Below are positions 1 to 64,000 of a DNA stretch of 64,000 nucleotides, in pieces. A model generated the notes under the pieces. That model was given only the letters and a program-made list of their open reading frames with translations. It was not told the DNA's origin and did no database searches. Made by a program: the position numbers and the translations under genes. Positions within the stretch are counted from its first letter, which is position 1. Every line of letters starts with the position of its first letter. The stretch is from the NCBI GenBank assembly GCA_039193195.1, contig JBCCWS010000012.1:62001-126000 (forward strand), read 5' to 3'. Origin of the DNA: Pseudomonadota bacterium. Lineage in GTDB: Bacteria > Pseudomonadota > Gammaproteobacteria > Steroidobacterales > JBCBZW01.

Positions 1-194
1 GTGCCGAGGGCCTTAACGATGGCCTCCTTGGCAGCGAAGCGTTTAGCTAGGTAGCGAGCCTTGTGCTTCGTGGTGGAGAAGCGCTCGAGCTCTTCGGGCA
101 TGAGGATACGTTCGGCGAAGCCCTCGCCATGGCGAGCATAGATATTCTCGATGCGCTCGATTGAGATTAGGTCAGTGCCGATGCCGTAAATCAT
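1..194 (-). CDS. acpS: Holo-[acyl-carrier-protein] synthase, N-terminal part (cut by window edge)
   Basis: AcpS transfers the 4'-phosphopantetheine arm of CoA to a serine of acyl carrier protein, making it competent for fatty acid synthesis. About 64 residues are visible from the ATG at 194. They carry the family start GIGTDL with the Mg-binding Asp8, and the second signature KRFAAKEA with Glu57, both expected in this family. The rest lies beyond position 1. The start is only 3 nt after the recO stop, so the two are cotranscribed. In many gammaproteobacteria pdxJ lies between recO and acpS; here it is absent. Confidence 0.93.
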
Positions 195-197
195 GCG

Positions 198-953
198 CTA
201 GCGCTCCGCCGTCGAGCTTGCTGCGCTTGTGCGCCGACGGCGCACGGTGGCTTTCGCGACCTCCCGAGTGCGCAAGGCGCGCCCCCCAAGCTGGCGCTGC
301 AGCGCCTCGCTGAGAAGTTGGCGAGCTACCTGCAGGTGCTGAGCCTCCTCAAGGCGCTCGGCGGCCAGGGCAAGCAGAGCCTCGCCCGACACCACGGTAG
401 CGCCTTCGGCAACGCCCGCAGGCTCCGGGCCGCTCTCTGCGTAGTAATGGTAATCGCAACCGCCCTGCACTGGACGGCCGCTTAGGCCCTCGTGGGTGAG
501 ATTGAGCCCGTAGCCCAACGCGTCGAGTAGGCGCTTCTCGAACAAGCGCAGGGCGCGAGCCGCAGACTGATCATCCCCCGCCGACGCGAGGGAACGGATC
601 ACGACCTGATAGTCATCGAAGACCTCGGGATGCGGATCCTGGCGCTGCAGCAGCTTGAGCAACAGCTCGTTAACGTAGAAGCCGGCCATCAGCTGTGCAG
701 GAGGGAGGCGAGGAGAGGCTCGGTCGCGCTCCACGGTGGCCAAGGTGCCAAGCTCGCCCCGCCCGGCCCAGCTCACGAGCAGCGACTGGAAGGGCTGCAA
801 GAGCCCGCGTGATTTAGATCTTGCGCTGCGAGCCCCGCGGGCGATGACACCGACGCGCCCATGATTGGCCGTGAGCAGCTCGAGCAACAGAGAACTGTCC
901 CGATAGGGGTGGTGGTGCAGCACCCACGCCGACTCGAGTTCGCACCGACTCAC
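198..953 (-). CDS. recO: DNA repair protein RecO
   Basis: RecO works with RecR to load RecA onto SSB-coated gaps in recombinational repair. The 251-residue product has the usual RecO length. It shows the N-terminal OB-fold region (AWVLHHHPYRDSS, then a basic GARSARSKSRG segment near residues 38-49) and an alpha-helical C-terminal half with FYVNELLLKLL and RLFEKRLLDALGYGL. It starts with GTG at 953, and that codon overlaps the era stop as GTGA, implying translational coupling. It is the penultimate gene of the lepA-lepB-rnc-era-recO-acpS run. The C-terminus is arginine- and alanine-rich, probably a disordered tail. Confidence 0.93.
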   Translation of the reverse strand: MSRCELESAWVLHHHPYRDSSLLLELLTANHGRVGVIARGARSARSKSRGLLQPFQSLLVSWAGRGELGTLATVERDRASPRLPPAQLMAGFYVNELLLKLLQRQDPHPEVFDDYQVVIRSLASAGDDQSAARALRLFEKRLLDALGYGLNLTHEGLSGRPVQGGCDYHYYAESGPEPAGVAEGATVVSGEALLALAAERLEEAQHLQVARQLLSEALQRQLGGRALRTREVAKATVRRRRTSAASSTAER

Positions 954-1891
954 GGGTTCTCGTAGCCGAGTGAACGCAGCGCTTGCTCGTTGTCGGCCCA
1001 GTTAGCCTTCACCTTTACCCACAGGCGCAGGTCTACCGGCACGCCCACCTCACGCTTTAGCTGCAAACGCGATGCACGACCGGCCTCTCGCAGATTCAGT
1101 CCACCCTTGCCGACCACGATCGCCTTCTGCCCCTCGCGCTCCACCCAGATGAGGGCTTGGATACGCAGACCGCGCCCTGCCTCAACGTATTCCTCGATCT
1201 GCACCGTCAGGCCGTAGGGAAGTTCCTCACGTAGACGCATCGTGAGCTTCTGACGAACGATCTCCGCGGCCCGGAACTGAGCATTGCGATCGGTCACCTG
1301 ATCTGCGGGAAACAGCATGGGGCCCTGCGGCAGGCGATCGACGACCGCCCGCTCCAGGGCCTCGAGATTTTCCTTCTTGGTGGCCGATACGGGCACCACC
1401 GCCGCGAACTCGGCGCGCTTACTAAGCTCCTCCAGAAAGGGCAACAGCCGATCGCGAGGGCGCGCTTGGTCGATCTTGTTGACGACGGCGATCACGGGCA
1501 GCTGCGTCGCCCGCAACTTCTCCAGGGCTTGCGCGTCCTCGGCCCGCCACTGGAGCGCTTCGACTATGAACAGCTCCAGATCGGCTTCGGCAGCCGTGGA
1601 GACGGCAGTGCGGTTGAGATAGCGATTCATCGCCCGCCCGCCGCTGTGGCGATGCATGCCGGGCGTGTCCATGAAGACGAGCTGGTAGTCCTCGCGCGTA
1701 CGTATGCCCAGGATCCGATGCCGGGTGGTCTGCGGGCGCGGGCTCACGATGCTCACGGGATGCTCGACAAGTGCGTTCAGCAGCGTCGATTTGCCTACAT
1801 TCGGTCGGCCGACGAGCGCCGCAAAGCCGCTGTGAAAGACCTTTGGCGCCGGCGAGGGCGTGGAATGTTCGGGGGAGTCCGTCTCACTCAT
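950..1891 (-). CDS. era: GTPase Era, ribosome assembly factor
   Basis: Era is an essential GTPase that binds the 3' end of 16S rRNA and helps mature the 30S subunit. From the ATG at 1891 the protein is 313 residues, close to the family's roughly 300. G1 is GRPNVGKST (residues 28-36), G3 is DTPG (75-78), G4 is NKID (138-141), and a C-terminal KH RNA-binding domain follows from about residue 225. The frame stays open upstream to 2233, but that stretch is rnc read out of frame and has no Era character, so 1891 is the better start. It follows rnc by about 60 nt and overlaps the recO start by 4 nt. Confidence 0.96.
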   Translation of the reverse strand: MSETDSPEHSTPSPAPKVFHSGFAALVGRPNVGKSTLLNALVEHPVSIVSPRPQTTRHRILGIRTREDYQLVFMDTPGMHRHSGGRAMNRYLNRTAVSTAAEADLELFIVEALQWRAEDAQALEKLRATQLPVIAVVNKIDQARPRDRLLPFLEELSKRAEFAAVVPVSATKKENLEALERAVVDRLPQGPMLFPADQVTDRNAQFRAAEIVRQKLTMRLREELPYGLTVQIEEYVEAGRGLRIQALIWVEREGQKAIVVGKGGLNLREAGRASRLQLKREVGVPVDLRLWVKVKANWADNEQALRSLGYENP

Positions 1892-1950
1892 GCGCGTAGC
1901 TTGGGGCCATGCGTCGCTGCCCGCAAGCGAAGCGGAATCCTCCAGCTGCC

Positions 1951-2628
1951 CTATTCGCCGGCTGCCTCTAGCCGTTCCAGCATCAGCGCAGCTGCGCGCT
2001 GTTCCGCAAGCTGGCGACTGGTGCCGTCGCCTCGGGTGAGTAGGGCAAGGTCTTCCACCGCACAGCTGGCAGTGAACCGCTGGGCGTGCGCCTGTCCCTG
2101 GGTGGCGATGAGCTCGTAACGCGGCAGTGCGAGGGCGCGCGCTTGAAGCAGCTCCTGCAAGCGAGTCTTGGGATCTTTCTGGGCGGCATCGGGCAGATCG
2201 CTCAAGCGCGACCCGAACAGGCGTAGCACGCAACCACGGGCCGCATCGAAACCGGCGTCGAGGTAGATCGCACCGAACAGTGCCTCCAGCGCATCGGCCA
2301 GAATCGACGACCGTCGGAAGCCCCCGCTACGGTGTTCCCCGACGCCGAGATGAAGGTAATCGCCAATGGAGAGTTCGCGAGCCACGTCGGCCAGCGTGTC
2401 TCGCTTGACCAAGCTGGCACGCAGGCGACTGAGCTCTCCCTCACGGGCCTGGTCTCGAGCCCGGAATAGCGCTTCGGCGATGACCAGCCCCAACACAGCG
2501 TCGCCCAGAAACTCCAGGCGCTCGTTGTTGCGTCCGCCCGCGCTGCGATGGGTAAGGGCCGCCGCCAACAGTTCGCCGTCCGCAAACTCATGGCCGATCG
2601 CCCGCGTGAGTTTGCGCAGGTCTGTCAA
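1951..2628 (-). CDS. rnc: Ribonuclease III
   Basis: RNase III cleaves double-stranded RNA in rRNA precursors and some mRNAs. The 225-residue product has the catalytic signature NERLEFLGDAVL (residues 35-46, with Glu39 and Asp43) and the second acidic pair in the ADALEALFGA helix (Asp112, Glu115). A double-stranded RNA-binding domain follows from about residue 152 (DPKTRLQELLQ). The start is TTG at 2628, and it overlaps the stop of the DUF4845 gene as TTGA, so translation is probably coupled. The length and N-terminus match the family, which supports this unusual start codon. Confidence 0.95.
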   Translation of the reverse strand: MTDLRKLTRAIGHEFADGELLAAALTHRSAGGRNNERLEFLGDAVLGLVIAEALFRARDQAREGELSRLRASLVKRDTLADVARELSIGDYLHLGVGEHRSGGFRRSSILADALEALFGAIYLDAGFDAARGCVLRLFGSRLSDLPDAAQKDPKTRLQELLQARALALPRYELIATQGQAHAQRFTASCAVEDLALLTRGDGTSRQLAEQRAAALMLERLEAAGE

Positions 2629-3035
2629 TTGTCGCGAGCGATGGACACGGAGTGGTCGAAGCGCACGAGGAAGTGCACGTTGGCGATGAAAGGCACTTCG
2701 TTCTCATACTGGGCCGTCATGCTCATGAAGTCACCGTCGCGCTCCACCTTCACGTCGCGATACCGGATGATGTCGATCATCTCGATATCGAAGCGCTTCT
2801 CCAGCGCGGCGAGCAGTTCCAAGCGGCTCGCGTTCTCTCCCTCAAACTCGTTCTGGACGCTCGTCATGGCTCCCACCACCTTCATGTGGCCGATGTATAC
2901 GGGGATCAGCCGAAACACGCCCAAAGCAATAAGGGCCAAGCCGGCCAAGATGACGATCAAGGTGGGCAGGGTTACCCCCCGGCTGCCACGCCAGGGGGGG
3001 GCGATACCGGGATTCACGGTCGAGGTACTGGGCAT
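2625..3035 (-). CDS. DUF4845 family single-pass membrane protein
   Basis: This is a small membrane protein of unknown function, commonly found between lepB and rnc in gammaproteobacteria. From the ATG at 3035 it has 136 residues. A basic N-terminus and a hydrophobic segment (LPTLIVILAGLALIALGVF, about residues 22-40) are followed by an extracytoplasmic alpha/beta region. A TTG at 3044 is in frame, but the AGGGGA ribosome-binding sequence sits 10 nt before the ATG and only about 1 nt before the TTG, so the ATG is preferred. The gene overlaps the rnc start by 4 nt. The DUF4845 assignment rests on context and general appearance rather than a catalytic motif. Confidence 0.8.
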   Translation of the reverse strand: MPSTSTVNPGIAPPWRGSRGVTLPTLIVILAGLALIALGVFRLIPVYIGHMKVVGAMTSVQNEFEGENASRLELLAALEKRFDIEMIDIIRYRDVKVERDGDFMSMTAQYENEVPFIANVHFLVRFDHSVSIARDN

Positions 3036-3049
3036 GCTTGACAAATCCC

Positions 3050-4048
3050 CTAGGTGATGCTGTCGCCGAAGCGGCCGAAGCGAATTCCTGGCAAGCCGAA
3101 ACCGGACGGCAGCTTGACGCTGAGCCAGACGATTTCAGCCCGTCCCACGAGGTTCTCTTCGGGCACGAATCCGACAGCGTTGAGGTAGCGGCTGTCCTGA
3201 CTGTTGTCGCGATTATCCCCCATCATGAAGTAGTGACCGGCGGGCACCACCCACTCACCGCTTCCGTGCCTGTAGTTAGGTCGCTCGATCTGCAGCACAT
3301 CGTGAACACGCTCTCCCAAACGCTCCCTGAGGAGCACCTGGGGCTCAGGCGACTCCTCCGCACCGGGACCGGTGTAGCGTTCGATAGGCTCCATCTCCAC
3401 TCGCTCACCGTTGATGAGTAAAACTCCGTTGAGGTAAGTCACCGTGTCACCGGGTAGGCCGATCACCCGCTTGATGTAGTTGGTTCGGTTGTCCGAGGGC
3501 AGGCGAAACACCACGACCTCGCCGCGCTCCGGTTCGCCGAAATCCAGCACCTCTGAGCGCAGTACGGGCAAGCGAATGCCGTAGGAGAACTTGTTGACGA
3601 AGATGAAGTCGCCGACTAGCAGGGTCGGCACCATCGAAGCTGAGGGGATGCGGAAAGGCTCGAACAGGAACGAGCGGACCACGAGCACTAGCAAGATGAC
3701 GGGGAAGAACGAGCGCGCGTACTCCACCGCAGGTGGCTCTGGCGCCTCCTCCCCCAGCGCCTCGATGCGCCGCTTGCGCAGGAAACCGACCTCCAGGGCG
3801 TAGACAACACCCGTCAACAGGGCACCCACGACGAGCGCTAGCTCCAAGCCCTCGATCAGGATGGTCCACCACAGGAGGGCGATGACGAGGGTCCACGCGA
3901 AGACCGTTCGCGCAGAGCTGATCCAAGCCGGCGGTGCTTCGCCCCGCGCCTGTCGTCCGCTTCGCATCAGAACCAAATCACCGACGACGATCGCACCACT
4001 AATCGCAGCGATGATGAGCACGGTCGGTAACGATAGGAGTTTGAACAT
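3050..4048 (-). CDS. lepB: Signal peptidase I
   Basis: LepB is the inner-membrane Ser/Lys protease that removes signal peptides from exported proteins. The 332-residue product shows the catalytic Ser138 in PSASMVPTL, the catalytic Lys193 in YIKRVIGLPGD, and the C-terminal box GDNRDNSQDSR. The first 130 residues hold about four hydrophobic segments (near 5-28, 49-66, 68-88 and 113-128), more than the two of E. coli LepB, so the membrane anchor looks enlarged. It lies 80 nt after lepA and before the DUF4845 gene, the usual gammaproteobacterial order. Confidence 0.96.
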   Translation of the reverse strand: MFKLLSLPTVLIIAAISGAIVVGDLVLMRSGRQARGEAPPAWISSARTVFAWTLVIALLWWTILIEGLELALVVGALLTGVVYALEVGFLRKRRIEALGEEAPEPPAVEYARSFFPVILLVLVVRSFLFEPFRIPSASMVPTLLVGDFIFVNKFSYGIRLPVLRSEVLDFGEPERGEVVVFRLPSDNRTNYIKRVIGLPGDTVTYLNGVLLINGERVEMEPIERYTGPGAEESPEPQVLLRERLGERVHDVLQIERPNYRHGSGEWVVPAGHYFMMGDNRDNSQDSRYLNAVGFVPEENLVGRAEIVWLSVKLPSGFGLPGIRFGRFGDSIT

Positions 4049-4128
4049 CAGGAACGGCTCGCTTTCGGCGTTAGGTTAGTAGGCGTGGGGTAACCGGGCG
4101 AGGGGGTAAGCGCGAAGGCGCTGGCGCC

Positions 4129-5934
<1,806 letters not shown>

Positions 5935-6022
5935 GGGGGCGGAGTATACCCGCCGTCCGCCAGCGAACTGCGGCCGGGCGTCACGTGTCACGAGCTTCGG
6001 GCAGCGAGCAGAGGGTGAGGCC

Positions 6023-7012
6023 CTAGGGCTCGGGGGGGGCCGCCGGGCGAATCGAACGGCCGATCATGGTGACCGTGTCGGCCGGCACCTCGCCAATGAC
6101 GACGATCTGATAGGCACCGAGCGTGCGCGAGAAGGCGTTCGCCGCGCCCAGCTCAGCGAAGGTGGTGCGTGCGCGACGGGCGGCGCGGGTCCGCTCGATA
6201 AAAACGGAGACGGACGCCAGGCCGTCAGAGTAGACCAGGTGTTCGGCCGTCGGCCCTTCCTCAGCGAGCTCGCGCGTTGCGATCGAGAGCCGAAAGCCGC
6301 GCGGCAGGCGGTCCGCAGTCCACTCGGTTTCGGCACGCAACTCATGCTCGGCGACCGGGGAAGGGTGAAGGGTTCGATAGCCATCGCTGGGCAGGGTGGG
6401 CGCCAGCAACGCCTCATCGACGGTCGCTGGAAACGCGATCTCGGTGAAGTGCATCAACTCCACCACACGGCCGTGTTCTCCAACGGTCATCGTCTTCAGC
6501 GGCATGGCTGTAGCCGTATCCAACCAGAACTGGTAACCAAAGCGAAAGCGGTCTAGAGGTCGCACGGCGATGCGGCGAGTGCGGCGACCGGCCACTCGCT
6601 CCTCGCCGAGAAAGGTGATGTTGTAGAGGTCCTGTACGCCGCCTTCGTAGTTCGGCAGGGCCGCCCGCAGTGGGCTCTCCCCGCCCGAATCGATTACGAC
6701 GGCGCGATCGGCTGGCATCGTGCAACGGGTCACCTTGTCCTGGCGTAGCACCTCGCGCTCAGGGCCGTCCAAGGACAGCAGTCGCTCGGCGACGGGGGAG
6801 CGCCCGGTAGCGGCCCGGTGTACCACCTGCATCGTCCGGGATTCGCTGCCGGACAGATGCACGAAGGTACCCGTGTAGTTCAGCCCGTCGACGGCCGCAT
6901 TCATGCGCTGCAGCCAGGCCAGTGGCTCGCCAGCGCTGACGCTCGTGCTCGCCAACAGGAGGAACGTGAGCCCCACCGGTGCGCGGGACGTCGCTGGGCG
7001 GATGTGCATCAC
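6023..7012 (-). CDS. rseB: Sigma-E regulatory protein RseB/MucB
   Basis: RseB is a periplasmic protein that binds the anti-sigma factor RseA and protects it from cleavage until envelope stress is sensed. The 329-residue product starts with a signal peptide (hydrophobic [15 protein letters not shown], cleavage expected near ASA-GEP). It then has the family opening [20 protein letters not shown] and the lipoprotein-like fold motif [19 protein letters not shown]. The C-terminal domain ([13 protein letters not shown]) is the RseA-binding part in known homologues. It overlaps rseA by 4 nt (ATGA), so synthesis of the two partners is coupled. Confidence 0.93.
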
Positions 7013-7656
7013 TGCTGGTTGTCCTGCGAGGCAGCCTCCTCCTCATCAGCGGGGCGCGTCGCCGGCTGCAGATGGTCGTAGGCGCGCTGCGACGCCACGA
7101 AATCCGGGCGCACGGTTGGGCCCACCGTGCTCGCGTGCTTGAGCAGATAGCTGGCGAAGGCCGCATTGCCGGGCACCTCTACCAGCACGCCCTCACCTCC
7201 CGCGGACGTCACCGGCGGCACGGTGGGGAACAGGGCCTCTTCAAGCGCCGTCTCGCCAGAGTCCGCAAGCGTGGGTCCCGCATCGGGCCGCGGTAGCACC
7301 GTAAAGACCACCACGCCAGCCACCAGCGCTGCGGCGGCTACGCGGGCGAGGGGCAGCAGGCCACCGCTCGCCGCCTCGCCCGACGCCGACTCGGGGGCAT
7401 CGGTCGATGCGATCGGCGGACTCGCCTCGCCGTGGATAGCGCGTCTAACACGCTCGACTAGGTCGCCTTGCAGCGGCGCCGAGTGCCCCCTCATCACCTC
7501 GCCGATGGCGGCGTAGTGGTGGAGGTGACGCGTCAAGTCAGAATCCGCTTCCAGGCGCCGAAGGAGGAACCGTGCCTCATCGGGTGCCAGTTCGTCATCG
7601 AGAAACGCGGATAGCTGCTCGCGGCCTGGATCGTGATTTGAAGTGGTGTCGTTCAC
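7009..7656 (-). CDS. rseA: Anti-sigma-E factor RseA/MucA
   Basis: RseA is the inner-membrane anti-sigma factor that holds sigma-E inactive. It is destroyed by regulated proteolysis, in which RseP (encoded at 43127-44500) makes the second cut. The 215-residue product has the N-terminal sigma-binding region (REQLSAFLDDELAPDEARFLLRRL), a transmembrane segment near residues 102-121 (LARVAAAALVAGVVVFTVL) and a periplasmic tail. It begins 11 nt after rpoE and overlaps rseB. The acidic, glutamine-ending C-terminus (SQDNQQ) is consistent with the exposed tails recognised in other RseA proteins, but this is inference. Confidence 0.92.
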   Translation of the reverse strand: MNDTTSNHDPGREQLSAFLDDELAPDEARFLLRRLEADSDLTRHLHHYAAIGEVMRGHSAPLQGDLVERVRRAIHGEASPPIASTDAPESASGEAASGGLLPLARVAAAALVAGVVVFTVLPRPDAGPTLADSGETALEEALFPTVPPVTSAGGEGVLVEVPGNAAFASYLLKHASTVGPTVRPDFVASQRAYDHLQPATRPADEEEAASQDNQQ

Positions 7657-7667
7657 GGCCGAATTCC

Positions 7668-8243
7668 CTAGTCAAGCAACGGCTGTAGGTGTTTTGAAAT
7701 GGCCTCGCGGGCCCGGAAGATTCGCGAGCGCACGGTGCCGACGGGACAGTCCATGGCGTTGGCGATGTCCTCGTAGCTCAAACCCTCGAGTTCGCGCAGC
7801 ATGATCGCGGTGCGCAAGTCCTCCGGGAGTTCCTCGATGGCACGCTCGATCGTACGTCGAATCTCCCCGGTTAGGGCTAATCCCTCGGGAGTGTCGACGT
7901 CTTTCAAGCGCCCCTGCAAGTCGTACTGCTCCTGATCCTGAGGATCGAAATCGTAGTCGATAGGCCGTCGTCTGGCCGCGACCAGGTGGTTTTTCGCGGT
8001 GTTGATCGCAATGCGGTACAGCCAGGTGTAGAACGCGCTGTCGCCGCGGAAGTTCGGCAGCGCGCGGAACGCCTTGATAAAGGCCTCCTGCGCCACATCC
8101 AACGACTCCTGCGGATCGTGTACATAACGGCGAATGAGCTGCACGATTTTGTGCTGGTACTTGGTGACCAGCAGATCGAATCCCGTGGAGTCTCCGCGCT
8201 GCGCTCGCTCTACCAGCAGCTGGTCCGTCGTGCGATTACTCAC
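7668..8243 (-). CDS. rpoE: RNA polymerase sigma factor RpoE (sigma-E/AlgU)
   Basis: This is an ECF sigma factor for the envelope stress response. The 191-residue product is closely similar to E. coli RpoE along its length, for example NFRGDSAFYTWLYRIAINTAKN in region 2 and GLSYEDIANAMDCPVGTVRSRIFRARE in region 4. It heads the rpoE-rseA-rseB operon. A sequence matching the sigma-E consensus lies 24 nt upstream of the start, so the gene is almost certainly autoregulated. Other sigma-E-linked functions in the window include rseP, bamA, skp and the lpx genes. Confidence 0.98.
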   Translation of the reverse strand: MSNRTTDQLLVERAQRGDSTGFDLLVTKYQHKIVQLIRRYVHDPQESLDVAQEAFIKAFRALPNFRGDSAFYTWLYRIAINTAKNHLVAARRRPIDYDFDPQDQEQYDLQGRLKDVDTPEGLALTGEIRRTIERAIEELPEDLRTAIMLRELEGLSYEDIANAMDCPVGTVRSRIFRAREAISKHLQPLLD

Positions 8244-8266
8244 TCAGTCCTGCCTTCCCTGCAAAG

Positions 8267-8293
8267 TCAGACCGATGCAGTGGAGGAAAGTTC
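8267..8293 (-). promoter_or_regulatory. Sigma-E (autoregulatory) promoter of rpoE
   Basis: Read on the minus strand, GAACTT (8293-8288) is separated by exactly 16 nt from TCTGA (8271-8267). This matches the known sigma-E consensus GAACTT-N16-TCTGA without a mismatch. The -10 element ends 24 nt before the rpoE start codon, so the 5' leader would be short. The match is seen directly; use as an autoregulatory promoter is inferred from the conserved autoregulation of rpoE. Confidence 0.9.
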
Positions 8294-8354
8294 TCAACTT
8301 CACAGCGATGGGGAGAGTGGAGGCCTGATTCGACCTTTCGAGCTGTGCGGCAGG

Positions 8355-8849
8355 TCACAGCCGGCGCCTCGGAGCGTCGTTCGGCGAACGCGGTAACCCC
8401 GCCCGTGACCAGGCACAGAGCCGACGCCATTGGTCTTGCGGCACGGCGTCCGCCGCTAGGTACAGGTGAACCGTTCGCCGCCGATCCCCCGTCACGCGCG
8501 CCAGCCGTCGCCCACTCAGGGTGAGAAAGGGGCCTCGCTTGACCAGTGCCACCTCACCAGCTTGCAGAACCTCCGGCGCGCCTGCCTCGCGCCGCACGTA
8601 CAAGGTACCGTCGGCGTGAAGCTCGAGCTGCGACCCGCCGCCGCTCTGCGATGGGAAGGCGAGCCGGCTGGCGCCGACACTACCGCTGAAAAGGGCTAGG
8701 GCGGCGGCGAGCCAGGCCCACGGCCCTGCGTGGAGCGAGAGTATGCCGAGCGCGGCGAGCACGGTGGCGCCGGCGCAGGTGCTGCGCCACAGGGTCAGCC
8801 ACCGAGATGGCCCATATTCAGTCCGAATGGGTGCGTCGAAGCTCGGCAA
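8355..8849 (-). CDS. ygfX: YgfX/CptA-family membrane protein
   Basis: This 164-residue product has two adjacent hydrophobic segments (about residues 25-43 and 45-60) followed by a soluble C-terminal half with VALVKRGPFLTLSGRR. This is the layout of YgfX, the small inner-membrane protein encoded next to sdhE (ygfY). E. coli YgfX has been described as a toxin acting on cytoskeletal proteins, with YgfY as partner, although SdhE is now known chiefly as a flavinylation factor. The start at 8849 overlaps the sdhE coding region by 32 nt. Assignment relies on topology and on position next to sdhE; function here is unproven. Confidence 0.72.
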   Translation of the reverse strand: MPSFDAPIRTEYGPSRWLTLWRSTCAGATVLAALGILSLHAGPWAWLAAALALFSGSVGASRLAFPSQSGGGSQLELHADGTLYVRREAGAPEVLQAGEVALVKRGPFLTLSGRRLARVTGDRRRTVHLYLAADAVPQDQWRRLCAWSRAGLPRSPNDAPRRRL

Positions 8850-9078
8850 CGATAGCCTCCCCGTCTCTGTCGCAAGCTTCCGTCTGCCCCCGCAGCAGGT
8901 CGAATAGTTCCGGATCGGAGAGCTCCAGTAGCGCTTCGAAGGCGGCCTGACGCGGGGCTGGCGCCTCGCCGTAGTGCCGATCCAGATAGCGGCTCAGCAC
9001 CACGTCGAGCTCGCGCATGCCCCGGCGGCAGCGCCAGCGCAAACGGGCCAGGTGCGCACGAGGATCTGCCTCGCTCAC
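8818..9078 (-). CDS. sdhE: SdhE, FAD assembly factor for succinate dehydrogenase
   Basis: SdhE promotes covalent attachment of FAD to SdhA. The protein has the diagnostic RLRWRCRRGMRELDVVLSRYLD, containing the RGxxE core. I place the start at the GTG at 9078, giving 86 residues, close to the E. coli protein. An in-frame TTG at 9108 would add ten residues (MRLLGRTSRA) with no good ribosome-binding site. It lies about 58 nt after sdhB and overlaps ygfX, so it sits at the 3' end of the sdh operon with its target enzyme. Confidence 0.92.
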   Translation of the reverse strand: MSEADPRAHLARLRWRCRRGMRELDVVLSRYLDRHYGEAPAPRQAAFEALLELSDPELFDLLRGQTEACDRDGEAIVAELRRTHSD

Positions 9079-9136
9079 AGCGCGCGAGGTCCGTCCGAGG
9101 AGTCGCAAGGGGCTCGGTGAGTAGTTGGCATCGAGA

Positions 9137-9919
9137 TCAGTGCCGGCGCTCCACCATCATCTTCTTGATCTCAGCGATCGCCTTCCCCGGATTCAGGCCC
9201 TTAGGACAGGTACGCGTGCAGTTGAGAATCGTGTGGCAGCGATAGAGGCGAAACGGGTCTTCCAAATCATCCAGTCGCTCACCGGTCGCTTCGTCGCGGC
9301 TATCGACGATCCAACGGTAGGCCTGGAGCAGGACCGCCGGCCCCAGGTAACGGTCGCTGTTCCACCAGTAGCTCGGGCAGGAGGTGGAGCAACACGCACA
9401 GAGAATGCACGCTGAGGGCTCATCAATCTTTTGCTGATCCTCCTTAGACTGCAGCCGCTCGCTGTCCGGTGGCGCCGGCGTACGCGACTGCAACCAGGGC
9501 TTCACGGATGCGTACTGAGCGTACAACCCCGTTAGGTCAGGCACGAGGTCCTTGATGACCGGCATGTGTGGTAGGGGAAAGATCTTCACGTCCCCCTTCA
9601 CCTCGTCGCAGGCCTTGGTGCAGGCGAGCGTGTTGGTGCCATCGATGTTCATCGCGCACGAGCCGCAGATGCCTTCGCGACAAGAGCGACGGAACGTGAG
9701 CGTCGGATCGATCTCATTCTTCACCTTGATCAAGGCGTCGAGCACCATCGGTCCGCACTCGTCCATGTCGACCTCGTAGCTATCCACGCGCGGGTTGGCG
9801 CCCGAGTCTGGATCGTAGCGGTAGATGTCGAAGCGCTTCTTGTTCTTCACCCCTTTGGCAACAGGATACTGCTTGCCCTTGCCGATACGGGAGTTCTTTG
9901 GCAGTCGGAACTGAGCCAC
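9137..9919 (-). CDS. sdhB: Succinate dehydrogenase iron-sulfur subunit
   Basis: SdhB carries electrons from the flavin of SdhA to quinone through three Fe-S clusters. The 260-residue product has the [2Fe-2S] ferredoxin motif [15 protein letters not shown] with the distal TLACTKAC cysteine. It also has the C-terminal cluster motifs [17 protein letters not shown] and [17 protein letters not shown] for the [4Fe-4S] and [3Fe-4S] centres. The N-terminus is somewhat extended and lysine-rich. It is 39 nt downstream of sdhA. Confidence 0.97.
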
Positions 9920-9958
9920 GACATATTCCTCTGTTATCTAGCCATCACCGCAGGAGAC

Positions 9959-11749
9959 CTAGTAGACGCGCGCCTTAGGCGGCACCACCTCGACCTCATC
10001 GGTCAGCGTTCGCATGTGCACAGGACGATAGTCGATCCGATAACTGCCGTCGTCCTCAACCCAGATGAGCGTGTGCTTCATCCAGTTATCGTCGTCACGA
10101 TCCGGGAAGTCCTCGCGCGCCTGAGCGCCACGGCTCTCTTTGCGGTTGCGCGCGCCCTCCACGGTGGCGACTGCCTGCGTGAGCAGGTTGTCGAGCTCCA
10201 AGGTCTCCACAAGGTCTGTGTTCCAGATCAACGACCTATCGGACACGCCGACGTGGGCAAACTCCTGCACCACTTCCTGCATGCCCGCCGAGCCCTCCTC
10301 CAGCGTCTCGCCCGTGCGGAACACCGCCGCGTTGCTCTGCATGATCTTCTGCATCTTAAGCCGCAAAGCCGCGGTACCGTTTTCGCCCTTGGCGTGACGT
10401 AGTCGATCCAGGCGCTCGATAGCGTATGCGCCCGCATCGTTCGGCAACGCCGGCTGGCGCGCGCCAGGTTTGACAATATCGGCGCAGCGCTTGGCCGCGG
10501 CACGCCCGAAGACGACCAGATCGAGCAGGCTGTTCGAGCCCAGACGGTTGGCGCCGTGCACTGACACGCAGGCCGCCTCGCCTACGGCCATCAGTCCAGG
10601 CACCACGGACTCGGGATCGCCATCGCGCAGGGTCACCACTTCGCCGTGGTAGTTGGCCGGCACGCCACCCATGTTGTAGTGCACCGTTGGCAGCACGGGA
10701 ATCGGCTGCTTGGTCACGTCGACGCCAGCGAAGATTCGCGCGGTCTCGGCGATACCGGGCAAGCGCTCGTGGATTACCTCGGGCCCTAGGTGCTCAAGAT
10801 GCAGGTGGATGTGATCGGCCTCCTTGCCCACACCACGCCCCTCCCGGATCTCGATGGTCATGGAGCGGGATACGACATCCCGGGAGGCCAAATCCTTGGC
10901 GTTGGGCGCGTAGCGCTCCATAAAGCGCTCGTTCTGTGAATTCGTTAGGTAGCCGCCCTCGCCCCGCACGCCCTCAGTGATCAAACAGCCCGCGCCGTAG
11001 ATGCCCGTGGGGTGGAACTGAACGAACTCCATATCCTGCAGGGGCAGCCCCTGGCGCAGCACCATGCCATTGCCGTCGCCGGTGCAGGTGTGCGCGGACG
11101 TGCAGGAGAAGTAGGCGCGACCGTAGCCGCCGGTGGCCAGGATCACCATCTGCGCGCGGAACCGATGCAGCGTGCCCTCGGCCATGTTCAACGCCATCAC
11201 ACCGCGACACTCGCCCTCGTGCATAATGAGATCGAGGGCGAAGTACTCGATGAAGAAGGTGGCGTCCTGCTTCAGGGACTGCTGGTAGAGGGTGTGCAGC
11301 ATCGCATGGCCTGTGCGGTCGGCGGCCGCGCACGTGCGCTGTGCCGTGCCCTTACCGAAGTGCGTGGTCATGCCGCCGAAGGGGCGTTGGTAGATCTTGC
11401 CCTCCTCCGTACGCGAGAACGGCACGCCGTAGTGCTCGAGCTCGATCACCGCGTCCGGCGCTTCCTTGCACATGTACTCGATGGCGTCCTGATCCCCCAA
11501 CCAGTCCGAACCCTTGATCGTGTCGTACATATGCCAGCGCCAATCGTCCTCACCCATGTTGGCGAGGGCCGCGCTAATGCCCCCCTGAGCCGCCACCGTG
11601 TGGCTGCGAGTGGGGAACACTTTGGTTAGGCAAGCAGTGTTTAGGCCGGCTTCTGCTAATCCTAGGGTAGCGCGCAGACCCGAACCGCCCGCGCCGATCA
11701 CTACCACATCATAGGTGTGGTCAACGATCTTGTAGTCGCCAGCGATCAT
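9959..11749 (-). CDS. sdhA: Succinate dehydrogenase flavoprotein subunit
   Basis: SdhA oxidises succinate to fumarate in the TCA cycle. The 596-residue product has the dinucleotide-binding [20 protein letters not shown] and the covalent FAD histidine, His50, in [12 protein letters not shown]. It also has the active-site regions [13 protein letters not shown] and [18 protein letters not shown], and the C-terminal [19 protein letters not shown]. Overlap with sdhD is 4 nt (ATGA). Both dedicated assembly factors known for this subunit (SdhE and SdhAF4) are encoded in the same gene block. Confidence 0.98.
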
Positions 11750-12141
11750 GGCGTGCCTCCGAAACTGATCCGCAGCACGGCGTAGATACCGATGGCACCG
11801 AGTGCGAAGTGAACAAACTTGACCAGGATCAGCCCCGGCACCTTGAGCGTATCGGCATCCACGTAATCCTCGACGATCACCTGGATACCTAGATTCGAGT
11901 GGTAGCAGGCCGTGCCCACGAACATCGCCGTGAACACGGCGTTGACCGGAGAGGCGAGCCAGGCCGCGAGCCCTTCATGACTTAGCGTACCGCTGCCCGC
12001 AAGCTGCCCGACGGCAACCGCGAACCACAGGCCGAGCAGCGTGAGCGCCACGGCCGTCACGCGCTGCGACCACCAGTGCTCGGCGCCTTCCTTCGCCGAT
12101 CCGAGACCGAGTACCTGACCGAGCGCGCTGCGACGGCTCAT
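11746..12141 (-). CDS. sdhD: Succinate dehydrogenase membrane anchor subunit SdhD
   Basis: SdhD is the second membrane anchor of complex II. From the ATG at 12141, which overlaps the sdhC stop as ATGA, it has 131 residues and three hydrophobic segments. The motif [17 protein letters not shown] places His81 at the heme b ligand position of E. coli SdhD (HxxxGxxxxxxDY). The [19 protein letters not shown] opening is typical for the non-enteric form. The frame is open 11 codons further, but the ATG at 12141 fits both the family and the coupling. Confidence 0.93.
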
Positions 12142-12542
12142 CGCCCGCCCCCAATGCCGATGACACCTAGCCACAGGGTGGCCGTCAGAGCGACGGACGC
12201 ACCCACCACAATCCAGCCGCTTCGATAGATCTGCGCGATTTCGAAGTTCCGCCCCGTATCCCAGAGCAGATGTCGAATGCCGTTACACAGGTGATAGCAA
12301 AATGCGTAGGTCACTCCGACGAGCAGGATTAGCCCGAGTGGACTCGTTAGGTATGCGACAGCGCTCGCGTAGGCCTTCGGTCCGGCGGCGGCAGAGGCGA
12401 GCCAGTAGACCAGCGCCGCGAGCCCGAGCAGATTTACCACGCCGGTCGCGCGGTGAGAGATAGACAGCACGGAGGTGAGCTGCGGGCGATATACCTGTAG
12501 ATGCGGCGACAGGGGCCGCGACGACGGCGTCGAAGGAGACAT
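12138..12542 (-). CDS. sdhC: Succinate dehydrogenase cytochrome b556 subunit SdhC
   Basis: SdhC is the first membrane anchor and contributes to the quinone site. The 134-residue product has the signature RPLSPHLQVYRPQLTSVLSISHRATG at its N-terminus, where the SxxSIxHRxTG part is the quinone-site signature. His84 in CYHLCNGIRHLLWD is the expected heme ligand. Three transmembrane segments follow the usual pattern. It is preceded by an SdhAF4-family gene 57 nt upstream and overlaps sdhD by 4 nt. Confidence 0.95.
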   Translation of the reverse strand: MSPSTPSSRPLSPHLQVYRPQLTSVLSISHRATGVVNLLGLAALVYWLASAAAGPKAYASAVAYLTSPLGLILLVGVTYAFCYHLCNGIRHLLWDTGRNFEIAQIYRSGWIVVGASVALTATLWLGVIGIGGGR

Positions 12543-12599
12543 GCAGTGTTTGCTTCCTGGTGGATACTCGCGCGTCAGGTGATCGCGAAGGTGGGGGCT

Positions 12600-12791
12600 C
12601 TAAAAGTCGATGCAGCGACCGTTTTTCTCCCAATCGCCAAAGCGTGTGGGCTCCGGGCCGTCGCGGCCTCCGATCTCGCGCTCTCCGCGGTCGGAGCTCG
12701 TCTCTGATCGCTCGCTCGCGGTCGGCGCGTCCGAGGGACTCTCTGCATCGGGCGACGAAGGCGGGCTCTCGGTGGGAGGCGTCTGGGCCAT
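12600..12791 (-). CDS. SdhAF4-type succinate dehydrogenase assembly factor (DUF1674)
   Basis: This small protein (63 residues) ends in GPEPTRFGDWEKNGRCIDF, which is the diagnostic C-terminal motif of DUF1674/SdhAF4. In eukaryotes SDHAF4 binds flavinylated SDHA and protects it before it joins SDHB. The first 40 residues are a low-complexity stretch rich in Ser, Pro, Glu and Asp, typically disordered. It starts with ATG at 12791, preceded by GGAG at a spacing of 8 nt. The location immediately upstream of sdhC supports the role. The function is inferred from family and context. Confidence 0.9.
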   Translation of the reverse strand: MAQTPPTESPPSSPDAESPSDAPTASERSETSSDRGEREIGGRDGPEPTRFGDWEKNGRCIDF

Positions 12792-12827
12792 GAACTACAC
12801 TCCGGACATCGAAAGAGGACGCGGGCT

Positions 12828-12856
12828 ATTCTCTCCGAAGCCCGGTGTGCGATCAA
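12828..12856 (-). promoter_or_regulatory. Candidate sigma-70 promoter of the SdhAF4-sdhCDAB operon
   Basis: On the minus strand TTGATC (12856-12851) is followed after 17 nt by GAGAAT (12833-12828), each matching four of six consensus bases. It sits 36 nt upstream of the SdhAF4 start, in the 98-nt divergent gap shared with ygfZ. The match is moderate, and only the position makes it attractive. Confidence 0.35.
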
Positions 12857-12889
12857 ACACGGCGGTTGGACTTTTTGAAGGGAAATTCG

Positions 12890-13807
12890 GTGGATACGGA
12901 CAAGAGTGGCAACTGGCTTGCAACCCTGGAATCGCTGGCCCTGATTAGCGTTTCCGGCGTCGATAGCGAGTCCTTTTTGCAGGGACAGCTGAGCAACGAC
13001 GTTACGGCCTTGGGACCGGATCGACCGGCGCAGTTGTCGAGTCTGAGCACGGCGCGCGGGCGCGTCTTCTCCGTGATGTTAGTGATTCGCAATTCCGCTC
13101 ACGACTTCGGTCTCGTGGTGCCCAAGGCTGGCACGAGCGAATTGCTCAACCGCCTGCGTATGTTCGTGTTGCGCTCGAAGGTCGCGCTGGCGGAGACGCC
13201 CGAGGCGCATTTCCAGGGCCTCAGCGGCACCATGGCCGAACGGTTCTTCGACGCTGAATCGGCGCCGGCCTCGCGCTGGCAGGCGCGCTGGCTGAGCGAT
13301 GGGCAGCTTGCCATCCGTTGGCCAGATCCGAACCCGAGAGTCCTATCGGTGAGCCTTGCTCCGGCGGAGCCCTCCCAGGCACCGGCCGACGACGAGCGCT
13401 GGTGGCAGCGCGATATCAGCGCTGGAATTCCGTGGATCACCAGCGAAGCGACACGCGAGGAGTTCGTTGCCCAAATGCTCGATCTCGACTTGCTCGAGGG
13501 AATCAGCTTTCAAAAGGGCTGCTACACGGGGCAAGAGGTCATCGCCCGCACCCACTATCTCGGTCGCGTGAAGCGACGCCTGCGCCGCTACGGAATCGAC
13601 GAGGAAAACGTGATTCCTGGGGCGCATATTGAAGCGCAATTGCCCAATGGGAGGTGGCAAAAGGCCGGCAGCGTGCTGCTCGCAGGCCAGTCCGAGGTAC
13701 TCGCCGTTCTCCAGCTCGAGCTGGCCCAACACGCCTTGCGCTTGGCCGCCCGCGGAGAGCATGAGGCGCCCGGGGGCACACTGACACCGCTGGAGCTGCC
13801 TCGCTAG
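12890..13807 (+). CDS. ygfZ: YgfZ/GcvT folate-binding Fe-S maturation protein
   Basis: YgfZ is a tetrahydrofolate-binding protein that helps assemble or repair certain Fe-S enzymes. The 305-residue product has the diagnostic KGCYTGQEVIARTHYLGRVKRR with the conserved redox-active cysteine, and an N-terminal aminomethyltransferase-like fold (FLQGQLSNDV). I place the start at the GTG at 12890 because AAGGGA lies 6 nt before it. An upstream in-frame GTG at 12845 has no such site. It is divergent from the sdh operon, whose Fe-S and flavin enzyme is a plausible beneficiary. Confidence 0.93.
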   Translation: MDTDKSGNWLATLESLALISVSGVDSESFLQGQLSNDVTALGPDRPAQLSSLSTARGRVFSVMLVIRNSAHDFGLVVPKAGTSELLNRLRMFVLRSKVALAETPEAHFQGLSGTMAERFFDAESAPASRWQARWLSDGQLAIRWPDPNPRVLSVSLAPAEPSQAPADDERWWQRDISAGIPWITSEATREEFVAQMLDLDLLEGISFQKGCYTGQEVIARTHYLGRVKRRLRRYGIDEENVIPGAHIEAQLPNGRWQKAGSVLLAGQSEVLAVLQLELAQHALRLAARGEHEAPGGTLTPLELPR

Positions 13808-13855
13808 GCGTCGACAATCGTGGCAAGCCCCCCTTGGCTTGCAGTGCAGCAGATG

Positions 13856-13905
13856 AGATAGTCTATCTAACGGGATGCCGCATCCTGCAGCGCCCCCCGT
13901 GCAGG
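13856..13905. repeat. Three stacked inverted repeats in the LacI-family gene leader
   Basis: Three perfect inverted repeats lie within 50 nt just before the regulator gene. AGATAG-T-CTATCT is at 13856-13868, GGATGC-C-GCATCC at 13873-13885, and CCTGCA-N10-TGCAGG at 13884-13905. The last one ends at the ribosome-binding sequence. LacI-family proteins bind palindromes and often repress their own genes, so these are candidate operators. None has the central CG typical of many LacI-family sites, so the identification is tentative. Confidence 0.5.
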
Positions 13906-13920
13906 GACGGACCCAATGTA

Positions 13921-14994
13921 ATGGACGACAAGACCAAGTCGAAGCAGCGCCTCACCATGGCCGAGCTCGCACGCCTCGCCGGCGTGTCACCCTCCACCGT
14001 GTCCCGCGCCCTAAGCAATAACCCGCTGGTGAATCACCAGACTCGCGAGCGGGTGCAGGCGCTGGCGCGCGAGCACAACTACCAAATCAACATCAGCGCG
14101 CGGAATTTCCGCCTGCGACGCAGCAGCACGATCGCCGTGGTGGCGCCGACGGACCCGCACACAGGTCGCTTCGCCGCCGACCCCTTCGTCACCGATCTGC
14201 TCGCCAGCATCGCCGATACGGCCGCGGATCGCGGCTACGAGGTGCTGCTGGTCAAAGGCGGCACCCGCCGCGACTGGCACGCCGACTTCATCGCGGCGTG
14301 TCGCGCAGATGGTATCGCCGCCATCGGCGGTGCGATTCCCGACCAGGGCCTGAGAGAACTGCGCGAACGCGGCGCCCCCCTGGTGGTCTGGGGGATATCA
14401 CAGCCGGAAGACGTGTGCACCGTCTCGACCAACAACCGCGCCGGCGGCGCCGCCGTCGCGCGCCACCTGCTGAGTCTCGGTCGAAGGCGCATCGCTTTCC
14501 TAGGCGACCCCACAACGCCGGAGTTCTCCATGCGCTTGCAGGGCCTGCGTGAAGCCCTGGATGCGAACCAACCCGGCAGCGGCGATCGCGTCTCGGTGAT
14601 CGACATCCCAGCCAGCGATGAGCATCTCGAGGCCCGCCTGGCGCCGGCCTTGGCCACCCTCGACGCCGATGCGGTGTTCGCGGCCAGCGACCTGCTGGCC
14701 CTCGCAGCCATCCGCGGACTCGAGGAGAGCGGCCGAAGCGTACCCGAGGATGTGGCGGTAGTCGGCTACGACAACACGCGGTTGGCGGCCTATAGCTCGC
14801 CGTCGCTTACCACGGTCGACCAGCAGATCGCCGAGGGTGGCCGCCTCATGGTCGATTGCCTGCGGCAGATTATCGCCGGCGAGTCTGCCGACACGTGCAC
14901 CCTGACGCCGCGTGTTGTCGTTCGGGGCTCCTGCGGGGCTCGGGACAAGACGACCGCGAAGGCAAATGGACCGAAAGCGGTCGTATCAGCCTAA
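13921..14994 (+). CDS. LacI-family transcriptional regulator
   Basis: This 357-residue product has the LacI-type helix-turn-helix near residues 14-60 (TMAELARLAGVSPSTVSRAL, with the hinge helix ARNFRLRRSSTIAVVAP). A periplasmic-binding-protein-like effector domain follows, with RHLLSLGRRRIAFLGDP, FAASDLLALAAIRGL and DVAVVGYDN. The ATG at 13921 is preceded by GGGACGGA. No sugar transport or catabolic gene adjoins it: ygfZ lies upstream on the same strand and lysS converges downstream. Its ligand and targets cannot be inferred from this window. Confidence 0.93.
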   Translation: MDDKTKSKQRLTMAELARLAGVSPSTVSRALSNNPLVNHQTRERVQALAREHNYQINISARNFRLRRSSTIAVVAPTDPHTGRFAADPFVTDLLASIADTAADRGYEVLLVKGGTRRDWHADFIAACRADGIAAIGGAIPDQGLRELRERGAPLVVWGISQPEDVCTVSTNNRAGGAAVARHLLSLGRRRIAFLGDPTTPEFSMRLQGLREALDANQPGSGDRVSVIDIPASDEHLEARLAPALATLDADAVFAASDLLALAAIRGLEESGRSVPEDVAVVGYDNTRLAAYSSPSLTTVDQQIAEGGRLMVDCLRQIIAGESADTCTLTPRVVVRGSCGARDKTTAKANGPKAVVSA

Positions 14995-15006
14995 GTCTGC
15001 GCGGCC

Positions 15007-16536
15007 TCAAGCCCCGTCACTGTCGGCCGCCGTTTCGGCGGCCGGCGACTCCGGGCGCATGTGTGGAAACAGCAGCACGTCCCGTATCGATGGCGAATCG
15101 GTGAAGAACATCACTAGGCGATCGATGCCTACGCCGAGCCCCCCAGTAGGTGGCAAGCCGTACTCAAGGGCCCGCACGTAGTCTGCATCGTAGTACATGG
15201 CCTCGTCGTCGCCCGCGTCCTTGGCCGCGACTTGGTCGCGGAAGCGCTGCGCCTGATCCTCCGGGTCGTTCAACTCCGAGAAGCCGTTGGCGATCTCACG
15301 ACCCGCGATAAATAGTTCGAAGCGATCGGTGAGGAACGGGTCGTCGTCGCTGCAGCGGGCCAGGGGCGACACTTCCGTGGGGTAGCCGGTGATGAAGGTG
15401 GGGTCGAGCAGCGTATGCTCCACGCGAGCCTCGAACAGTTCCATCAGCAATCGCCCTGCACCGAAATCCACCTTCGTCTCTATTTGCGCATCAGCGCAGC
15501 GTTCGGCCAGGTAATCGCGATCGCGCAGGCGCGTGGCGTCGAGCGTGGGGTCGTCCGCGAGCACCGCGTCGGTCACACTCACGCGACGGAACGGCTGAGC
15601 TAGATCGTAATCGCGCTCCTGGTAGGGAAACTGGAGCTTTCCTAGGGCCACCTGCGAGGCATCGCGAACCATCGCCTCCGTAAGGTCCATGATGTCGTCA
15701 TAGTCCGCGTAGGCCTCGTAGAGCTCGAGCATCGTGAACTCGGGATTGTGGCGAACGGACAGCCCCTCGTTACGGAAGTTGCGGTTGACCTCGAAAACGC
15801 GCTCGAAGCCACCCACGGTCAAGCGCTTAAGGTATAGCTCGGGCGCTATGCGCAGGAACAGATCCATATCGAGTGCATTGTGATGAGTGATGAAGGGCCG
15901 GGCGATGGCACCGCCTGGGATCACCTGCATCATCGGCGTTTCCACCTCCATGAAATCGCGAGCGCTGAGAAACTCGCGCATGGCGCGCACGATGGCGGCG
16001 CGGGTGCGGAATACGCGACGACTCTCCTCGTTGACGATGAGATCCACGTAGCGGCGGCGGTAGCGCATCTCCTGATCGGCGAGGCCGTGGTACTTATCGG
16101 GCAGGGGCCGCAGGGACTTGGTCAGCAGGCGCGCCTGCTCCGCCTTCACCGAGAGTTCCCCCGTGCGTGTGCGAAACAAAGTGCCTTCGACGCCGATCAG
16201 ATCGCCCACGTCCCAGGTCTTGAACTGCTTGTAGACCCCCTCAGGTAGGCCATCGCGCTGCATGTACAGCTGGATGCGCCCAGCGTCGTCCTGCAGCTGG
16301 GCGAAGCTGGCCTTGCCCATGACCCGCTTGGCCATCATGCGCCCGGCAACCTTCGCCCGTAACGCCTTCGCCTCGAGGGCGTCATTGTCCAAGCGCTCTG
16401 CTGCCGCATGCAGCTCAGCGCTAAGCGCGTCGCGTCGAAAGTCGTTTGGATACGCGTTGCCCGCCTCGCGAAGCTCGGCGAGCTTGCGACGTCGCTCTGC
16501 GATAAGGAAGTTCTCGTCGTCGGAAGAGGTGCTCAT
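15007..16536 (-). CDS. lysS: Lysyl-tRNA synthetase, class II
   Basis: LysS charges tRNA-Lys. The 509-residue product has an N-terminal OB-fold anticodon-binding domain ([21 protein letters not shown]) and class II catalytic motifs: motif 2 [18 protein letters not shown] and motif 3 [22 protein letters not shown]. It follows prfB by 26 nt, the widespread prfB-lysS pairing. It converges on the LacI-family gene with a 12-nt gap. The C-terminal 15 residues ([14 protein letters not shown]) are low-complexity and contain a strong GC hairpin. Confidence 0.97.
15024..15044. repeat. GC hairpin at the lysS 3' end
   Basis: CGGCCGCC and GGCGGCCG form a perfect 8-bp stem around GTTTC. The sequence lies in the last codons of lysS and 30 nt beyond the stop of the convergent LacI-family gene. 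Neither strand has a T-run after the stem, so it is not a classical intrinsic terminator. It could still pause polymerase or protect 3' ends of both convergent transcripts. Confidence 0.45.
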
Positions 16537-16562
16537 GGAAGGCGCTATCGTGTGATGGTGGA

Positions 16563-17661
16563 TCAGAGGCCCTGCTGGAGGCTGGCCTTTAGGAAGGGAT
16601 CGAGGTCACCGTCGAGCACGGCTTGCGTGTTGCCGATCTCGACGTTGGTGCGCAGATCCTTAATGCGGGACTGATCGAGAACGTAGGAACGAATCTGCGT
16701 GCCCCAGCCTATGTCGCTCTTACCCGCCTCTTCGATCTGTGCGGCCTCCCGGCGCTTGCGCATCTCCTCTTCAAAGAGCTTGGCGCGAAGCTGCTTCATG
16801 GCCGTTGCCTTGTTCTTGTGCTGGGATCGATCGTTCTGACACTGGACCACAATGTTGGTGGGCAGGTGTGTGATTCGCACGGCGGACTCGGTTCGGTTCA
16901 CGTGCTGACCGCCCGCACCAGATGCGCGGTAGACATCGATTCGCAGGTCGCCGTCGTTGATCTCCACCTCTACCGAGTCGTCGATTTCAGGCGATACGTA
17001 GATCGAGGCAAATGATGTGTGGCGACGGTTCCCGGAATCGAAAGGTGACTTGCGAACGAGACGATGCGTACCGGTTTCCGTACGCAGCCAACCGTATGCA
17101 TAGGCTCCCTTAACGAGCACGGTTACGCTCTTGATGCCGGCGACTTCGCCCTCGGACTCTTCAATAATCTCCACGGAGAACCCGTGGGCTTCGCACCAGC
17201 GCAAGTACATGCGCTGGAGCATGCCGGCCCAATCCTGGGCCTCCGTGCCGCCGGCGCCGGCGGTGATGTCGACGAAGGCGTTGCTCGCGTCTGCCTCGCC
17301 GGAGAACATGCGTTGGAACTCCAGGGAGCCTACCCGCGCGTCCACTTTCTCGAGCTCTGCTCGAACATCCTCGAGCGCGCTCTCCTCGTTCTCCTCGACG
17401 GCGAGATCGAGCAGCTCAGCGACGTCTTCCAGGGACTGGCTAATCGTGTCCAAGCCCTGCACGATCTCTTCCAGGCGCGCTCGGTCGCGGCCCAGCTCTT
17501 GGGCGCGTTCCGGGTTACTCCAAACCTCCGGGTCTTCGAGCTCGCCGAGCACCTGCTCTAGCTGGTCGGCCTTTCCGGCGTAGTCAAAGATACCCCCTGA
17601 GCTGCTCGCTGCGAGATGCAAGATCGGCAATGGTGGCGCGCAGCTGGCTCACGTCTTCCAT
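16563..17661 (-). CDS. prfB: Peptide chain release factor 2 (programmed +1 frameshift)
   Basis: RF2 terminates translation at UAA and UGA. The zero frame starts with ATG at 17661, preceded by AGGAGA, and encodes 25 residues ending in RGYL. It then meets an in-frame TGA (17586-17584). A +1 shift at CTT-TGAC continues into the long frame [12 protein letters not shown] to the stop at 16563, giving 365 residues, the same length as E. coli RF2. The SPF tripeptide (RKSPFDSG) and the GGQ motif (GAGGQHVN) are present. RF2 controls its own level by reading this TGA. It is 14 nt downstream of the RpfE-like gene. Confidence 0.97.
17583..17598 (-). promoter_or_regulatory. prfB programmed +1 frameshift site
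   Basis: On the minus strand the sequence is AGGGGG TAT CTT TGA C (17598-17583): an internal Shine-Dalgarno-like element, the slippery CTT codon, and the in-frame TGA followed by C. This is the canonical RF2 recoding signal of E. coli, including the spacing. Low RF2 favours the shift and high RF2 favours termination. The element is seen directly; the mechanism is established for the family. Confidence 0.97.
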
Positions 17662-17675
17662 CGAGCTAGAATCTC

Positions 17676-18815
17676 CTATGACGGTGGCGGTTGGCGAAGC
17701 CCGCGAGAATACCATGGGTGGGCATCAGCCCGACCGCCGCTGCCGTCCAGGAGTTGCGTGAGGTCTACTACCCGAGCTGGGCTAGGCCACCAACGTCGCG
17801 CCCTAAGGCCCGTTGGAAACTGCCAAAGACTCGCCCCTGCCACCAGACGCACGCATGTGCCGCGGCGGGCGACGAGCTTGGCCAGTACCGCCTCCAACCA
17901 GACGCGGCTGGCCTGCGCTGACTCGGTCGCATCGAGGTACGCGGCATCCAACACGATCAGCAGATTGCCTGGGCCGGCGAGCGCCTCGAGCAATCGGGCA
18001 CGGCGCGCGCCTGGCGATCCTGCATCAGCGTGGGAGTTTCCGTCGAGGCGACCCGCGTAAGCCCAGGCACCCAACAGCTCCGGCTCAGCGCTCACCAGCC
18101 GCGGAAGCGCGGCCGCCCAAGCCGGCAGCTCGGGCAGCAGCTCCACGCCCCCACCCCAAAGCCATAGGGAGTTGACTGTGGGTAGGCCGCACTGGTCCCG
18201 CCCCTCGTTGAGAGGGGCTTGCGACAGCAACATCTGGCACTCCGTCGCCAGACCTAGCAGCGCGGTCGCGTCGGGCCCCGTGGTCAACAGGGCACGCAGA
18301 TCGCGGCCCGCGGCAAAGGCGGTGGCCACGCTTTGCGCATTCCAAGGCCGGTTGGCACGCAGGTACCAGCGGGTGGCGCTGAGCACCTCCAGATCTAAGC
18401 CGACCCCTCGCAGGTGGTCCTGCAGGGGGCTGGCGAGCGTGTTCGCGTCCTCCTTGCTCAAGGCGAGGGCCGGGCCCGCGGCAGCCAAGCGCACGTGATC
18501 GATGGCCGCCAGCAGATGGACCGGATCCGCGCGCCACCAACGGGCAGGCGCGTCGAAGGCCTTGGCGAGCTGACAAGGGTCTTCCCCAGCCAAGGCGAAG
18601 GCCGCGCTGGGCCAGCCGCTCAACGGCGCGCCCCATAGGGCGCCTAGCAGCCCCGGCCAATCGACGGATGCAGAATCGCAAAGCGCTCGGGAAGTCGCGC
18701 GAGCGAGTAACTTTCCTAGGTAGGTGATCTCCCCACCCGTGACGCTCGCACGCAGGCGGGCCAGCCAGTCGGCAGTGAGGACAAGATCGACGGTGTGGCG
18801 CGTAGCACGTGTCAT
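17676..18815 (-). CDS. RpfE-like protein (COG4255-type), function unknown
   Basis: This 379-residue protein looks like the RpfE family, first named in the Xanthomonas rpf cluster, where it lies near prfB and lysS as here. Homologues are sometimes annotated as phosphoglycerate-mutase-like, but no catalytic signature can be claimed from this sequence. Visible features are the tryptophan-rich motif VNSLWLWGGGVELLPELP near residue 220, an N-terminal helical region (RWWRADPVHLLAAIDHVRLA), and a C-terminal GNLLIVLDAAYLDA segment. It is not obviously secreted. It is probably cotranscribed with prfB (14-nt gap) and divergent from the Mth938-like gene. Confidence 0.62.
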   Translation of the reverse strand: MTRATRHTVDLVLTADWLARLRASVTGGEITYLGKLLARATSRALCDSASVDWPGLLGALWGAPLSGWPSAAFALAGEDPCQLAKAFDAPARWWRADPVHLLAAIDHVRLAAAGPALALSKEDANTLASPLQDHLRGVGLDLEVLSATRWYLRANRPWNAQSVATAFAAGRDLRALLTTGPDATALLGLATECQMLLSQAPLNEGRDQCGLPTVNSLWLWGGGVELLPELPAWAAALPRLVSAEPELLGAWAYAGRLDGNSHADAGSPGARRARLLEALAGPGNLLIVLDAAYLDATESAQASRVWLEAVLAKLVARRGTCVRLVAGASLWQFPTGLRARRWWPSPARVVDLTQLLDGSGGRADAHPWYSRGLRQPPPS

Positions 18816-18901
18816 GGCTTGGTCGTCGCAGCGGGGTCGAGGCGGGCTCAGCCGAGGAGCGGTACCATGCCCCGCTCACCCGCGAGTGTCGAGGAGATCG
18901 C

Positions 18902-19270
18902 GTGAAGCTGACCCTACATACGGAGTCGGGCGTGCATCTGGTCCGCGCCTACCAACCGGGCTTGTTGCGCCTGGCTGACCGGGAGGTGGACACCCCCGTG
19001 CTGATGAGCCCCTCGGAGCTCGTCTGCCCCTGGGACGCACCCGCGGTTAGCGAACTGGACCTCAACGCACTCAAGCCCCTGTTGGATTGGCACCCGGACA
19101 TTTGCGTACTCGGCACCGGCCCGACCCAGGCATTCCCACCTGTCGCGCTCATCGCCGAGCTCGCCGAACGGGGCATTGGCCTCGAGGTGATGAGAACCCC
19201 TGCGGCCTGCCGGACTTACAACGTGCTGGTGGTGGACGGACGGCGCGTGGCGGCGGCCCTCATCCTCTAG
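18902..19270 (+). CDS. Mth938/Xcc1710-like domain protein (DUF498)
   Basis: This 122-residue protein of unknown biochemical role belongs to the Mth938/Xcc1710 fold family; the human relative NDUFAF3 assists complex I assembly. The family signature is visible at its C-terminus: DICVLGTGPTQAFPP, then GIGLEVMRTPAACRTYNVLVVDGRRVAAALIL. I place the start at the GTG at 18902 because GAGGAG lies about 5 nt before it. The frame is open to 18809, but that part has no family character. It converges on nlpD with only 7 nt between stops. Confidence 0.85.
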   Translation: MKLTLHTESGVHLVRAYQPGLLRLADREVDTPVLMSPSELVCPWDAPAVSELDLNALKPLLDWHPDICVLGTGPTQAFPPVALIAELAERGIGLEVMRTPAACRTYNVLVVDGRRVAAALIL

Positions 19271-19277
19271 CCGGGCG

Positions 19278-20111
19278 TCAGCGACCACTATCACGTGCCG
19301 GTAGGTAGCGCAGGGGATCGACGGGTTTGCCGTTGACGCGGATCTCAAAGTGCAGCCGTGGCTGCTGCCGCGGGCCTAAACCCATACGCGCGATACGCTG
19401 ACCGGCGCGCACGTCATCACCCTGGGAAACCAGCAGCGCGTCGTTGTATCCGTAGGCGCTTAGGAACGTGTCGTCGTGCTTGATGATCACGAGATTCCCG
19501 TAGTAGCGAAGTCCACTGCCGGTGTACACCACGCGACCGCTCGCCGCGGCCCGCACACCGTCGCCCTTTTTTCCACCCACGTCGATTCCGCGCCCGGCCT
19601 CCGCTGGATCACTGAAGGTAGCAACCAACGGACCACTCGCCGGCCAACGCCAGCTAGGGGCGGACGCGACGCTCGCCGCTGGCGTGGACAGAGGCGGTGA
19701 GGTCTTCGGCGCTGGTGTACTGGCGCGGGTCGGTCGACGTTGCCTTGGCGCCGTCGATGACGACTGGGACGATGGCGTGGAACGACGGGCCACGCGCGTC
19801 GATTGGCTACGTCGCTTGCTCGGCGGCTCGCTCAGCACCAAGCGCTGGCCGGGGTGGATCAGCGAGGGGTTGTCCAGTCCGTTCCAGCGGGCCAGATCTC
19901 GCCAGTCAACCTTGAGGCGAAAGGCGATCGCGTACAGCGTGTCGCCAGGCAACACCGTGTAGTGCGTGGGCTTCGCCGGCTGGTAGGGCGTATCGTCTTC
20001 GGACACCACGACGCAGGCGTTGAGCACCATCAGGGCAGCGCCCGCAATCCACGCCGCGCAAGCACTGCGCCGAAGCAAGTCCACCCGGTCACCTGCGCGC
20101 CCGGCCCGCAT
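19278..20111 (-). CDS. nlpD: NlpD-like lipoprotein, LysM plus degenerate M23 domain
   Basis: NlpD activates periplasmic amidases during cell division. The 277-residue product begins with a hydrophobic segment and a probable lipobox ending at Cys33 (MVLNAC). A LysM domain follows (THYTVLPGDTLYAIAFRL to PGQRLVLSE, about 49-94), then a Ser/Thr/Pro/Arg-rich linker and a LytM/M23 domain. The M23 metal ligands are degraded: the expected HxGID reads GRGID, and the expected HLHFE reads RLHFE. It is therefore most likely non-catalytic, as in known NlpD. No rpoS follows; the next gene is convergent. Confidence 0.88.
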   Translation of the reverse strand: MRAGRAGDRVDLLRRSACAAWIAGAALMVLNACVVVSEDDTPYQPAKPTHYTVLPGDTLYAIAFRLKVDWRDLARWNGLDNPSLIHPGQRLVLSEPPSKRRSQSTRVARRSTPSSQSSSTAPRQRRPTRASTPAPKTSPPLSTPAASVASAPSWRWPASGPLVATFSDPAEAGRGIDVGGKKGDGVRAAASGRVVYTGSGLRYYGNLVIIKHDDTFLSAYGYNDALLVSQGDDVRAGQRIARMGLGPRQQPRLHFEIRVNGKPVDPLRYLPARDSGR

Positions 20112-20114
20112 CGC

Positions 20115-20711
20115 TCAGTGTCCGAAGGTGAGCGCCACGATCAACACGGCAATGGCGAGCACCAGCGCCCACCCCAGCCACTCCACGTGACGTCTTACGG
20201 CGGCCTCCATGGCGGGTCCGCCCGCCTTCATCAACCCGGCCACGAGAAAGAAACGCGCGCCCCGACCGAGCAGGGACATCAGCACGAATCCCGGCAGGAA
20301 CATGCCGAGGGCACCTGCTGCGATCGTGAACACCTTGTATGGGATGGGCGAAAAGCCGGCCGCCAGCACCGCCAACAAGCCCCAGCGTTCGAACCAGTTC
20401 CGCGCCAACTCGTAGGCCTCAACGTAACCGGCACGTTCCAGGAGCGGGGCAATGCTCTCGATAGCGATGACACCGATGAGGTAACCGAACAGCCCTCCGG
20501 TCACGGATGTAACAGTGGTGATGGTCGCCAAAAACCATGCCCGCGTCGGCCGTGCCAACGTCATTGGGATCAGCATCACGTCGGGTGGAATCGGGAAAAA
20601 GGAGGACTCGGCGAAGCTCAAGCCGCCGAGATACCAGGTGGCTTGCGGCGTGCCTGCGCGACCCATCACCCACGCGTAAAGGGCGCTGAACCAACCCCCC
20701 TTGGCGCTCAA
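20115..20711 (-). CDS. YqaA/DedA-family (VTT domain) membrane protein
   Basis: This 198-residue integral membrane protein shows the features of the YqaA branch of the DedA/VTT superfamily. These are [23 protein letters not shown] near the start, a glycine-rich [15 protein letters not shown] segment, and [36 protein letters not shown]. Members are linked to membrane lipid homeostasis, and some act as lipid scramblases; the substrate here is unknown. The gene overlaps pcm by 4 nt and is 3 nt ahead of nlpD, so it is part of the surE-pcm-yqaA-nlpD unit. Confidence 0.85.
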
Positions 20712-21379
20712 GCGCGCCCCTCAACTAGGGGCACGAACACCACAGGGTCCAACACTTCGCGCTCGAATTGATCGCCCTGGCGACGAATGCATATAAGCTG
20801 TTGAGCGCGACGCCCACCCACGGGAATCACCAAACGTCCTCCTTCGGCAAGCTGAGACTCCAGCATCGCCGGCACCCGCGCAGGTGCCGCCGTGCACAGA
20901 ATGGCATCGTAGGGGGCGTAGGTCGTCCAGCCCTCCCAGCCATCACCGTGGCGCAGGTGTACGTTTGCGAGCTTCAAAGAGCGCAGCTGCTCGCGAGCAC
21001 GGTCGTACAGCGGCCCTAGACGCTCCACGCTGTAGACCATACGCACCAGCCCCGCGAGCACGGCGGTCTGATAGCCGCAGCCCGTACCGATCTCCAGTAC
21101 CTTAGCGGGCCGCGGCTGGGTGGCGAGGATCGCTTCGGTCATGCGCGCCACCACCCAGGGTTGGGAGATGGTTTGGCCGTGCCCGATGGGCAAGGCGCTG
21201 TCCTCGTAGGCGCGACTGGCTAGCGCCTCATCGACGAAAAGATGGCGCGGAACCTCGCGCATGCGATCCAGTACCGCCGTGTCCGAAATGCCCTGCTCCG
21301 CCAGCCGCCTGACTAACCGCTCGCGCGTGCGCAGGGAGGTCATCCCGATACCCGAGGAGCCGCCACCCTCGCCTCTCAT
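20708..21379 (-). CDS. pcm: Protein-L-isoaspartate O-methyltransferase
   Basis: PCMT methylates abnormal isoaspartyl residues with S-adenosylmethionine and so starts their repair. The 223-residue product has the family motifs [21 protein letters not shown] and the SAM-binding [18 protein letters not shown]. It also has the late motifs [13 protein letters not shown] and [11 protein letters not shown] use the ATG at 21379, which overlaps the surE stop as ATGA; a second ATG at 21343 would give 211 residues, closer to E. coli. It also overlaps yqaA by 4 nt. Confidence 0.95.
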
Positions 21380-22134
21380 GCGCCCAACTCCGACACCCAG
21401 CCGGCGAGGCTCGGCAAGGCCGAGTGGCGCGTTAGGTCGACCTGAAGCGGAGTAATGGAGACGCAGCCCTCGGTGAGCGCGTGAAAGTCCGTGCCCTCCC
21501 CCGCGTCCTGCTCTTCGCCAGCAGGCCCCACCCAATAGATCCGGGCTCCACGCGGATCCGTGGACGGGATCGCCGGTTCGGCTTTGTGTCGATGGCCAAG
21601 GCGCGTGCTGCGGTACCCACCAAGATCTTCAACCGCGACAGCCGGCACGTTGACATTGAGAATCGTGTCCGCGGGCAAGGGATCGGCCATCAAGCGACGC
21701 ACCAGCTCGGCCGCCACGTGGGCACCGGCAGACATGAAACGGCTGCGCGGCGAAGCCAGGGACATCGCGAGGGCTGGTAAGCCCAGGAAGCGCCCTTCCA
21801 TCGCCGCCGCGACTGTGCCCGAGTACAGCACGTCATCGCCGAGGTTAGGTCCATGGTTGATCCCGGAGATCACCATGTCCGGCTCGAAGTCGAACAGGCC
21901 GCCGGTCACTGCCAAGTGCACGCAATCGGTGGGGGTGCCGTTGGTGAAGTAGACATCCTGCGCATCTTTCCAGACACGTACGGGCTGCTCCAAGGTGAGC
22001 GAGTTACTGGCGCCGCTGCGATTGCGATCCGGTGCCACGATGACGGTTTGCTCAACGAGCGGAGCGATTGCATCGCGCAAGGCCCGGATACCGGGTGCGC
22101 GATAGCCGTCATCGTTGCTGATCAGTACCTTCAT
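21376..22134 (-). CDS. surE: 5'/3'-nucleotidase SurE
   Basis: SurE is a metal-dependent nucleotide phosphatase associated with stationary-phase survival. The 252-residue product opens with [19 protein letters not shown], containing the metal-binding Asp pair. The [25 protein letters not shown] block is the family's second signature. It is the first gene of the surE-pcm-yqaA-nlpD run and is divergent from the Smr-domain gene. In many genomes truD directly precedes surE in the same operon; here they are separated by the Smr and crotonase genes. Confidence 0.96.
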
Positions 22135-22256
22135 GCGCTCGCGTTTCTCGTGTGTGCGGCGTGCCGCGGCGGCCTTGCGTGCTCAGGCGCTACTATACTG
22201 GATCGGGCGAGCATCCATGCTCGCATTCACACCCGATCTGGCGGGGGCGAGGGACC

Positions 22257-22817
22257 ATGGCGGGCGGCGACGACGCTGACGAACAGCGAGAGGCTCAGCG
22301 CTTGTTTCGCGACGCGATGCGCGACGTGCGCAGGCTTGACGCGGATGATGCGCTCAGCGTGCTGCCACGAACGCACGGCCCAGCCCGCCCGCGCCCGATC
22401 GACAAGGCATCGACCGCCGATGCGTTCAGCGCGCAGTCCCTGCCGATGGTGGGTCGAGGCGAACCCCTCGAGTACCGCGCGCCCGGGGTCGCCACCGCCA
22501 CCTTGCGCCAGCTGCGAAGGGGGCAGTATCGGATCGAGGGGGCCGTCGACCTGCACGGCCTGACCACGGTCCGCGCCACCAGGGTGCTCAGCGACTTCAT
22601 GGCCGAAGCGCGCCAGGAGCGAGCGCGCTGCGTGAAAGTGGTCCACGGCAAGGGGATCGGCAGCGGCGATCGTGGGCCGGTTCTCAAGACTCTGGTCAAC
22701 GCCTGGCTGCGTGAGCAGCCCAACGTGCTCGCCTTCATCTCCGCGCCACCGGAGGACGGCGGCACGGGTGCGGCATACGTGCTGCTGCGCCGGGCCCGCC
22801 GCGAGTCCGACGACTGA
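22257..22817 (+). CDS. Smr-domain protein (SmrA/YdaL type)
   Basis: This 186-residue protein has a C-terminal Smr domain (about residues 95-185): the VDLHGLTTVRATRVLSDFM motif with the DLHG box, then CVKVVHGKGIGS, and finally DGGTGAAYVLLRR. Bacterial Smr proteins of this small class bind or cleave nucleic acid, and some have endonuclease activity. The N-terminal half is charged and probably flexible. The start is the ATG at 22257; the frame is open upstream without family character. It sits between surE (divergent) and the crotonase gene (convergent, 5-nt gap). Confidence 0.88.
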   Translation: MAGGDDADEQREAQRLFRDAMRDVRRLDADDALSVLPRTHGPARPRPIDKASTADAFSAQSLPMVGRGEPLEYRAPGVATATLRQLRRGQYRIEGAVDLHGLTTVRATRVLSDFMAEARQERARCVKVVHGKGIGSGDRGPVLKTLVNAWLREQPNVLAFISAPPEDGGTGAAYVLLRRARRESDD

Positions 22818-22822
22818 GGCCC

Positions 22823-23587
22823 TCAGCGCTTGGCCAGCCGCGCCACCAGCGCCTTCATCGAGGCCTGCGTCTCATCGCTGAACCACACCTGCGCCATGCG
22901 TTGCCCGAGGCCCTCCCCGCGCAGCTCCTCGAAACGCCTGAGCAAAGCGTGGCGGGCGTAGTGTCGCGTCTGGCACTGAGCGATGGGCGGGAACGTCGCC
23001 AGGCGGCGCGCTTCTTCGAGCGCCCGCGACACTACCTGCTCCCCCGCCACCACCTCGTCGACCAATCCGGCCTCGAGCGCTTCATCGGGCGACAACAAGG
23101 CGGCGAGGCTCAGCAGGCGCTCCGCCCGCGCGGCCCCGACCAATCTAGCGTAGGCATCGACGACGACCGGCGGCACCGGCAACCCAACCTGCACTTCGTT
23201 CAGACCGATCGTGTACTTCCCTTGCGCCATGATGCGGTAGTCGCAGAAAACCGCGAGCACCGCGCCCCCAGCTGGGCTGTGGCCAGTGATCGCCGCGACG
23301 ACGGGCACCGCGCTCGCCGCAATCGTGTGCATGAGATCGATGAAGTCCTCCCATACCTCGCCAATCGCAGGTCTATCGAGCTGCAGCAGAGTGGGCACGT
23401 CGAGCCCTGCGGTGAACATGCCTGGGCGTCCGGATAGCACTAGGGCGCCCGCGGACTCGCCAACAGCTTTCACTTGGTCTCGCAGGGTGGCGATCAGCTC
23501 GGGATCCAAAGCGTTCACCGGCGGACGCGCCATGCGCAGTTCGCGCACGGCGCCCTCGTGGTCGATCACTTCCACGATAGCGCTCAT
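22823..23587 (-). CDS. Crotonase-family protein, resembling delta3,delta2-enoyl-CoA isomerase
   Basis: This 254-residue crotonase-fold protein has the oxyanion-hole regions FTAGLDV (about 58-64) and GHSPAGGAVLAVFCDYRIM. The segment GKYTIGLNEVQVGLPVPP places a single Glu131 where mitochondrial delta3,delta2-enoyl-CoA isomerase (ECI1) has its catalytic Glu, in a similar GLNExQ context. An isomerase that moves double bonds in unsaturated acyl-CoA is therefore more likely than a hydratase. The start overlaps the truD stop as ATGA. A metabolic link to truD is not obvious. Confidence 0.78.
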   Translation of the reverse strand: MSAIVEVIDHEGAVRELRMARPPVNALDPELIATLRDQVKAVGESAGALVLSGRPGMFTAGLDVPTLLQLDRPAIGEVWEDFIDLMHTIAASAVPVVAAITGHSPAGGAVLAVFCDYRIMAQGKYTIGLNEVQVGLPVPPVVVDAYARLVGAARAERLLSLAALLSPDEALEAGLVDEVVAGEQVVSRALEEARRLATFPPIAQCQTRHYARHALLRRFEELRGEGLGQRMAQVWFSDETQASMKALVARLAKR

Positions 23588-24675
23588 CGTCGGTCTCCTG
23601 GTTCGGTCCGCGTGCGCTCACGCGCGCGATCGGGTTCGTCAATGTCGGCCAGTTCGCGCACGAGGGAAGTGGCGTAGCTGCCCGGAGGTAGGGTGAAGCG
23701 CAACAGCGCGGTACGCTCGTGCTGCTCGATCCTAGCGCCCGACGGACAGGCACGCAGGGAGCGACGCTGCTGGCGCGAGCCACTGCTGGCCAACCCCGTG
23801 GCAAACCCTTCATGCTCCTGTGCTACGACCTGCTCTAGCTGGGCAACGCCGGCTCCCGTGACGGGCTCGCCAGTGCCCCAGAGAGGACCGCTTGGGTGAA
23901 TGTCGAAGCGCCGTAAACGCTCCACCAACGCGTCGTCGATCGCGTCGACCGCAAACCAACTCTGCGACCCCGCCAGCATCGCCGCATCGCCGGCGAGTAG
24001 GCGGTTCCAAGTGCCGTGCGCTACGCGCCGCGCCAGCACTTCATCGAAGAGCAGGCTGCGAGCTGCCGAGATCGCCATGCTGCGCTGCTCGCGCTTGAGG
24101 CGCCGACCCTTTCCTGAAAACAGGGTTTGCGCGCTCTGCAGATTGCGCTGCCCGTAGCGCTGGGCACCGAAGTAATTCGGAAAGCCGTGGGCGACGAGGG
24201 TTGTGAATCTATCCGTTAGGTCCGCATCAAGTTCGCGGAGTGTTAAGGAGAAGTGATTGGCACAGTGGGTGCCACGGCGCAACTTGCGGCCGTGGCGGGC
24301 GCTACTCAGTACCTGCACTCCATCGATGGCAAGCTCCGAGAGCGGCGGATCCTCCCGGCCACCAAGGCGCAGGGAAAACCACTGACGTGCGACAGCGTGG
24401 CGGTCCTTCATGCCGCTGAAACTCACGTCAGCCGGAGGAATCTGCGCCCAGCGAGCAAGCTGACGCGCCACCCAGGACGTGTTGGCACCGGTCTTCTCCA
24501 CCCGCAGCAGCAGATGCTCGCCGATGCCGTCGGGCTCCAACCCGAGGTCCTCATCGACAACGAAGTCCTCGGGCGTAGCCCGAAGGACACAACGGGTAGC
24601 AGGCACACCCTGAGCCCGAGGACGGGCGAAGGAGGGAGGTGCCGAAGCGGTCGAGAGCGCCGGTGGCCCGCTCAC
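23584..24675 (-). CDS. truD: tRNA pseudouridine(13) synthase TruD
   Basis: TruD makes pseudouridine 13 in several tRNAs. The 363-residue product has the catalytic Asp91 in the SGMKDRHAVARQWFSL signature, the substrate-contact motif FPNYFGAQRYGQRNLQSA, and the C-terminal RFTLPPGSYATSLVRELAD. It overlaps ftsB by 4 nt upstream (ATGA) and the crotonase gene by 4 nt downstream. In Pseudomonas- and Escherichia-type genomes ispD and ispF lie between ftsB and truD; here there is no room for them. Confidence 0.96.
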   Translation of the reverse strand: MSGPPALSTASAPPSFARPRAQGVPATRCVLRATPEDFVVDEDLGLEPDGIGEHLLLRVEKTGANTSWVARQLARWAQIPPADVSFSGMKDRHAVARQWFSLRLGGREDPPLSELAIDGVQVLSSARHGRKLRRGTHCANHFSLTLRELDADLTDRFTTLVAHGFPNYFGAQRYGQRNLQSAQTLFSGKGRRLKREQRSMAISAARSLLFDEVLARRVAHGTWNRLLAGDAAMLAGSQSWFAVDAIDDALVERLRRFDIHPSGPLWGTGEPVTGAGVAQLEQVVAQEHEGFATGLASSGSRQQRRSLRACPSGARIEQHERTALLRFTLPPGSYATSLVRELADIDEPDRARERTRTEPGDRR

Positions 24676-24983
24676 GGCGTCGGCGAGGCGTTGCCGATAC
24701 GCAAGGCGCGGTTGGGCGATCGATAGAAGGTTTCGTCGTCGCGAATCATGCCGAGATCCGTGCGAGCGCGCTCTTCGATCGCCCCGAGGCCCTCTCGAAG
24801 ATCGGCGACTTCCGCATCGAGTTTAGCGTTACGCCGCGCCAACGCCGCATTCTCCTCGCGCAGCTGATCCAACTCAGCGCCAAGGCGGAACACCTCGCGC
24901 AGCCCCTGTGGGGTCAACCACAGCTGGTACTGCAGCAGGGCGAACGCTGCGATGAGGCCGATCAGCAGTGCACGGAAGGCCAT
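24672..24983 (-). CDS. ftsB: Cell division protein FtsB
   Basis: FtsB is a small bitopic membrane protein that joins FtsL and FtsQ in the divisome. The 103-residue product has one N-terminal transmembrane segment (ALLIGLIAAFALLQYQLWL). A coiled coil follows at about residues 32-66 (LGAELDQLREENAALARRNAKLDAEVADL), then a conserved IEERARTDLGMIRDDETFYR block. It begins 10 nt after eno, the usual eno-ftsB pairing, and its stop overlaps the truD start. Confidence 0.95.
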   Translation of the reverse strand: MAFRALLIGLIAAFALLQYQLWLTPQGLREVFRLGAELDQLREENAALARRNAKLDAEVADLREGLGAIEERARTDLGMIRDDETFYRSPNRALRIGNASPTP

Positions 24984-24993
24984 CGGTGCGTGC

Positions 24994-26343
<1,350 letters not shown>

Positions 26344-27177
26344 CTACAGGGTTGTCTCGGCGAAGCCTTCAGTCTTCACCAGCCGGTCCAACGCGATCAG
26401 CACACGCAACAGGGGCTCAAACAGGCCGAGTGGCCAGGCGTTTGGGCCGTCACTTAGGGCGCGCTCCGGGTCCGGATGGGTCTCCATGAACACGCCGGCG
26501 ACGCCTGCTGCCACCGCCGCCCGCGCCAGCACGGGCACGAACTCGCGCTGTCCGCCAGATGCGTGGCCCTTACCGCCGGGCAGCTGAACGCTATGGGTAG
26601 CATCGAACACGACAGGGCATCCAGTCTCCCGCATTACCGCAAGGGATCGCATGTCCGACACCAGGTTCTGGTAGCCGAAGCTAAAGCCACGCTCGCACAC
26701 CATGATCTGCTCATTGCCCGTGGCCCGCGCCTTATCCACCACGTTTGCCATCTCCCAAGGCGAGAGGAACTGTCCCTTCTTTATGTTCACGGGCTTTCCG
26801 GCGGCGGCAACCCGCTGGATGAAGTTGGTCTGGCGGCATAGGAAGGCCGGCGTCTGCATGACGTCGACCACCGAGGCAACCTCCTCGACGGGCGTATCGT
26901 CGTGCACGTCCGTGAGCACAGGCACGCCGACCTGCTCGCGCACTGCCTCGAGGATTTTTAGCCCCTCCTCGATGCCCGGGCCGCGGAAACTGCCTGCGGA
27001 AGAGCGATTCGCCTTGTCATAGGAACTCTTGTAAACGAAATGGATACCTAATTTCTTCGCAAGGTCCCGAAGCGTGCCCGCGGTCTCCATTGCCATCGCC
27101 TCGCTCTCGATGACGCATGGACCGGCGATCAGAAAGAGGGGGTGCTCTAGGCCCACCTCCACGTCGTTGAGTCTCAT
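26344..27177 (-). CDS. kdsA: 3-deoxy-D-manno-octulosonate-8-phosphate synthase
   Basis: KdsA condenses PEP with arabinose-5-phosphate to make KDO-8-phosphate for the lipopolysaccharide inner core. The 277-residue product has [20 protein letters not shown], the [12 protein letters not shown] motif and [11 protein letters not shown]. It also has [13 protein letters not shown] and the C-terminal [20 protein letters not shown] place the start at the ATG at 27177; the frame is open to 27210 within the pyrG 3' end. It fits the pyrG-kdsA-eno order of non-enteric gammaproteobacteria. Confidence 0.97.
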
Positions 27178-27193
27178 CGGGGAACGTCCGTGC

Positions 27194-28948
<1,755 letters not shown>

Positions 28949-28949
<1 letters not shown>

Positions 28950-30310
28950 CACCGCACGCTCGGGTGACCTTCCCAGCGAACTTCGAGCGCTGCTGCATCG
29001 GGTTTTGCAGCATAGTCGGCGGTCACTGCCAGATCGCCGATGACCACGATCGCATCTCCCTGATACAAAAGGGGGATGCGCCCGCGCATCCATGGCACCA
29101 CGCCCCATTCCTGGAGCAGGTGCTTGAGGCGTCGGGTGCCCTCTCGCCCCGATAGGCGCACCCGTTCGCCACCTTGGCGGAAGCCCACGCGAATCGGCGC
29201 GGCGTACCAGCGATCGCGGTCGATGCGCAGGGTACCGACACCGGGCTCGACCAGGGTGATCGCCAGGCGCCCCAGGCCCCTGGGGAGCGCCAGCGGATCA
29301 CTCGAGGGGCAGGCGGGCGGATCGAGGGTCACGCTCGGCGGCGACACGAGGTAGAGCTTATCTCGATAGCGACGCAACGCAACGTCGTCCCACTGCACAC
29401 TAGGCAACGCGTCCGCGGCACAGCCAAGCAGATCCGAAAGCCCTTGCGCCAGGCGCCGCTCCGGCGGCGGCCGGTGGCCTCGTGCGCGACACCAACTGCG
29501 CAGCAGATTGCGTTGCCGATCCGGGCTCAAGGCTGTGAGGCGCGGCAACGGCAAGCGCTCTAGGGCGGCCAAGCTCGCGCCGGCATCTGCGTTGGCTAGC
29601 ACATCTCCCAGCGCTGCAGCTACGCCACAGTGCGCCGCGCTGCGCACGGCACTGACGGCGATCCCTGGCCAGCGGGTATGCAGCAGCGGCAGCACCTCAC
29701 GGCGCAGATAGCTGCGCGCGTGGCGTGGGTCGGCGTTCGAAGGATCATCGACGTACTCGATCTGATGGCGGCGCGCGTAGGCGTCCAATTGCTCGCCCGT
29801 CCAGTGCAACAGGGGACGCAGGTGCCAGCCCTCGCCTCGCCGTTGTACCAAGGGCATGGCTGCCAGGCCTTGTACGCCCGCCCCGCGCGCCAGGGCCAAG
29901 AGCATGGTTTCCAACTGATCCTCCGCATGGTGGGCTGTGAGCAAGCGTCCATTCGGCGCGAGATGGCGCAACAAGGCGGCGTAGCGTGCCTCCCGGGCCA
30001 GCGCCTCTTCGCCCAGATCCCCACCGTGGCGCGTCAAGTTCAGGCGCTCGACCTCCAGCGGGACGTCCAGCGCCATCGCCTGACGCGCACAGTGGGCCAC
30101 CCAACGATCGGCCTGGGGATGAATGCCGTGGTGCACGTGAACGGCGCAGAGCTGAAAGCCCGGCAGAGATCCCCTTGCGCAAAGGGAATGGATGGCGTGC
30201 AGCAGCACGCTGGAGTCGCGACCGCCGCTATAGGCAAGTAACAACTGCCCCGGCGGGATGTCGGGCGGTTGGGCGAGCGCCTCGCGGGACAGAGCGCTCG
30301 CCGACGGCAT
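28949..30310 (-). CDS. tilS: tRNA(Ile)-lysidine synthase
   Basis: TilS converts the wobble cytidine of the AUA-reading tRNA-Ile to lysidine. The 453-residue product has the PP-loop LLAYSGGRDSSVLLHAI near residue 25, HVHHGIHPQADRW, and ARYAALLRHL-LLTAHHAEDQLETMLLALARGAG. The C-terminal domain is present (GTRRLKHLLQEWGVVPWMRGRIPLL). It is 11 nt downstream of accA and upstream of pyrG, the accA-tilS-pyrG order of Pseudomonas-type genomes. Its stop codon lies at the base of a possible terminator. Confidence 0.96.
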
Positions 30311-30321
30311 CGCCTCGCCGG

Positions 30322-31287
30322 TCAGGCGGCCCCGTCCTTGAACATGCCAAAGTTGGCGAGGCGCTGGTAGCGAGCGGCGACCAGGTCGTCGGCGGGGATG
30401 CCGCTCAGCTGATCGAGGAGCCTATCGAGGGTGCTTCCCAGAGACTCGGCCATCGCCTGTGGGTTGCGGTGGGCGCCGCCAAGGGGCTCGTCCAGCACTT
30501 CATCGATGAGGCCAAGGTCGTACAAGCGCTCGCCCGTAATCCCCATCGCCTCAGCCGCGTCCTCTGCCTTCTCCGCGCTGCGCCAAAGGATGGAGGCGCA
30601 GCCCTCGGGGGAAATCACCGAGTAGATCGAGTGCTTCAGCATCAGCACCCGATCGCCGACGCCGATGGCGAGGGCGCCACCAGATCCGCCTTCGCCGATC
30701 ACCACGCAAACGATGGGCACGCGCAGGCGCGCCATGACTGCCAGGTTGCGGGCGATCGCCTCGCTTTGACCGCGCTCCTCGGCGCCGATCCCCGGATACG
30801 CCCCTGGGGTGTCGATTAAGGTGATGATCGGCAGCCCAAAGCGCTCAGCCATCTGCATCAGGCGTAGGGCCTTACGATAACCTTCGGGTCGCGCCATTCC
30901 GAAGTTTCGGCGAACTTTCTCGCGCGTATCGCGCCCCTTCTGATGCCCGAGGATGAGAACGGGACGGCCCTCCAGGCGGCCGATTCCGGCGATCAGCGCC
31001 GGATCGTCGCGGAAGGCGCGGTCGCCGTGCAGCTCCTGGAAGTCGGAGAACATCATGTTCACGTAGTCCAGCGTGTAGGGGCGCAGGGGATGACGGGCCA
31101 GGCGGGCGATCTGCCAAGCGCTCAGGCTGGAGAAGATCTGCTCCGTGAGCGCGCGGCTCTTCTCTTCAAGCTTCGCCACTTCCTCATTGATGTTGATCTC
31201 CGAGTCGCCCGTGACATGGCGCAGCTCGTCGATCTTGGCCTCGAGTTCGGCGATCGGCCGCTCGAAGTCGAGAAAATCCGTATCCAT
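30322..31287 (-). CDS. accA: Acetyl-CoA carboxylase carboxyltransferase alpha subunit
   Basis: AccA with AccD transfers CO2 from carboxybiotin to acetyl-CoA, the first committed step of fatty acid synthesis. The 321-residue product starts [19 protein letters not shown] and has the family blocks [33 protein letters not shown] and [17 protein letters not shown]. The [13 protein letters not shown] block follows. The open frame extends to 31476, but the family N-terminus is at 31287. The 160-nt gap between dnaE and accA may hold its own promoter, though I found no convincing one. Confidence 0.98.
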
Positions 31288-31447
31288 GTTCGCGGTCAAA
31301 ATTCGCAACCCCGATATGTCGTGGAGACCGGCGCGGTTGGTGAGTGCGGCTCGAGGGGCACATTCTGCGTCGCCGATACTGATCGAAGCCCGCAACCTTA
31401 GCGGTCGTGGGCTAGGTCCACAAGCAACTCGCGGGAGAGTGCATCGC

Positions 31448-34400
31448 CTACGCGTCCAGCTGTTGGGCGTACACAAGCCTCACTCGACGGCCCCCGGTGA
31501 GCGAGTGCAGGCGATCCAACAGTTGGCGCGTGGGGCGTACGCGCCAGTCATCGCCGAGCGACAGGCGGGCACCCGCTTGGGTACTACGGTAGAGCACGTT
31601 CACCTGGCAACAGCCGGGCGCGGTGAAGGGGCTCAGGGCCTCACGCAGCTCGCTGGCGAAGCGCTGTGCGTCCTCACCCCGATCCACGTCCGAGGGTGCT
31701 TGCCAAAAGATGTCCATGCGCCGAGCACACTTCTCCCACAGCTGATCGAGGTCCATGATCTCGCGCGCATCACCGCGCCAAGCGTCGCTGTAGTCGTCGT
31801 AGCGGAGCACGCAATCCACGACCAAGATTGTGTCCTTGACGATGGCGTTGCGCGCGCGCTGGTACAGATCGTCGTTGACCACGATCTCCATGCGCCCACT
31901 GCGATCATCGAGCATGAGCATCAGGCGCTGGCCACGTTTGCGGATGTCTACCAGCAGCCCCGCCACCCGCACGTTGCGCCGCCCAGCAGAGTAGCTGCGT
32001 TCACGTTGCGCTTGCGTCGGCTCCTCAGCCTGCAGCTCGCCGAGGCGACCGCTGGTGACCTCCGCAATCTCCGCCTCGTACTGGGCGAAGGGATGACCGC
32101 TCAGATAGAGCCCCAAGGCGTCACGCTCGTACTTCAGGCGCAGGCTCTCCGGCCACTCGGGACGAGGAGCGGCGCGCGGCGCGCTGGCTGCATCCGTCGC
32201 CGCCGACGGCGCCTCACTCGCGACCAAACCAAACAGATCATCCTGCCCTGCCTCGCTGGCCCGGGCTCGCTGCTCGGCGGCACGCAGGGCGTCGCCAAGC
32301 TGCGCATCGAGGGTGGCTCGATTGGCCCCGATACTGTCCATGGCACCGGAGCGGATCAGCCCCTCCAGCACTCGGCGGTTGATCCGCTGCAGATCGATGC
32401 GATCGCACACATCGTGAAGGCTCGTGAAGGGGCCGCCCCGTTCGCGTTCTTCGATCACCGCCTCCACGGCGCCGCGCCCCACGCCCTTGATGGCGCCAAG
32501 ACCGTAGCGAATACCCTCCTCTTCCGTGGTGAAGTAGTAGTCGGAGGCGTTTACGTCCGGCATCTTGACCTCGAGCTTCATTTCACGGCAGGCATCGACG
32601 AGGTGCATCAGCTTGTCCGTGTGCTCGAGATCGGCCGACAATACGGCCGCCATGAACGCCGCTGGGTAGTGCGCCTTCAGCCAGGCCGTATGATAGGAGA
32701 GCAGCGCATAGGCGGCAGAGTGTGACTTGTTGAACCCATAGCCAGCAAACTTCTCCATCAGGTCGAAGATGTGTGTTGCCACGCCCTCGTCGACGCCACG
32801 CGCAAGGGCACCCTCCATGAAGATGTCTCGCTGCTTCGCCATCTCCTCGGGCTTCTTCTTACCCATGGCGCGACGCAGAAGATCCGCGCCGCCGAGAGAG
32901 TAGCCGGCCAACACCTGGGCGATCTGCATCACCTGTTCCTGGTACAGGATCACCCCGTAGGTTGGCTCCAGGATCGACTCGAGCTCCGGGTGCGGGTAAG
33001 CGATCGCCGCCAAGCCGTGCTTGCGAGCGATGAAGTCATCCACCATGCCCGACTGCAGGGGGCCAGGACGGAACAAGGCGACGAGGGCTACGATGTCCTC
33101 GAAGCGATCCGGCTGCAGGCGCTTGATCAGGTCGCGCATACCGCGGGATTCGAGCTGGAACACGGCCACCGTGTCGCACGCCTTGAGCAAGTCAAAAGCG
33201 GCAACGTCATCCATGGCAACGGCGCGCAGATCGAGCGGCGCCTGACCCGCGCCCGCACGGGCCACGTCGATGGTCTTGACGGCGCGGTCGATGATCGTGA
33301 GCGTGCGTAGGCCCAAGAAATCGAACTTGACCAGGCCGATTGCTTCGACGTCGTCCTTGTCGAGCTGCGTGACCTTATTGCCGCCTCCCTCCTCGCATAC
33401 CAGCGGCGTGAAGTCCGTCAGCTCACCGGGCGCTATGACCACCCCGCCGGCATGCTTGCCGGCGTTGCGCGCCAGCCCTTCGAGGGATTGCGCCAAGTCG
33501 ATCACCGCGCTGACCTCTTCATCGCTGTGGTACTGGCGCTTGAGCTCCTCGTCCTGCTCCAAAGCCTTGTCCAAGGTCATACCGATTTCCATTGGGATGA
33601 GCTTGGCGATGCGGTCGACGAAACCGTAGGGATGCCCCAGCACGCGACCCACGTCACGCACCACGGCGCGCGCGGCCATGCTGCCATAGGTGATGATCTG
33701 GGAGACGCGATCACGGCCGTAGCGGTCGGCAACGTAGTCGATCACCCGGTCTCGACCTTCCATGCAGAAGTCGATATCGAAGTCGGGCATGGAGACGCGC
33801 TCAGGGTTCAGAAAGCGCTCGAACAGGAGGTCGTACTCGAGGGGATCTAGATCGGTGATGCCCAAGGCGTAGGCCACCAGAGAGCCCGCGCCTGAGCCAC
33901 GGCCAGGGCCCACTGGCACGTCGTTATCGCGCGCCCAGCGCACGAAGTCCGCCACGATGAGGAAGTAACCGGCGAAGCCCATGCCCTGGATGACGTCGAG
34001 CTCGCGGGCCAGGCGCTTATCGTAGACCTCCTCGGTGTGCTCCGTCGGGTGCTCGAGAAGCTTGGGCGCCAGGCGGCGAGCCGACTCTTCGGCGAGGAAG
34101 CGGTTCTCGTCGTAGCCATCGGGCAGTTCGAAGTCCGGCAGCACGCTCTTGCCGAGCGTCAGCTCCAGATTGCAACGCAGGGCGATCTCCACGCTGTTCT
34201 CAAGCGCCTCGGGGAGATCGTCAAATAGCTGGGCCATCTCCTCGACAGAGCGCAGGTACTGCTCCTGCGTATGCCGGCGCGGGCGCCGCGCGTCGGCGAG
34301 CGTGTAGCCATCGTGGATACACACGCGCGCCTCGTGGGAGTCGTACTCGTCAGGTTGGAGGAAGCACACGCCGTTGGTAGCCACCACCGGCACGGAGAAT

Positions 34401-34969
34401 TCGGCACTCAGCAGAACGGCGTCAGCGAGGTACTCATCTTCGCCCGGGCGGCCGATCCGCTCGAGCTCGACGTAGAACCGATCCTCGAAGACCCCTAGCC
34501 AGTGCTGGAGGCGTTCGCGGGCCAGGGGCGCGCGATTTTGCACTAGTGCTTGGCCGAGGTCGCCGTCCATAGCGCCGGAGAGCGCGATCAGCCCGCCGGT
34601 CGCCTCAGCGCTCAGCCACTCGCGTTCCACCCGCGGACGCCCATCGCGCAGTCCGTCCAGGTATGCGCGAGTCAATATATTTGATAGGTTACGGTATCCT
34701 GTGGCGTCTTGGCACAGAACGGTGAAGCGGTAGTCCGCCTGGCGCTCTTCATGGGCAGCGATGGTCAAGTCGGCGCCGATGATCGGCTTGATTCCAGCCT
34801 TCTCTGCGGCGCGATAGAACTTGACCATGGCGAACACGTTGCTGTGGTCAGTGATCGCCACCGCCCCCATGGCGTTATCCGCCACCTGTCGCACGAGGCC
34901 TGGGATCCGCACCACGCTGTCGATCAGCGAATACTCTGAATGCACGCGCAGGTGTACGAAGGCGCTCAT
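31448..34969 (-). CDS. dnaE: DNA polymerase III alpha subunit
   Basis: DnaE is the replicative polymerase subunit. The 1173-residue product has the N-terminal PHP domain ([15 protein letters not shown]), the palm with [20 protein letters not shown], and [14 protein letters not shown]. It has the finger region [21 protein letters not shown], and late helix-hairpin-helix and OB-fold parts ([26 protein letters not shown]). The length matches E. coli (1160). It begins at the ATG at 34969 and overlaps the rnhB stop by 4 nt (ATGA). Confidence 0.98.
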
Positions 34970-35688
34970 GCCGCGCCCTCGCGCAACTCCTTGAGGGCCG
35001 CATGCACAGGCGCGAAGCTGCGACGATGCAGCACGCATGGCCCGGCCTCCCGCAGCGCCTCCAGGTGCGCTCGCGTGGGGTAGCCCTTGTGTTTCTCAAA
35101 CCCGTAAGCGGGAAAGCAGGCGTGCGCCTGCACCATGTGCTCATCGCGCCACACCTTCGCCAAGATGGACGCTGCGCTGATCGACGCCACGCTCGCGTCG
35201 CCACCGATCACCGCCTCAGCGCGCCCGACGCCCTGCGGTAACTTGGGCAGTTCACGTCCGTCAACCAAGGCGCGATCTGCGGGCCCATCGCTTACCACGC
35301 CGGCGAGCGCTCGGGTCATCGCCAGAAGGCTGGCCCGCAGGATGTTAAGGCGATCAATTTCCTCAACCGCGGCGCTCGCGATACACCAGGCAGTCGCCTG
35401 CTCGCGCAGCTCGGCGGCGAGGCGCTCGCGCTGCCGCGCCGTGAGCTTCTTCGAGTCCCGCAGGCCATCGGGAATCCGGCGTGGGTGCAGGACCACTGCA
35501 GCGGCGACCACCGGCCCCGCCAGGGGCCCGCGCCCCACCTCATCGACGCCGATGGGCCAACGCCGCGCGCGCACGCCACGGCGCCCGCCTCCGTGAACGG
35601 TCGCGCCCGGCAAGGGCAGCTTCTGCGATACCGCGTCCCCTACTCGCCCTGTGCTCCTACTGCCCCCGACGGCCAATATGCCTCCCAT
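34966..35688 (-). CDS. rnhB: Ribonuclease HII
   Basis: RNase HII nicks DNA at single ribonucleotides and degrades RNA in RNA-DNA hybrids. The family motif [40 protein letters not shown] and [18 protein letters not shown] are all present. The start is uncertain: I give the ATG at 35688 (240 residues), which leaves a long, basic N-terminal stretch ([18 protein letters not shown]). Homologues start much nearer to GVDEVGRG, so a downstream GTG is possible. It overlaps dnaE by 4 nt. The usual upstream partner lpxB is separated from it by the inverted ppk2 gene. Confidence 0.93.
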
Positions 35689-35790
35689 CGCCCGTTCGCT
35701 GTCTTGTGCCCGCCCATCTAAGAGCGTGTCTGGCGCTGGCAGGCGCGTCAACCTTGATCTCGCTGTGCCACTCGTGCCTGATTGGGCGCC

Positions 35791-36579
35791 ATGAGTTCAC
35801 CGTACAAGCAGGCGCTGCGAGCGCTGCAGATACAGCTAGTGCGCATGCAGCGGCGGATCATCGACGAAGGTCTGCGAGTGCTGGTGCTGTTCGAGGGACG
35901 TGACACCTCCGGTAAGGACGGCGTCATCAAACGCGTTACACAGCACTTGAGCCCGCGCGATCTGCGCGTGGTTGCCCTGGGCAAGCCCTCTGACCGCGAT
36001 ACGGCCAGCTGGTACTTTCAACGCTACGCTCACCACCTGCCAGCCGACGGGGAGCTCGTGCTGTTCAATCGCAGCTGGTACAACCGCGCCGGCGTCGAGC
36101 GCGTAATGGGCTTCTGCAGCGATGAGCAGCACGAGCGCTTCCTGCGCCAGGTGCTCCCCTTCGAGCGCATGTTGGTCGACTCGGGGACGATCCTGCTTAA
36201 GTACTTCTTGGACATCTCCCGCGACGAGCAGGCCGAACGCCTGGCGGCGCGTCGGGAAGATCCTCTGAAGCAATGGAAGATCAGTCCCATCGACGCCGTG
36301 GCCCTCGAGCATTGGGACGAGTACTCGGCTGCCCGCGATGAGATGTTGACCCGCACCCACACCCGGGAGATCCCCTGGTGGGTGGTGCGCACGAACGAAA
36401 AGCGCGAGGCACGCCTCAACGTGATCCGGCACCTGCTTAGCGAAGTCTGTCCCGACCTCACGCCACAGGCAGACGCCCCGGAAGGTAAGTTAGACGAGGA
36501 CGTGCTGTTCGCCTTCGGCCCCGACCGCCTGCCCGGTAAGAGCGCCGCACAGCGGAACACCACCACCTTGGCGCACTGA
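35791..36579 (+). CDS. ppk2: Polyphosphate kinase 2 family protein
   Basis: PPK2 enzymes transfer phosphate between polyphosphate and nucleotides, usually favouring nucleotide phosphorylation. The 262-residue product has the Walker A-like [16 protein letters not shown], the lid/arginine region [21 protein letters not shown], and the Walker B region [19 protein letters not shown]. The single-domain length fits class I PPK2. I choose the ATG at 35791 over an in-frame TTG at 35782. It is inverted relative to its neighbours, wedged between lpxB and rnhB. Phosphate-starvation genes occur at the far end of the window but are not linked to it. Confidence 0.93.
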
Positions 36580-36590
36580 TGGACGTGCCC

Positions 36591-37781
36591 CTACGAGCTC
36601 GCCCGCGCTCGCGCTTCGAGGAGATCCTGCAGCGCCTGCGCTGCGCGCTCGCTGGCGCCGCGACGCAAAAGTCGGTGCAGCCGCTGGTAGGTACTCGTGA
36701 GCCGGGCCTGCGCCGAGCCAGGCGCATCGAGTTGCTCGAGCACCGCGCTGCCGAGGGCAGGGCCGCTCACCTCCTCTTGAATGATCTCTGGCACCAGATC
36801 CTCCCCCGCCAACAGGTTGGGCAGGGAAAAGCGTTCCGTGGTCATCAACTTCAATCGCCTGGCCACCCAAGCGCTCACGGGAGAGACCCGGTAGCACACG
36901 ACCATCGGCCGCTTGATGAGCAGCGCCTCCAGCGTTGCGGTACCGGAGGCGAGGAGCACGACGTCAGCAGCTGCCATGACCTCGCTGGAACGACCATCGA
37001 ACAGCGTGAGTGGGAGCGGTGGTCCAGCCTGCGCCGCCAACAAGGTCTCGAAGGTGCCGCGCACCGCCGGGCTCGCCATCGCACTGATGAAGCGCGCTGA
37101 CGGCCGACGCGCTAGCAGCCAACGCATGGCCTGGCCCAGGGGCTCCGCGAGGCGGCGCACCTCGCCCTGGCGACTGCCCGGCAGTATCGCTACCACAGGA
37201 GAGTCTTCCTTCACCGCAAGGCCCAACCCGGCTCGCGCGCGCGTCTGATCGTTGTGCATCGGGACGTGATCGGCCAACGGATGACCGGTGAAGGTGGCCC
37301 CGACGTCGTGCTGCGCGTAGAACTCCGCCTCGAAAGGCAGCAGGCAGAGCACGTGATCGACGCTTTCGCCGATCCGCCTTACCCGACCGCTGCGCCAGGC
37401 CCAAAACTGCGGACTCACGTACTGCACAGTGCGCAGACCGCGCGCGCGCGTACGCAGGCGCCGCGCCAGCCCTAGGGTGAAGTCCGGCGAGTCGATGCCC
37501 ACGTACAGGTCCGGAGCGGCGGCGGAGATCTCGCGCACGAGGCGCGCCCGCAGGCGCAGCAACCGCGGAAGGTGACCTAATACTTCCGCAAGACCCATGA
37601 CAGCAATCTCATCGCTGTCCGCCAGCAGCTCGCAGCCTAGGGCACGCATGCGCGGGCCTGCCATGCCGAAACAGTGGACCTCAGGATATCGCTCGCGAAG
37701 CGCCTCGATCAGCCCGGCACCGAGCGCATCACCGGAAGCCTCACCGGCGACCAGAGCGATACGGGGCGCACGCTTTGACAT
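36591..37781 (-). CDS. lpxB: Lipid-A-disaccharide synthase
   Basis: LpxB joins UDP-diacylglucosamine and lipid X to form the lipid A disaccharide at the inner membrane. The 396-residue product has IALVAGEASGDALGAGLIEAL at its start, YVGIDSPDFTL, VQYVSPQFWAWRSGR, VAILPGSRQGEV and LLASGTATLEALLIKRPMVV. I place the start at the ATG at 37781 (MSKRAPRIALVAG). It converges on ppk2 with 11 nt between stop codons and follows lpxA by 26 nt. Confidence 0.97.
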   Translation of the reverse strand: MSKRAPRIALVAGEASGDALGAGLIEALRERYPEVHCFGMAGPRMRALGCELLADSDEIAVMGLAEVLGHLPRLLRLRARLVREISAAAPDLYVGIDSPDFTLGLARRLRTRARGLRTVQYVSPQFWAWRSGRVRRIGESVDHVLCLLPFEAEFYAQHDVGATFTGHPLADHVPMHNDQTRARAGLGLAVKEDSPVVAILPGSRQGEVRRLAEPLGQAMRWLLARRPSARFISAMASPAVRGTFETLLAAQAGPPLPLTLFDGRSSEVMAAADVVLLASGTATLEALLIKRPMVVCYRVSPVSAWVARRLKLMTTERFSLPNLLAGEDLVPEIIQEEVSGPALGSAVLEQLDAPGSAQARLTSTYQRLHRLLRRGASERAAQALQDLLEARARASS

Positions 37782-37807
37782 AGGCGCCGTCCCCGGGGGC
37801 CGCGACG

Positions 37808-38581
37808 CTAGCGGATGATGCTGCGCTGAGTGTCGCGCAGGAAATCGACCAACGGTTGCAGCTCCGGCTGTTTGCCGACGAGCACCTCCAGCTGGGCCAG
37901 CGCCTGCTCGAAACGCAGATCGCTGCGGTAAAGCACCTTGAACGCGTTGCGGATGTTGCGCACCTGCTCGGCGGTGAACCCGCGGCGCTTCAGCCCCTCG
38001 CTGTTCACCCCACGAGGCTCGGCCAGGTGCCCCGCCGCCATGACGTACGGCGGCACATCGCGCGATAGACCACAATCCATCGCGGTGAAGGCATGGCGAC
38101 CGATTCGGCAAAACTGATGGACTTTGGTGAAACCACCGAGCACCGCGTAATCGTCGATCGTGACATGGCCCGCGAGCGTCGTGTTGTTGGCCATGATCGT
38201 GTGGTCACCGACCCGGCAATCGTGAGCCACGTGCACGTACGCCATGATCCAATTGCCCTCACCGATACGGGTGAGGCCACCGCCACCGCGCGTGCCGCGG
38301 TTGATGGTGCAATACTCGCGGATCGTGTTGTTCGCGCCGATCTGCAGGCGACTTTGCTCGTCGTCGTCGAACTTCTTGTCCTGCGGATCGCCGCCGATTG
38401 CAGCGAAGGGGTAGATGCGGGTGCGTGGACCGATGGTAGTAGGTCCATCGATCACCACGTGGGCGCCGATCCGGCAACCCTCCGCGATCTCCACGCCAGC
38501 GCCGATTACCGCGAACGGATCGACCTGCACCGAGTCATGTAGGCGAGCCTGCGGTGAAATCACCGCGCGCTCGTCTCTCAA
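37808..38581 (-). CDS. lpxA: UDP-N-acetylglucosamine O-acyltransferase
   Basis: LpxA adds the first 3-hydroxyacyl chain of lipid A. The 257-residue product is a left-handed beta-helix of hexapeptide repeats with the catalytic His120 in [12 protein letters not shown], and a C-terminal helical domain ([24 protein letters not shown]). It starts with TTG at 38581, which overlaps the fabZ stop as TTGA. The N-terminus aligns well with the family, so this rare start is credible. Confidence 0.97.
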
Positions 38582-39045
38582 CTGCCAATCTCCACCCGTG
38601 CAGCCATGATCTCCGCCTTCGCCGCGACGTCCCCGTCGACCTCCGCCACCGCATCGAAGCGCCAGATGTTCTTCACCGTGCGCAGCGAACGCACCTTCAG
38701 GGTGAGCGTATCGCCGGGTTCTACGGGGCGCTTGAAGCGGGCTTTGTCGATGCCGCAGATGTAGTAGAGCACCGTCTCATCCGGCACTCCGAGGGTCTGG
38801 AAAGCGAGCAGCCCCGTCGCCTGGGCGAGGGCCTCGATGATGAGCACGCCCGGCATGACCGGCCGATGGGGGAAGTGCCCGGTAAAAAACGGCTCGTTGA
38901 TGGTGACCTGTTTGATCGCCACCAGGTGGCTATCCGCCACGCACTCGAGCACCCGGTCGACGAGAAGAAACGGGTAGCGATGTGGCAGCTGGCTCATCAC
39001 CTTGTGGATGTCCATCACCGGCTTTTGCTCTCCTGCTGCCATCAT
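38578..39045 (-). CDS. fabZ: 3-hydroxyacyl-ACP dehydratase FabZ
   Basis: FabZ dehydrates 3-hydroxyacyl-ACP in fatty acid elongation and competes with LpxA and LpxD for the same substrate pool. The 155-residue hot-dog-fold protein has [15 protein letters not shown] and the catalytic block [20 protein letters not shown]. The active-site His and Glu are both present. Two ATG codons stand side by side at the start (39045 and 39042), preceded by AAGGGGAG. It is 19 nt downstream of lpxD and overlaps lpxA. Confidence 0.97.
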
Positions 39046-39064
39046 CTCCCCTTGTTCCGCCGAT

Positions 39065-40105
39065 CTATCGTTTGCGAGTGGCCACCTGTTTTTCCAGGCG
39101 CTTCACGCGGCCCGCCAACTCATCGAGCTGCTTGTAGCGCGCCACGCCGCGCGCCCAACGCTTGTTCTCTTGTACGGGAATGCCGCTGGAGTAAACACCG
39201 GGACCGTCGAGGGACTTGGTCACCATGGTCATGCCGGTCACTACCACGTCATCGCCGATCTCGATATGGCCGTTGAAACACGCTGCGCCGCCAATCATAC
39301 AGCGTTGGCCTATGCTCGTGCTGCCGGAGATCCCGACGCATGCGGCAATCACCGTGTGTTCGCCGACAGTGACGTTGTGCGCTACCTGGATGAGGTTATC
39401 CAAGCGCACGCCGTTGCCAATCACAGTGTCCCCGATCGCCCCACGATCGATAGTGGTGGAGGCGCCGATCTCGACATCGTTTCCTATCCGCACCCCGCCC
39501 ACTTGGGGCACACCGATCCAGCCCCCAGCCGTGCGAGCCATGCCGAACCCGTCTGCGCCGATGACCACTGCTGGGTGCAGCACCACGCGATCACCCAGCG
39601 TGACCTCATGGCAGAGGGTCACGTTTGCTGCCAAGCGGCAGTCAGCCCCGAGACGAGATTTCGTGCCGATGACACAGCCAGCGCCGACAACGGTGTTTCG
39701 CCCTATGCGGACCTCATCCTCGATGACTGCATTCGGGCCGATGGCGACGCCTCTCGCGAGCTCTACGCGCGCGCCGAGCACAGCGGAGGGATGGATCCCC
39801 GCTTCTGGACGCACTCGAGGGTAGAGCCAGTCGGCGATGCGTGCGTATGTCAGGTAGGGGTCGTCGCTGATCAGCGCATCGACCGGACAGGAGTCCAGAT
39901 GGCGGCGCTGGAGCACCACAGCCCCAGCGCGGGTAGTGGCGAGCGCCCGTGTGTAGCGCGGGTTGGCAAGAAAGCTCAGAGCGTCTTCGCCGGCGTCGCT
40001 GAGGGTGGCGACGCGGGCAATCGTGCGGGTTGGGTCTCCCCGCAGCGACGCACCGGCACGCACGGCCAGGTCACCCAGGCGCAGCGCCAGAGGCCCCTCA
40101 CGCAC
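39065..40105 (-). CDS. lpxD: UDP-3-O-(3-hydroxyacyl)glucosamine N-acyltransferase
   Basis: LpxD adds the second hydroxyacyl chain in lipid A synthesis. The 346-residue product has the uridine-binding N-terminal domain ([13 protein letters not shown]), many hexapeptide repeats, the catalytic [13 protein letters not shown], and [22 protein letters not shown]-terminal coiled region ([15 protein letters not shown]) ends the protein. It starts with GTG at 40105, 16 nt after skp. Confidence 0.97.
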
Positions 40106-40121
40106 ACCGGCGCCCTCGCGA

Positions 40122-40637
40122 TCAGCGGGCGTTCTTCTCCAGAGCCTTCAGAACGTCGTCGGTGATATTCGCCTTGTCGCTCACGTAGAGCACACCTTCA
40201 CCCACCAACAGGTCGTAGCGCTTGCTCTTAGCGTAGTCCTGTACCGCCGTCAGTAGCTCGCGCTGCAGCTTGCTCAGCGCTTCGTTGCGAGCGATGTTGA
40301 AGTCTTCCTGCAGCTCGCGCTCCTTGCGCTTGTAGTCGAGCTCGCGACGCTTGATATCGGCTTCCTTGCGCTCGCGCTCGCTGGCGCCCATCACCGGGCT
40401 GTCGCGACGGAAATTCTCCACCTCACGCTGCAGCGCCTGACCCTCGTTCTGTACTTCCTTCAAGCGGGGTGCGAACTGCTGGTTCAGCTGCTCCTGCACG
40501 GACTGGGACTGCGGAGCGGCGTCCACCAGGCGGGCGAAATCTACCACCCCCACTTTCAGGTCGGCGGCGGTAGCAGCGGTCGTAGCGCAGAGCATCAGCG
40601 CCACGCTCAGGAACATGGTTTTGGTCGCTTGTCGCAT
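40122..40637 (-). CDS. skp: Periplasmic chaperone Skp/OmpH
   Basis: Skp carries unfolded outer-membrane proteins across the periplasm to the BAM complex. The 171-residue product has a signal peptide (TMFLSVALMLCATTAATA, cleavage near ATAADL) and then LKVGVVDFARLVDAAPQS. A long charged coiled coil follows (RERKEADIKRRELDYKRKERELQEDF), the tentacle part of the trimer. The start is the ATG at 40637 with GAGGT 7 nt before it. It is 51 nt downstream of its functional partner bamA. Confidence 0.94.
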   Translation of the reverse strand: MRQATKTMFLSVALMLCATTAATAADLKVGVVDFARLVDAAPQSQSVQEQLNQQFAPRLKEVQNEGQALQREVENFRRDSPVMGASERERKEADIKRRELDYKRKERELQEDFNIARNEALSKLQRELLTAVQDYAKSKRYDLLVGEGVLYVSDKANITDDVLKALEKNAR

Positions 40638-40688
40638 GGGGTGTACCTCTATTTTCCTTTTCGTTAGGTAAATGGGTGCGGGAAGCAA

Positions 40689-43130
40689 TTAGAACGTTTG
40701 ACCCACGGAGAACTGAAAACGCTCGACCTCGTCGAGAGGGCCCGCGTTGAGCGGCACGGCGAGACTGAATCGGAAGGTGCCGAGGGGCGCCAGCCATTCG
40801 ACGCCGATACCGACCGAACTCCGTAGCTCATTCAGATCGAACCCAAAGTCCGCCCGGGTGGCGCTTGGCGTGCTGCAGGACGTACCCACTAGATTGCCAT
40901 TGTCAGCTCGGGCCGTACAGAAATCAGTGTCGCCTTCGTAGAAGATGTTGCCGATATCGTAAAACAGGGCAAATCGCGTACTGTCGCCGAAGTTCTCTGG
41001 CGTCGGGATCAGCAGCTCTAGGTTGCCCACCACCTTGACATTACCGCCGTAGGGGTTGTTGAACGAGTCGCGCGGCCCTAGGAATCCGTTTCGATAGCCG
41101 CGCACAGACCCGGGTCCACCGGCGAAGAAGTTCTTGAACGGCGGCAGGTCGGTAGTGTCATTGAGCGGTTCCCCGTAGCCGAGCTCCGCGTTCGCTCGAA
41201 TACCCCAACGACCAGGCAGATTGATGTACTTGAGGTAGTCGTAGCGGGCGGTAACGTACTCCACGTCGCTAACCTCGGGCGCCGTTACACCGAGGGTCAG
41301 ACGCTGGCGACTGCCGCGCGTTGCGAAGATGACCCGGTTGCGGGTGTCGCGCCCCCAACCAAGGAAGGCCTCGATGGTGCGGAAGGTAGTACCGAAAAAT
41401 CCGTCGGCCACTTCAAAGGTGTCGCCGTTGTTGAGCACGAAGGCACGGGCCTGCTCGGCGCTGAACTGGCCGGTGACGAGATCGGCGCTCTGATACGCCA
41501 ATCCGTAGCGGAAGAATCCGAACTCGGAGATTGGCACACCGAATTCAAAGCTGGCATTGATCGTCTCGGTCGAGAAGTCCGAAGCACCGATGATGAACTG
41601 CGTGGAATCGCGATAACCCAAGCCTAGCGTTAGCTGGACGCCGTCCTTGGTCCAATAGGGGTTGGTATGGGAGACCTGCGCTGAGGTCACGAACTGGCCC
41701 AAGTTGAGGTCGGCAGCGAGACGAGTGCCGCGGCCGAGGAAGTTGGTGTGGGTGAAGTTGCCGTTTAGAAGAATGCCCTGCGTGCCCGAGAAACCGATAC
41801 CGCCACCGAACTGCCCCGGCAGGCCTTCCTCGATTTCCATCTCCACGTCTACCAGGTCGTCTGACCCCGGCACCGGCACGGTCTCCGTCGACACGTTGGT
41901 GACGAACGGCAGGCGACGAACGCGTTGCTCAGAGCGCTCTAGCTGCACGTTGGATAGGTAGCCCCCTTCCAACTGACGCATCTCGCGGCGAAAAACATCA
42001 TCGTCCACTGTCGTCGTGCCGTTGAAGTTCACACGACGCACGTACACCCGCTTGCCAGGTTCAACGAAGAAACTGATGGCGACTTCGCGAGTCTCCGGGT
42101 TTATGTCGGGAATCGGGTTGATGTTGGCGAACGCATAGCCCTCTTGGCCCAAGCGAAAGCCCATCAACTCAGTGCTTTGCGTGACCTGCTTGCGCGAGAA
42201 GGTCTCGCCTGGCTTCGACAGGACAAGGCTCAGGAGGTCTTCTTCCGGCACCACTAAATCGCCGGTCATGCGCACTTCGGAGATCGTGTAGCGTTCACCT
42301 TCCTCTATGTTCACCGTGATGAACATGTCCTGCTTGTCGGGGGAGATCGCCACCTGAGTGGACTCGATTTCGAAGGAAGCAAAGCCGCGGTCCATGTAGA
42401 AGGAGCGCAGGCTTTCGAGGTCGCCCTGTAGGGCCTCGCGCGCGTAGCGATCGCGTTTGTTCAAGAACGAGAGCAGTGTGGGCGTGCTCAGCTGGAACTC
42501 ATCCAGCAGCTCCGTGTCCTTGAAGTTGTCGTTTCCAACGATATTGATCTGTCGAATGCGTGCGCGCACGCCCTCTTCGACGAACACCTGAATGCTTACT
42601 CGGTTGTCCGGCAGGTCGGTTACGGAGGTATCGACTGTGACCCCGTACTTGCCACGCTCGAAGTACTGTTGAGTGAGAAACTGGGTCACGCTGTCGAGAA
42701 CGGAGCGATCGAAGGAACGGCCAGGGGAGAGGCCGACCTCGCGCAGGGACCCGAGGAGATCCTCAGTTTTGATGTCCTCGTTGCCGCTGATGTCGAAGGA
42801 GGCGATCGACGGCCGCTCGCGTACCACCACCACTAGCGTGTTGCCGTCGCGGCGGAACTCAATCCCATCGAAGAACCCCTGCGCGTAGAGCGCCCGAAAG
42901 GCCTCGCGCAGACGGACGGGGTTTAGTTGATCTCCGATGTTGATCGGCAGGTAGTTGTACACGGTGCCTTCAGAGATGCGACGCAAGCCCTCGACGCGCA
43001 AGTCCTGCACGGTGAAGTTGGCATTCGCTGCGACCTGAGCATAGGCAGGTACGAAAAAGCACGCGAGCCAGCCGATCGCGAGGCAACCGAACAGCGCCCT
43101 CGCCTTCCTTGGCGCGAGCCAATGCATCAT
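40689..43130 (-). CDS. bamA: Outer membrane protein assembly factor BamA
   Basis: BamA is the core of the machine that inserts beta-barrel proteins into the outer membrane. The 813-residue product has a signal peptide ending at YAQ, five POTRA domains (about residues 38-440; FTVQDLRVEGLRRISEGTVYNYLPI is the first) and a 16-stranded barrel. It has the VRGYR lid motif in FAGGPGSVRGYRNGFLGPRD, and a C-terminal Phe (RFQFSVGQTF). It overlaps the rseP stop by 4 nt. Confidence 0.98.
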   Translation of the reverse strand: MMHWLAPRKARALFGCLAIGWLACFFVPAYAQVAANANFTVQDLRVEGLRRISEGTVYNYLPINIGDQLNPVRLREAFRALYAQGFFDGIEFRRDGNTLVVVVRERPSIASFDISGNEDIKTEDLLGSLREVGLSPGRSFDRSVLDSVTQFLTQQYFERGKYGVTVDTSVTDLPDNRVSIQVFVEEGVRARIRQINIVGNDNFKDTELLDEFQLSTPTLLSFLNKRDRYAREALQGDLESLRSFYMDRGFASFEIESTQVAISPDKQDMFITVNIEEGERYTISEVRMTGDLVVPEEDLLSLVLSKPGETFSRKQVTQSTELMGFRLGQEGYAFANINPIPDINPETREVAISFFVEPGKRVYVRRVNFNGTTTVDDDVFRREMRQLEGGYLSNVQLERSEQRVRRLPFVTNVSTETVPVPGSDDLVDVEMEIEEGLPGQFGGGIGFSGTQGILLNGNFTHTNFLGRGTRLAADLNLGQFVTSAQVSHTNPYWTKDGVQLTLGLGYRDSTQFIIGASDFSTETINASFEFGVPISEFGFFRYGLAYQSADLVTGQFSAEQARAFVLNNGDTFEVADGFFGTTFRTIEAFLGWGRDTRNRVIFATRGSRQRLTLGVTAPEVSDVEYVTARYDYLKYINLPGRWGIRANAELGYGEPLNDTTDLPPFKNFFAGGPGSVRGYRNGFLGPRDSFNNPYGGNVKVVGNLELLIPTPENFGDSTRFALFYDIGNIFYEGDTDFCTARADNGNLVGTSCSTPSATRADFGFDLNELRSSVGIGVEWLAPLGTFRFSLAVPLNAGPLDEVERFQFSVGQTF

Positions 43131-44500
43131 CCGATAAGCCTCGACAGGTCGTTGTACAGGGCGAGGGTCATGAGAGCGAGCACGGCGAAGATCCCCACCT
43201 GCTGCCCGAGGAGCTGGACGCGATCAGACAGCGGACTGCCACGAACTCCCTCGATTGCCGTGAAGACGATTTGACCGCCGTCCAGCATGGGAACGGGCAT
43301 CAGGTTGATCAGGCCCAAGCTGACGCTGACCAGCGCCAAGAAGCGGACGAAGTCGACGAACCCGCTGCGAAAGGTATCACCGGCGTAGACCGCGATATTG
43401 ATCGGGCCGGAAAGGTTCTCCACGGAGACCTGTCCGAACAGCATGCGCCGAAACAGATCGAGGGTCAGACTGGTCATCTCCCAGGTCTTGGCCGCTGCGT
43501 TGCGGGCCGCGACTACGGGCCCAAAGCGCTGCTGCGACCACAGCTGATCGATCGTCTCCGACGAAAGTGGCGATGCCGCGACGCCGGCGTAACCTACGCG
43601 CTCTTCGCCATCCATCTGCTCGCCCAAGGTGATGGCCAGGACGGCTTCACTGCCGTCGGCCCGCACCACCGTGAGCGAGGTGCTGCGACCGGGGAACGGC
43701 CGCACCTGATCGACGAAATCGCTCCAAACGTCCACCGGTGCATCGCCGACCGCGAGGATCCGATCACCAGGCAGCACGCCAGCGCTCGCCGCGGGCCCAT
43801 CGCTCGGCACCTCGCCGATGATCGGCGGAACATCGGGAATCCACACGTTGAGCCCGAGTCCGGGCAGTAGCTCACCAGGCCGCGTGAGCTCGCGCAATGA
43901 CGCAGTTGGCCGGAGCACCACCGAATCGCGCGCTCCGGAAGCGTATCGCTCGACCGTCAGGGGAACCTCGCCGTTATCGAGGACGGTGCGATAGATGGCG
44001 AGCAGCGTTCCCTCCCAGGTCTGCACATCGTTGCCGTCCACGGCGAGGATCAGATCCTGCACTTGGAGGCCGGCCTCGGCCGCCGGCGTACCCGCGTCGG
44101 TGGCACCGACGAAGGGCCGCAGGCCGGGCATGCCCACCAGAAAGATCAGCCAGAACGCTGCGATGGCGAACAGGAAATTCGCCGCCGGCCCGGCAAAGAG
44201 CACTGCGATGCGGTAGGAAGGCGGCCGCCGGTTGTAGGACCGGTGCACCTCATGCTCGGCGACCGGGCCCTCTCGCTCATCGAGCATCTTCACGTAGCCG
44301 CCGAGCGGAAGGCTGCCCAGCACGTACTCCGTTCTATCGGCGCCGGCAACACGGCGAAACAAAGGCTTACCGAAGCCAACGGAGAACCGCAGCACCTTGA
44401 AACCCAGGCGCCGTGCCATCCAGTAATGACCGTACTCGTGCACGGCGACCAGCAGGCCAACCGCGAACAAGAACGCAAAGACGTAGGTGAGTATCGTCAT
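43127..44500 (-). CDS. rseP: Site-2 zinc protease RseP
   Basis: RseP is an intramembrane protease that makes the second cut in RseA, freeing sigma-E. The 457-residue product has the zinc motif HEYGH (His21, Glu22, His25) and the second metal motif LMPVPMLDGGQ near the C-terminus. Two PDZ domains lie between them (VQDLILAVDGNDVQTW and AGVLPGDRILAVGDAPVDVW). It precedes bamA with a 4-nt overlap. Normally dxr lies between cdsA and rseP; here only 154 nt separate them, and they carry promoter-like elements and hairpins. Confidence 0.97.
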   Translation of the reverse strand: MTILTYVFAFLFAVGLLVAVHEYGHYWMARRLGFKVLRFSVGFGKPLFRRVAGADRTEYVLGSLPLGGYVKMLDEREGPVAEHEVHRSYNRRPPSYRIAVLFAGPAANFLFAIAAFWLIFLVGMPGLRPFVGATDAGTPAAEAGLQVQDLILAVDGNDVQTWEGTLLAIYRTVLDNGEVPLTVERYASGARDSVVLRPTASLRELTRPGELLPGLGLNVWIPDVPPIIGEVPSDGPAASAGVLPGDRILAVGDAPVDVWSDFVDQVRPFPGRSTSLTVVRADGSEAVLAITLGEQMDGEERVGYAGVAASPLSSETIDQLWSQQRFGPVVAARNAAAKTWEMTSLTLDLFRRMLFGQVSVENLSGPINIAVYAGDTFRSGFVDFVRFLALVSVSLGLINLMPVPMLDGGQIVFTAIEGVRGSPLSDRVQLLGQQVGIFAVLALMTLALYNDLSRLIG

Positions 44501-44548
44501 CGTGTTACTCGAGACCGTTTCTTACTCGCAGATGCGACCGCGCTGCCC

Positions 44549-44636
44549 GTCGCGCAAACGCGACAGTATAAGGCGTCCTCAGGCGCGACCGGGCCCTGGT
44601 CGCCTGATTCAGACCCGCCGCCCCTGGTGTTGGTTC
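44549..44636 (-). promoter_or_regulatory. Regulatory elements between cdsA and rseP (candidate sigma-E promoter, hairpins, -10)
   Basis: This gap stands where dxr normally lies. On the minus strand GAACCA (44636-44631) is followed after 17 nt by TCTGA (44613-44609), a near match to the sigma-E consensus with one extra spacer base. Next comes a stem TCAGGCGACC/GGTCGCGCCTGA (44607-44579) with a 2-nt bulge, a TATACT -10-like box (44570-44565) without a clear -35, and a GTCGCG-TTTG-CGCGAC hairpin (44564-44549). Sigma-E control of rseP and bamA is known in E. coli, so a promoter here is plausible. The specific assignment is tentative. Confidence 0.4.
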
Positions 44637-44654
44637 CAGTGCGCACCACCGTCC

Positions 44655-45503
44655 TCACGCTGCACCACCCGCCAGCGCAAGCCATAGCGCCCAGGCGGGA
44701 GCGGTGGCACAGAAGCTGTCGATGCGGTCCAACACGCCGCCGTGGCCCGGCAGCAAGGTACCGCTGTCCTTAACACCCGCACGCCGCTTGAACAGGCTGA
44801 CCGTCAGATCCCCGAGCACGGAAACAAGCGCAATGACGACCGCCGCGAGGAGGACCGCCGGCGGTGTATAGACGGGCAACAGCAGCAGGGTCGCGGCGAC
44901 TGCAAGGGTCCAGACGACGCCGCCCAAAAGGCCCTCCAGCGTCTTGCCTGGACTCACCCGCGGCAGGAGCCGGTGTCGACCGAAGATGCGGCCGATCGTG
45001 TAGGCCCCAATGTCCGCCGCCACCGTGAGGCCGATGATCGTCAACATGGCCCAGCCGCCGGACGATTGCGCGTGTACCGCGCCGAGGCCCAACCACGCCG
45101 GCACCAAGCAAAGCGCCCCCGCTAACGCGACCGCCCAGCGCTGCCAGCGGGTGCGCTGCTCCGGCGCCCGCGCTGCCTCATCGATGCCATCAACCCCAGC
45201 CCTCAACACGATGACCAAGGCGAGGGACCACCACACTGCTGCGATCCACCAAATGACGATCCCCACGCCGGGATCCCGCGCCGTGGCGAACCAGGCAAGG
45301 CTCATGGCGAGCGCAATTATCGCCACATAAAGCGCCCGATGAATCTGGCCAACCCGCCGGTCGATCAGCGCCGCCCACTCCCAGGCGCCCGCGAGCACCA
45401 GCAACCCGATTACCGCGACCGCGGACCAGCGCGGCCCGAGTAGGATGCTCGCGCCCACGGCCGTAGCGAGCGCGATGCCGGTGAGTGCGCGCTTGATCAG
45501 CAC
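44655..45503 (-). CDS. cdsA: Phosphatidate cytidylyltransferase
   Basis: CdsA makes CDP-diacylglycerol from CTP and phosphatidic acid at the inner membrane, the branch point of phospholipid synthesis. The 282-residue polytopic protein has about eight hydrophobic segments and the family signature SVLGDLTVSLFKRRAGVKDSGTLLPGHGGVLDRIDS near the C-terminus, with the Mg-binding Asp residues. The start is GTG at 45503. It follows uppS by 57 nt; the usual next gene, dxr, is missing. Confidence 0.96.
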   Translation of the reverse strand: MLIKRALTGIALATAVGASILLGPRWSAVAVIGLLVLAGAWEWAALIDRRVGQIHRALYVAIIALAMSLAWFATARDPGVGIVIWWIAAVWWSLALVIVLRAGVDGIDEAARAPEQRTRWQRWAVALAGALCLVPAWLGLGAVHAQSSGGWAMLTIIGLTVAADIGAYTIGRIFGRHRLLPRVSPGKTLEGLLGGVVWTLAVAATLLLLPVYTPPAVLLAAVVIALVSVLGDLTVSLFKRRAGVKDSGTLLPGHGGVLDRIDSFCATAPAWALWLALAGGAA

Positions 45504-45560
45504 CGCCTAATCACTCGGCAATGGCGATGCGAGCGCACCATGGGCGGGCGAGCGCGCCGC

Positions 45561-46328
45561 CTACGCGCCAGGTGCCTGACCGACTAGACGGCCGAAGCGC
45601 CGCTCGCGGTGCGCGAAGAACTCGAGGGCTTCATCGAGGGCGGTCGCATCGAAATCGGGCCAGAGGCAGTCGGTGAAATGCAGCTCCGTATACGCCAAAT
45701 TCCAGAGCAAGAAGTTGCTCACGCGACGCTCGCCACCGGTCCGGATGAACAGGTCTGGGTCCGGCAGCTGGGCCAGCGCGAGGCGCTCTTGAAGGTGTTC
45801 TTCACCGATCTGCTCCGCGTCGAGCTTGCCGTCTTTCACGTCGATGGCGAGCTGCTTGGCCGCCTGTGCCAAGTCCCAGCGCCCACCGTAGGAAACCGCC
45901 ACGACAAGGCGCAGGCCCGCGTTGTTGAGCGTGGTCTGCTCAGCCTCGAACATCAGCTTGCGCAGCTGGGGGTTGAGCGCTTCGCGGTTGCCGACAAACT
46001 CCAGGCGTACGCCGTTGCGATCCAGTTCTGCGATCTCGCTGCGCAAGGCCTCAGCAAACAAAGTCATTAGGAGGCCCACCTCGCGGCGCGGCCGCTCCCA
46101 GTTCTCGCTTGAAAACGCGAACAGCGTGAGCGCTTCTACGCCACGATCGGCACACGCCCGCACCACTGCTCGGGTGGCTTTCACGCCGGCTCGGTGACCC
46201 GCGCTACGTGGTAGGGAACGATTCGTGGCCCAACGCCCGTTTCCATCCATGATAATGGCCACGTGCTTCGGGAGCCCACCCGGCTCGCGAGGTAGGGGTG
46301 CGTTGGCTGCACTGGCCGGCGTACTCAC
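45561..46328 (-). CDS. uppS: Undecaprenyl diphosphate synthase
   Basis: UppS extends farnesyl diphosphate with eight IPP units to the lipid carrier used for peptidoglycan and O-antigen. The 255-residue product has the catalytic Asp28 in HVAIIMDGNGRWA and the substrate motifs GHRAGVKA and LTLFAFSSENWERP. The C-terminal DLFIRTGGERRVSNFLLW is also present. It starts with GTG at 46328, 3 nt after frr. It shows that the organism still needs IPP although the usual neighbouring MEP-pathway gene is absent. Confidence 0.97.
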   Translation of the reverse strand: MSTPASAANAPLPREPGGLPKHVAIIMDGNGRWATNRSLPRSAGHRAGVKATRAVVRACADRGVEALTLFAFSSENWERPRREVGLLMTLFAEALRSEIAELDRNGVRLEFVGNREALNPQLRKLMFEAEQTTLNNAGLRLVVAVSYGGRWDLAQAAKQLAIDVKDGKLDAEQIGEEHLQERLALAQLPDPDLFIRTGGERRVSNFLLWNLAYTELHFTDCLWPDFDATALDEALEFFAHRERRFGRLVGQAPGA

Positions 46329-46331
46329 CGG

Positions 46332-46889
46332 TCAGACCTCCATCAACTCGGCTTCTTTCTCCGACAGTACATCGTCGATCTGCGCGACGTACTTGTCGGT
46401 GAGCTTCTGCGTCTCTTCCTGGGCCCGACGCTCGTCGTCCTCGGTGATCTCCTTCTCCTTGGCGAGCTCCTTAAAGTCCTGGTTGGCGTCGCGTCGGATG
46501 TTGCGCACAGCCACTCGCGCTGCCTCCGCTTCCTGGCGGACAAGGCGCGTCATCTGCTTACGCCGCTCTTCGGTCAGGGCGGGTAGAGGTACGCGAATCA
46601 CCGTGCCCGCGCTCGAGGGATTGAGGCCGAGGTCGCTATCGATGATCGCCTTCTCGATCACCGACACCATGTTCTTGTCGAAGGGAGTTACGGTAAGCGT
46701 GCGCGAATCAGCGGCGGCGACGTTCGCGGCCTGGTTGAGGGGCACGCTGGCGCCGTAATAGTCCACACTCAGCCCGTCCAGCAGGCTGGGGTGAGCCCGA
46801 CCGGTTCGGATCTTTTTCAGGTCCGAACGCAGCGCTTCGACGCTCTTAGCCATGCGTTCGGCGGCGTCTTTCTGAATGTCATCGATCAT
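46332..46889 (-). CDS. frr: Ribosome recycling factor
   Basis: RRF with EF-G splits post-termination ribosomes. The 185-residue product, the standard length, has [28 protein letters not shown], the hinge-side segment [18 protein letters not shown], and [24 protein letters not shown]. The [19 protein letters not shown]-terminal helix follows. It is 65 nt downstream of pyrH and 3 nt upstream of uppS. Confidence 0.98.
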
Positions 46890-46954
46890 TCGTCACTCCA
46901 GGCGCGTGATCCTTGACACATCAAGGACTGCGTCGCCAGATCGCTAGTCGTCAG

Positions 46955-47689
46955 CTACCGCGGGTCATTGGTCAGCAGCGTCCCCACATCCTCGCCGCGG
47001 ACGATGCGCTCAAGGCCCCCGGGATTGTGCAGATTGAACACGCGCAGGGGCAAGTTGTGTTCACGACACATCACGATCGCCGTGGTGTCCATGACGCGTA
47101 GGTCGTCCGCAAGCACCTGGTTAAAGGACAGGCGTGGGTAGTGCTTCGCATCTGGCGTGGTCACGGGGTCCGCCGAGTACACGCCATCGACCTTGGTCGC
47201 CTTCATCAGCAGGTCGGCCCCGATTTCCGTCGCCCGCAGGCTGGCCGCCGTATCCGTGGTGAAGAACGGGTTTCCCGTGCCCGCAGCGAACACCACAACC
47301 CGCCCCTTCTCCAGATGCCGAATCGCCCGGCGGCGGATGTAGTCCTCGCACACCTCGTTGATGCGAATCGCGGACATGACTCGAGCGGTGACCCCGCAAG
47401 ACTCGAGGGCATCCTGCATTGCCAGGGCGTTAATGACGGTGGCGAGCATTCCCATGTGATCGCCGGTCACCCGGTCCATACCGGCGCGGGCCAAGCCCGC
47501 GCCGCGGAAGATATTACCGCCGCCGATGACAACAGCCACCTGCAACCCCAGCGACACCACGTCGTGTATCTCCCCGGCGATGCGCTTTAGCACCGCGGGG
47601 TCGATGCCGTAGTCGACACTGCCGAGCAGTGCCTCGCCGCTCAGCTTTAGCAGCACGCGACGGAAGATCAGGGGACTGCTAGCACTCAT
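46955..47689 (-). CDS. pyrH: Uridylate kinase
   Basis: PyrH phosphorylates UMP to UDP and is regulated by GTP and UTP. The 244-residue product has [30 protein letters not shown], the hexamer motif [21 protein letters not shown] and [15 protein letters not shown]. The C-terminal [21 protein letters not shown] is present. It sits between tsf (37-nt gap) and frr in the universal rpsB-tsf-pyrH-frr order. Confidence 0.98.
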
Positions 47690-47726
47690 CCAGTCGGCAG
47701 CTCCTTAGGGGCCTGAAACGCGCCTA

Positions 47727-48605
47727 TCAATTGCTGCCGCTAAGGGCAGCCACCTCGGCGGCAAAGTCGTCTCCGCCCTTCTCGATACCCTCACCCACCT
47801 CGAAGCGCTGATAGGCGCCGACCGTAGCCTTGGCAGCGGCGACCAGCTTCTTCACCGACATATCTGGGTCCTTCACAAAGGGCTGACCCATGAGGGTGAT
47901 CTCACCGAGGAACTTGCGCAGGCGCCCCTCCACCATCTTCTCGATGATGTTGGCGGGCTTGCCGGAGCCTTCGGCCTGAGCGATCAGAATCTCCCGCTCC
48001 TTGGTGAGCGTATCGCCGGGAACCGCGGACTCATCCAGGTATTGGGGCTTAGCGGCCGCAACGTGCATCGCGAGGTCCTGACCAAGCTGCTCGTCGCCGC
48101 CCTCGTAGGCCACCAGCACGCCGATCCGACCGCCGTGGGAGTAATGGGCGATTTGGCCGTCACTGCTGACGCGAGAGATGCGGCGAATGGTGATGTTCTC
48201 ACCTACGCGAGCGGTCAGCTCTCGGCGTGCCTCGTCGACGGTTTTGCCGTCCGAGAAGTCCGCGCCAGCAAGGGCTTCAACATCCTCGGAGCCTAGGCCC
48301 AAGGCGACGCTGGCAACCGTATTAGCGAACCCACGGAAGTCATCGCCGTTGCCGACAAAGTCGGTTTCGCTATTCACTTCCACGAGCACGGCCTGTTTGC
48401 CACCCTCGGCCACGGCCGCGGCGATGACGCCCTCGGCAGCGACGCGGCCGGCCTTCTTGTCGGCCTTGGCAATGCCTGCCTTGCGCAGGTTCTCGGCGGC
48501 AGCATCGAGGTCGCCCTCGGTCTGCACCAGTGCCTTCTTGCACTCCATCATGCCGGCGCCGGTACGCTCCCGGAGCTGGCGCACCATGTCAGCGCTGATC
48601 TTCAT
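47727..48605 (-). CDS. tsf: Elongation factor Ts
   Basis: EF-Ts recycles EF-Tu by exchanging GDP for GTP. The 292-residue product has the N-terminal UBA-like domain with MVRQLRERTGAGMMECKKALVQTEGDLDAAAE and the core signature VLVEVNSETDFVGNGDDFRGFA. The C-terminal LMGQPFVKDPDMSVKKLV follows. The start is the ATG at 48605 (MKISADMVRQL). The 140-nt gap from rpsB holds a perfect hairpin. Confidence 0.98.
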   Translation of the reverse strand: MKISADMVRQLRERTGAGMMECKKALVQTEGDLDAAAENLRKAGIAKADKKAGRVAAEGVIAAAVAEGGKQAVLVEVNSETDFVGNGDDFRGFANTVASVALGLGSEDVEALAGADFSDGKTVDEARRELTARVGENITIRRISRVSSDGQIAHYSHGGRIGVLVAYEGGDEQLGQDLAMHVAAAKPQYLDESAVPGDTLTKEREILIAQAEGSGKPANIIEKMVEGRLRKFLGEITLMGQPFVKDPDMSVKKLVAAAKATVGAYQRFEVGEGIEKGGDDFAAEVAALSGSN

Positions 48606-48690
48606 GTCCTGATATTCCTCAGCTGGGGCCAAAGATGCCGTGCCGCCGATGCTACGGCGGCCCGGAGTGGAGTTGTCTCGTCCCGCGCCC

Positions 48691-48710
48691 GGCCGACGCC
48701 TCGGTCGGCC
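48691..48710. repeat. Hairpin in the rpsB-tsf intergenic region
   Basis: GGCCGAC and GTCGGCC form a perfect 7-bp stem around GCCTCG within the 140-nt gap between rpsB and tsf. No T-run follows on the minus strand, so it is not a clear intrinsic terminator. In E. coli the same gap contains a partial terminator that tunes the rpsB/tsf ratio; a comparable role here is inference. Confidence 0.55.
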
Positions 48711-48745
48711 CCGACTGCGCGCAGGCAGCAGGCGTGACGACGTAG

Positions 48746-49699
48746 CTAAGCGCTCGTGTCGTCGCCGCCCGGGTCTTGCGCTACCGCCGCCGGCGCCTCC
48801 GCCGGGGCATCGCTCGCTGGCGCTGCCGCTGGCGCCGGTGCTGGCGTGGGCTCCGCGCTGGGCGCTGCGCGACGCGCGCCGCCACCGCTGGCACTGCGAC
48901 GCTTGTTGTTGCCTCGACCACGGGCCTCCCGGCGACCGGTGTCAGCGGCCTTGCGTGGCTTGCCATCCTCGTCGAGCTCAACGAAGTCGTCCTCGCCACC
49001 GAGGTCGAGCGCCGGCGAGGACTCGCGGCCCTCAAGCACCGCGTCAGCGATGCCCATGGTGTAAAGCTCAATGGCGCGCATGGCGTCGTCATTGCCGGGG
49101 ATCGGGTAGTCCACGCGCTCCGGGGAGCAATTCGTGTCCACCACGCCGACCACGGGGATGTTCAGCTTGCGCGCCTCGTTGAGGGCGATGGTCTCGTGCC
49201 CGACATCCACGATGAAAAGGGCGTCGGGAAGACCCGGCATATCCTTAATCCCGCCCAGGCTGCGCTCGAGCTTCTCGAGCTCGCGGCGGCGGTTGAGGGC
49301 TTCCTTCTTCGCGAGGCGATCGAAAGTGCCGTCCTCGAGCTGGGTCTCAAGCTCCTTCAGGCGCTTGATCGACTGGCGCACGGTACGGAAGTTGGTGAGC
49401 ATGCCGCCGAGCCAACGATGAGATACGAAGGGCATGTCGCAGCGTGCCGCTTCTCGGGCGATCGTGTCGCGAGCGGCCCGCTTGGTGCCAACGAACATGA
49501 CCCGGCCGCCGTTGGACACCATGTTCTTCACAAAGCCCGCCGCCTCCTGGTACAGGGGCAACGTGCGCTCGAGGTTGATGATGTGGATCTTGTTGCGTTC
49601 GCCAAAGATGTACGGAGCCATCTTCGGGTTCCAGTAGCGAGACTGGTGGCCAAAATGCACACCGGCCTCCAGCATCTGACGCATGGAGGGAGTAGTCAT
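48746..49699 (-). CDS. rpsB: 30S ribosomal protein S2 with a long C-terminal tail
   Basis: S2 binds the small subunit body late in assembly. The core has the family motifs [68 protein letters not shown] and [13 protein letters not shown]. The protein is 317 residues against 241 in E. coli. The extra C-terminal part (from about residue 245) has an arginine-rich stretch ([18 protein letters not shown]) followed by an Ala/Pro tail ([18 protein letters not shown]). The start is the ATG at 49699, preceded by GGAGAAA. Confidence 0.97.
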
Positions 49700-49857
49700 C
49701 TGATTTTTCTCCGGGTTAGGCCTCCACACGCCCCACCCGGAAACCCGCGGATCCCAAGCGGATCGGTAGGGCACCCAACCGGAGTGTGACGACGTGTGTG
49801 AGAAGTATTGGTAGCTGCTGGAGCCACCAGTTGCTGCTATGCCAAAATGGCGGGCGC

Positions 49858-49886
49858 TTTATAGCACGGAATCCCCTCAGCGACAA
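49858..49886 (-). promoter_or_regulatory. Sigma-70 promoter of the rpsB operon
   Basis: On the minus strand TTGTCG (49886-49881) is followed after exactly 17 nt by TATAAA (49863-49858), with 4 of 6 and 5 of 6 matches. Transcription would start near 49851, giving an rpsB leader of about 150 nt. A leader of this length fits the known S2 autoregulatory leader in gammaproteobacteria, though I cannot confirm its fold. The promoter lies in the gap shared with the divergent map gene. Confidence 0.65.
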
Positions 49887-49910
49887 TCGGTTCGGTACCC
49901 AAGTCCCAAT

Positions 49911-50678
49911 ATGGCGATAAGCATCAAGTCCCCGGAAGATCAGGAAAAAATGCGTGCGGCGGGAGCAGCCGCTGCGCAGGTGCTAGACATGGTCCGTGAG
50001 CACGTCAGTCCAGGCGTAACCACGGATGAGCTCAACGAAATATGCCATCGCTACATCACCGATGAGCTGGAGGCCATTCCAGCGCCCCTTAACTACAAGG
50101 GATTTCCGAAATCCATCTGCACCTCAGTCAATCACGTGGTGTGCCACGGCATCCCGTCCAACAAGAAGTTACGGGCGGGCGACATCGTCAACATCGACAT
50201 CACGGTGATCAAAGACAACTTCCACGGCGATACGAGTCGTATGTTCTACGTGGGAAAACCCACGGTGATCGCCGATCGGGTGTCGAAGGTCGCCCACGAG
50301 GGCATGCGCCGCGGCATCGAGCTAGTCCGTCCCGGCACCACCCTGGGTGACATCGGTCACGCGATCCAAACCTATGTGGAGGGAGAGAACTGCACCATCG
50401 TTCGCGAATACTGCGGTCACGGGATTGGCCGCATCTTCCACGAGGAACCGCAGGTCTTGCACTACGGTAAGCCCGGCGCCGGGGTCACTCTCGAAGAGGG
50501 CATGACCTTCACCATCGAGCCGATGGTGAACGCAGGCAAGCGCCACGTACGCCTGCTCCCCGATGGCTGGACCGTGGTCACCAAGGACCATTCCCTCTCC
50601 GCCCAGTGGGAGCACACGGTGCTCGTCACCCACGACGGCTTCGAGGTCCTGACGCTCGGATCCGCTGGCGACATCTGA
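49911..50678 (+). CDS. map: Methionine aminopeptidase, type I
   Basis: MAP removes the initiator methionine from nascent proteins. The 255-residue product has all five metal-ligand contexts: DIVNIDITVIKDNFHGDTSRMF (two Asp), GHGIGRIFHEEP (His), MTFTIEPMV (Glu) and SAQWEHTVLV (Glu). The start is the ATG at 49911 (MAISIKSPEDQEKM). There is no clear ribosome-binding sequence before it. It is divergent from rpsB and is followed 3 nt later by glnD. Confidence 0.98.
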   Translation: MAISIKSPEDQEKMRAAGAAAAQVLDMVREHVSPGVTTDELNEICHRYITDELEAIPAPLNYKGFPKSICTSVNHVVCHGIPSNKKLRAGDIVNIDITVIKDNFHGDTSRMFYVGKPTVIADRVSKVAHEGMRRGIELVRPGTTLGDIGHAIQTYVEGENCTIVREYCGHGIGRIFHEEPQVLHYGKPGAGVTLEEGMTFTIEPMVNAGKRHVRLLPDGWTVVTKDHSLSAQWEHTVLVTHDGFEVLTLGSAGDI

Positions 50679-50681
50679 CCC

Positions 50682-53423
50682 ATGGCGCCGCTGTACTCCG
50701 CCGAACCGGGCCTTGCCGCCAGCACCCTCGCCGGCGAGGGCACCGTGACATGGTTGCCACGAGACACGCTCAATCGCGCCGCCGGGGCGAAGCATCAGGA
50801 GGCGATTGCCCTGTTTCGCGAGGCCCTGGAATTCGGCCATAGTGAGCTCAATCGGCGCTTTGAGGCGGGCGATAGCATCGAGTCCCTGGTCCGCGGGCGC
50901 GCGGCGCTGGTGGACGAAGTGCTTACCCGCGTCTGGCAGCGCGTCTTCGAGTCCTGCGAGATGCCGATCGCACTCATCGCGGTCGGCGGCTACGGCCGCG
51001 GCGAACTTCACCCCTGCTCCGACATCGACATCATGCTCCTGCTGCCCGACGGCGCCTCGCCCAAGGACAAGCAGGACCCGATCAGCCAGATGATCACGAC
51101 CCTGTGGGATATCGGCCTGGAAGTCGGCCACAGCATCCGCACCGTGCGCGATTGCGAGCGCGAGGCTCGATGCGACGTCACGGTGCTCACAGCACTGATG
51201 GAATCGCGTTGGCTAGCCGGTTCATCCGAGCATTTCGCGCGCATGCAGGAGGCCATCAGCCCAGCGCGCATGTGGCCCTCCGCTGGGTTTTTCGAAGCCA
51301 AGACCGAGGAACAGGCCCAACGTCACGCGCGCTACCACGACACGGCATACAACCTAGAGCCTAACGTCAAGGGCAGCCCCGGCGGCCTGCGCGATATCCA
51401 AACGGTCGCTTGGGTGACACAGCGCCACTTCAATACCCACACCCTAGATCAGCTCGCGGATCAGGGCTTTTTGACTCCGGACGAGTACCAAGCCCTGCTC
51501 TCCGGGCAGCGATTCCTTTGGCGCATCCGCTTCGCGCTGCATTTGGCCAGCGGCCGCCGCGAAGACCGCCTACTCTTCGACCTACAGACTCGCCTAGCTA
51601 AGATGTTTGGTTACGAGGACGCCAGCTACACGCTCGCCGTCGAGCAGTTCATGCAGCGCTACTACCGCACCGTGAAGGAGCTCTCGCGCCTGAACGACAT
51701 GCTGCTGCAAATGCTTCGCGAGGCGATCATCGACGCGGGAGCCGACCAGGCTCCAACGCCCATCAACGAGCGCTTCGAGATCCACCGGGACTACGTGCGG
51801 GTACGCCACGAGGGCGTATTCGCGCAGGAGCCCTCGGCGCTGCTCGAGATGTTTCTGATCATGCAGCAGCACTACCACCTGCGCGGGATCAGCGCGAGCA
51901 CGATCCGCTCCGTGCGCAAGCACCTGCACCTGATCGACGAGGAGTTCCGCCAGAACCCGCGCCACCACCGAATGTTCGTCCAGCTGCTACGTGCTCCCGA
52001 GGGGGTCACCCGCGAACTGCGACGCATGAACGCCCTCGGCGTGCTCGGGCGCTACATTCCCGCCTTCGGGCGCGTCGTCGGACGCATGCAGTTCGACCTC
52101 TTCCATACCTACACGGTCGACGAGCACACGCTGTTCGTCCTGCGCAATCTGCGCCGCCTGGCCCTTTCGCGCTTCGACGCAGAGTTCCCAGACGTCAGCG
52201 AGATCATGCAGGCCCTGCCCAAGCCGGAGATCGCCTACCTCGGCGCTCTCTTCCACGACATTGCTAAGGGCCGTGGCGGCGACCACTCGGAGCTGGGCGC
52301 CGTGGACGCGGAGGCATTCTGCTTAGAGCTTGGGCTGCCGCGCTACGACGCGCGGCTCGTGGCCTGGTTGGTTCGCCACCACCTGCTCCTGTCGGTGACC
52401 GCGCAGAAGAAGGACATTAGCGATCCGGAGGTGCTACACGAGTTCGCCTCGGTGGTCGGTGACGAAACCCACCTCGATTACCTTTACGTGTTGACGGTCG
52501 CGGACGTGCGCGGCACCAACCCCAAGCTCTGGAACTCCTGGAAGGCCTCGCTCTTCCGCGAGCTGCACCAGGCCACGCGACGCGCCCTCAGACGAGGCCT
52601 AGAGAACCCCATCGATCGCGAGGAGTTGATCGATCAGACGCAGGCGGCCGCTCGCGAGCAGCTGCTTGAGGGCGGGTTGGAGCCCGCGGCTATCGACAGC
52701 GTGTGGAATCGCTTCACGGACGAGTACTTCCTGCGCCACTCGCCCCAGGAGGTCATCTGGCACAGCAATCGCCTGGCGCCGCTGGCGATGGACGGCGCGG
52801 AGTCGTTGATCGCCGTGGCCCGCGAACCAAAGCGCGGCGGCACGGGCGTGCTGATCTACCAGCCCTACTCGCCGGCCAACTTCGCCCGCTCCACCGCCGT
52901 GTTCGCAGAGTTGGGATTAAATGTGCTCGAAGCTCGCCTCACGGTCGTGGCCAACCAGGCAAGCCTCGACACCTACGTCGTATTGGATGAGAGCGGCAAG
53001 ACCCTGGACGATGCTGGTCGCGTTAGCGAGCTGGAACAACGCCTGCGCGAAGCGATGGCCCGCGATGGCCTCGAACCCGCGGTGTCGCGCAAGACGCCGC
53101 GCCGGGTGCGCTTGTTCTCCACCCGAACCCGCATCGAGTTCGCGATCGATGCACGGGCCGGACATACGGTGATGGAACTAGTTGCACCGGATCGCCCGCG
53201 GCTGCTGTTCGACGCCGGCACGGCCCTGCGCGAGGCGCGGGTCCAGCTGCACACGGCGAAGATCTCCACCATCGGCGAGCGCGCCGAAGACGTATTCATC
53301 CTTACGGACGAAGCGGGCGCTCCCTTGACCGACGCCGCTTGCGCTCAGTTGAAGGAGCTTTTGCTAAGCGCCTTGCACGAGCCGGACGACGCCCAACAGC
53401 GCGCGCGGGGAACGGGTGCCTGA
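50682..53423 (+). CDS. glnD: Bifunctional uridylyltransferase/uridylyl-removing enzyme GlnD
   Basis: GlnD senses glutamine and adds or removes UMP on PII proteins, controlling nitrogen assimilation. The 913-residue product has the nucleotidyltransferase motif VGGYGRGELHPCSDIDIMLLL (near residue 107), an HD domain with GALFHDIAKGRGGDHSELG, and two C-terminal ACT domains (VLIYQPYSPANFARSTAVFAELGL and VMELVAPDRPRLLFDAGTAL). It starts 3 nt after map and overlaps dapC by 8 nt. No PII or glutamine synthetase gene is in the window. Confidence 0.97.
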   Translation: MAPLYSAEPGLAASTLAGEGTVTWLPRDTLNRAAGAKHQEAIALFREALEFGHSELNRRFEAGDSIESLVRGRAALVDEVLTRVWQRVFESCEMPIALIAVGGYGRGELHPCSDIDIMLLLPDGASPKDKQDPISQMITTLWDIGLEVGHSIRTVRDCEREARCDVTVLTALMESRWLAGSSEHFARMQEAISPARMWPSAGFFEAKTEEQAQRHARYHDTAYNLEPNVKGSPGGLRDIQTVAWVTQRHFNTHTLDQLADQGFLTPDEYQALLSGQRFLWRIRFALHLASGRREDRLLFDLQTRLAKMFGYEDASYTLAVEQFMQRYYRTVKELSRLNDMLLQMLREAIIDAGADQAPTPINERFEIHRDYVRVRHEGVFAQEPSALLEMFLIMQQHYHLRGISASTIRSVRKHLHLIDEEFRQNPRHHRMFVQLLRAPEGVTRELRRMNALGVLGRYIPAFGRVVGRMQFDLFHTYTVDEHTLFVLRNLRRLALSRFDAEFPDVSEIMQALPKPEIAYLGALFHDIAKGRGGDHSELGAVDAEAFCLELGLPRYDARLVAWLVRHHLLLSVTAQKKDISDPEVLHEFASVVGDETHLDYLYVLTVADVRGTNPKLWNSWKASLFRELHQATRRALRRGLENPIDREELIDQTQAAAREQLLEGGLEPAAIDSVWNRFTDEYFLRHSPQEVIWHSNRLAPLAMDGAESLIAVAREPKRGGTGVLIYQPYSPANFARSTAVFAELGLNVLEARLTVVANQASLDTYVVLDESGKTLDDAGRVSELEQRLREAMARDGLEPAVSRKTPRRVRLFSTRTRIEFAIDARAGHTVMELVAPDRPRLLFDAGTALREARVQLHTAKISTIGERAEDVFILTDEAGAPLTDAACAQLKELLLSALHEPDDAQQRARGTGA

Positions 53424-54663
53424 GGATCTTGGGACCCACGACGGCAGCGTGGGTCCGACGGGCAATCCCCGCCTGGCCGAGCTTCATGACTATCCCTTCG
53501 AACGCCTAGGGAAACTGCTCGCTGGGGTGAACCCGCCCGCCGCACTCCGGCCGATCTCCCTGGCCATTGGCGAGCCCCAGCACGCGGCGCCGGACTTCGT
53601 AGTCGAGCGCCTACGGGCCCACCTCCACGAGCTCACGCGCTACCCGACTACCCCAGGCCTGACGGCACTGCGTGAGACGATCGCCAACTGGCTACAAGGG
53701 CGCTTCGCATTGCCTGACGTCGATCCCGAAGCTCAAGTGATTCCGGTCTGCGGAACGCGCGAGGGGTTGTTCTCCTGCCTGCAGGCAACCCTGGATACGA
53801 GTGCTGGTCAGCGACCGACAGTGGTCGTACCCAATCCGGGCTACCAGATCTATGAGGGCGCCGCCCTACTCGCAGGCGCTCAGCCGTGGTACCTGCCCCT
53901 GGAGGCCGAGGATGCCTGGGGCGTCAATCTGCAGCGCGTCCCGGACGATGTGTGGCGGCGCTGCCAGGTTCTGGTGCTGTGCACGCCTGGGAACCCCACA
54001 GGCGCCGTAGCCGATCTCGCCACCCTGCGGGATGCTATCGAACTCGCCCATCGCCACGACTTTGTCATCTTCAGCGATGAGTGCTACAGCGAACTCTACC
54101 TGGACGAGGCGACGCCGCCAGCGGGGCTGTTGGCTGCAGCCAACAGCCTGGGCGAGCACACCTTCGCCCGCTGCGCCGTCTTCCATTCGCTCTCCAAACG
54201 CTCCAACTTGCCGGGCTTGCGCAGCGGTTTCGTCGCCGGCGATGCGAACTTGATCAGCGCCTTCCGTCGCTATCGCACCTACCACGGTTGCGCCATGCCC
54301 CTGCCGACCCAACGGGCGAGCATCGCGGCCTGGGGGGATGAGGCCCACGTGCGGAGCAACCGTGCCGCCTACCGTGAGAAATTTGCCCTGGCCCGCGATC
54401 ACCTGCCGCTCGCCTTCGACGCCAGCACGCCCGCCGCCAGCTTCTACCTCTGGGGACGACCGCCGATCAACGCCGAACGCTTTGCTCGCGAAGCCTGGAG
54501 ACGTCAGGCGCTACGTATCTTGCCAGGCGCTTACATGGCGCGCCCGGATCCCTTCTCGGGCCGCACGCCGGGGGCAGATCGCGTGCGCATCTCCCTGGTC
54601 CCCGCGAGGGACGAGTGCGCCGAGGCCCTGCAGCGCCTACGCGCCTTGCTCGATATCTCTTGA
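53416..54663 (+). CDS. dapC: Succinyldiaminopimelate transaminase
   Basis: DapC transaminates N-succinyl-2-amino-6-ketopimelate in lysine and diaminopimelate synthesis. The 415-residue fold-type I PLP enzyme has the PLP-lysine Lys261 in FHSLSKRSNLPGLRSGF, CTPGNPTGAV, and the SDECYSELY Asp-Tyr motif. It starts with GTG at 53416 inside the end of glnD. The following dapD and dapE genes make the succinylase-branch assignment much stronger than the aminotransferase fold alone would. Confidence 0.93.
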   Translation: MPEDLGTHDGSVGPTGNPRLAELHDYPFERLGKLLAGVNPPAALRPISLAIGEPQHAAPDFVVERLRAHLHELTRYPTTPGLTALRETIANWLQGRFALPDVDPEAQVIPVCGTREGLFSCLQATLDTSAGQRPTVVVPNPGYQIYEGAALLAGAQPWYLPLEAEDAWGVNLQRVPDDVWRRCQVLVLCTPGNPTGAVADLATLRDAIELAHRHDFVIFSDECYSELYLDEATPPAGLLAAANSLGEHTFARCAVFHSLSKRSNLPGLRSGFVAGDANLISAFRRYRTYHGCAMPLPTQRASIAAWGDEAHVRSNRAAYREKFALARDHLPLAFDASTPAASFYLWGRPPINAERFAREAWRRQALRILPGAYMARPDPFSGRTPGADRVRISLVPARDECAEALQRLRALLDIS

Positions 54664-54722
54664 TCCATCCATGACGCAACGCGTCGCGCCGATTGCGCAC
54701 GCCGCCTAGGAAAACGTACCCA

Positions 54723-55544
54723 ATGGAAGCACAGCGACAGCTGATCGAAGACGCCTTTGAACACCGCGGGGAAATCACCCCTGCGAATGCAAACCCCGCA
54801 CTGGTAGAGGCCGTCGAATCGGTCTTCGATGGTCTCGACGAGGGCCGCGTGCGCGTGGCCGAGCCGATTGACGATGGCTGGCGCGTCAACGAGTGGCTGA
54901 AGAAAGCCGTGCTCTTGTCCTTCCGTCTCCGGGACAACGCCGTGACTGACGACGGCGTCAGTCGCTACTACGACAAGGTGCCGTTGAAATACGAGGATTA
55001 CGACGAGGGTCGTTTTCGCCGTGACGCGGTGCGGGTCGTGCCTCAAGCGGTGGTCCGCCGCGGCGCGTACGTGGGTCCCGACGTCGTCCTCATGCCGAGC
55101 TACGTCAACCTAGGCGCCTACGTCGGCGAGGGCTCCATGATCGACACCTGGGCGACCGTAGGCTCCTGTGCACAGATCGGGCGCAACGTACACCTGTCGG
55201 GAGGCGCCGGTATCGGCGGCGTCCTAGAGCCCCTCCAAGCAGCGCCGACGATCATCGAAGACGACTGCTTCATCGGCGCGCGATCGGAGATCGTGGAGGG
55301 CGTGCGCGTGCGCCAAGGGGCGGTGATCGCGATGGGCGTGTTCATTGGCGCGAGCACACGCGTCTACGACCGCGAGGCCGACGAGGTGAGCTACGGGGAG
55401 GTGCCCCCGGGCGCGGTGGTCGTTCCTGGGGCTTTGCCTGCGCCGGACGGGCGCTACTCCCTGGCCTGTGCCGTCATCGTGAAGCGGGTGGATGCGAAGA
55501 CGCGTGCCAAGGTCGGCCTCAACGAACTGCTGCGCACAACATGA
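54723..55544 (+). CDS. dapD: Tetrahydrodipicolinate N-succinyltransferase
   Basis: DapD succinylates tetrahydrodipicolinate. The 273-residue product matches the E. coli length. Its N-terminal helical domain is followed by a left-handed beta-helix with [37 protein letters not shown] and [34 protein letters not shown]. The start is the ATG at 54723. It overlaps dapE by 4 nt, so the two consecutive enzymes are probably translationally coupled. Confidence 0.97.
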
Positions 55545-56746
55545 GCCGCACAACTGTCCAAGCGCTCCAGGACGCGGCATTCGCCCTCACCCGCGAGCTC
55601 ATCGCTCGACCGTCGATCACTCCAGAGGACGCCGGTTGCCAGGCGCTGATCGGCGAGCGCTTGCGAACCCTGGGCTTCGAAGTGCAAGACCTGCCCTTCG
55701 GCGAGGTGAGCAACCTATGGGCCGTTCACCCCGGCGATGAAGCCACGCCAGCTGACGGGCCGGTGCTCTGTTTCGCCGGCCATACGGACGTGGTGCCCAC
55801 CGGTCCTCTGGATCGCTGGAGCAGTCCACCCTTCGAGCCAACGGTACGCGACGGAAGACTGTATGGGCGGGGCGCGGCGGACATGAAGTCTGGCGTCGCT
55901 GCCATGGTCACCGCCCTCGAGGCTTGGATCGCGCACACGGGCGGTCGCGGGCGCCTTGCGCTCCTGCTCACGAGCGATGAAGAGGGGCCTGCCCGCGACG
56001 GCACGCGCCGAGTGATCGAGACCCTCGAGCAACGCGGCCAACGGATCGACTGGTGCGTGATCGGTGAGCCCTCCTCTCAGGGTAAGTTGGGCGATATCGT
56101 ACGCGTTGGACGACGCGGCTCCCTCACCGGCCGCCTCCGCGTGATCGGCAAGCAAGGGCACGTGGCCTACCCGCACAAGGCACGCAATCCCATTCACGGG
56201 GCGGCACCGGCCTTGGCCGAGCTGGTCGCCACGCGATGGGACGAAGGCAACGAGTACTTTCCGCCGACGAGCTTCCAGATAGCACAGGCCCAAGCGGGCA
56301 CCGGCGCCAGCAACGTCATCCCCGCACACCTCGACGTAGTGTTCAACTTCCGCCACAGCACCGAATCGACAGTCGAATCGCTGCAAGACCGGGTGCTGGA
56401 GATCCTGGGTCGTCACGGCCTCACTGAGCACATGGAACTGGTTTGGGATGATCCGGCATCACCGCCCTTTCTCAGTAAGGCGGGAGCACTCGCCCAAGCC
56501 GTGCGTGAGGTGCTACCAAAGCACACGGGCACCGTGCCGACGATGGACACGGGCGGCGGTACGTCCGATGGACGCTTTATCGCGCCGGCGGGAATCGAGG
56601 TGGTGGAGCTGGGCCCGGTGAACGCGAGCATTCATCAGATCGACGAGCATATCGATGTACCGGACATCGGTCGCTTGACGGCGATCTACCTGGACCTCAT
56701 CGACGCGCTGATCGGCTCGCCTCAGCCGAACCGGCCGGTGATGTAG
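55541..56746 (+). CDS. dapE: Succinyl-diaminopimelate desuccinylase
   Basis: DapE is a di-zinc M20-family hydrolase that releases LL-diaminopimelate. The 401-residue product has the metal ligands in [11 protein letters not shown] (His), [10 protein letters not shown] (Asp), TSDEEGPA (Glu pair) and [11 protein letters not shown] (His), and the dimerisation domain around [12 protein letters not shown]. It completes the dapCDE set. Its 3' end overlaps that of the convergent pstB gene by 25 nt. Confidence 0.97.
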
Positions 56747-57537
56747 TCCTCGGTGAGCTTGTGCTGAGGGTTGGTGAAGACGCGATCCGTCTCGCCCACC
56801 TCGACCAGATGGCCCAGATGAAAGTAGGCCGTGCGCTGCGACACGCGCGCGGCTTGCTGCATCGAGTGCGTCACGATGGCGATCGTGTAGCTCTGGCGCA
56901 GCTCATCCACGAGGTCTTCGATCCGGGCCGTTGCGATCGGGTCGAGCGCTGAGCATGGCTCGTCCATTAAGATCACCTCCGGGCTCACGGCAATCGCCCG
57001 CGCGATACACAGGCGTTGTTGCTGGCCACCGGATAGCCCCGTACCGGGCGAGTCCAGGCGATCCTTCACCTCTCCTAGCAACCCCGCCTTCTCCAAACTT
57101 GTAAGGACGATCTCATCGAGTTCCGCGCGAGCGCTCGCTAGCCCGTGAATCCGTGGGCCATAGGCAACGTTCTCGTAGATGGACTTCGGGAACGGATTGG
57201 GTTTCTGGAAGACGATCCCTACCCGCGCACGCAGGGCCACGGGATCGACGTCTTTGTGGTAAACGTCGTTGCCATCGAGGCGGATATCGCCCTCCACGCG
57301 ACAGTCCTCGATCGTGTCGTTCATCCGATTCAGGCAACGCAGAAAGGTCGACTTGCCACAGCCGGAAGGGCCGATCATGGCGATGACCTGGTGCTGGGCG
57401 AAGTCGAGGCTAACGTTCTTGATCGCGTGTTTGTCGCCGTACCAGACGTTCACGCCCTTGGCCGAGACCCAAGGATCGGACAGAGTCGGCGTGCCAACCG
57501 TGTTTCCGAGTCCATCCTGCGCAGTCGAATCGGGCAT
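56722..57537 (-). CDS. pstB: Phosphate ABC transporter ATP-binding protein
   Basis: PstB powers high-affinity phosphate uptake. The 271-residue product has Walker [10 protein letters not shown], the PstB-typical [18 protein letters not shown], the ABC signature [14 protein letters not shown], Walker [14 protein letters not shown] and the switch His in [12 protein letters not shown]. It starts 4 nt after pstA and ends inside the convergent dapE gene (25-nt overlap). It is the last gene of the pho/pst run. Confidence 0.98.
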
Positions 57538-57541
57538 TAGG

Positions 57542-58885
57542 TCAGCTCTGCTCGAAGCGTCGGCGCAGGTACACCGCGACGCCGTTCATCGCGATCAGGA
57601 AAACAAGCAAGACCATAATGGCCGCCGAGGTGCGCTCGACGAAGGCGCGCTCCGGACTGTCAGCCCAGAGGTAAATCTGAACCGGCAGCACCGTGGAGGG
57701 ATCGGTCAGGCTCGCGGGGACATCTACTACGAAGGCCACCATGCCAATCATCAGCAGGGGTGCGGTCTCACCCAGGGCGCGCGCCATGCCGATGATCGTG
57801 CCCGTCAGCATACCGGGCATCGCCAGCGGCAACACGTGATGGGTGACCACCTGCGTTCTCGAGGCCCCTAGGCCAAGCGCAGCATCGCGGATGGAGGGTG
57901 GCACCGTCTTCAGTGCCGCACGGCTCGAAATGATGATGGTGGGCAAGGTCATCAGGGAGAGCACCAAACCGCCTACGAGGGGTGCGGAGCGAGGCAGGCC
58001 GAACAGATCGATAAACAGGGCCAGTCCAAGCAAACCGAAGACGATTGAGGGCACCGCGGCGAGGTTGTTGATGTTGACCTCGATGATGTCGGTGATGCGG
58101 TTCTTCGGCGCGAACTCCTCTAGGTAGATCGACGCGGCCACGCCGATGGGGAAGGAGACTAGCAAAGTGACCAGCAGCGTGAGCGCCGACCCCATCGTCG
58201 CCCCGAGGATGCCCGCGAGTTCCGGATCGCGCGAGTCGCCACGACTGAACAGCGCCAGGTTGAAGCGCCGCTTGATGCGCTCCTGGGCCTGGAGCTCATC
58301 GACCCACGCGAGCTCCTTATCGGACAGGCGGCTGGGGGTAGCGGCATCGTCGCGGTCGACGTAGCCCTTGACCAGTAGATCGATCTCCTCATCCGCAGGC
58401 AGCCAGAAGCGACGCTCGGTGCCTATCGCCTGCGGATGACTCAGCACGTAATCGCGCAGGCGATAGGCAGCACCGGTGGAGACGAGCCGATAGAGACTGC
58501 GCCGATCACGGCGCGACTCACCGGGAAAGATGCGGTCCAGCGCATCGCGCACGAGGCGTCCGTAGGAGGCCCGCGCGAGCATTTCGCGCGAACTGTCGCC
58601 ATCCCGCACGAGCACGTGTTCATCGAACCGAATGTCCAACGCCACGTGCGTCTGGGTAAAGGCAGGAAGGCCTTGGAGCACCACGCTGCTGAGCAGGATG
58701 ACTAGGAAGCCGAGTCCGACCGTGAGGGAGGCAACCCCGGCTAGGCGAAGCAGCTTCTCGTCGCGATAGCGCTTGGGGAGACGCGCCTGCACCCGGCGCG
58801 CAGCCTCCTGCGGATCCAACAGGCCCTCGATGGCCCCTGCCCGGGGAGCGGTGGATTTGGGCTGCCCGACGGTCGAACTACTCAT
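57542..58885 (-). CDS. pstA: Phosphate ABC transporter permease PstA, long form
   Basis: PstA is one of the two membrane channels of the phosphate importer. The 447-residue product is about 150 residues longer than E. coli PstA. A first transmembrane segment (about 54-76) is followed by a soluble region of roughly 150 residues with [20 protein letters not shown], then the usual permease core with the coupling-loop motif [17 protein letters not shown]. Such an N-terminal extension (DUF3333-like) is known in many proteobacteria. The start at 58885 overlaps pstC by 8 nt. Confidence 0.95.
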
Positions 58886-60248
58886 ACTGTTCTCGGTATC
58901 GACGCACAACCTGCAGTGCCACCACGTTCAACAGTAATGTTACGAAGAACAACACGAGCCCGAGGGCGAAGGCTGCGAGCGTCTTCGGGCTGTCGAACTC
59001 CTGGTCTCCTACCAACAGGGTAACGATCTGGACCGTCACCGTGGTGACGGCTTCCAACGGGTTGGCGGAGAGGTTGGCAACCAGGCCCGCCGCCATGACG
59101 ACGATCATGGTCTCACCGATCGCCCGGGACGACGCCAGCAGGACACTGGCCACCACTCCTGGCAAGGCGGCGGGCAAGACCACACGCATGACCGTTTCCG
59201 AACTCGTCGCCCCCAGGCCAAGGGAGCCGTCGCGCATGCCCTGCGGCACCGCTGAGATTACGTCATCCGATAGGGATGAAACGAAGGGAATAATCATGAT
59301 GCCCATCACCAGCCCGGCGGCCAATGCACTCTCGGAGGACACCGGTAGACCGATGCCCATGCCCACATCCCGAATGAACGGCGCAACGGTCAAGGCCGCG
59401 AAGAAGCCGTACACGACCGTAGGGATACCCGCCAGGATCTCGAGCAAGGGTTTGGCGATGGCTCGCATCCGCGGGGTTGCGTATTCGGCTAGGTAAATCG
59501 CTGACATCAGGCCGACTGGCACGGCCACCGCAAGGGCGATTGCGGAGATCAGTAGGGTCCCAGCGAACAGGGGTATCGCGCCAAAGGAACCGGACGCACC
59601 GCCCTGCCCCTCCCGGCTTGGCCACCATTCCAGACCGAAGAGAAACTCCGTCAGCGGCACCGATTGAAAGAATCGCAGGGCCTCCAGGAGAACAGACAAC
59701 ACGATCCCTAACGTTGTGAAGACCGCCACGCTGGAACAAGCAATCAAGACACCCTGTACGAGCTGCTCAACGCGATTGCGTGCGCGAAGCTCTGGATTGA
59801 TCCGCTGGGCCACGAGCCAACCGAACAACGTCGATAGGCCGAACACGGTCACGAGCAGGGCGATCTGCCCGAGGAGTTGCCAGTTGCGGTATTGCGCAGC
59901 CGCGGCCTCGAGGGCGGGCGTCACCTCAGCGGAGATCTCCCGTCCCGCTGCCAGCTGGCGCACGTTCGTGGCGAGGGCGCTGCGCTCGTCCTCGCTTAGC
60001 GCCGAGGCGCCAACCGGCAGGCCCTCGAGCAGCATAGAGTCGAGCAATACGGGCTGCAGACTGGTCCAGATCAAAGCCACCAGCAGCGCGGGAACAACGC
60101 ACCAAAGGGCCGTAAGCGCCCCGTAGTAGCCGGGGCGTGAATGCAACTCGCGCGTCTTATCCAGCCCACCGACAGCGTTTACGGCCCGCTGCGAACCGAT
60201 CCGGTACGCGGCGATGCCGAACGCGGTCAGGAGCAAGAATAGAATCAT
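58878..60248 (-). CDS. pstC: Phosphate ABC transporter permease PstC, long form
   Basis: PstC pairs with PstA in the phosphate channel. The 456-residue product has extra N-terminal membrane segments and a soluble stretch (about 66-122, rich in Ala and Glu) before the core. The core has SAIYLAEYATPRMRAIAKPLLEILAGIPTVVYG and the EAA-loop LGLGATSSETVMRVVLPAALPG. This is the larger PstC type that accompanies long PstA. The start codon shares one base with the pstS stop (TGATG), so translation is coupled. Confidence 0.96.
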   Translation of the reverse strand: MILFLLLTAFGIAAYRIGSQRAVNAVGGLDKTRELHSRPGYYGALTALWCVVPALLVALIWTSLQPVLLDSMLLEGLPVGASALSEDERSALATNVRQLAAGREISAEVTPALEAAAAQYRNWQLLGQIALLVTVFGLSTLFGWLVAQRINPELRARNRVEQLVQGVLIACSSVAVFTTLGIVLSVLLEALRFFQSVPLTEFLFGLEWWPSREGQGGASGSFGAIPLFAGTLLISAIALAVAVPVGLMSAIYLAEYATPRMRAIAKPLLEILAGIPTVVYGFFAALTVAPFIRDVGMGIGLPVSSESALAAGLVMGIMIIPFVSSLSDDVISAVPQGMRDGSLGLGATSSETVMRVVLPAALPGVVASVLLASSRAIGETMIVVMAAGLVANLSANPLEAVTTVTVQIVTLLVGDQEFDSPKTLAAFALGLVLFFVTLLLNVVALQVVRRYREQYE

Positions 60249-61327
60249 CAGGAATCCGACAGTCGCAAGGGCGTCAGCTCGGCGGCACGCCGCGCGACAT
60301 CGAGACGGCGGCCATCGGGTAAGGGAATGAGTCCGCGGTAGGAAAGGTAGCCGAACTCTCCAGCGGCATCCTCACCCGTGAACTCGGCGAGGAACTCACG
60401 CAATCCGGGGACCAGGCGTACGTGGCTCTTCTTCACGTAGAAGTATAGCGGTCGTGAAATTGGGTAGCGCCCGTTGGCGATGTTGCGGAAGGTCGGGGTC
60501 ACGCCGTCCACCGGTGCCGCCTGCACCTGATCGAGGTTCTGATCTAGGGAGCTGAAGCCGAAGATTCCGAGCGCCTGCGGGTTGGTGCTCAGCTTCTTCA
60601 CGATCAAGTTGTCGTTCTCACCCGCTTCGATGAAGTGCCCATCCTCTCGCATGGCGTGGCAGAGCGAGCGGAATCGAAGCCTGTCCATGCGCGCGAGGTC
60701 AGCAATCCACAGCGCCGAGCGCTTGCAGCCCTCCTCCATCGCCATCTCGACGAACGCGTCGCGCGTCCCTGAGGTTGGCGGTGGGCCAAATACCTGGATC
60801 TCCCAGGCGGGCAAGGCTGGATCGATATCGCTCCAGCGCCGATGGGGGTTATCGATGAGCCGATCACCGTCGGGCACCTGCTTGGCGAGCGCTAGGAAGA
60901 TGTGTGCGCGCGTGAGCGCAGGCGGTGAGTTGGCTCGCGATAGCCCCATCACAATGCCGTCGTAGCCGATGTTGACCTCGACGATATCCTTGACGGCCCG
61001 GCGTTCGCAGGCGGCGACCTCGCTAGCCTTGATGCGGCGGGAGGAGTTCACCACGTCCGGGTGTTCGAATCCGAGACCGGCGCAGAACAGCTTGATGCCA
61101 CCGCCGGAGCCCGTGCTCTCGATCAGAGGCGTGGGGAACGGCGTCTTCTGGCCAAACTGCTCTGCTACCACAGTGGAGAAGGGATACACCGTCGATGAAC
61201 CCACGATATGGATATGCTCGCGCACGCCCTGCCCCGAGCCACAGCCCGCCACAAGCAGCACCACCGCCAAATTGGCGAGCGCGAAAATCAGCCTCGATTG
61301 CAGCAGGATCGGCTCCTCCAACGACAC
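60248..61327 (-). CDS. pstS: Phosphate-binding protein PstS (predicted lipoprotein)
   Basis: PstS captures phosphate in the periplasm for PstCAB. The product has a hydrophobic export signal with a lipobox ending VAGC, so it is probably lipid-anchored. The phosphate-site motifs are IVGSSTVYPFS, ESTGSGGGIKLFCAG and PPTSGTRDAFVEMA. The start is unsure: GTG codons at 61330 and 61327 are in frame, neither with a strong ribosome-binding site. I list 61327 (359 residues). A Pho-box-like element and a TATAAT box lie just upstream. Confidence 0.93.
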   Translation of the reverse strand: MSLEEPILLQSRLIFALANLAVVLLVAGCGSGQGVREHIHIVGSSTVYPFSTVVAEQFGQKTPFPTPLIESTGSGGGIKLFCAGLGFEHPDVVNSSRRIKASEVAACERRAVKDIVEVNIGYDGIVMGLSRANSPPALTRAHIFLALAKQVPDGDRLIDNPHRRWSDIDPALPAWEIQVFGPPPTSGTRDAFVEMAMEEGCKRSALWIADLARMDRLRFRSLCHAMREDGHFIEAGENDNLIVKKLSTNPQALGIFGFSSLDQNLDQVQAAPVDGVTPTFRNIANGRYPISRPLYFYVKKSHVRLVPGLREFLAEFTGEDAAGEFGYLSYRGLIPLPDGRRLDVARRAAELTPLRLSDS

Positions 61328-61363
61328 CACGTGCCGGACTAGGCCCGGTCGAATCCGCGCGAG

Positions 61364-61395
61364 ATTATAGTCGTCAGGTGACGATGGTGTTTCAG
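61364..61395 (-). promoter_or_regulatory. Candidate Pho box and -10 upstream of pstS
   Basis: On the minus strand CTGAAAC-ACCA-TCGTCAC (61395-61378) has the 7-4-7 direct-repeat layout of a PhoB box, with 4 of 7 and 5 of 7 matches to CTGTCAT. Eight nt later comes a perfect TATAAT (61369-61364). No good -35 is present, as expected at PhoB-activated promoters. The Pho box overlaps the phoU stop codon. A CGTCA-CC-TGACG inverted repeat also lies here. The assignment is plausible from context, but the repeats are degenerate. Confidence 0.5.
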
Positions 61396-62177
61396 GCGGT
61401 GGGTAGGGGGCTCGGTCGGGAGCCTGGCGGCGCGCCGTCGGCGCTTGGATCGCTATCGGCATTGCTGGCCTCGAGGGCCATGTCGAGATCGGCAAGTTCG
61501 CTGTGACGGACGTCTTGCCCGTACACCATGAAGATGACGTGCTCACAAACGTTGTGCACATGATCGCCGATACGTTCGAGCGAACGGGACGCCCAGATAG
61601 CGTCGAGGTGCTGGGGCACGGCGGCCGGGAACTCCATCATTGCGGCCGTAGCGTCCTCGCGAATCGTCGCGTGCTGCGTATCGATCGCCTTATCGAGTCG
61701 CGCAATCGAGATTGCATGGCGTGCATCGAGGCGGGCAAAGGCGTCCAAAACACCCGACACCATAGTCATTATTTGACGCCCGAGCGATTGCAGCCGGTCG
61801 AACACCGGACCGCTGCGATCAATCTCGCTCAAGCGCGCTGCCGCCTCACTGATCTTTTGCGCCTCATCGCCGATCCGCTCAAGATCGGTCACTGTTTTCA
61901 GCGTCGCGACGACTAAGCGTAGGTCACTAGCGGCAGGCTGGCGCAGAGCCAATATGCGCCGACACTCCTCGTCGAGGACTACTTCCATGCGATTGATCTT
62001 ACGATCGTCGGCACATACCTGTGCCGCGAGACGTTCGTCGCCGTCGGATAGCGCGCGCAGAGAACGCTCAACTTGAGCCTCGACCATGCCCCCCATGTGC
62101 AACACGCGATGGCGCAGTGCAGAAAGGTCTTCGTCGAACTGGCGCGAGATGTGATGCCCGAGATCTGGCTGATCCAC
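61392..62177 (-). CDS. phoU: Phosphate transport regulator PhoU
   Basis: PhoU links the Pst transporter to PhoR and restrains the Pho response when phosphate is ample. The 261-residue product is a two-repeat helical bundle with metal-binding repeats: DLRLVVATLKTVTDLERIGDEA in the first and HLDAIWASRSLERIGDHVHNVCEHV in the second. The C-terminal 25 residues are a low-complexity tail. It starts with GTG at 62177. Here it lies upstream of pstS, whereas the common order places it after pstB. Confidence 0.97.
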   Translation of the reverse strand: MDQPDLGHHISRQFDEDLSALRHRVLHMGGMVEAQVERSLRALSDGDERLAAQVCADDRKINRMEVVLDEECRRILALRQPAASDLRLVVATLKTVTDLERIGDEAQKISEAAARLSEIDRSGPVFDRLQSLGRQIMTMVSGVLDAFARLDARHAISIARLDKAIDTQHATIREDATAAMMEFPAAVPQHLDAIWASRSLERIGDHVHNVCEHVIFMVYGQDVRHSELADLDMALEASNADSDPSADGAPPGSRPSPLPTA

Positions 62178-62273
62178 GCTTCACCCTTTTGCCTTTATTG
62201 GGGCAACCGCCGCCGGTGGGTTGCTTCTTCGTCACCTCACCCGTAAGAGTGCATACGATCGTGAGGAAGAATT

Positions 62274-62314
62274 CAAGTCCGATTCATAATAAGTTGAACA
62301 GTGTTACGGACTTG
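62274..62314. repeat. Inverted repeat between phoR and phoU
   Basis: CAAGTCCG (62274-62281) and CGGACTTG (62307-62314) are exact reverse complements flanking a 25-nt AT-rich spacer. The spacer contains smaller nested inverted repeats, TTCA-N8-TGAA and AACA-G-TGTT. The element sits in the 164-nt phoR-phoU gap, the only sizeable gap between phoR and pstB. No T-run follows the arms. It may be an operator or an attenuating structure. Confidence 0.6.
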
Positions 62315-62341
62315 TGGCAACGGGAAGAGTTCCCTACGTGC

Positions 62342-63685
62342 TCAGTCGGCGGCGACTGCGGAGCGCCGGGTGGTCGAGGCGGGATGCGCTTGGCTCACTC
62401 GGCGAGACGGGAAGTGGCAGCAGAACCGCGAGCCCTTCCCAAGCTCGCTTTCGATCTCGATCGTGGCGTCGTGGCGCTGCAGCGCATGTTTGGCGATCGC
62501 CAACCCGAGGCCTGTGCCGCCGGCCTGCCGGGCCCGACCCTTGTCCACGCGGTAGAAGCGCTCCGTCAGGCGCACCACATGCTCTGGCGCAATGCCGATG
62601 CCCGTGTCTTCGACGATGACCTGCCCTACGCCGTCGACGACGCGCCAACGGACGTCGACCCGCCCATCGCTCGGCGTGTACTTCACCGCGTTGATCACCA
62701 GATTGGCGAAAACGCTGTGTAGATCATGCTCTTCGCCGAGCAGGTGCTGGTCCGATTCCAGAGAGAGCTCAATTGGGGGAGGCTCTGGTGCGTGCGAAGC
62801 CGCCTCCGACACGACATCTCGCAGCATCGCTCCCAAGCTCACCGGTTCGAAGCGAGCGAGCCGTGCGGAGGATTCCAACCGCGAGAGCTCGAGGAGGTCG
62901 TCGATGATGGCCGCCATCCGCCTGGCCTGTCGCTGCATCTCGCCGAGCGGCATGTCCCAGTCGGAGTCCCGCACCGGATCGTCGCTCATCTGCTCCAGGT
63001 AGCCTGTGATCACCGTGAGCGGACTGCGCAGCTCGTGCGACGCGTTGGCGACGAACTTCCGTCGCACTTTCTCCAGCTGATGCAGACGCGTGTTATCGCG
63101 GAACATAAGCAGGCGTCGCCCCGTACCAAAGGGCACAGTGTGTACGGCGAGCTTGGTCTTCTTGTTGATCGGCGATACGATCTCCAACGGCTCGCGCACG
63201 TCTTCCTGCGTGAGATACGTGGCGAATTCCGGGCGACGGATCAGGTTGTCTAGCCGCTGCCCGATATCCCGCTCACCATCGAGGCCGAGCAGGCGAGAGG
63301 CCGCCTCGTTTATCCACAGAATCTCGCGCGCATCATTGAGCACTACCGACGCATCTGGCATCGCTGCAGTGGACTCCTGGTACTCGCGCAGCATGGTCTC
63401 GAATCGCCGCTCACGTCTGCGATCGCGATACACCAAGCCGCGCAATTGAGCTGCCAGTTCACCCCAGAGCCCAATCGCGTCCGGCACCTCGTCGAGATCT
63501 GGCTGCTGGCGCTGAAGCCAGCGAGTCACGCGCTTGAGCTGGACCAGATGCCAGCACGTGTACAAGGCGAGACCCACGATGATGCAGGTCAGGGGGTAGC
63601 CGACCAAGGAGCCGAGCACCGCGAGCGCGCCGAGCACGGCAAGGATGCGCAGGGCAGCGAGTATCCAAAAGCGCATCGGCATCAT
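62342..63685 (-). CDS. phoR: Phosphate regulon sensor histidine kinase PhoR
   Basis: PhoR phosphorylates PhoB when phosphate is scarce. The 447-residue product has N-terminal membrane segments (about 8-45), a PAS domain (PDASVVLNDAREILWINEAASRLLG), and the H-box FVANASHELRSPLTVITGYLE with His217. The ATPase domain shows NLVINAVKYTPSDG, DTGIGIAPEHVVRLTERFYRVDKG and GGTGLGLAIAKH. As in other PhoR proteins there is no large periplasmic sensor, fitting signal input from PstSCAB and PhoU. It follows phoB by 15 nt. Confidence 0.97.
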   Translation of the reverse strand: MMPMRFWILAALRILAVLGALAVLGSLVGYPLTCIIVGLALYTCWHLVQLKRVTRWLQRQQPDLDEVPDAIGLWGELAAQLRGLVYRDRRRERRFETMLREYQESTAAMPDASVVLNDAREILWINEAASRLLGLDGERDIGQRLDNLIRRPEFATYLTQEDVREPLEIVSPINKKTKLAVHTVPFGTGRRLLMFRDNTRLHQLEKVRRKFVANASHELRSPLTVITGYLEQMSDDPVRDSDWDMPLGEMQRQARRMAAIIDDLLELSRLESSARLARFEPVSLGAMLRDVVSEAASHAPEPPPIELSLESDQHLLGEEHDLHSVFANLVINAVKYTPSDGRVDVRWRVVDGVGQVIVEDTGIGIAPEHVVRLTERFYRVDKGRARQAGGTGLGLAIAKHALQRHDATIEIESELGKGSRFCCHFPSRRVSQAHPASTTRRSAVAAD

Positions 63686-63700
63686 CGTTGGCGAGACAGG

Positions 63701-64000
63701 CTACTCAGTCTTCACAGAGAAACGATAGCCCGCGCCGCGGACGGTCTGAATGTAGCTATCGCAGCCATGCTCCGACAAGGCCTTACGCAGGCGTCGAATG
63801 TGCACGTCGACGGTACGCTCTTCCACGTATACGTTGCCGCCCCACACGCGATCGAGCAACTGTGTGCGGCTGTACACTCGATCCTGGTGACTCATGAAAA
63901 ACTTGAGGAGCTTGAACTCGGTGGGACCCAACTGCACCGGCTTACCGTGCGCGGTTACCCGATGGCCAGGCAGGTCTAGCTCCAGCGCTTCGGCCTTGAG
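63701..64000 (-). CDS. phoB: Phosphate regulon response regulator PhoB, C-terminal part (cut by window edge)
   Basis: PhoB activates phosphate-starvation promoters. About 99 C-terminal residues are visible, forming the winged-helix DNA-binding domain: [30 protein letters not shown], then [17 protein letters not shown] and the wing VRGAGYRFS. The frame is open to the edge at 64000, so the receiver domain lies outside. It is the first visible gene of the phoB-phoR-phoU-pstSCAB run. Confidence 0.95.

Follow-up and report, generated by a model that had tools for sequence, protein, structure and literature searches.

The window, by which we mean the whole stretch of 64,000 nucleotides analysed, carries on its minus strand an eno gene followed by ftsB, truD and an enoyl-CoA hydratase-like gene. 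Reading of the sequence showed that the stop codon of ftsB (TGA) and the start codon of truD (GTG) share positions 24672-24675, which read GTGA on that strand. The features of this locus are the following:

21376..22134, minus strand: surE (NF001489, 360.8 bits)
22823..23587, minus strand: enoyl-CoA hydratase-like gene directly 3' of truD (label by inspection)
23584..24675, minus strand: truD, 363 aa, GTG start (NCBIfam TruD model, 394.7 bits against a cut-off of 413; Pfam TruD above its cut-off)
24672..24675, minus strand: GTGA overlap, the site occupied by ispD-ispF in MEP relatives (compared with 30 truD loci)
24672..24983, minus strand: ftsB, 103 aa (NCBIfam FtsB model, 99.1 bits against a cut-off of 101; position after eno)
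24994..26298, minus strand: eno (TIGR01060, 638 bits)

Neither ispD (about 0.7 kb) nor ispF (about 0.5 kb) is present between ftsB and truD, and the overlap of four bases leaves no room for them. This bears out an earlier reading made from the letters of the DNA (hereafter, the sequence-only reading), according to which both genes were missing at a site where the stop codon of ftsB overlaps the start codon of truD, while eno, ftsB, truD and surE were all present. The latter genes are identified by NCBIfam model matches, those of FtsB and TruD being slightly under the curated cut-offs of their best models. The same reading gave the overlap as ATGA; the stop/start overlap stands but the letters do not, the start codon of truD being GTG. 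A putative Smr-domain-like gene (label by reading) lies on the opposite strand ahead of surE, and tblastn placed an enoyl-CoA hydratase-like gene 3' of truD in some relatives too.

The window contains a second and a third empty site, as well as a gene for a user of isoprenoid precursors:

195..197, minus strand: third empty site, with acpS (from 194 leftwards, leaving the window) directly after recO
43127..44500, minus strand: rseP (TIGR00054, 330 bits)
44501..44654, minus strand: second empty site, 154 bases between cdsA and rseP, where dxr lies in MEP relatives
44655..45503, minus strand: cdsA (profile match)
45561..46328, minus strand: uppS, IPP/FPP user (TIGR00055, 281 bits)

Ten MEP relatives show the order cdsA-dxr-rseP, in contrast to cdsA-rseP without dxr in the window. 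The claims that dxr had gone from its conserved site and that the window still encodes uppS were thus correct. The loss of pdxJ, also claimed, is true of the site only: the gene adjoins recO in most relatives examined and is absent between recO and acpS in the window, but it has not been lost from the genome, which carries a divergent copy on another contig, identified by profile models and solved relatives (G000:C24:23397-24146, equivalent to L248:8386-9159, minus strand).

The genome of the window (G000) is a draft of 6.71 Mb in 113 contigs, 98.7% complete and with 1.6% contamination. We compared it with 58 relatives, one a congener (G001) and the others members of its order, and assessed the gene content of these 59 genomes by targeted family searches. 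Searches of the entire G000 genome recovered none of dxr, ispD, ispF, ispG and ispH and no true dxs, and no ispE was present among its five GHMP-kinase matches, so that the predicted absence of the seven MEP genes was confirmed. The best dxs match reached 36.4 bits over 61 residues, as compared with ~390-410 bits for true dxs, and adjoins dehydrogenase E1-beta/E2-like genes. The same searches find MEP genes in relatives and control genomes: true IspD, IspF, IspG, IspH, Dxr and Dxs were present in 24 of the 59 genomes, with single genes missing from some MEP drafts (e.g. G046, 79% complete, and G056, 73%), and in none of the other 35. IspD was counted only at about 185 bits or more and at full length; related nucleotidyltransferases match in every genome. 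One such match in a mevalonate genome, G016 (86.7 bits; G016:C35:6740-7405, equivalent to L273:4735-5424), was not counted as IspD; it adjoins sugar-epimerase and glycosyltransferase-like genes and is probably not isoprenoid-related. That MEP genes were present but relocated, or were missed through incompleteness of a draft in 113 contigs, is hardly credible and is refuted by the search results, since at 98.7% completeness the searches would have had to overlook seven genes spread over several unlinked sites, and to do so in G000, G001 and 33 further mevalonate genomes of the order, although they find these genes in MEP relatives and the dxr and ispDF sites are seen to be empty.

Across the order, the state of the pathway can be read beside truD. 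We read 30 same-order truD loci, as the sequence-only reading had suggested by calling for a comparison with related genomes. In all 14 from MEP genomes ispF lies beside truD, with ispD and ftsB too wherever the contig or fetched stretch reaches (ftsB-ispD-ispF-truD), and in all 16 from non-MEP genomes FtsB comes directly before TruD (eno-ftsB-truD). Since the 30 loci match the pathway state without exception, the ftsB-truD junction is a regular sign of that state in the order and not an oddity of one assembly. All 35 genomes without MEP genes have HMG-CoA reductase (HMGR), which is in a fused frame in 34 and is a contig-edge fragment in the other one.

The gene order eno-ftsB-ispD-ispF-truD-surE is that of Escherichia and Pseudomonas. 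Because of this Escherichia-type order and the matching dxr site, we argue that the junction reflects loss of MEP genes. The reverse direction, with ftsB-truD ancestral and ispDF gained at this site by the MEP relatives, finds some room in the TruD tree of 35 genomes, a single-gene tree that is weak at its base and does not settle the direction; about 5-7 pathway changes appeared in most bootstrap trees, only two of them forced by well-supported branches. However, we regard such a gain as very improbable, given the order in Escherichia and Pseudomonas and the same pattern shown independently at the dxr site; it is also less likely that many families gained the genes in parallel at one site than that they were lost. 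Repeated MEP/mevalonate replacement in the order is likely, and one family (f4) holds both pathway states.

The sequence-only reading also anticipated a mevalonate route, and genome searches indeed found HMG-CoA synthase (HMGS), HMGR, mevalonate kinase (MVK), a phosphomevalonate kinase (PMK)-like kinase, diphosphomevalonate decarboxylase (MVD) and IPP isomerase (IDI) in G000. Three of the five GHMP-kinase matches lie within 3.7 kb of one contig, in a hopanoid (hpn) cluster (L018, G000:C6:25000-44900) composed of a squalene synthase-like gene, hpnG, hpnN, hpnA, MVD, a triple fusion, IDI, hpnH, hpnB and hpnM. Its mevalonate genes, and the domains of the fusion, are as follows:

L018:8679-9674: MVD (TIGR01240, 263 bits against a cut-off of 171.35)
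L018:9671-13066: 1131-residue PMK-HMGR-MVK protein, single reading frame
Residues ~3-366 of 1131, N-terminal: PMK-like GHMP kinase domain (TIGR01220)
Residues ~376-802, middle: class II HMG-CoA reductase domain (TIGR00532, 410.8 bits against a cut-off of 259.95)
Residues ~828-1129, C-terminal: mevalonate kinase domain (TIGR00549, 310.7 bits against a cut-off of 163.05)
L018:13059-13616: IDI, type 1 (NF002995, 166.2 bits against a cut-off of 127)

With MVD directly upstream and IDI directly downstream of the fusion, the three genes overlap end to start. HMGS stands alone on another contig (G000:C20, match 22558-23058; TIGR01835, 369.8 bits against a cut-off of 360.35; closest solved chain, 5hwp). 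Judged by these matches, every step from HMGS on has a candidate enzyme in G000 and, together with a thiolase, which is a common enzyme, the set would be a complete classical mevalonate pathway. HMGS is of two sorts in the order, one of ~413-440 residues (f1, f5 and f16) and one of ~490-530 residues with weak scores, which adjoins the HMGR-MVK gene in f6 and f7; in three f4 genomes, G019 and G038 the fusion is present and HMGS was not detected. Another GHMP kinase match of G000 (375 codons; G000:C4:230000-242000, L020) lies amid genes putatively assigned, by inspection, to tetrahydromethanopterin-linked C1 metabolism.

The HMGR domain of the fusion could be aligned from end to end with the solved enzyme 1qax, and the known catalytic Glu, Lys, Asp and His are conserved in it. 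The N-terminal kinase scored 116.8 bits with TIGR01220 when taken alone and 156.9 in the whole protein, both under the cut-off of 165.7. TIGR01220 was the only NCBIfam model matching this domain alone at E 1e-25, and the best solved relative was 3k17; on the basis of best model, context and elimination, we infer that it is a PMK. The same triple frame, intact through both linkers, occurs in G001. The HMGR domains of the two genomes are identical in 421 of 422 residues, with 139 codons that differ silently, and there are 113 such codons in PMK and 102 in MVK (over 350 in total). In the mevalonate contig stretch, GC amounts to 65.1% and the tetranucleotide correlation with the window to 0.993, as compared with 0.90-0.92 for clusters of other genera with similar GC. 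Contamination of this contig was rejected on account of its composition and the presence of the fusion in G001. Since the frame is kept in G001 and the composition is like that of the window, the triple fusion is neither a frame error nor a contamination; gene content, gene order, the single reading frame and its conservation in a second species are direct observations.

The long frame could be incidental, with PMK and HMGR-MVK made separately from internal starts, as might be thought from the relatives, whose kinase and HMGR-MVK are encoded by two genes, one in-frame stop codon apart in some cases (e.g. L074). We consider this unlikely, because neither of the two species shows a stop or a frame change and the first linker, of 14 codons, has just two nucleotide differences between them and 13 of 14 residues identical. 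Even so, internal translation starts or proteolysis could give separate enzymes.

The HMGR search detected frames of ~730-850 codons in almost every mevalonate genome of the order. These long frames are HMGR-MVK double fusions, and the PMK-like kinase is encoded separately upstream wherever a homologue was detected; in G016, a squalene/phytoene synthase-like gene lies between the PMK-like and HMGR-MVK genes (L067:7477-8631). The triple fusion, used as query against public genomes, returned 80 loci, from Wenzhouxiangella, Nevskia, Dyella, Dokdonella, Rhodanobacter, a Marinobacter and Natronospirales, as well as from metagenome-assembled genomes labelled Acidobacteriota and Calditrichota and single ones labelled otherwise. 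The architectures in the 124 entries examined included HMGR-MVK (106), PMK-HMGR-MVK (2, G000 and G001) and HMGR-MVK-IDI (1); no genome beyond the two of the window's genus showed PMK-HMGR-MVK. The HMGR-MVK-IDI triple fusion has 955 residues, stop to stop, on a contig labelled Desulfobacterales (L149:2231-5095). Among 369 gammaproteobacterial genomes from across the class, an HMGR match was present in 73 and a fused frame in about nine; a tenth long frame (L230:1291-3831, in G295) is a class I HMGR of 847 codons that runs into an unrelated C-terminal segment, phosphotransferase-like by its motifs.

In the HMGR tree, all fused sequences formed one group apart from stand-alone HMGRs (99% SH-aLRT), the single unfused member of this group being cut by a contig end, and the two triple fusions formed one branch within it. 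The G000 protein, with HMGR and MVK in one frame and its PMK not separate, has its HMGR inside this HMGR-MVK clade. The simplest reading is that HMGR-MVK arose by one fusion event, that fusion and operon then spread together, horizontal transfer accounting for part of this, and that the kinase was afterwards added in front in this genus. As only an in-frame stop codon lies between the PMK-like and HMGR-MVK genes in some relatives, a single change could join them.

We believe that, with high probability, this bacterium relies for its IPP and DMAPP on a complete mevalonate pathway with a three-step fusion, that it has lost the whole MEP pathway and that the ftsB-truD junction is one scar of this loss. 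The stand-alone synthase would supply HMG-CoA, which the HMGR domain of the fusion would reduce to mevalonate; the MVK domain would then yield mevalonate-5-phosphate and the N-terminal kinase mevalonate-5-diphosphate. The decarboxylase encoded upstream and the type-1 isomerase encoded downstream would complete IPP and DMAPP. The operon is flanked by hpn genes, and squalene and hopanoids therefore probably take up much of the product; the remainder would serve UppS and quinones. Judged from sequence, all three fusion domains would be active, and the fusion might confer an advantage, for instance a fixed stoichiometry or a local handing-on of intermediates.

MvaE of enterococci and streptococci is an acetoacetyl-CoA thiolase-HMGR fusion. 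Like the protein described here, it is a mevalonate fusion with a class II HMGR, covering two steps; however, its HMGR is joined to the upstream thiolase, whereas that of G000 is joined to two downstream kinases. Isoprenoid enzymes are also fused in the bacterial IspDF (PMC13001223), but these belong to non-consecutive steps of the MEP pathway, in contrast to the three consecutive mevalonate steps of the G000 protein. In Gammaproteobacteria, a passage of PMC7691419 notes the mevalonate pathway and squalene synthase for Wenzhouxiangella, with no mention there of a fusion. The Wenzhouxiangella loci that we read carry the HMGR-MVK fusion beside MVD, PMK and IDI, with PMK as a separate gene, unlike the fused one of G000. 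Legionella and Coxiella, which the sequence-only reading had brought forward as a parallel, are likewise Gammaproteobacteria reported to have mevalonate genes and no MEP pathway. The parallel holds to that extent and is otherwise loose, since a 2026 survey found all Legionella species analysed to lack phosphomevalonate kinase (PMC13001223), whereas G000 has a candidate kinase and, indeed, a candidate for every step from HMGS. The patchiness of MEP and mevalonate pathways is well reviewed (PMC13001223), and neither the HMGR-MVK nor the PMK-HMGR-MVK fusion turned up in the open-access literature searched, which is weak evidence of absence. We rate the pathway replacement as ordinary and known, and the enzyme architecture as new. 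Within a single order, the 59 genomes let one follow the exchange of MEP for mevalonate gene by gene, with corresponding empty sites and either state represented, so that the switch becomes accessible to study. PMK-HMGR-MVK would be a natural enzyme covering three steps in mid-pathway and, if active as predicted, could be put to use directly in mevalonate engineering. These bacteria should be insensitive to fosmidomycin and other MEP inhibitors.

PdxJ condenses DXP with an amino-acetone phosphate. It is kept in 34 of the 35 mevalonate genomes of the order and DXP synthase in none, and this retention of pdxJ with loss of dxs raises the direct question of the origin of DXP. A methylthioadenosine-linked route is known from Rhodospirillum, and a route of that kind is one possible source; a new enzyme is another, and so is a side activity of another thiamine-dependent enzyme. 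Suppressors of dxs loss are cited in PMC13001223. No transketolase-like gene was linked to pdxJ in the surroundings inspected. We put forward, as a tentative proposal that we hold less probable than its failure, that the mevalonate users of the order make vitamin B6 via PdxJ without DXP synthase, through an unrecognised DXP-forming enzyme or another PdxJ substrate, and that, alongside this, a single polypeptide carries out three mevalonate steps in the window's genus. The divergent PdxJ occurs in this genus, in families f5 and f16 and in part of f6, at other genomic places. Its sequence near the N terminus is NVNK instead of the usual NVDH (Asn-Lys for Asp-His), and the Glu, Glu and His positions that we presume to be catalytic are conserved.
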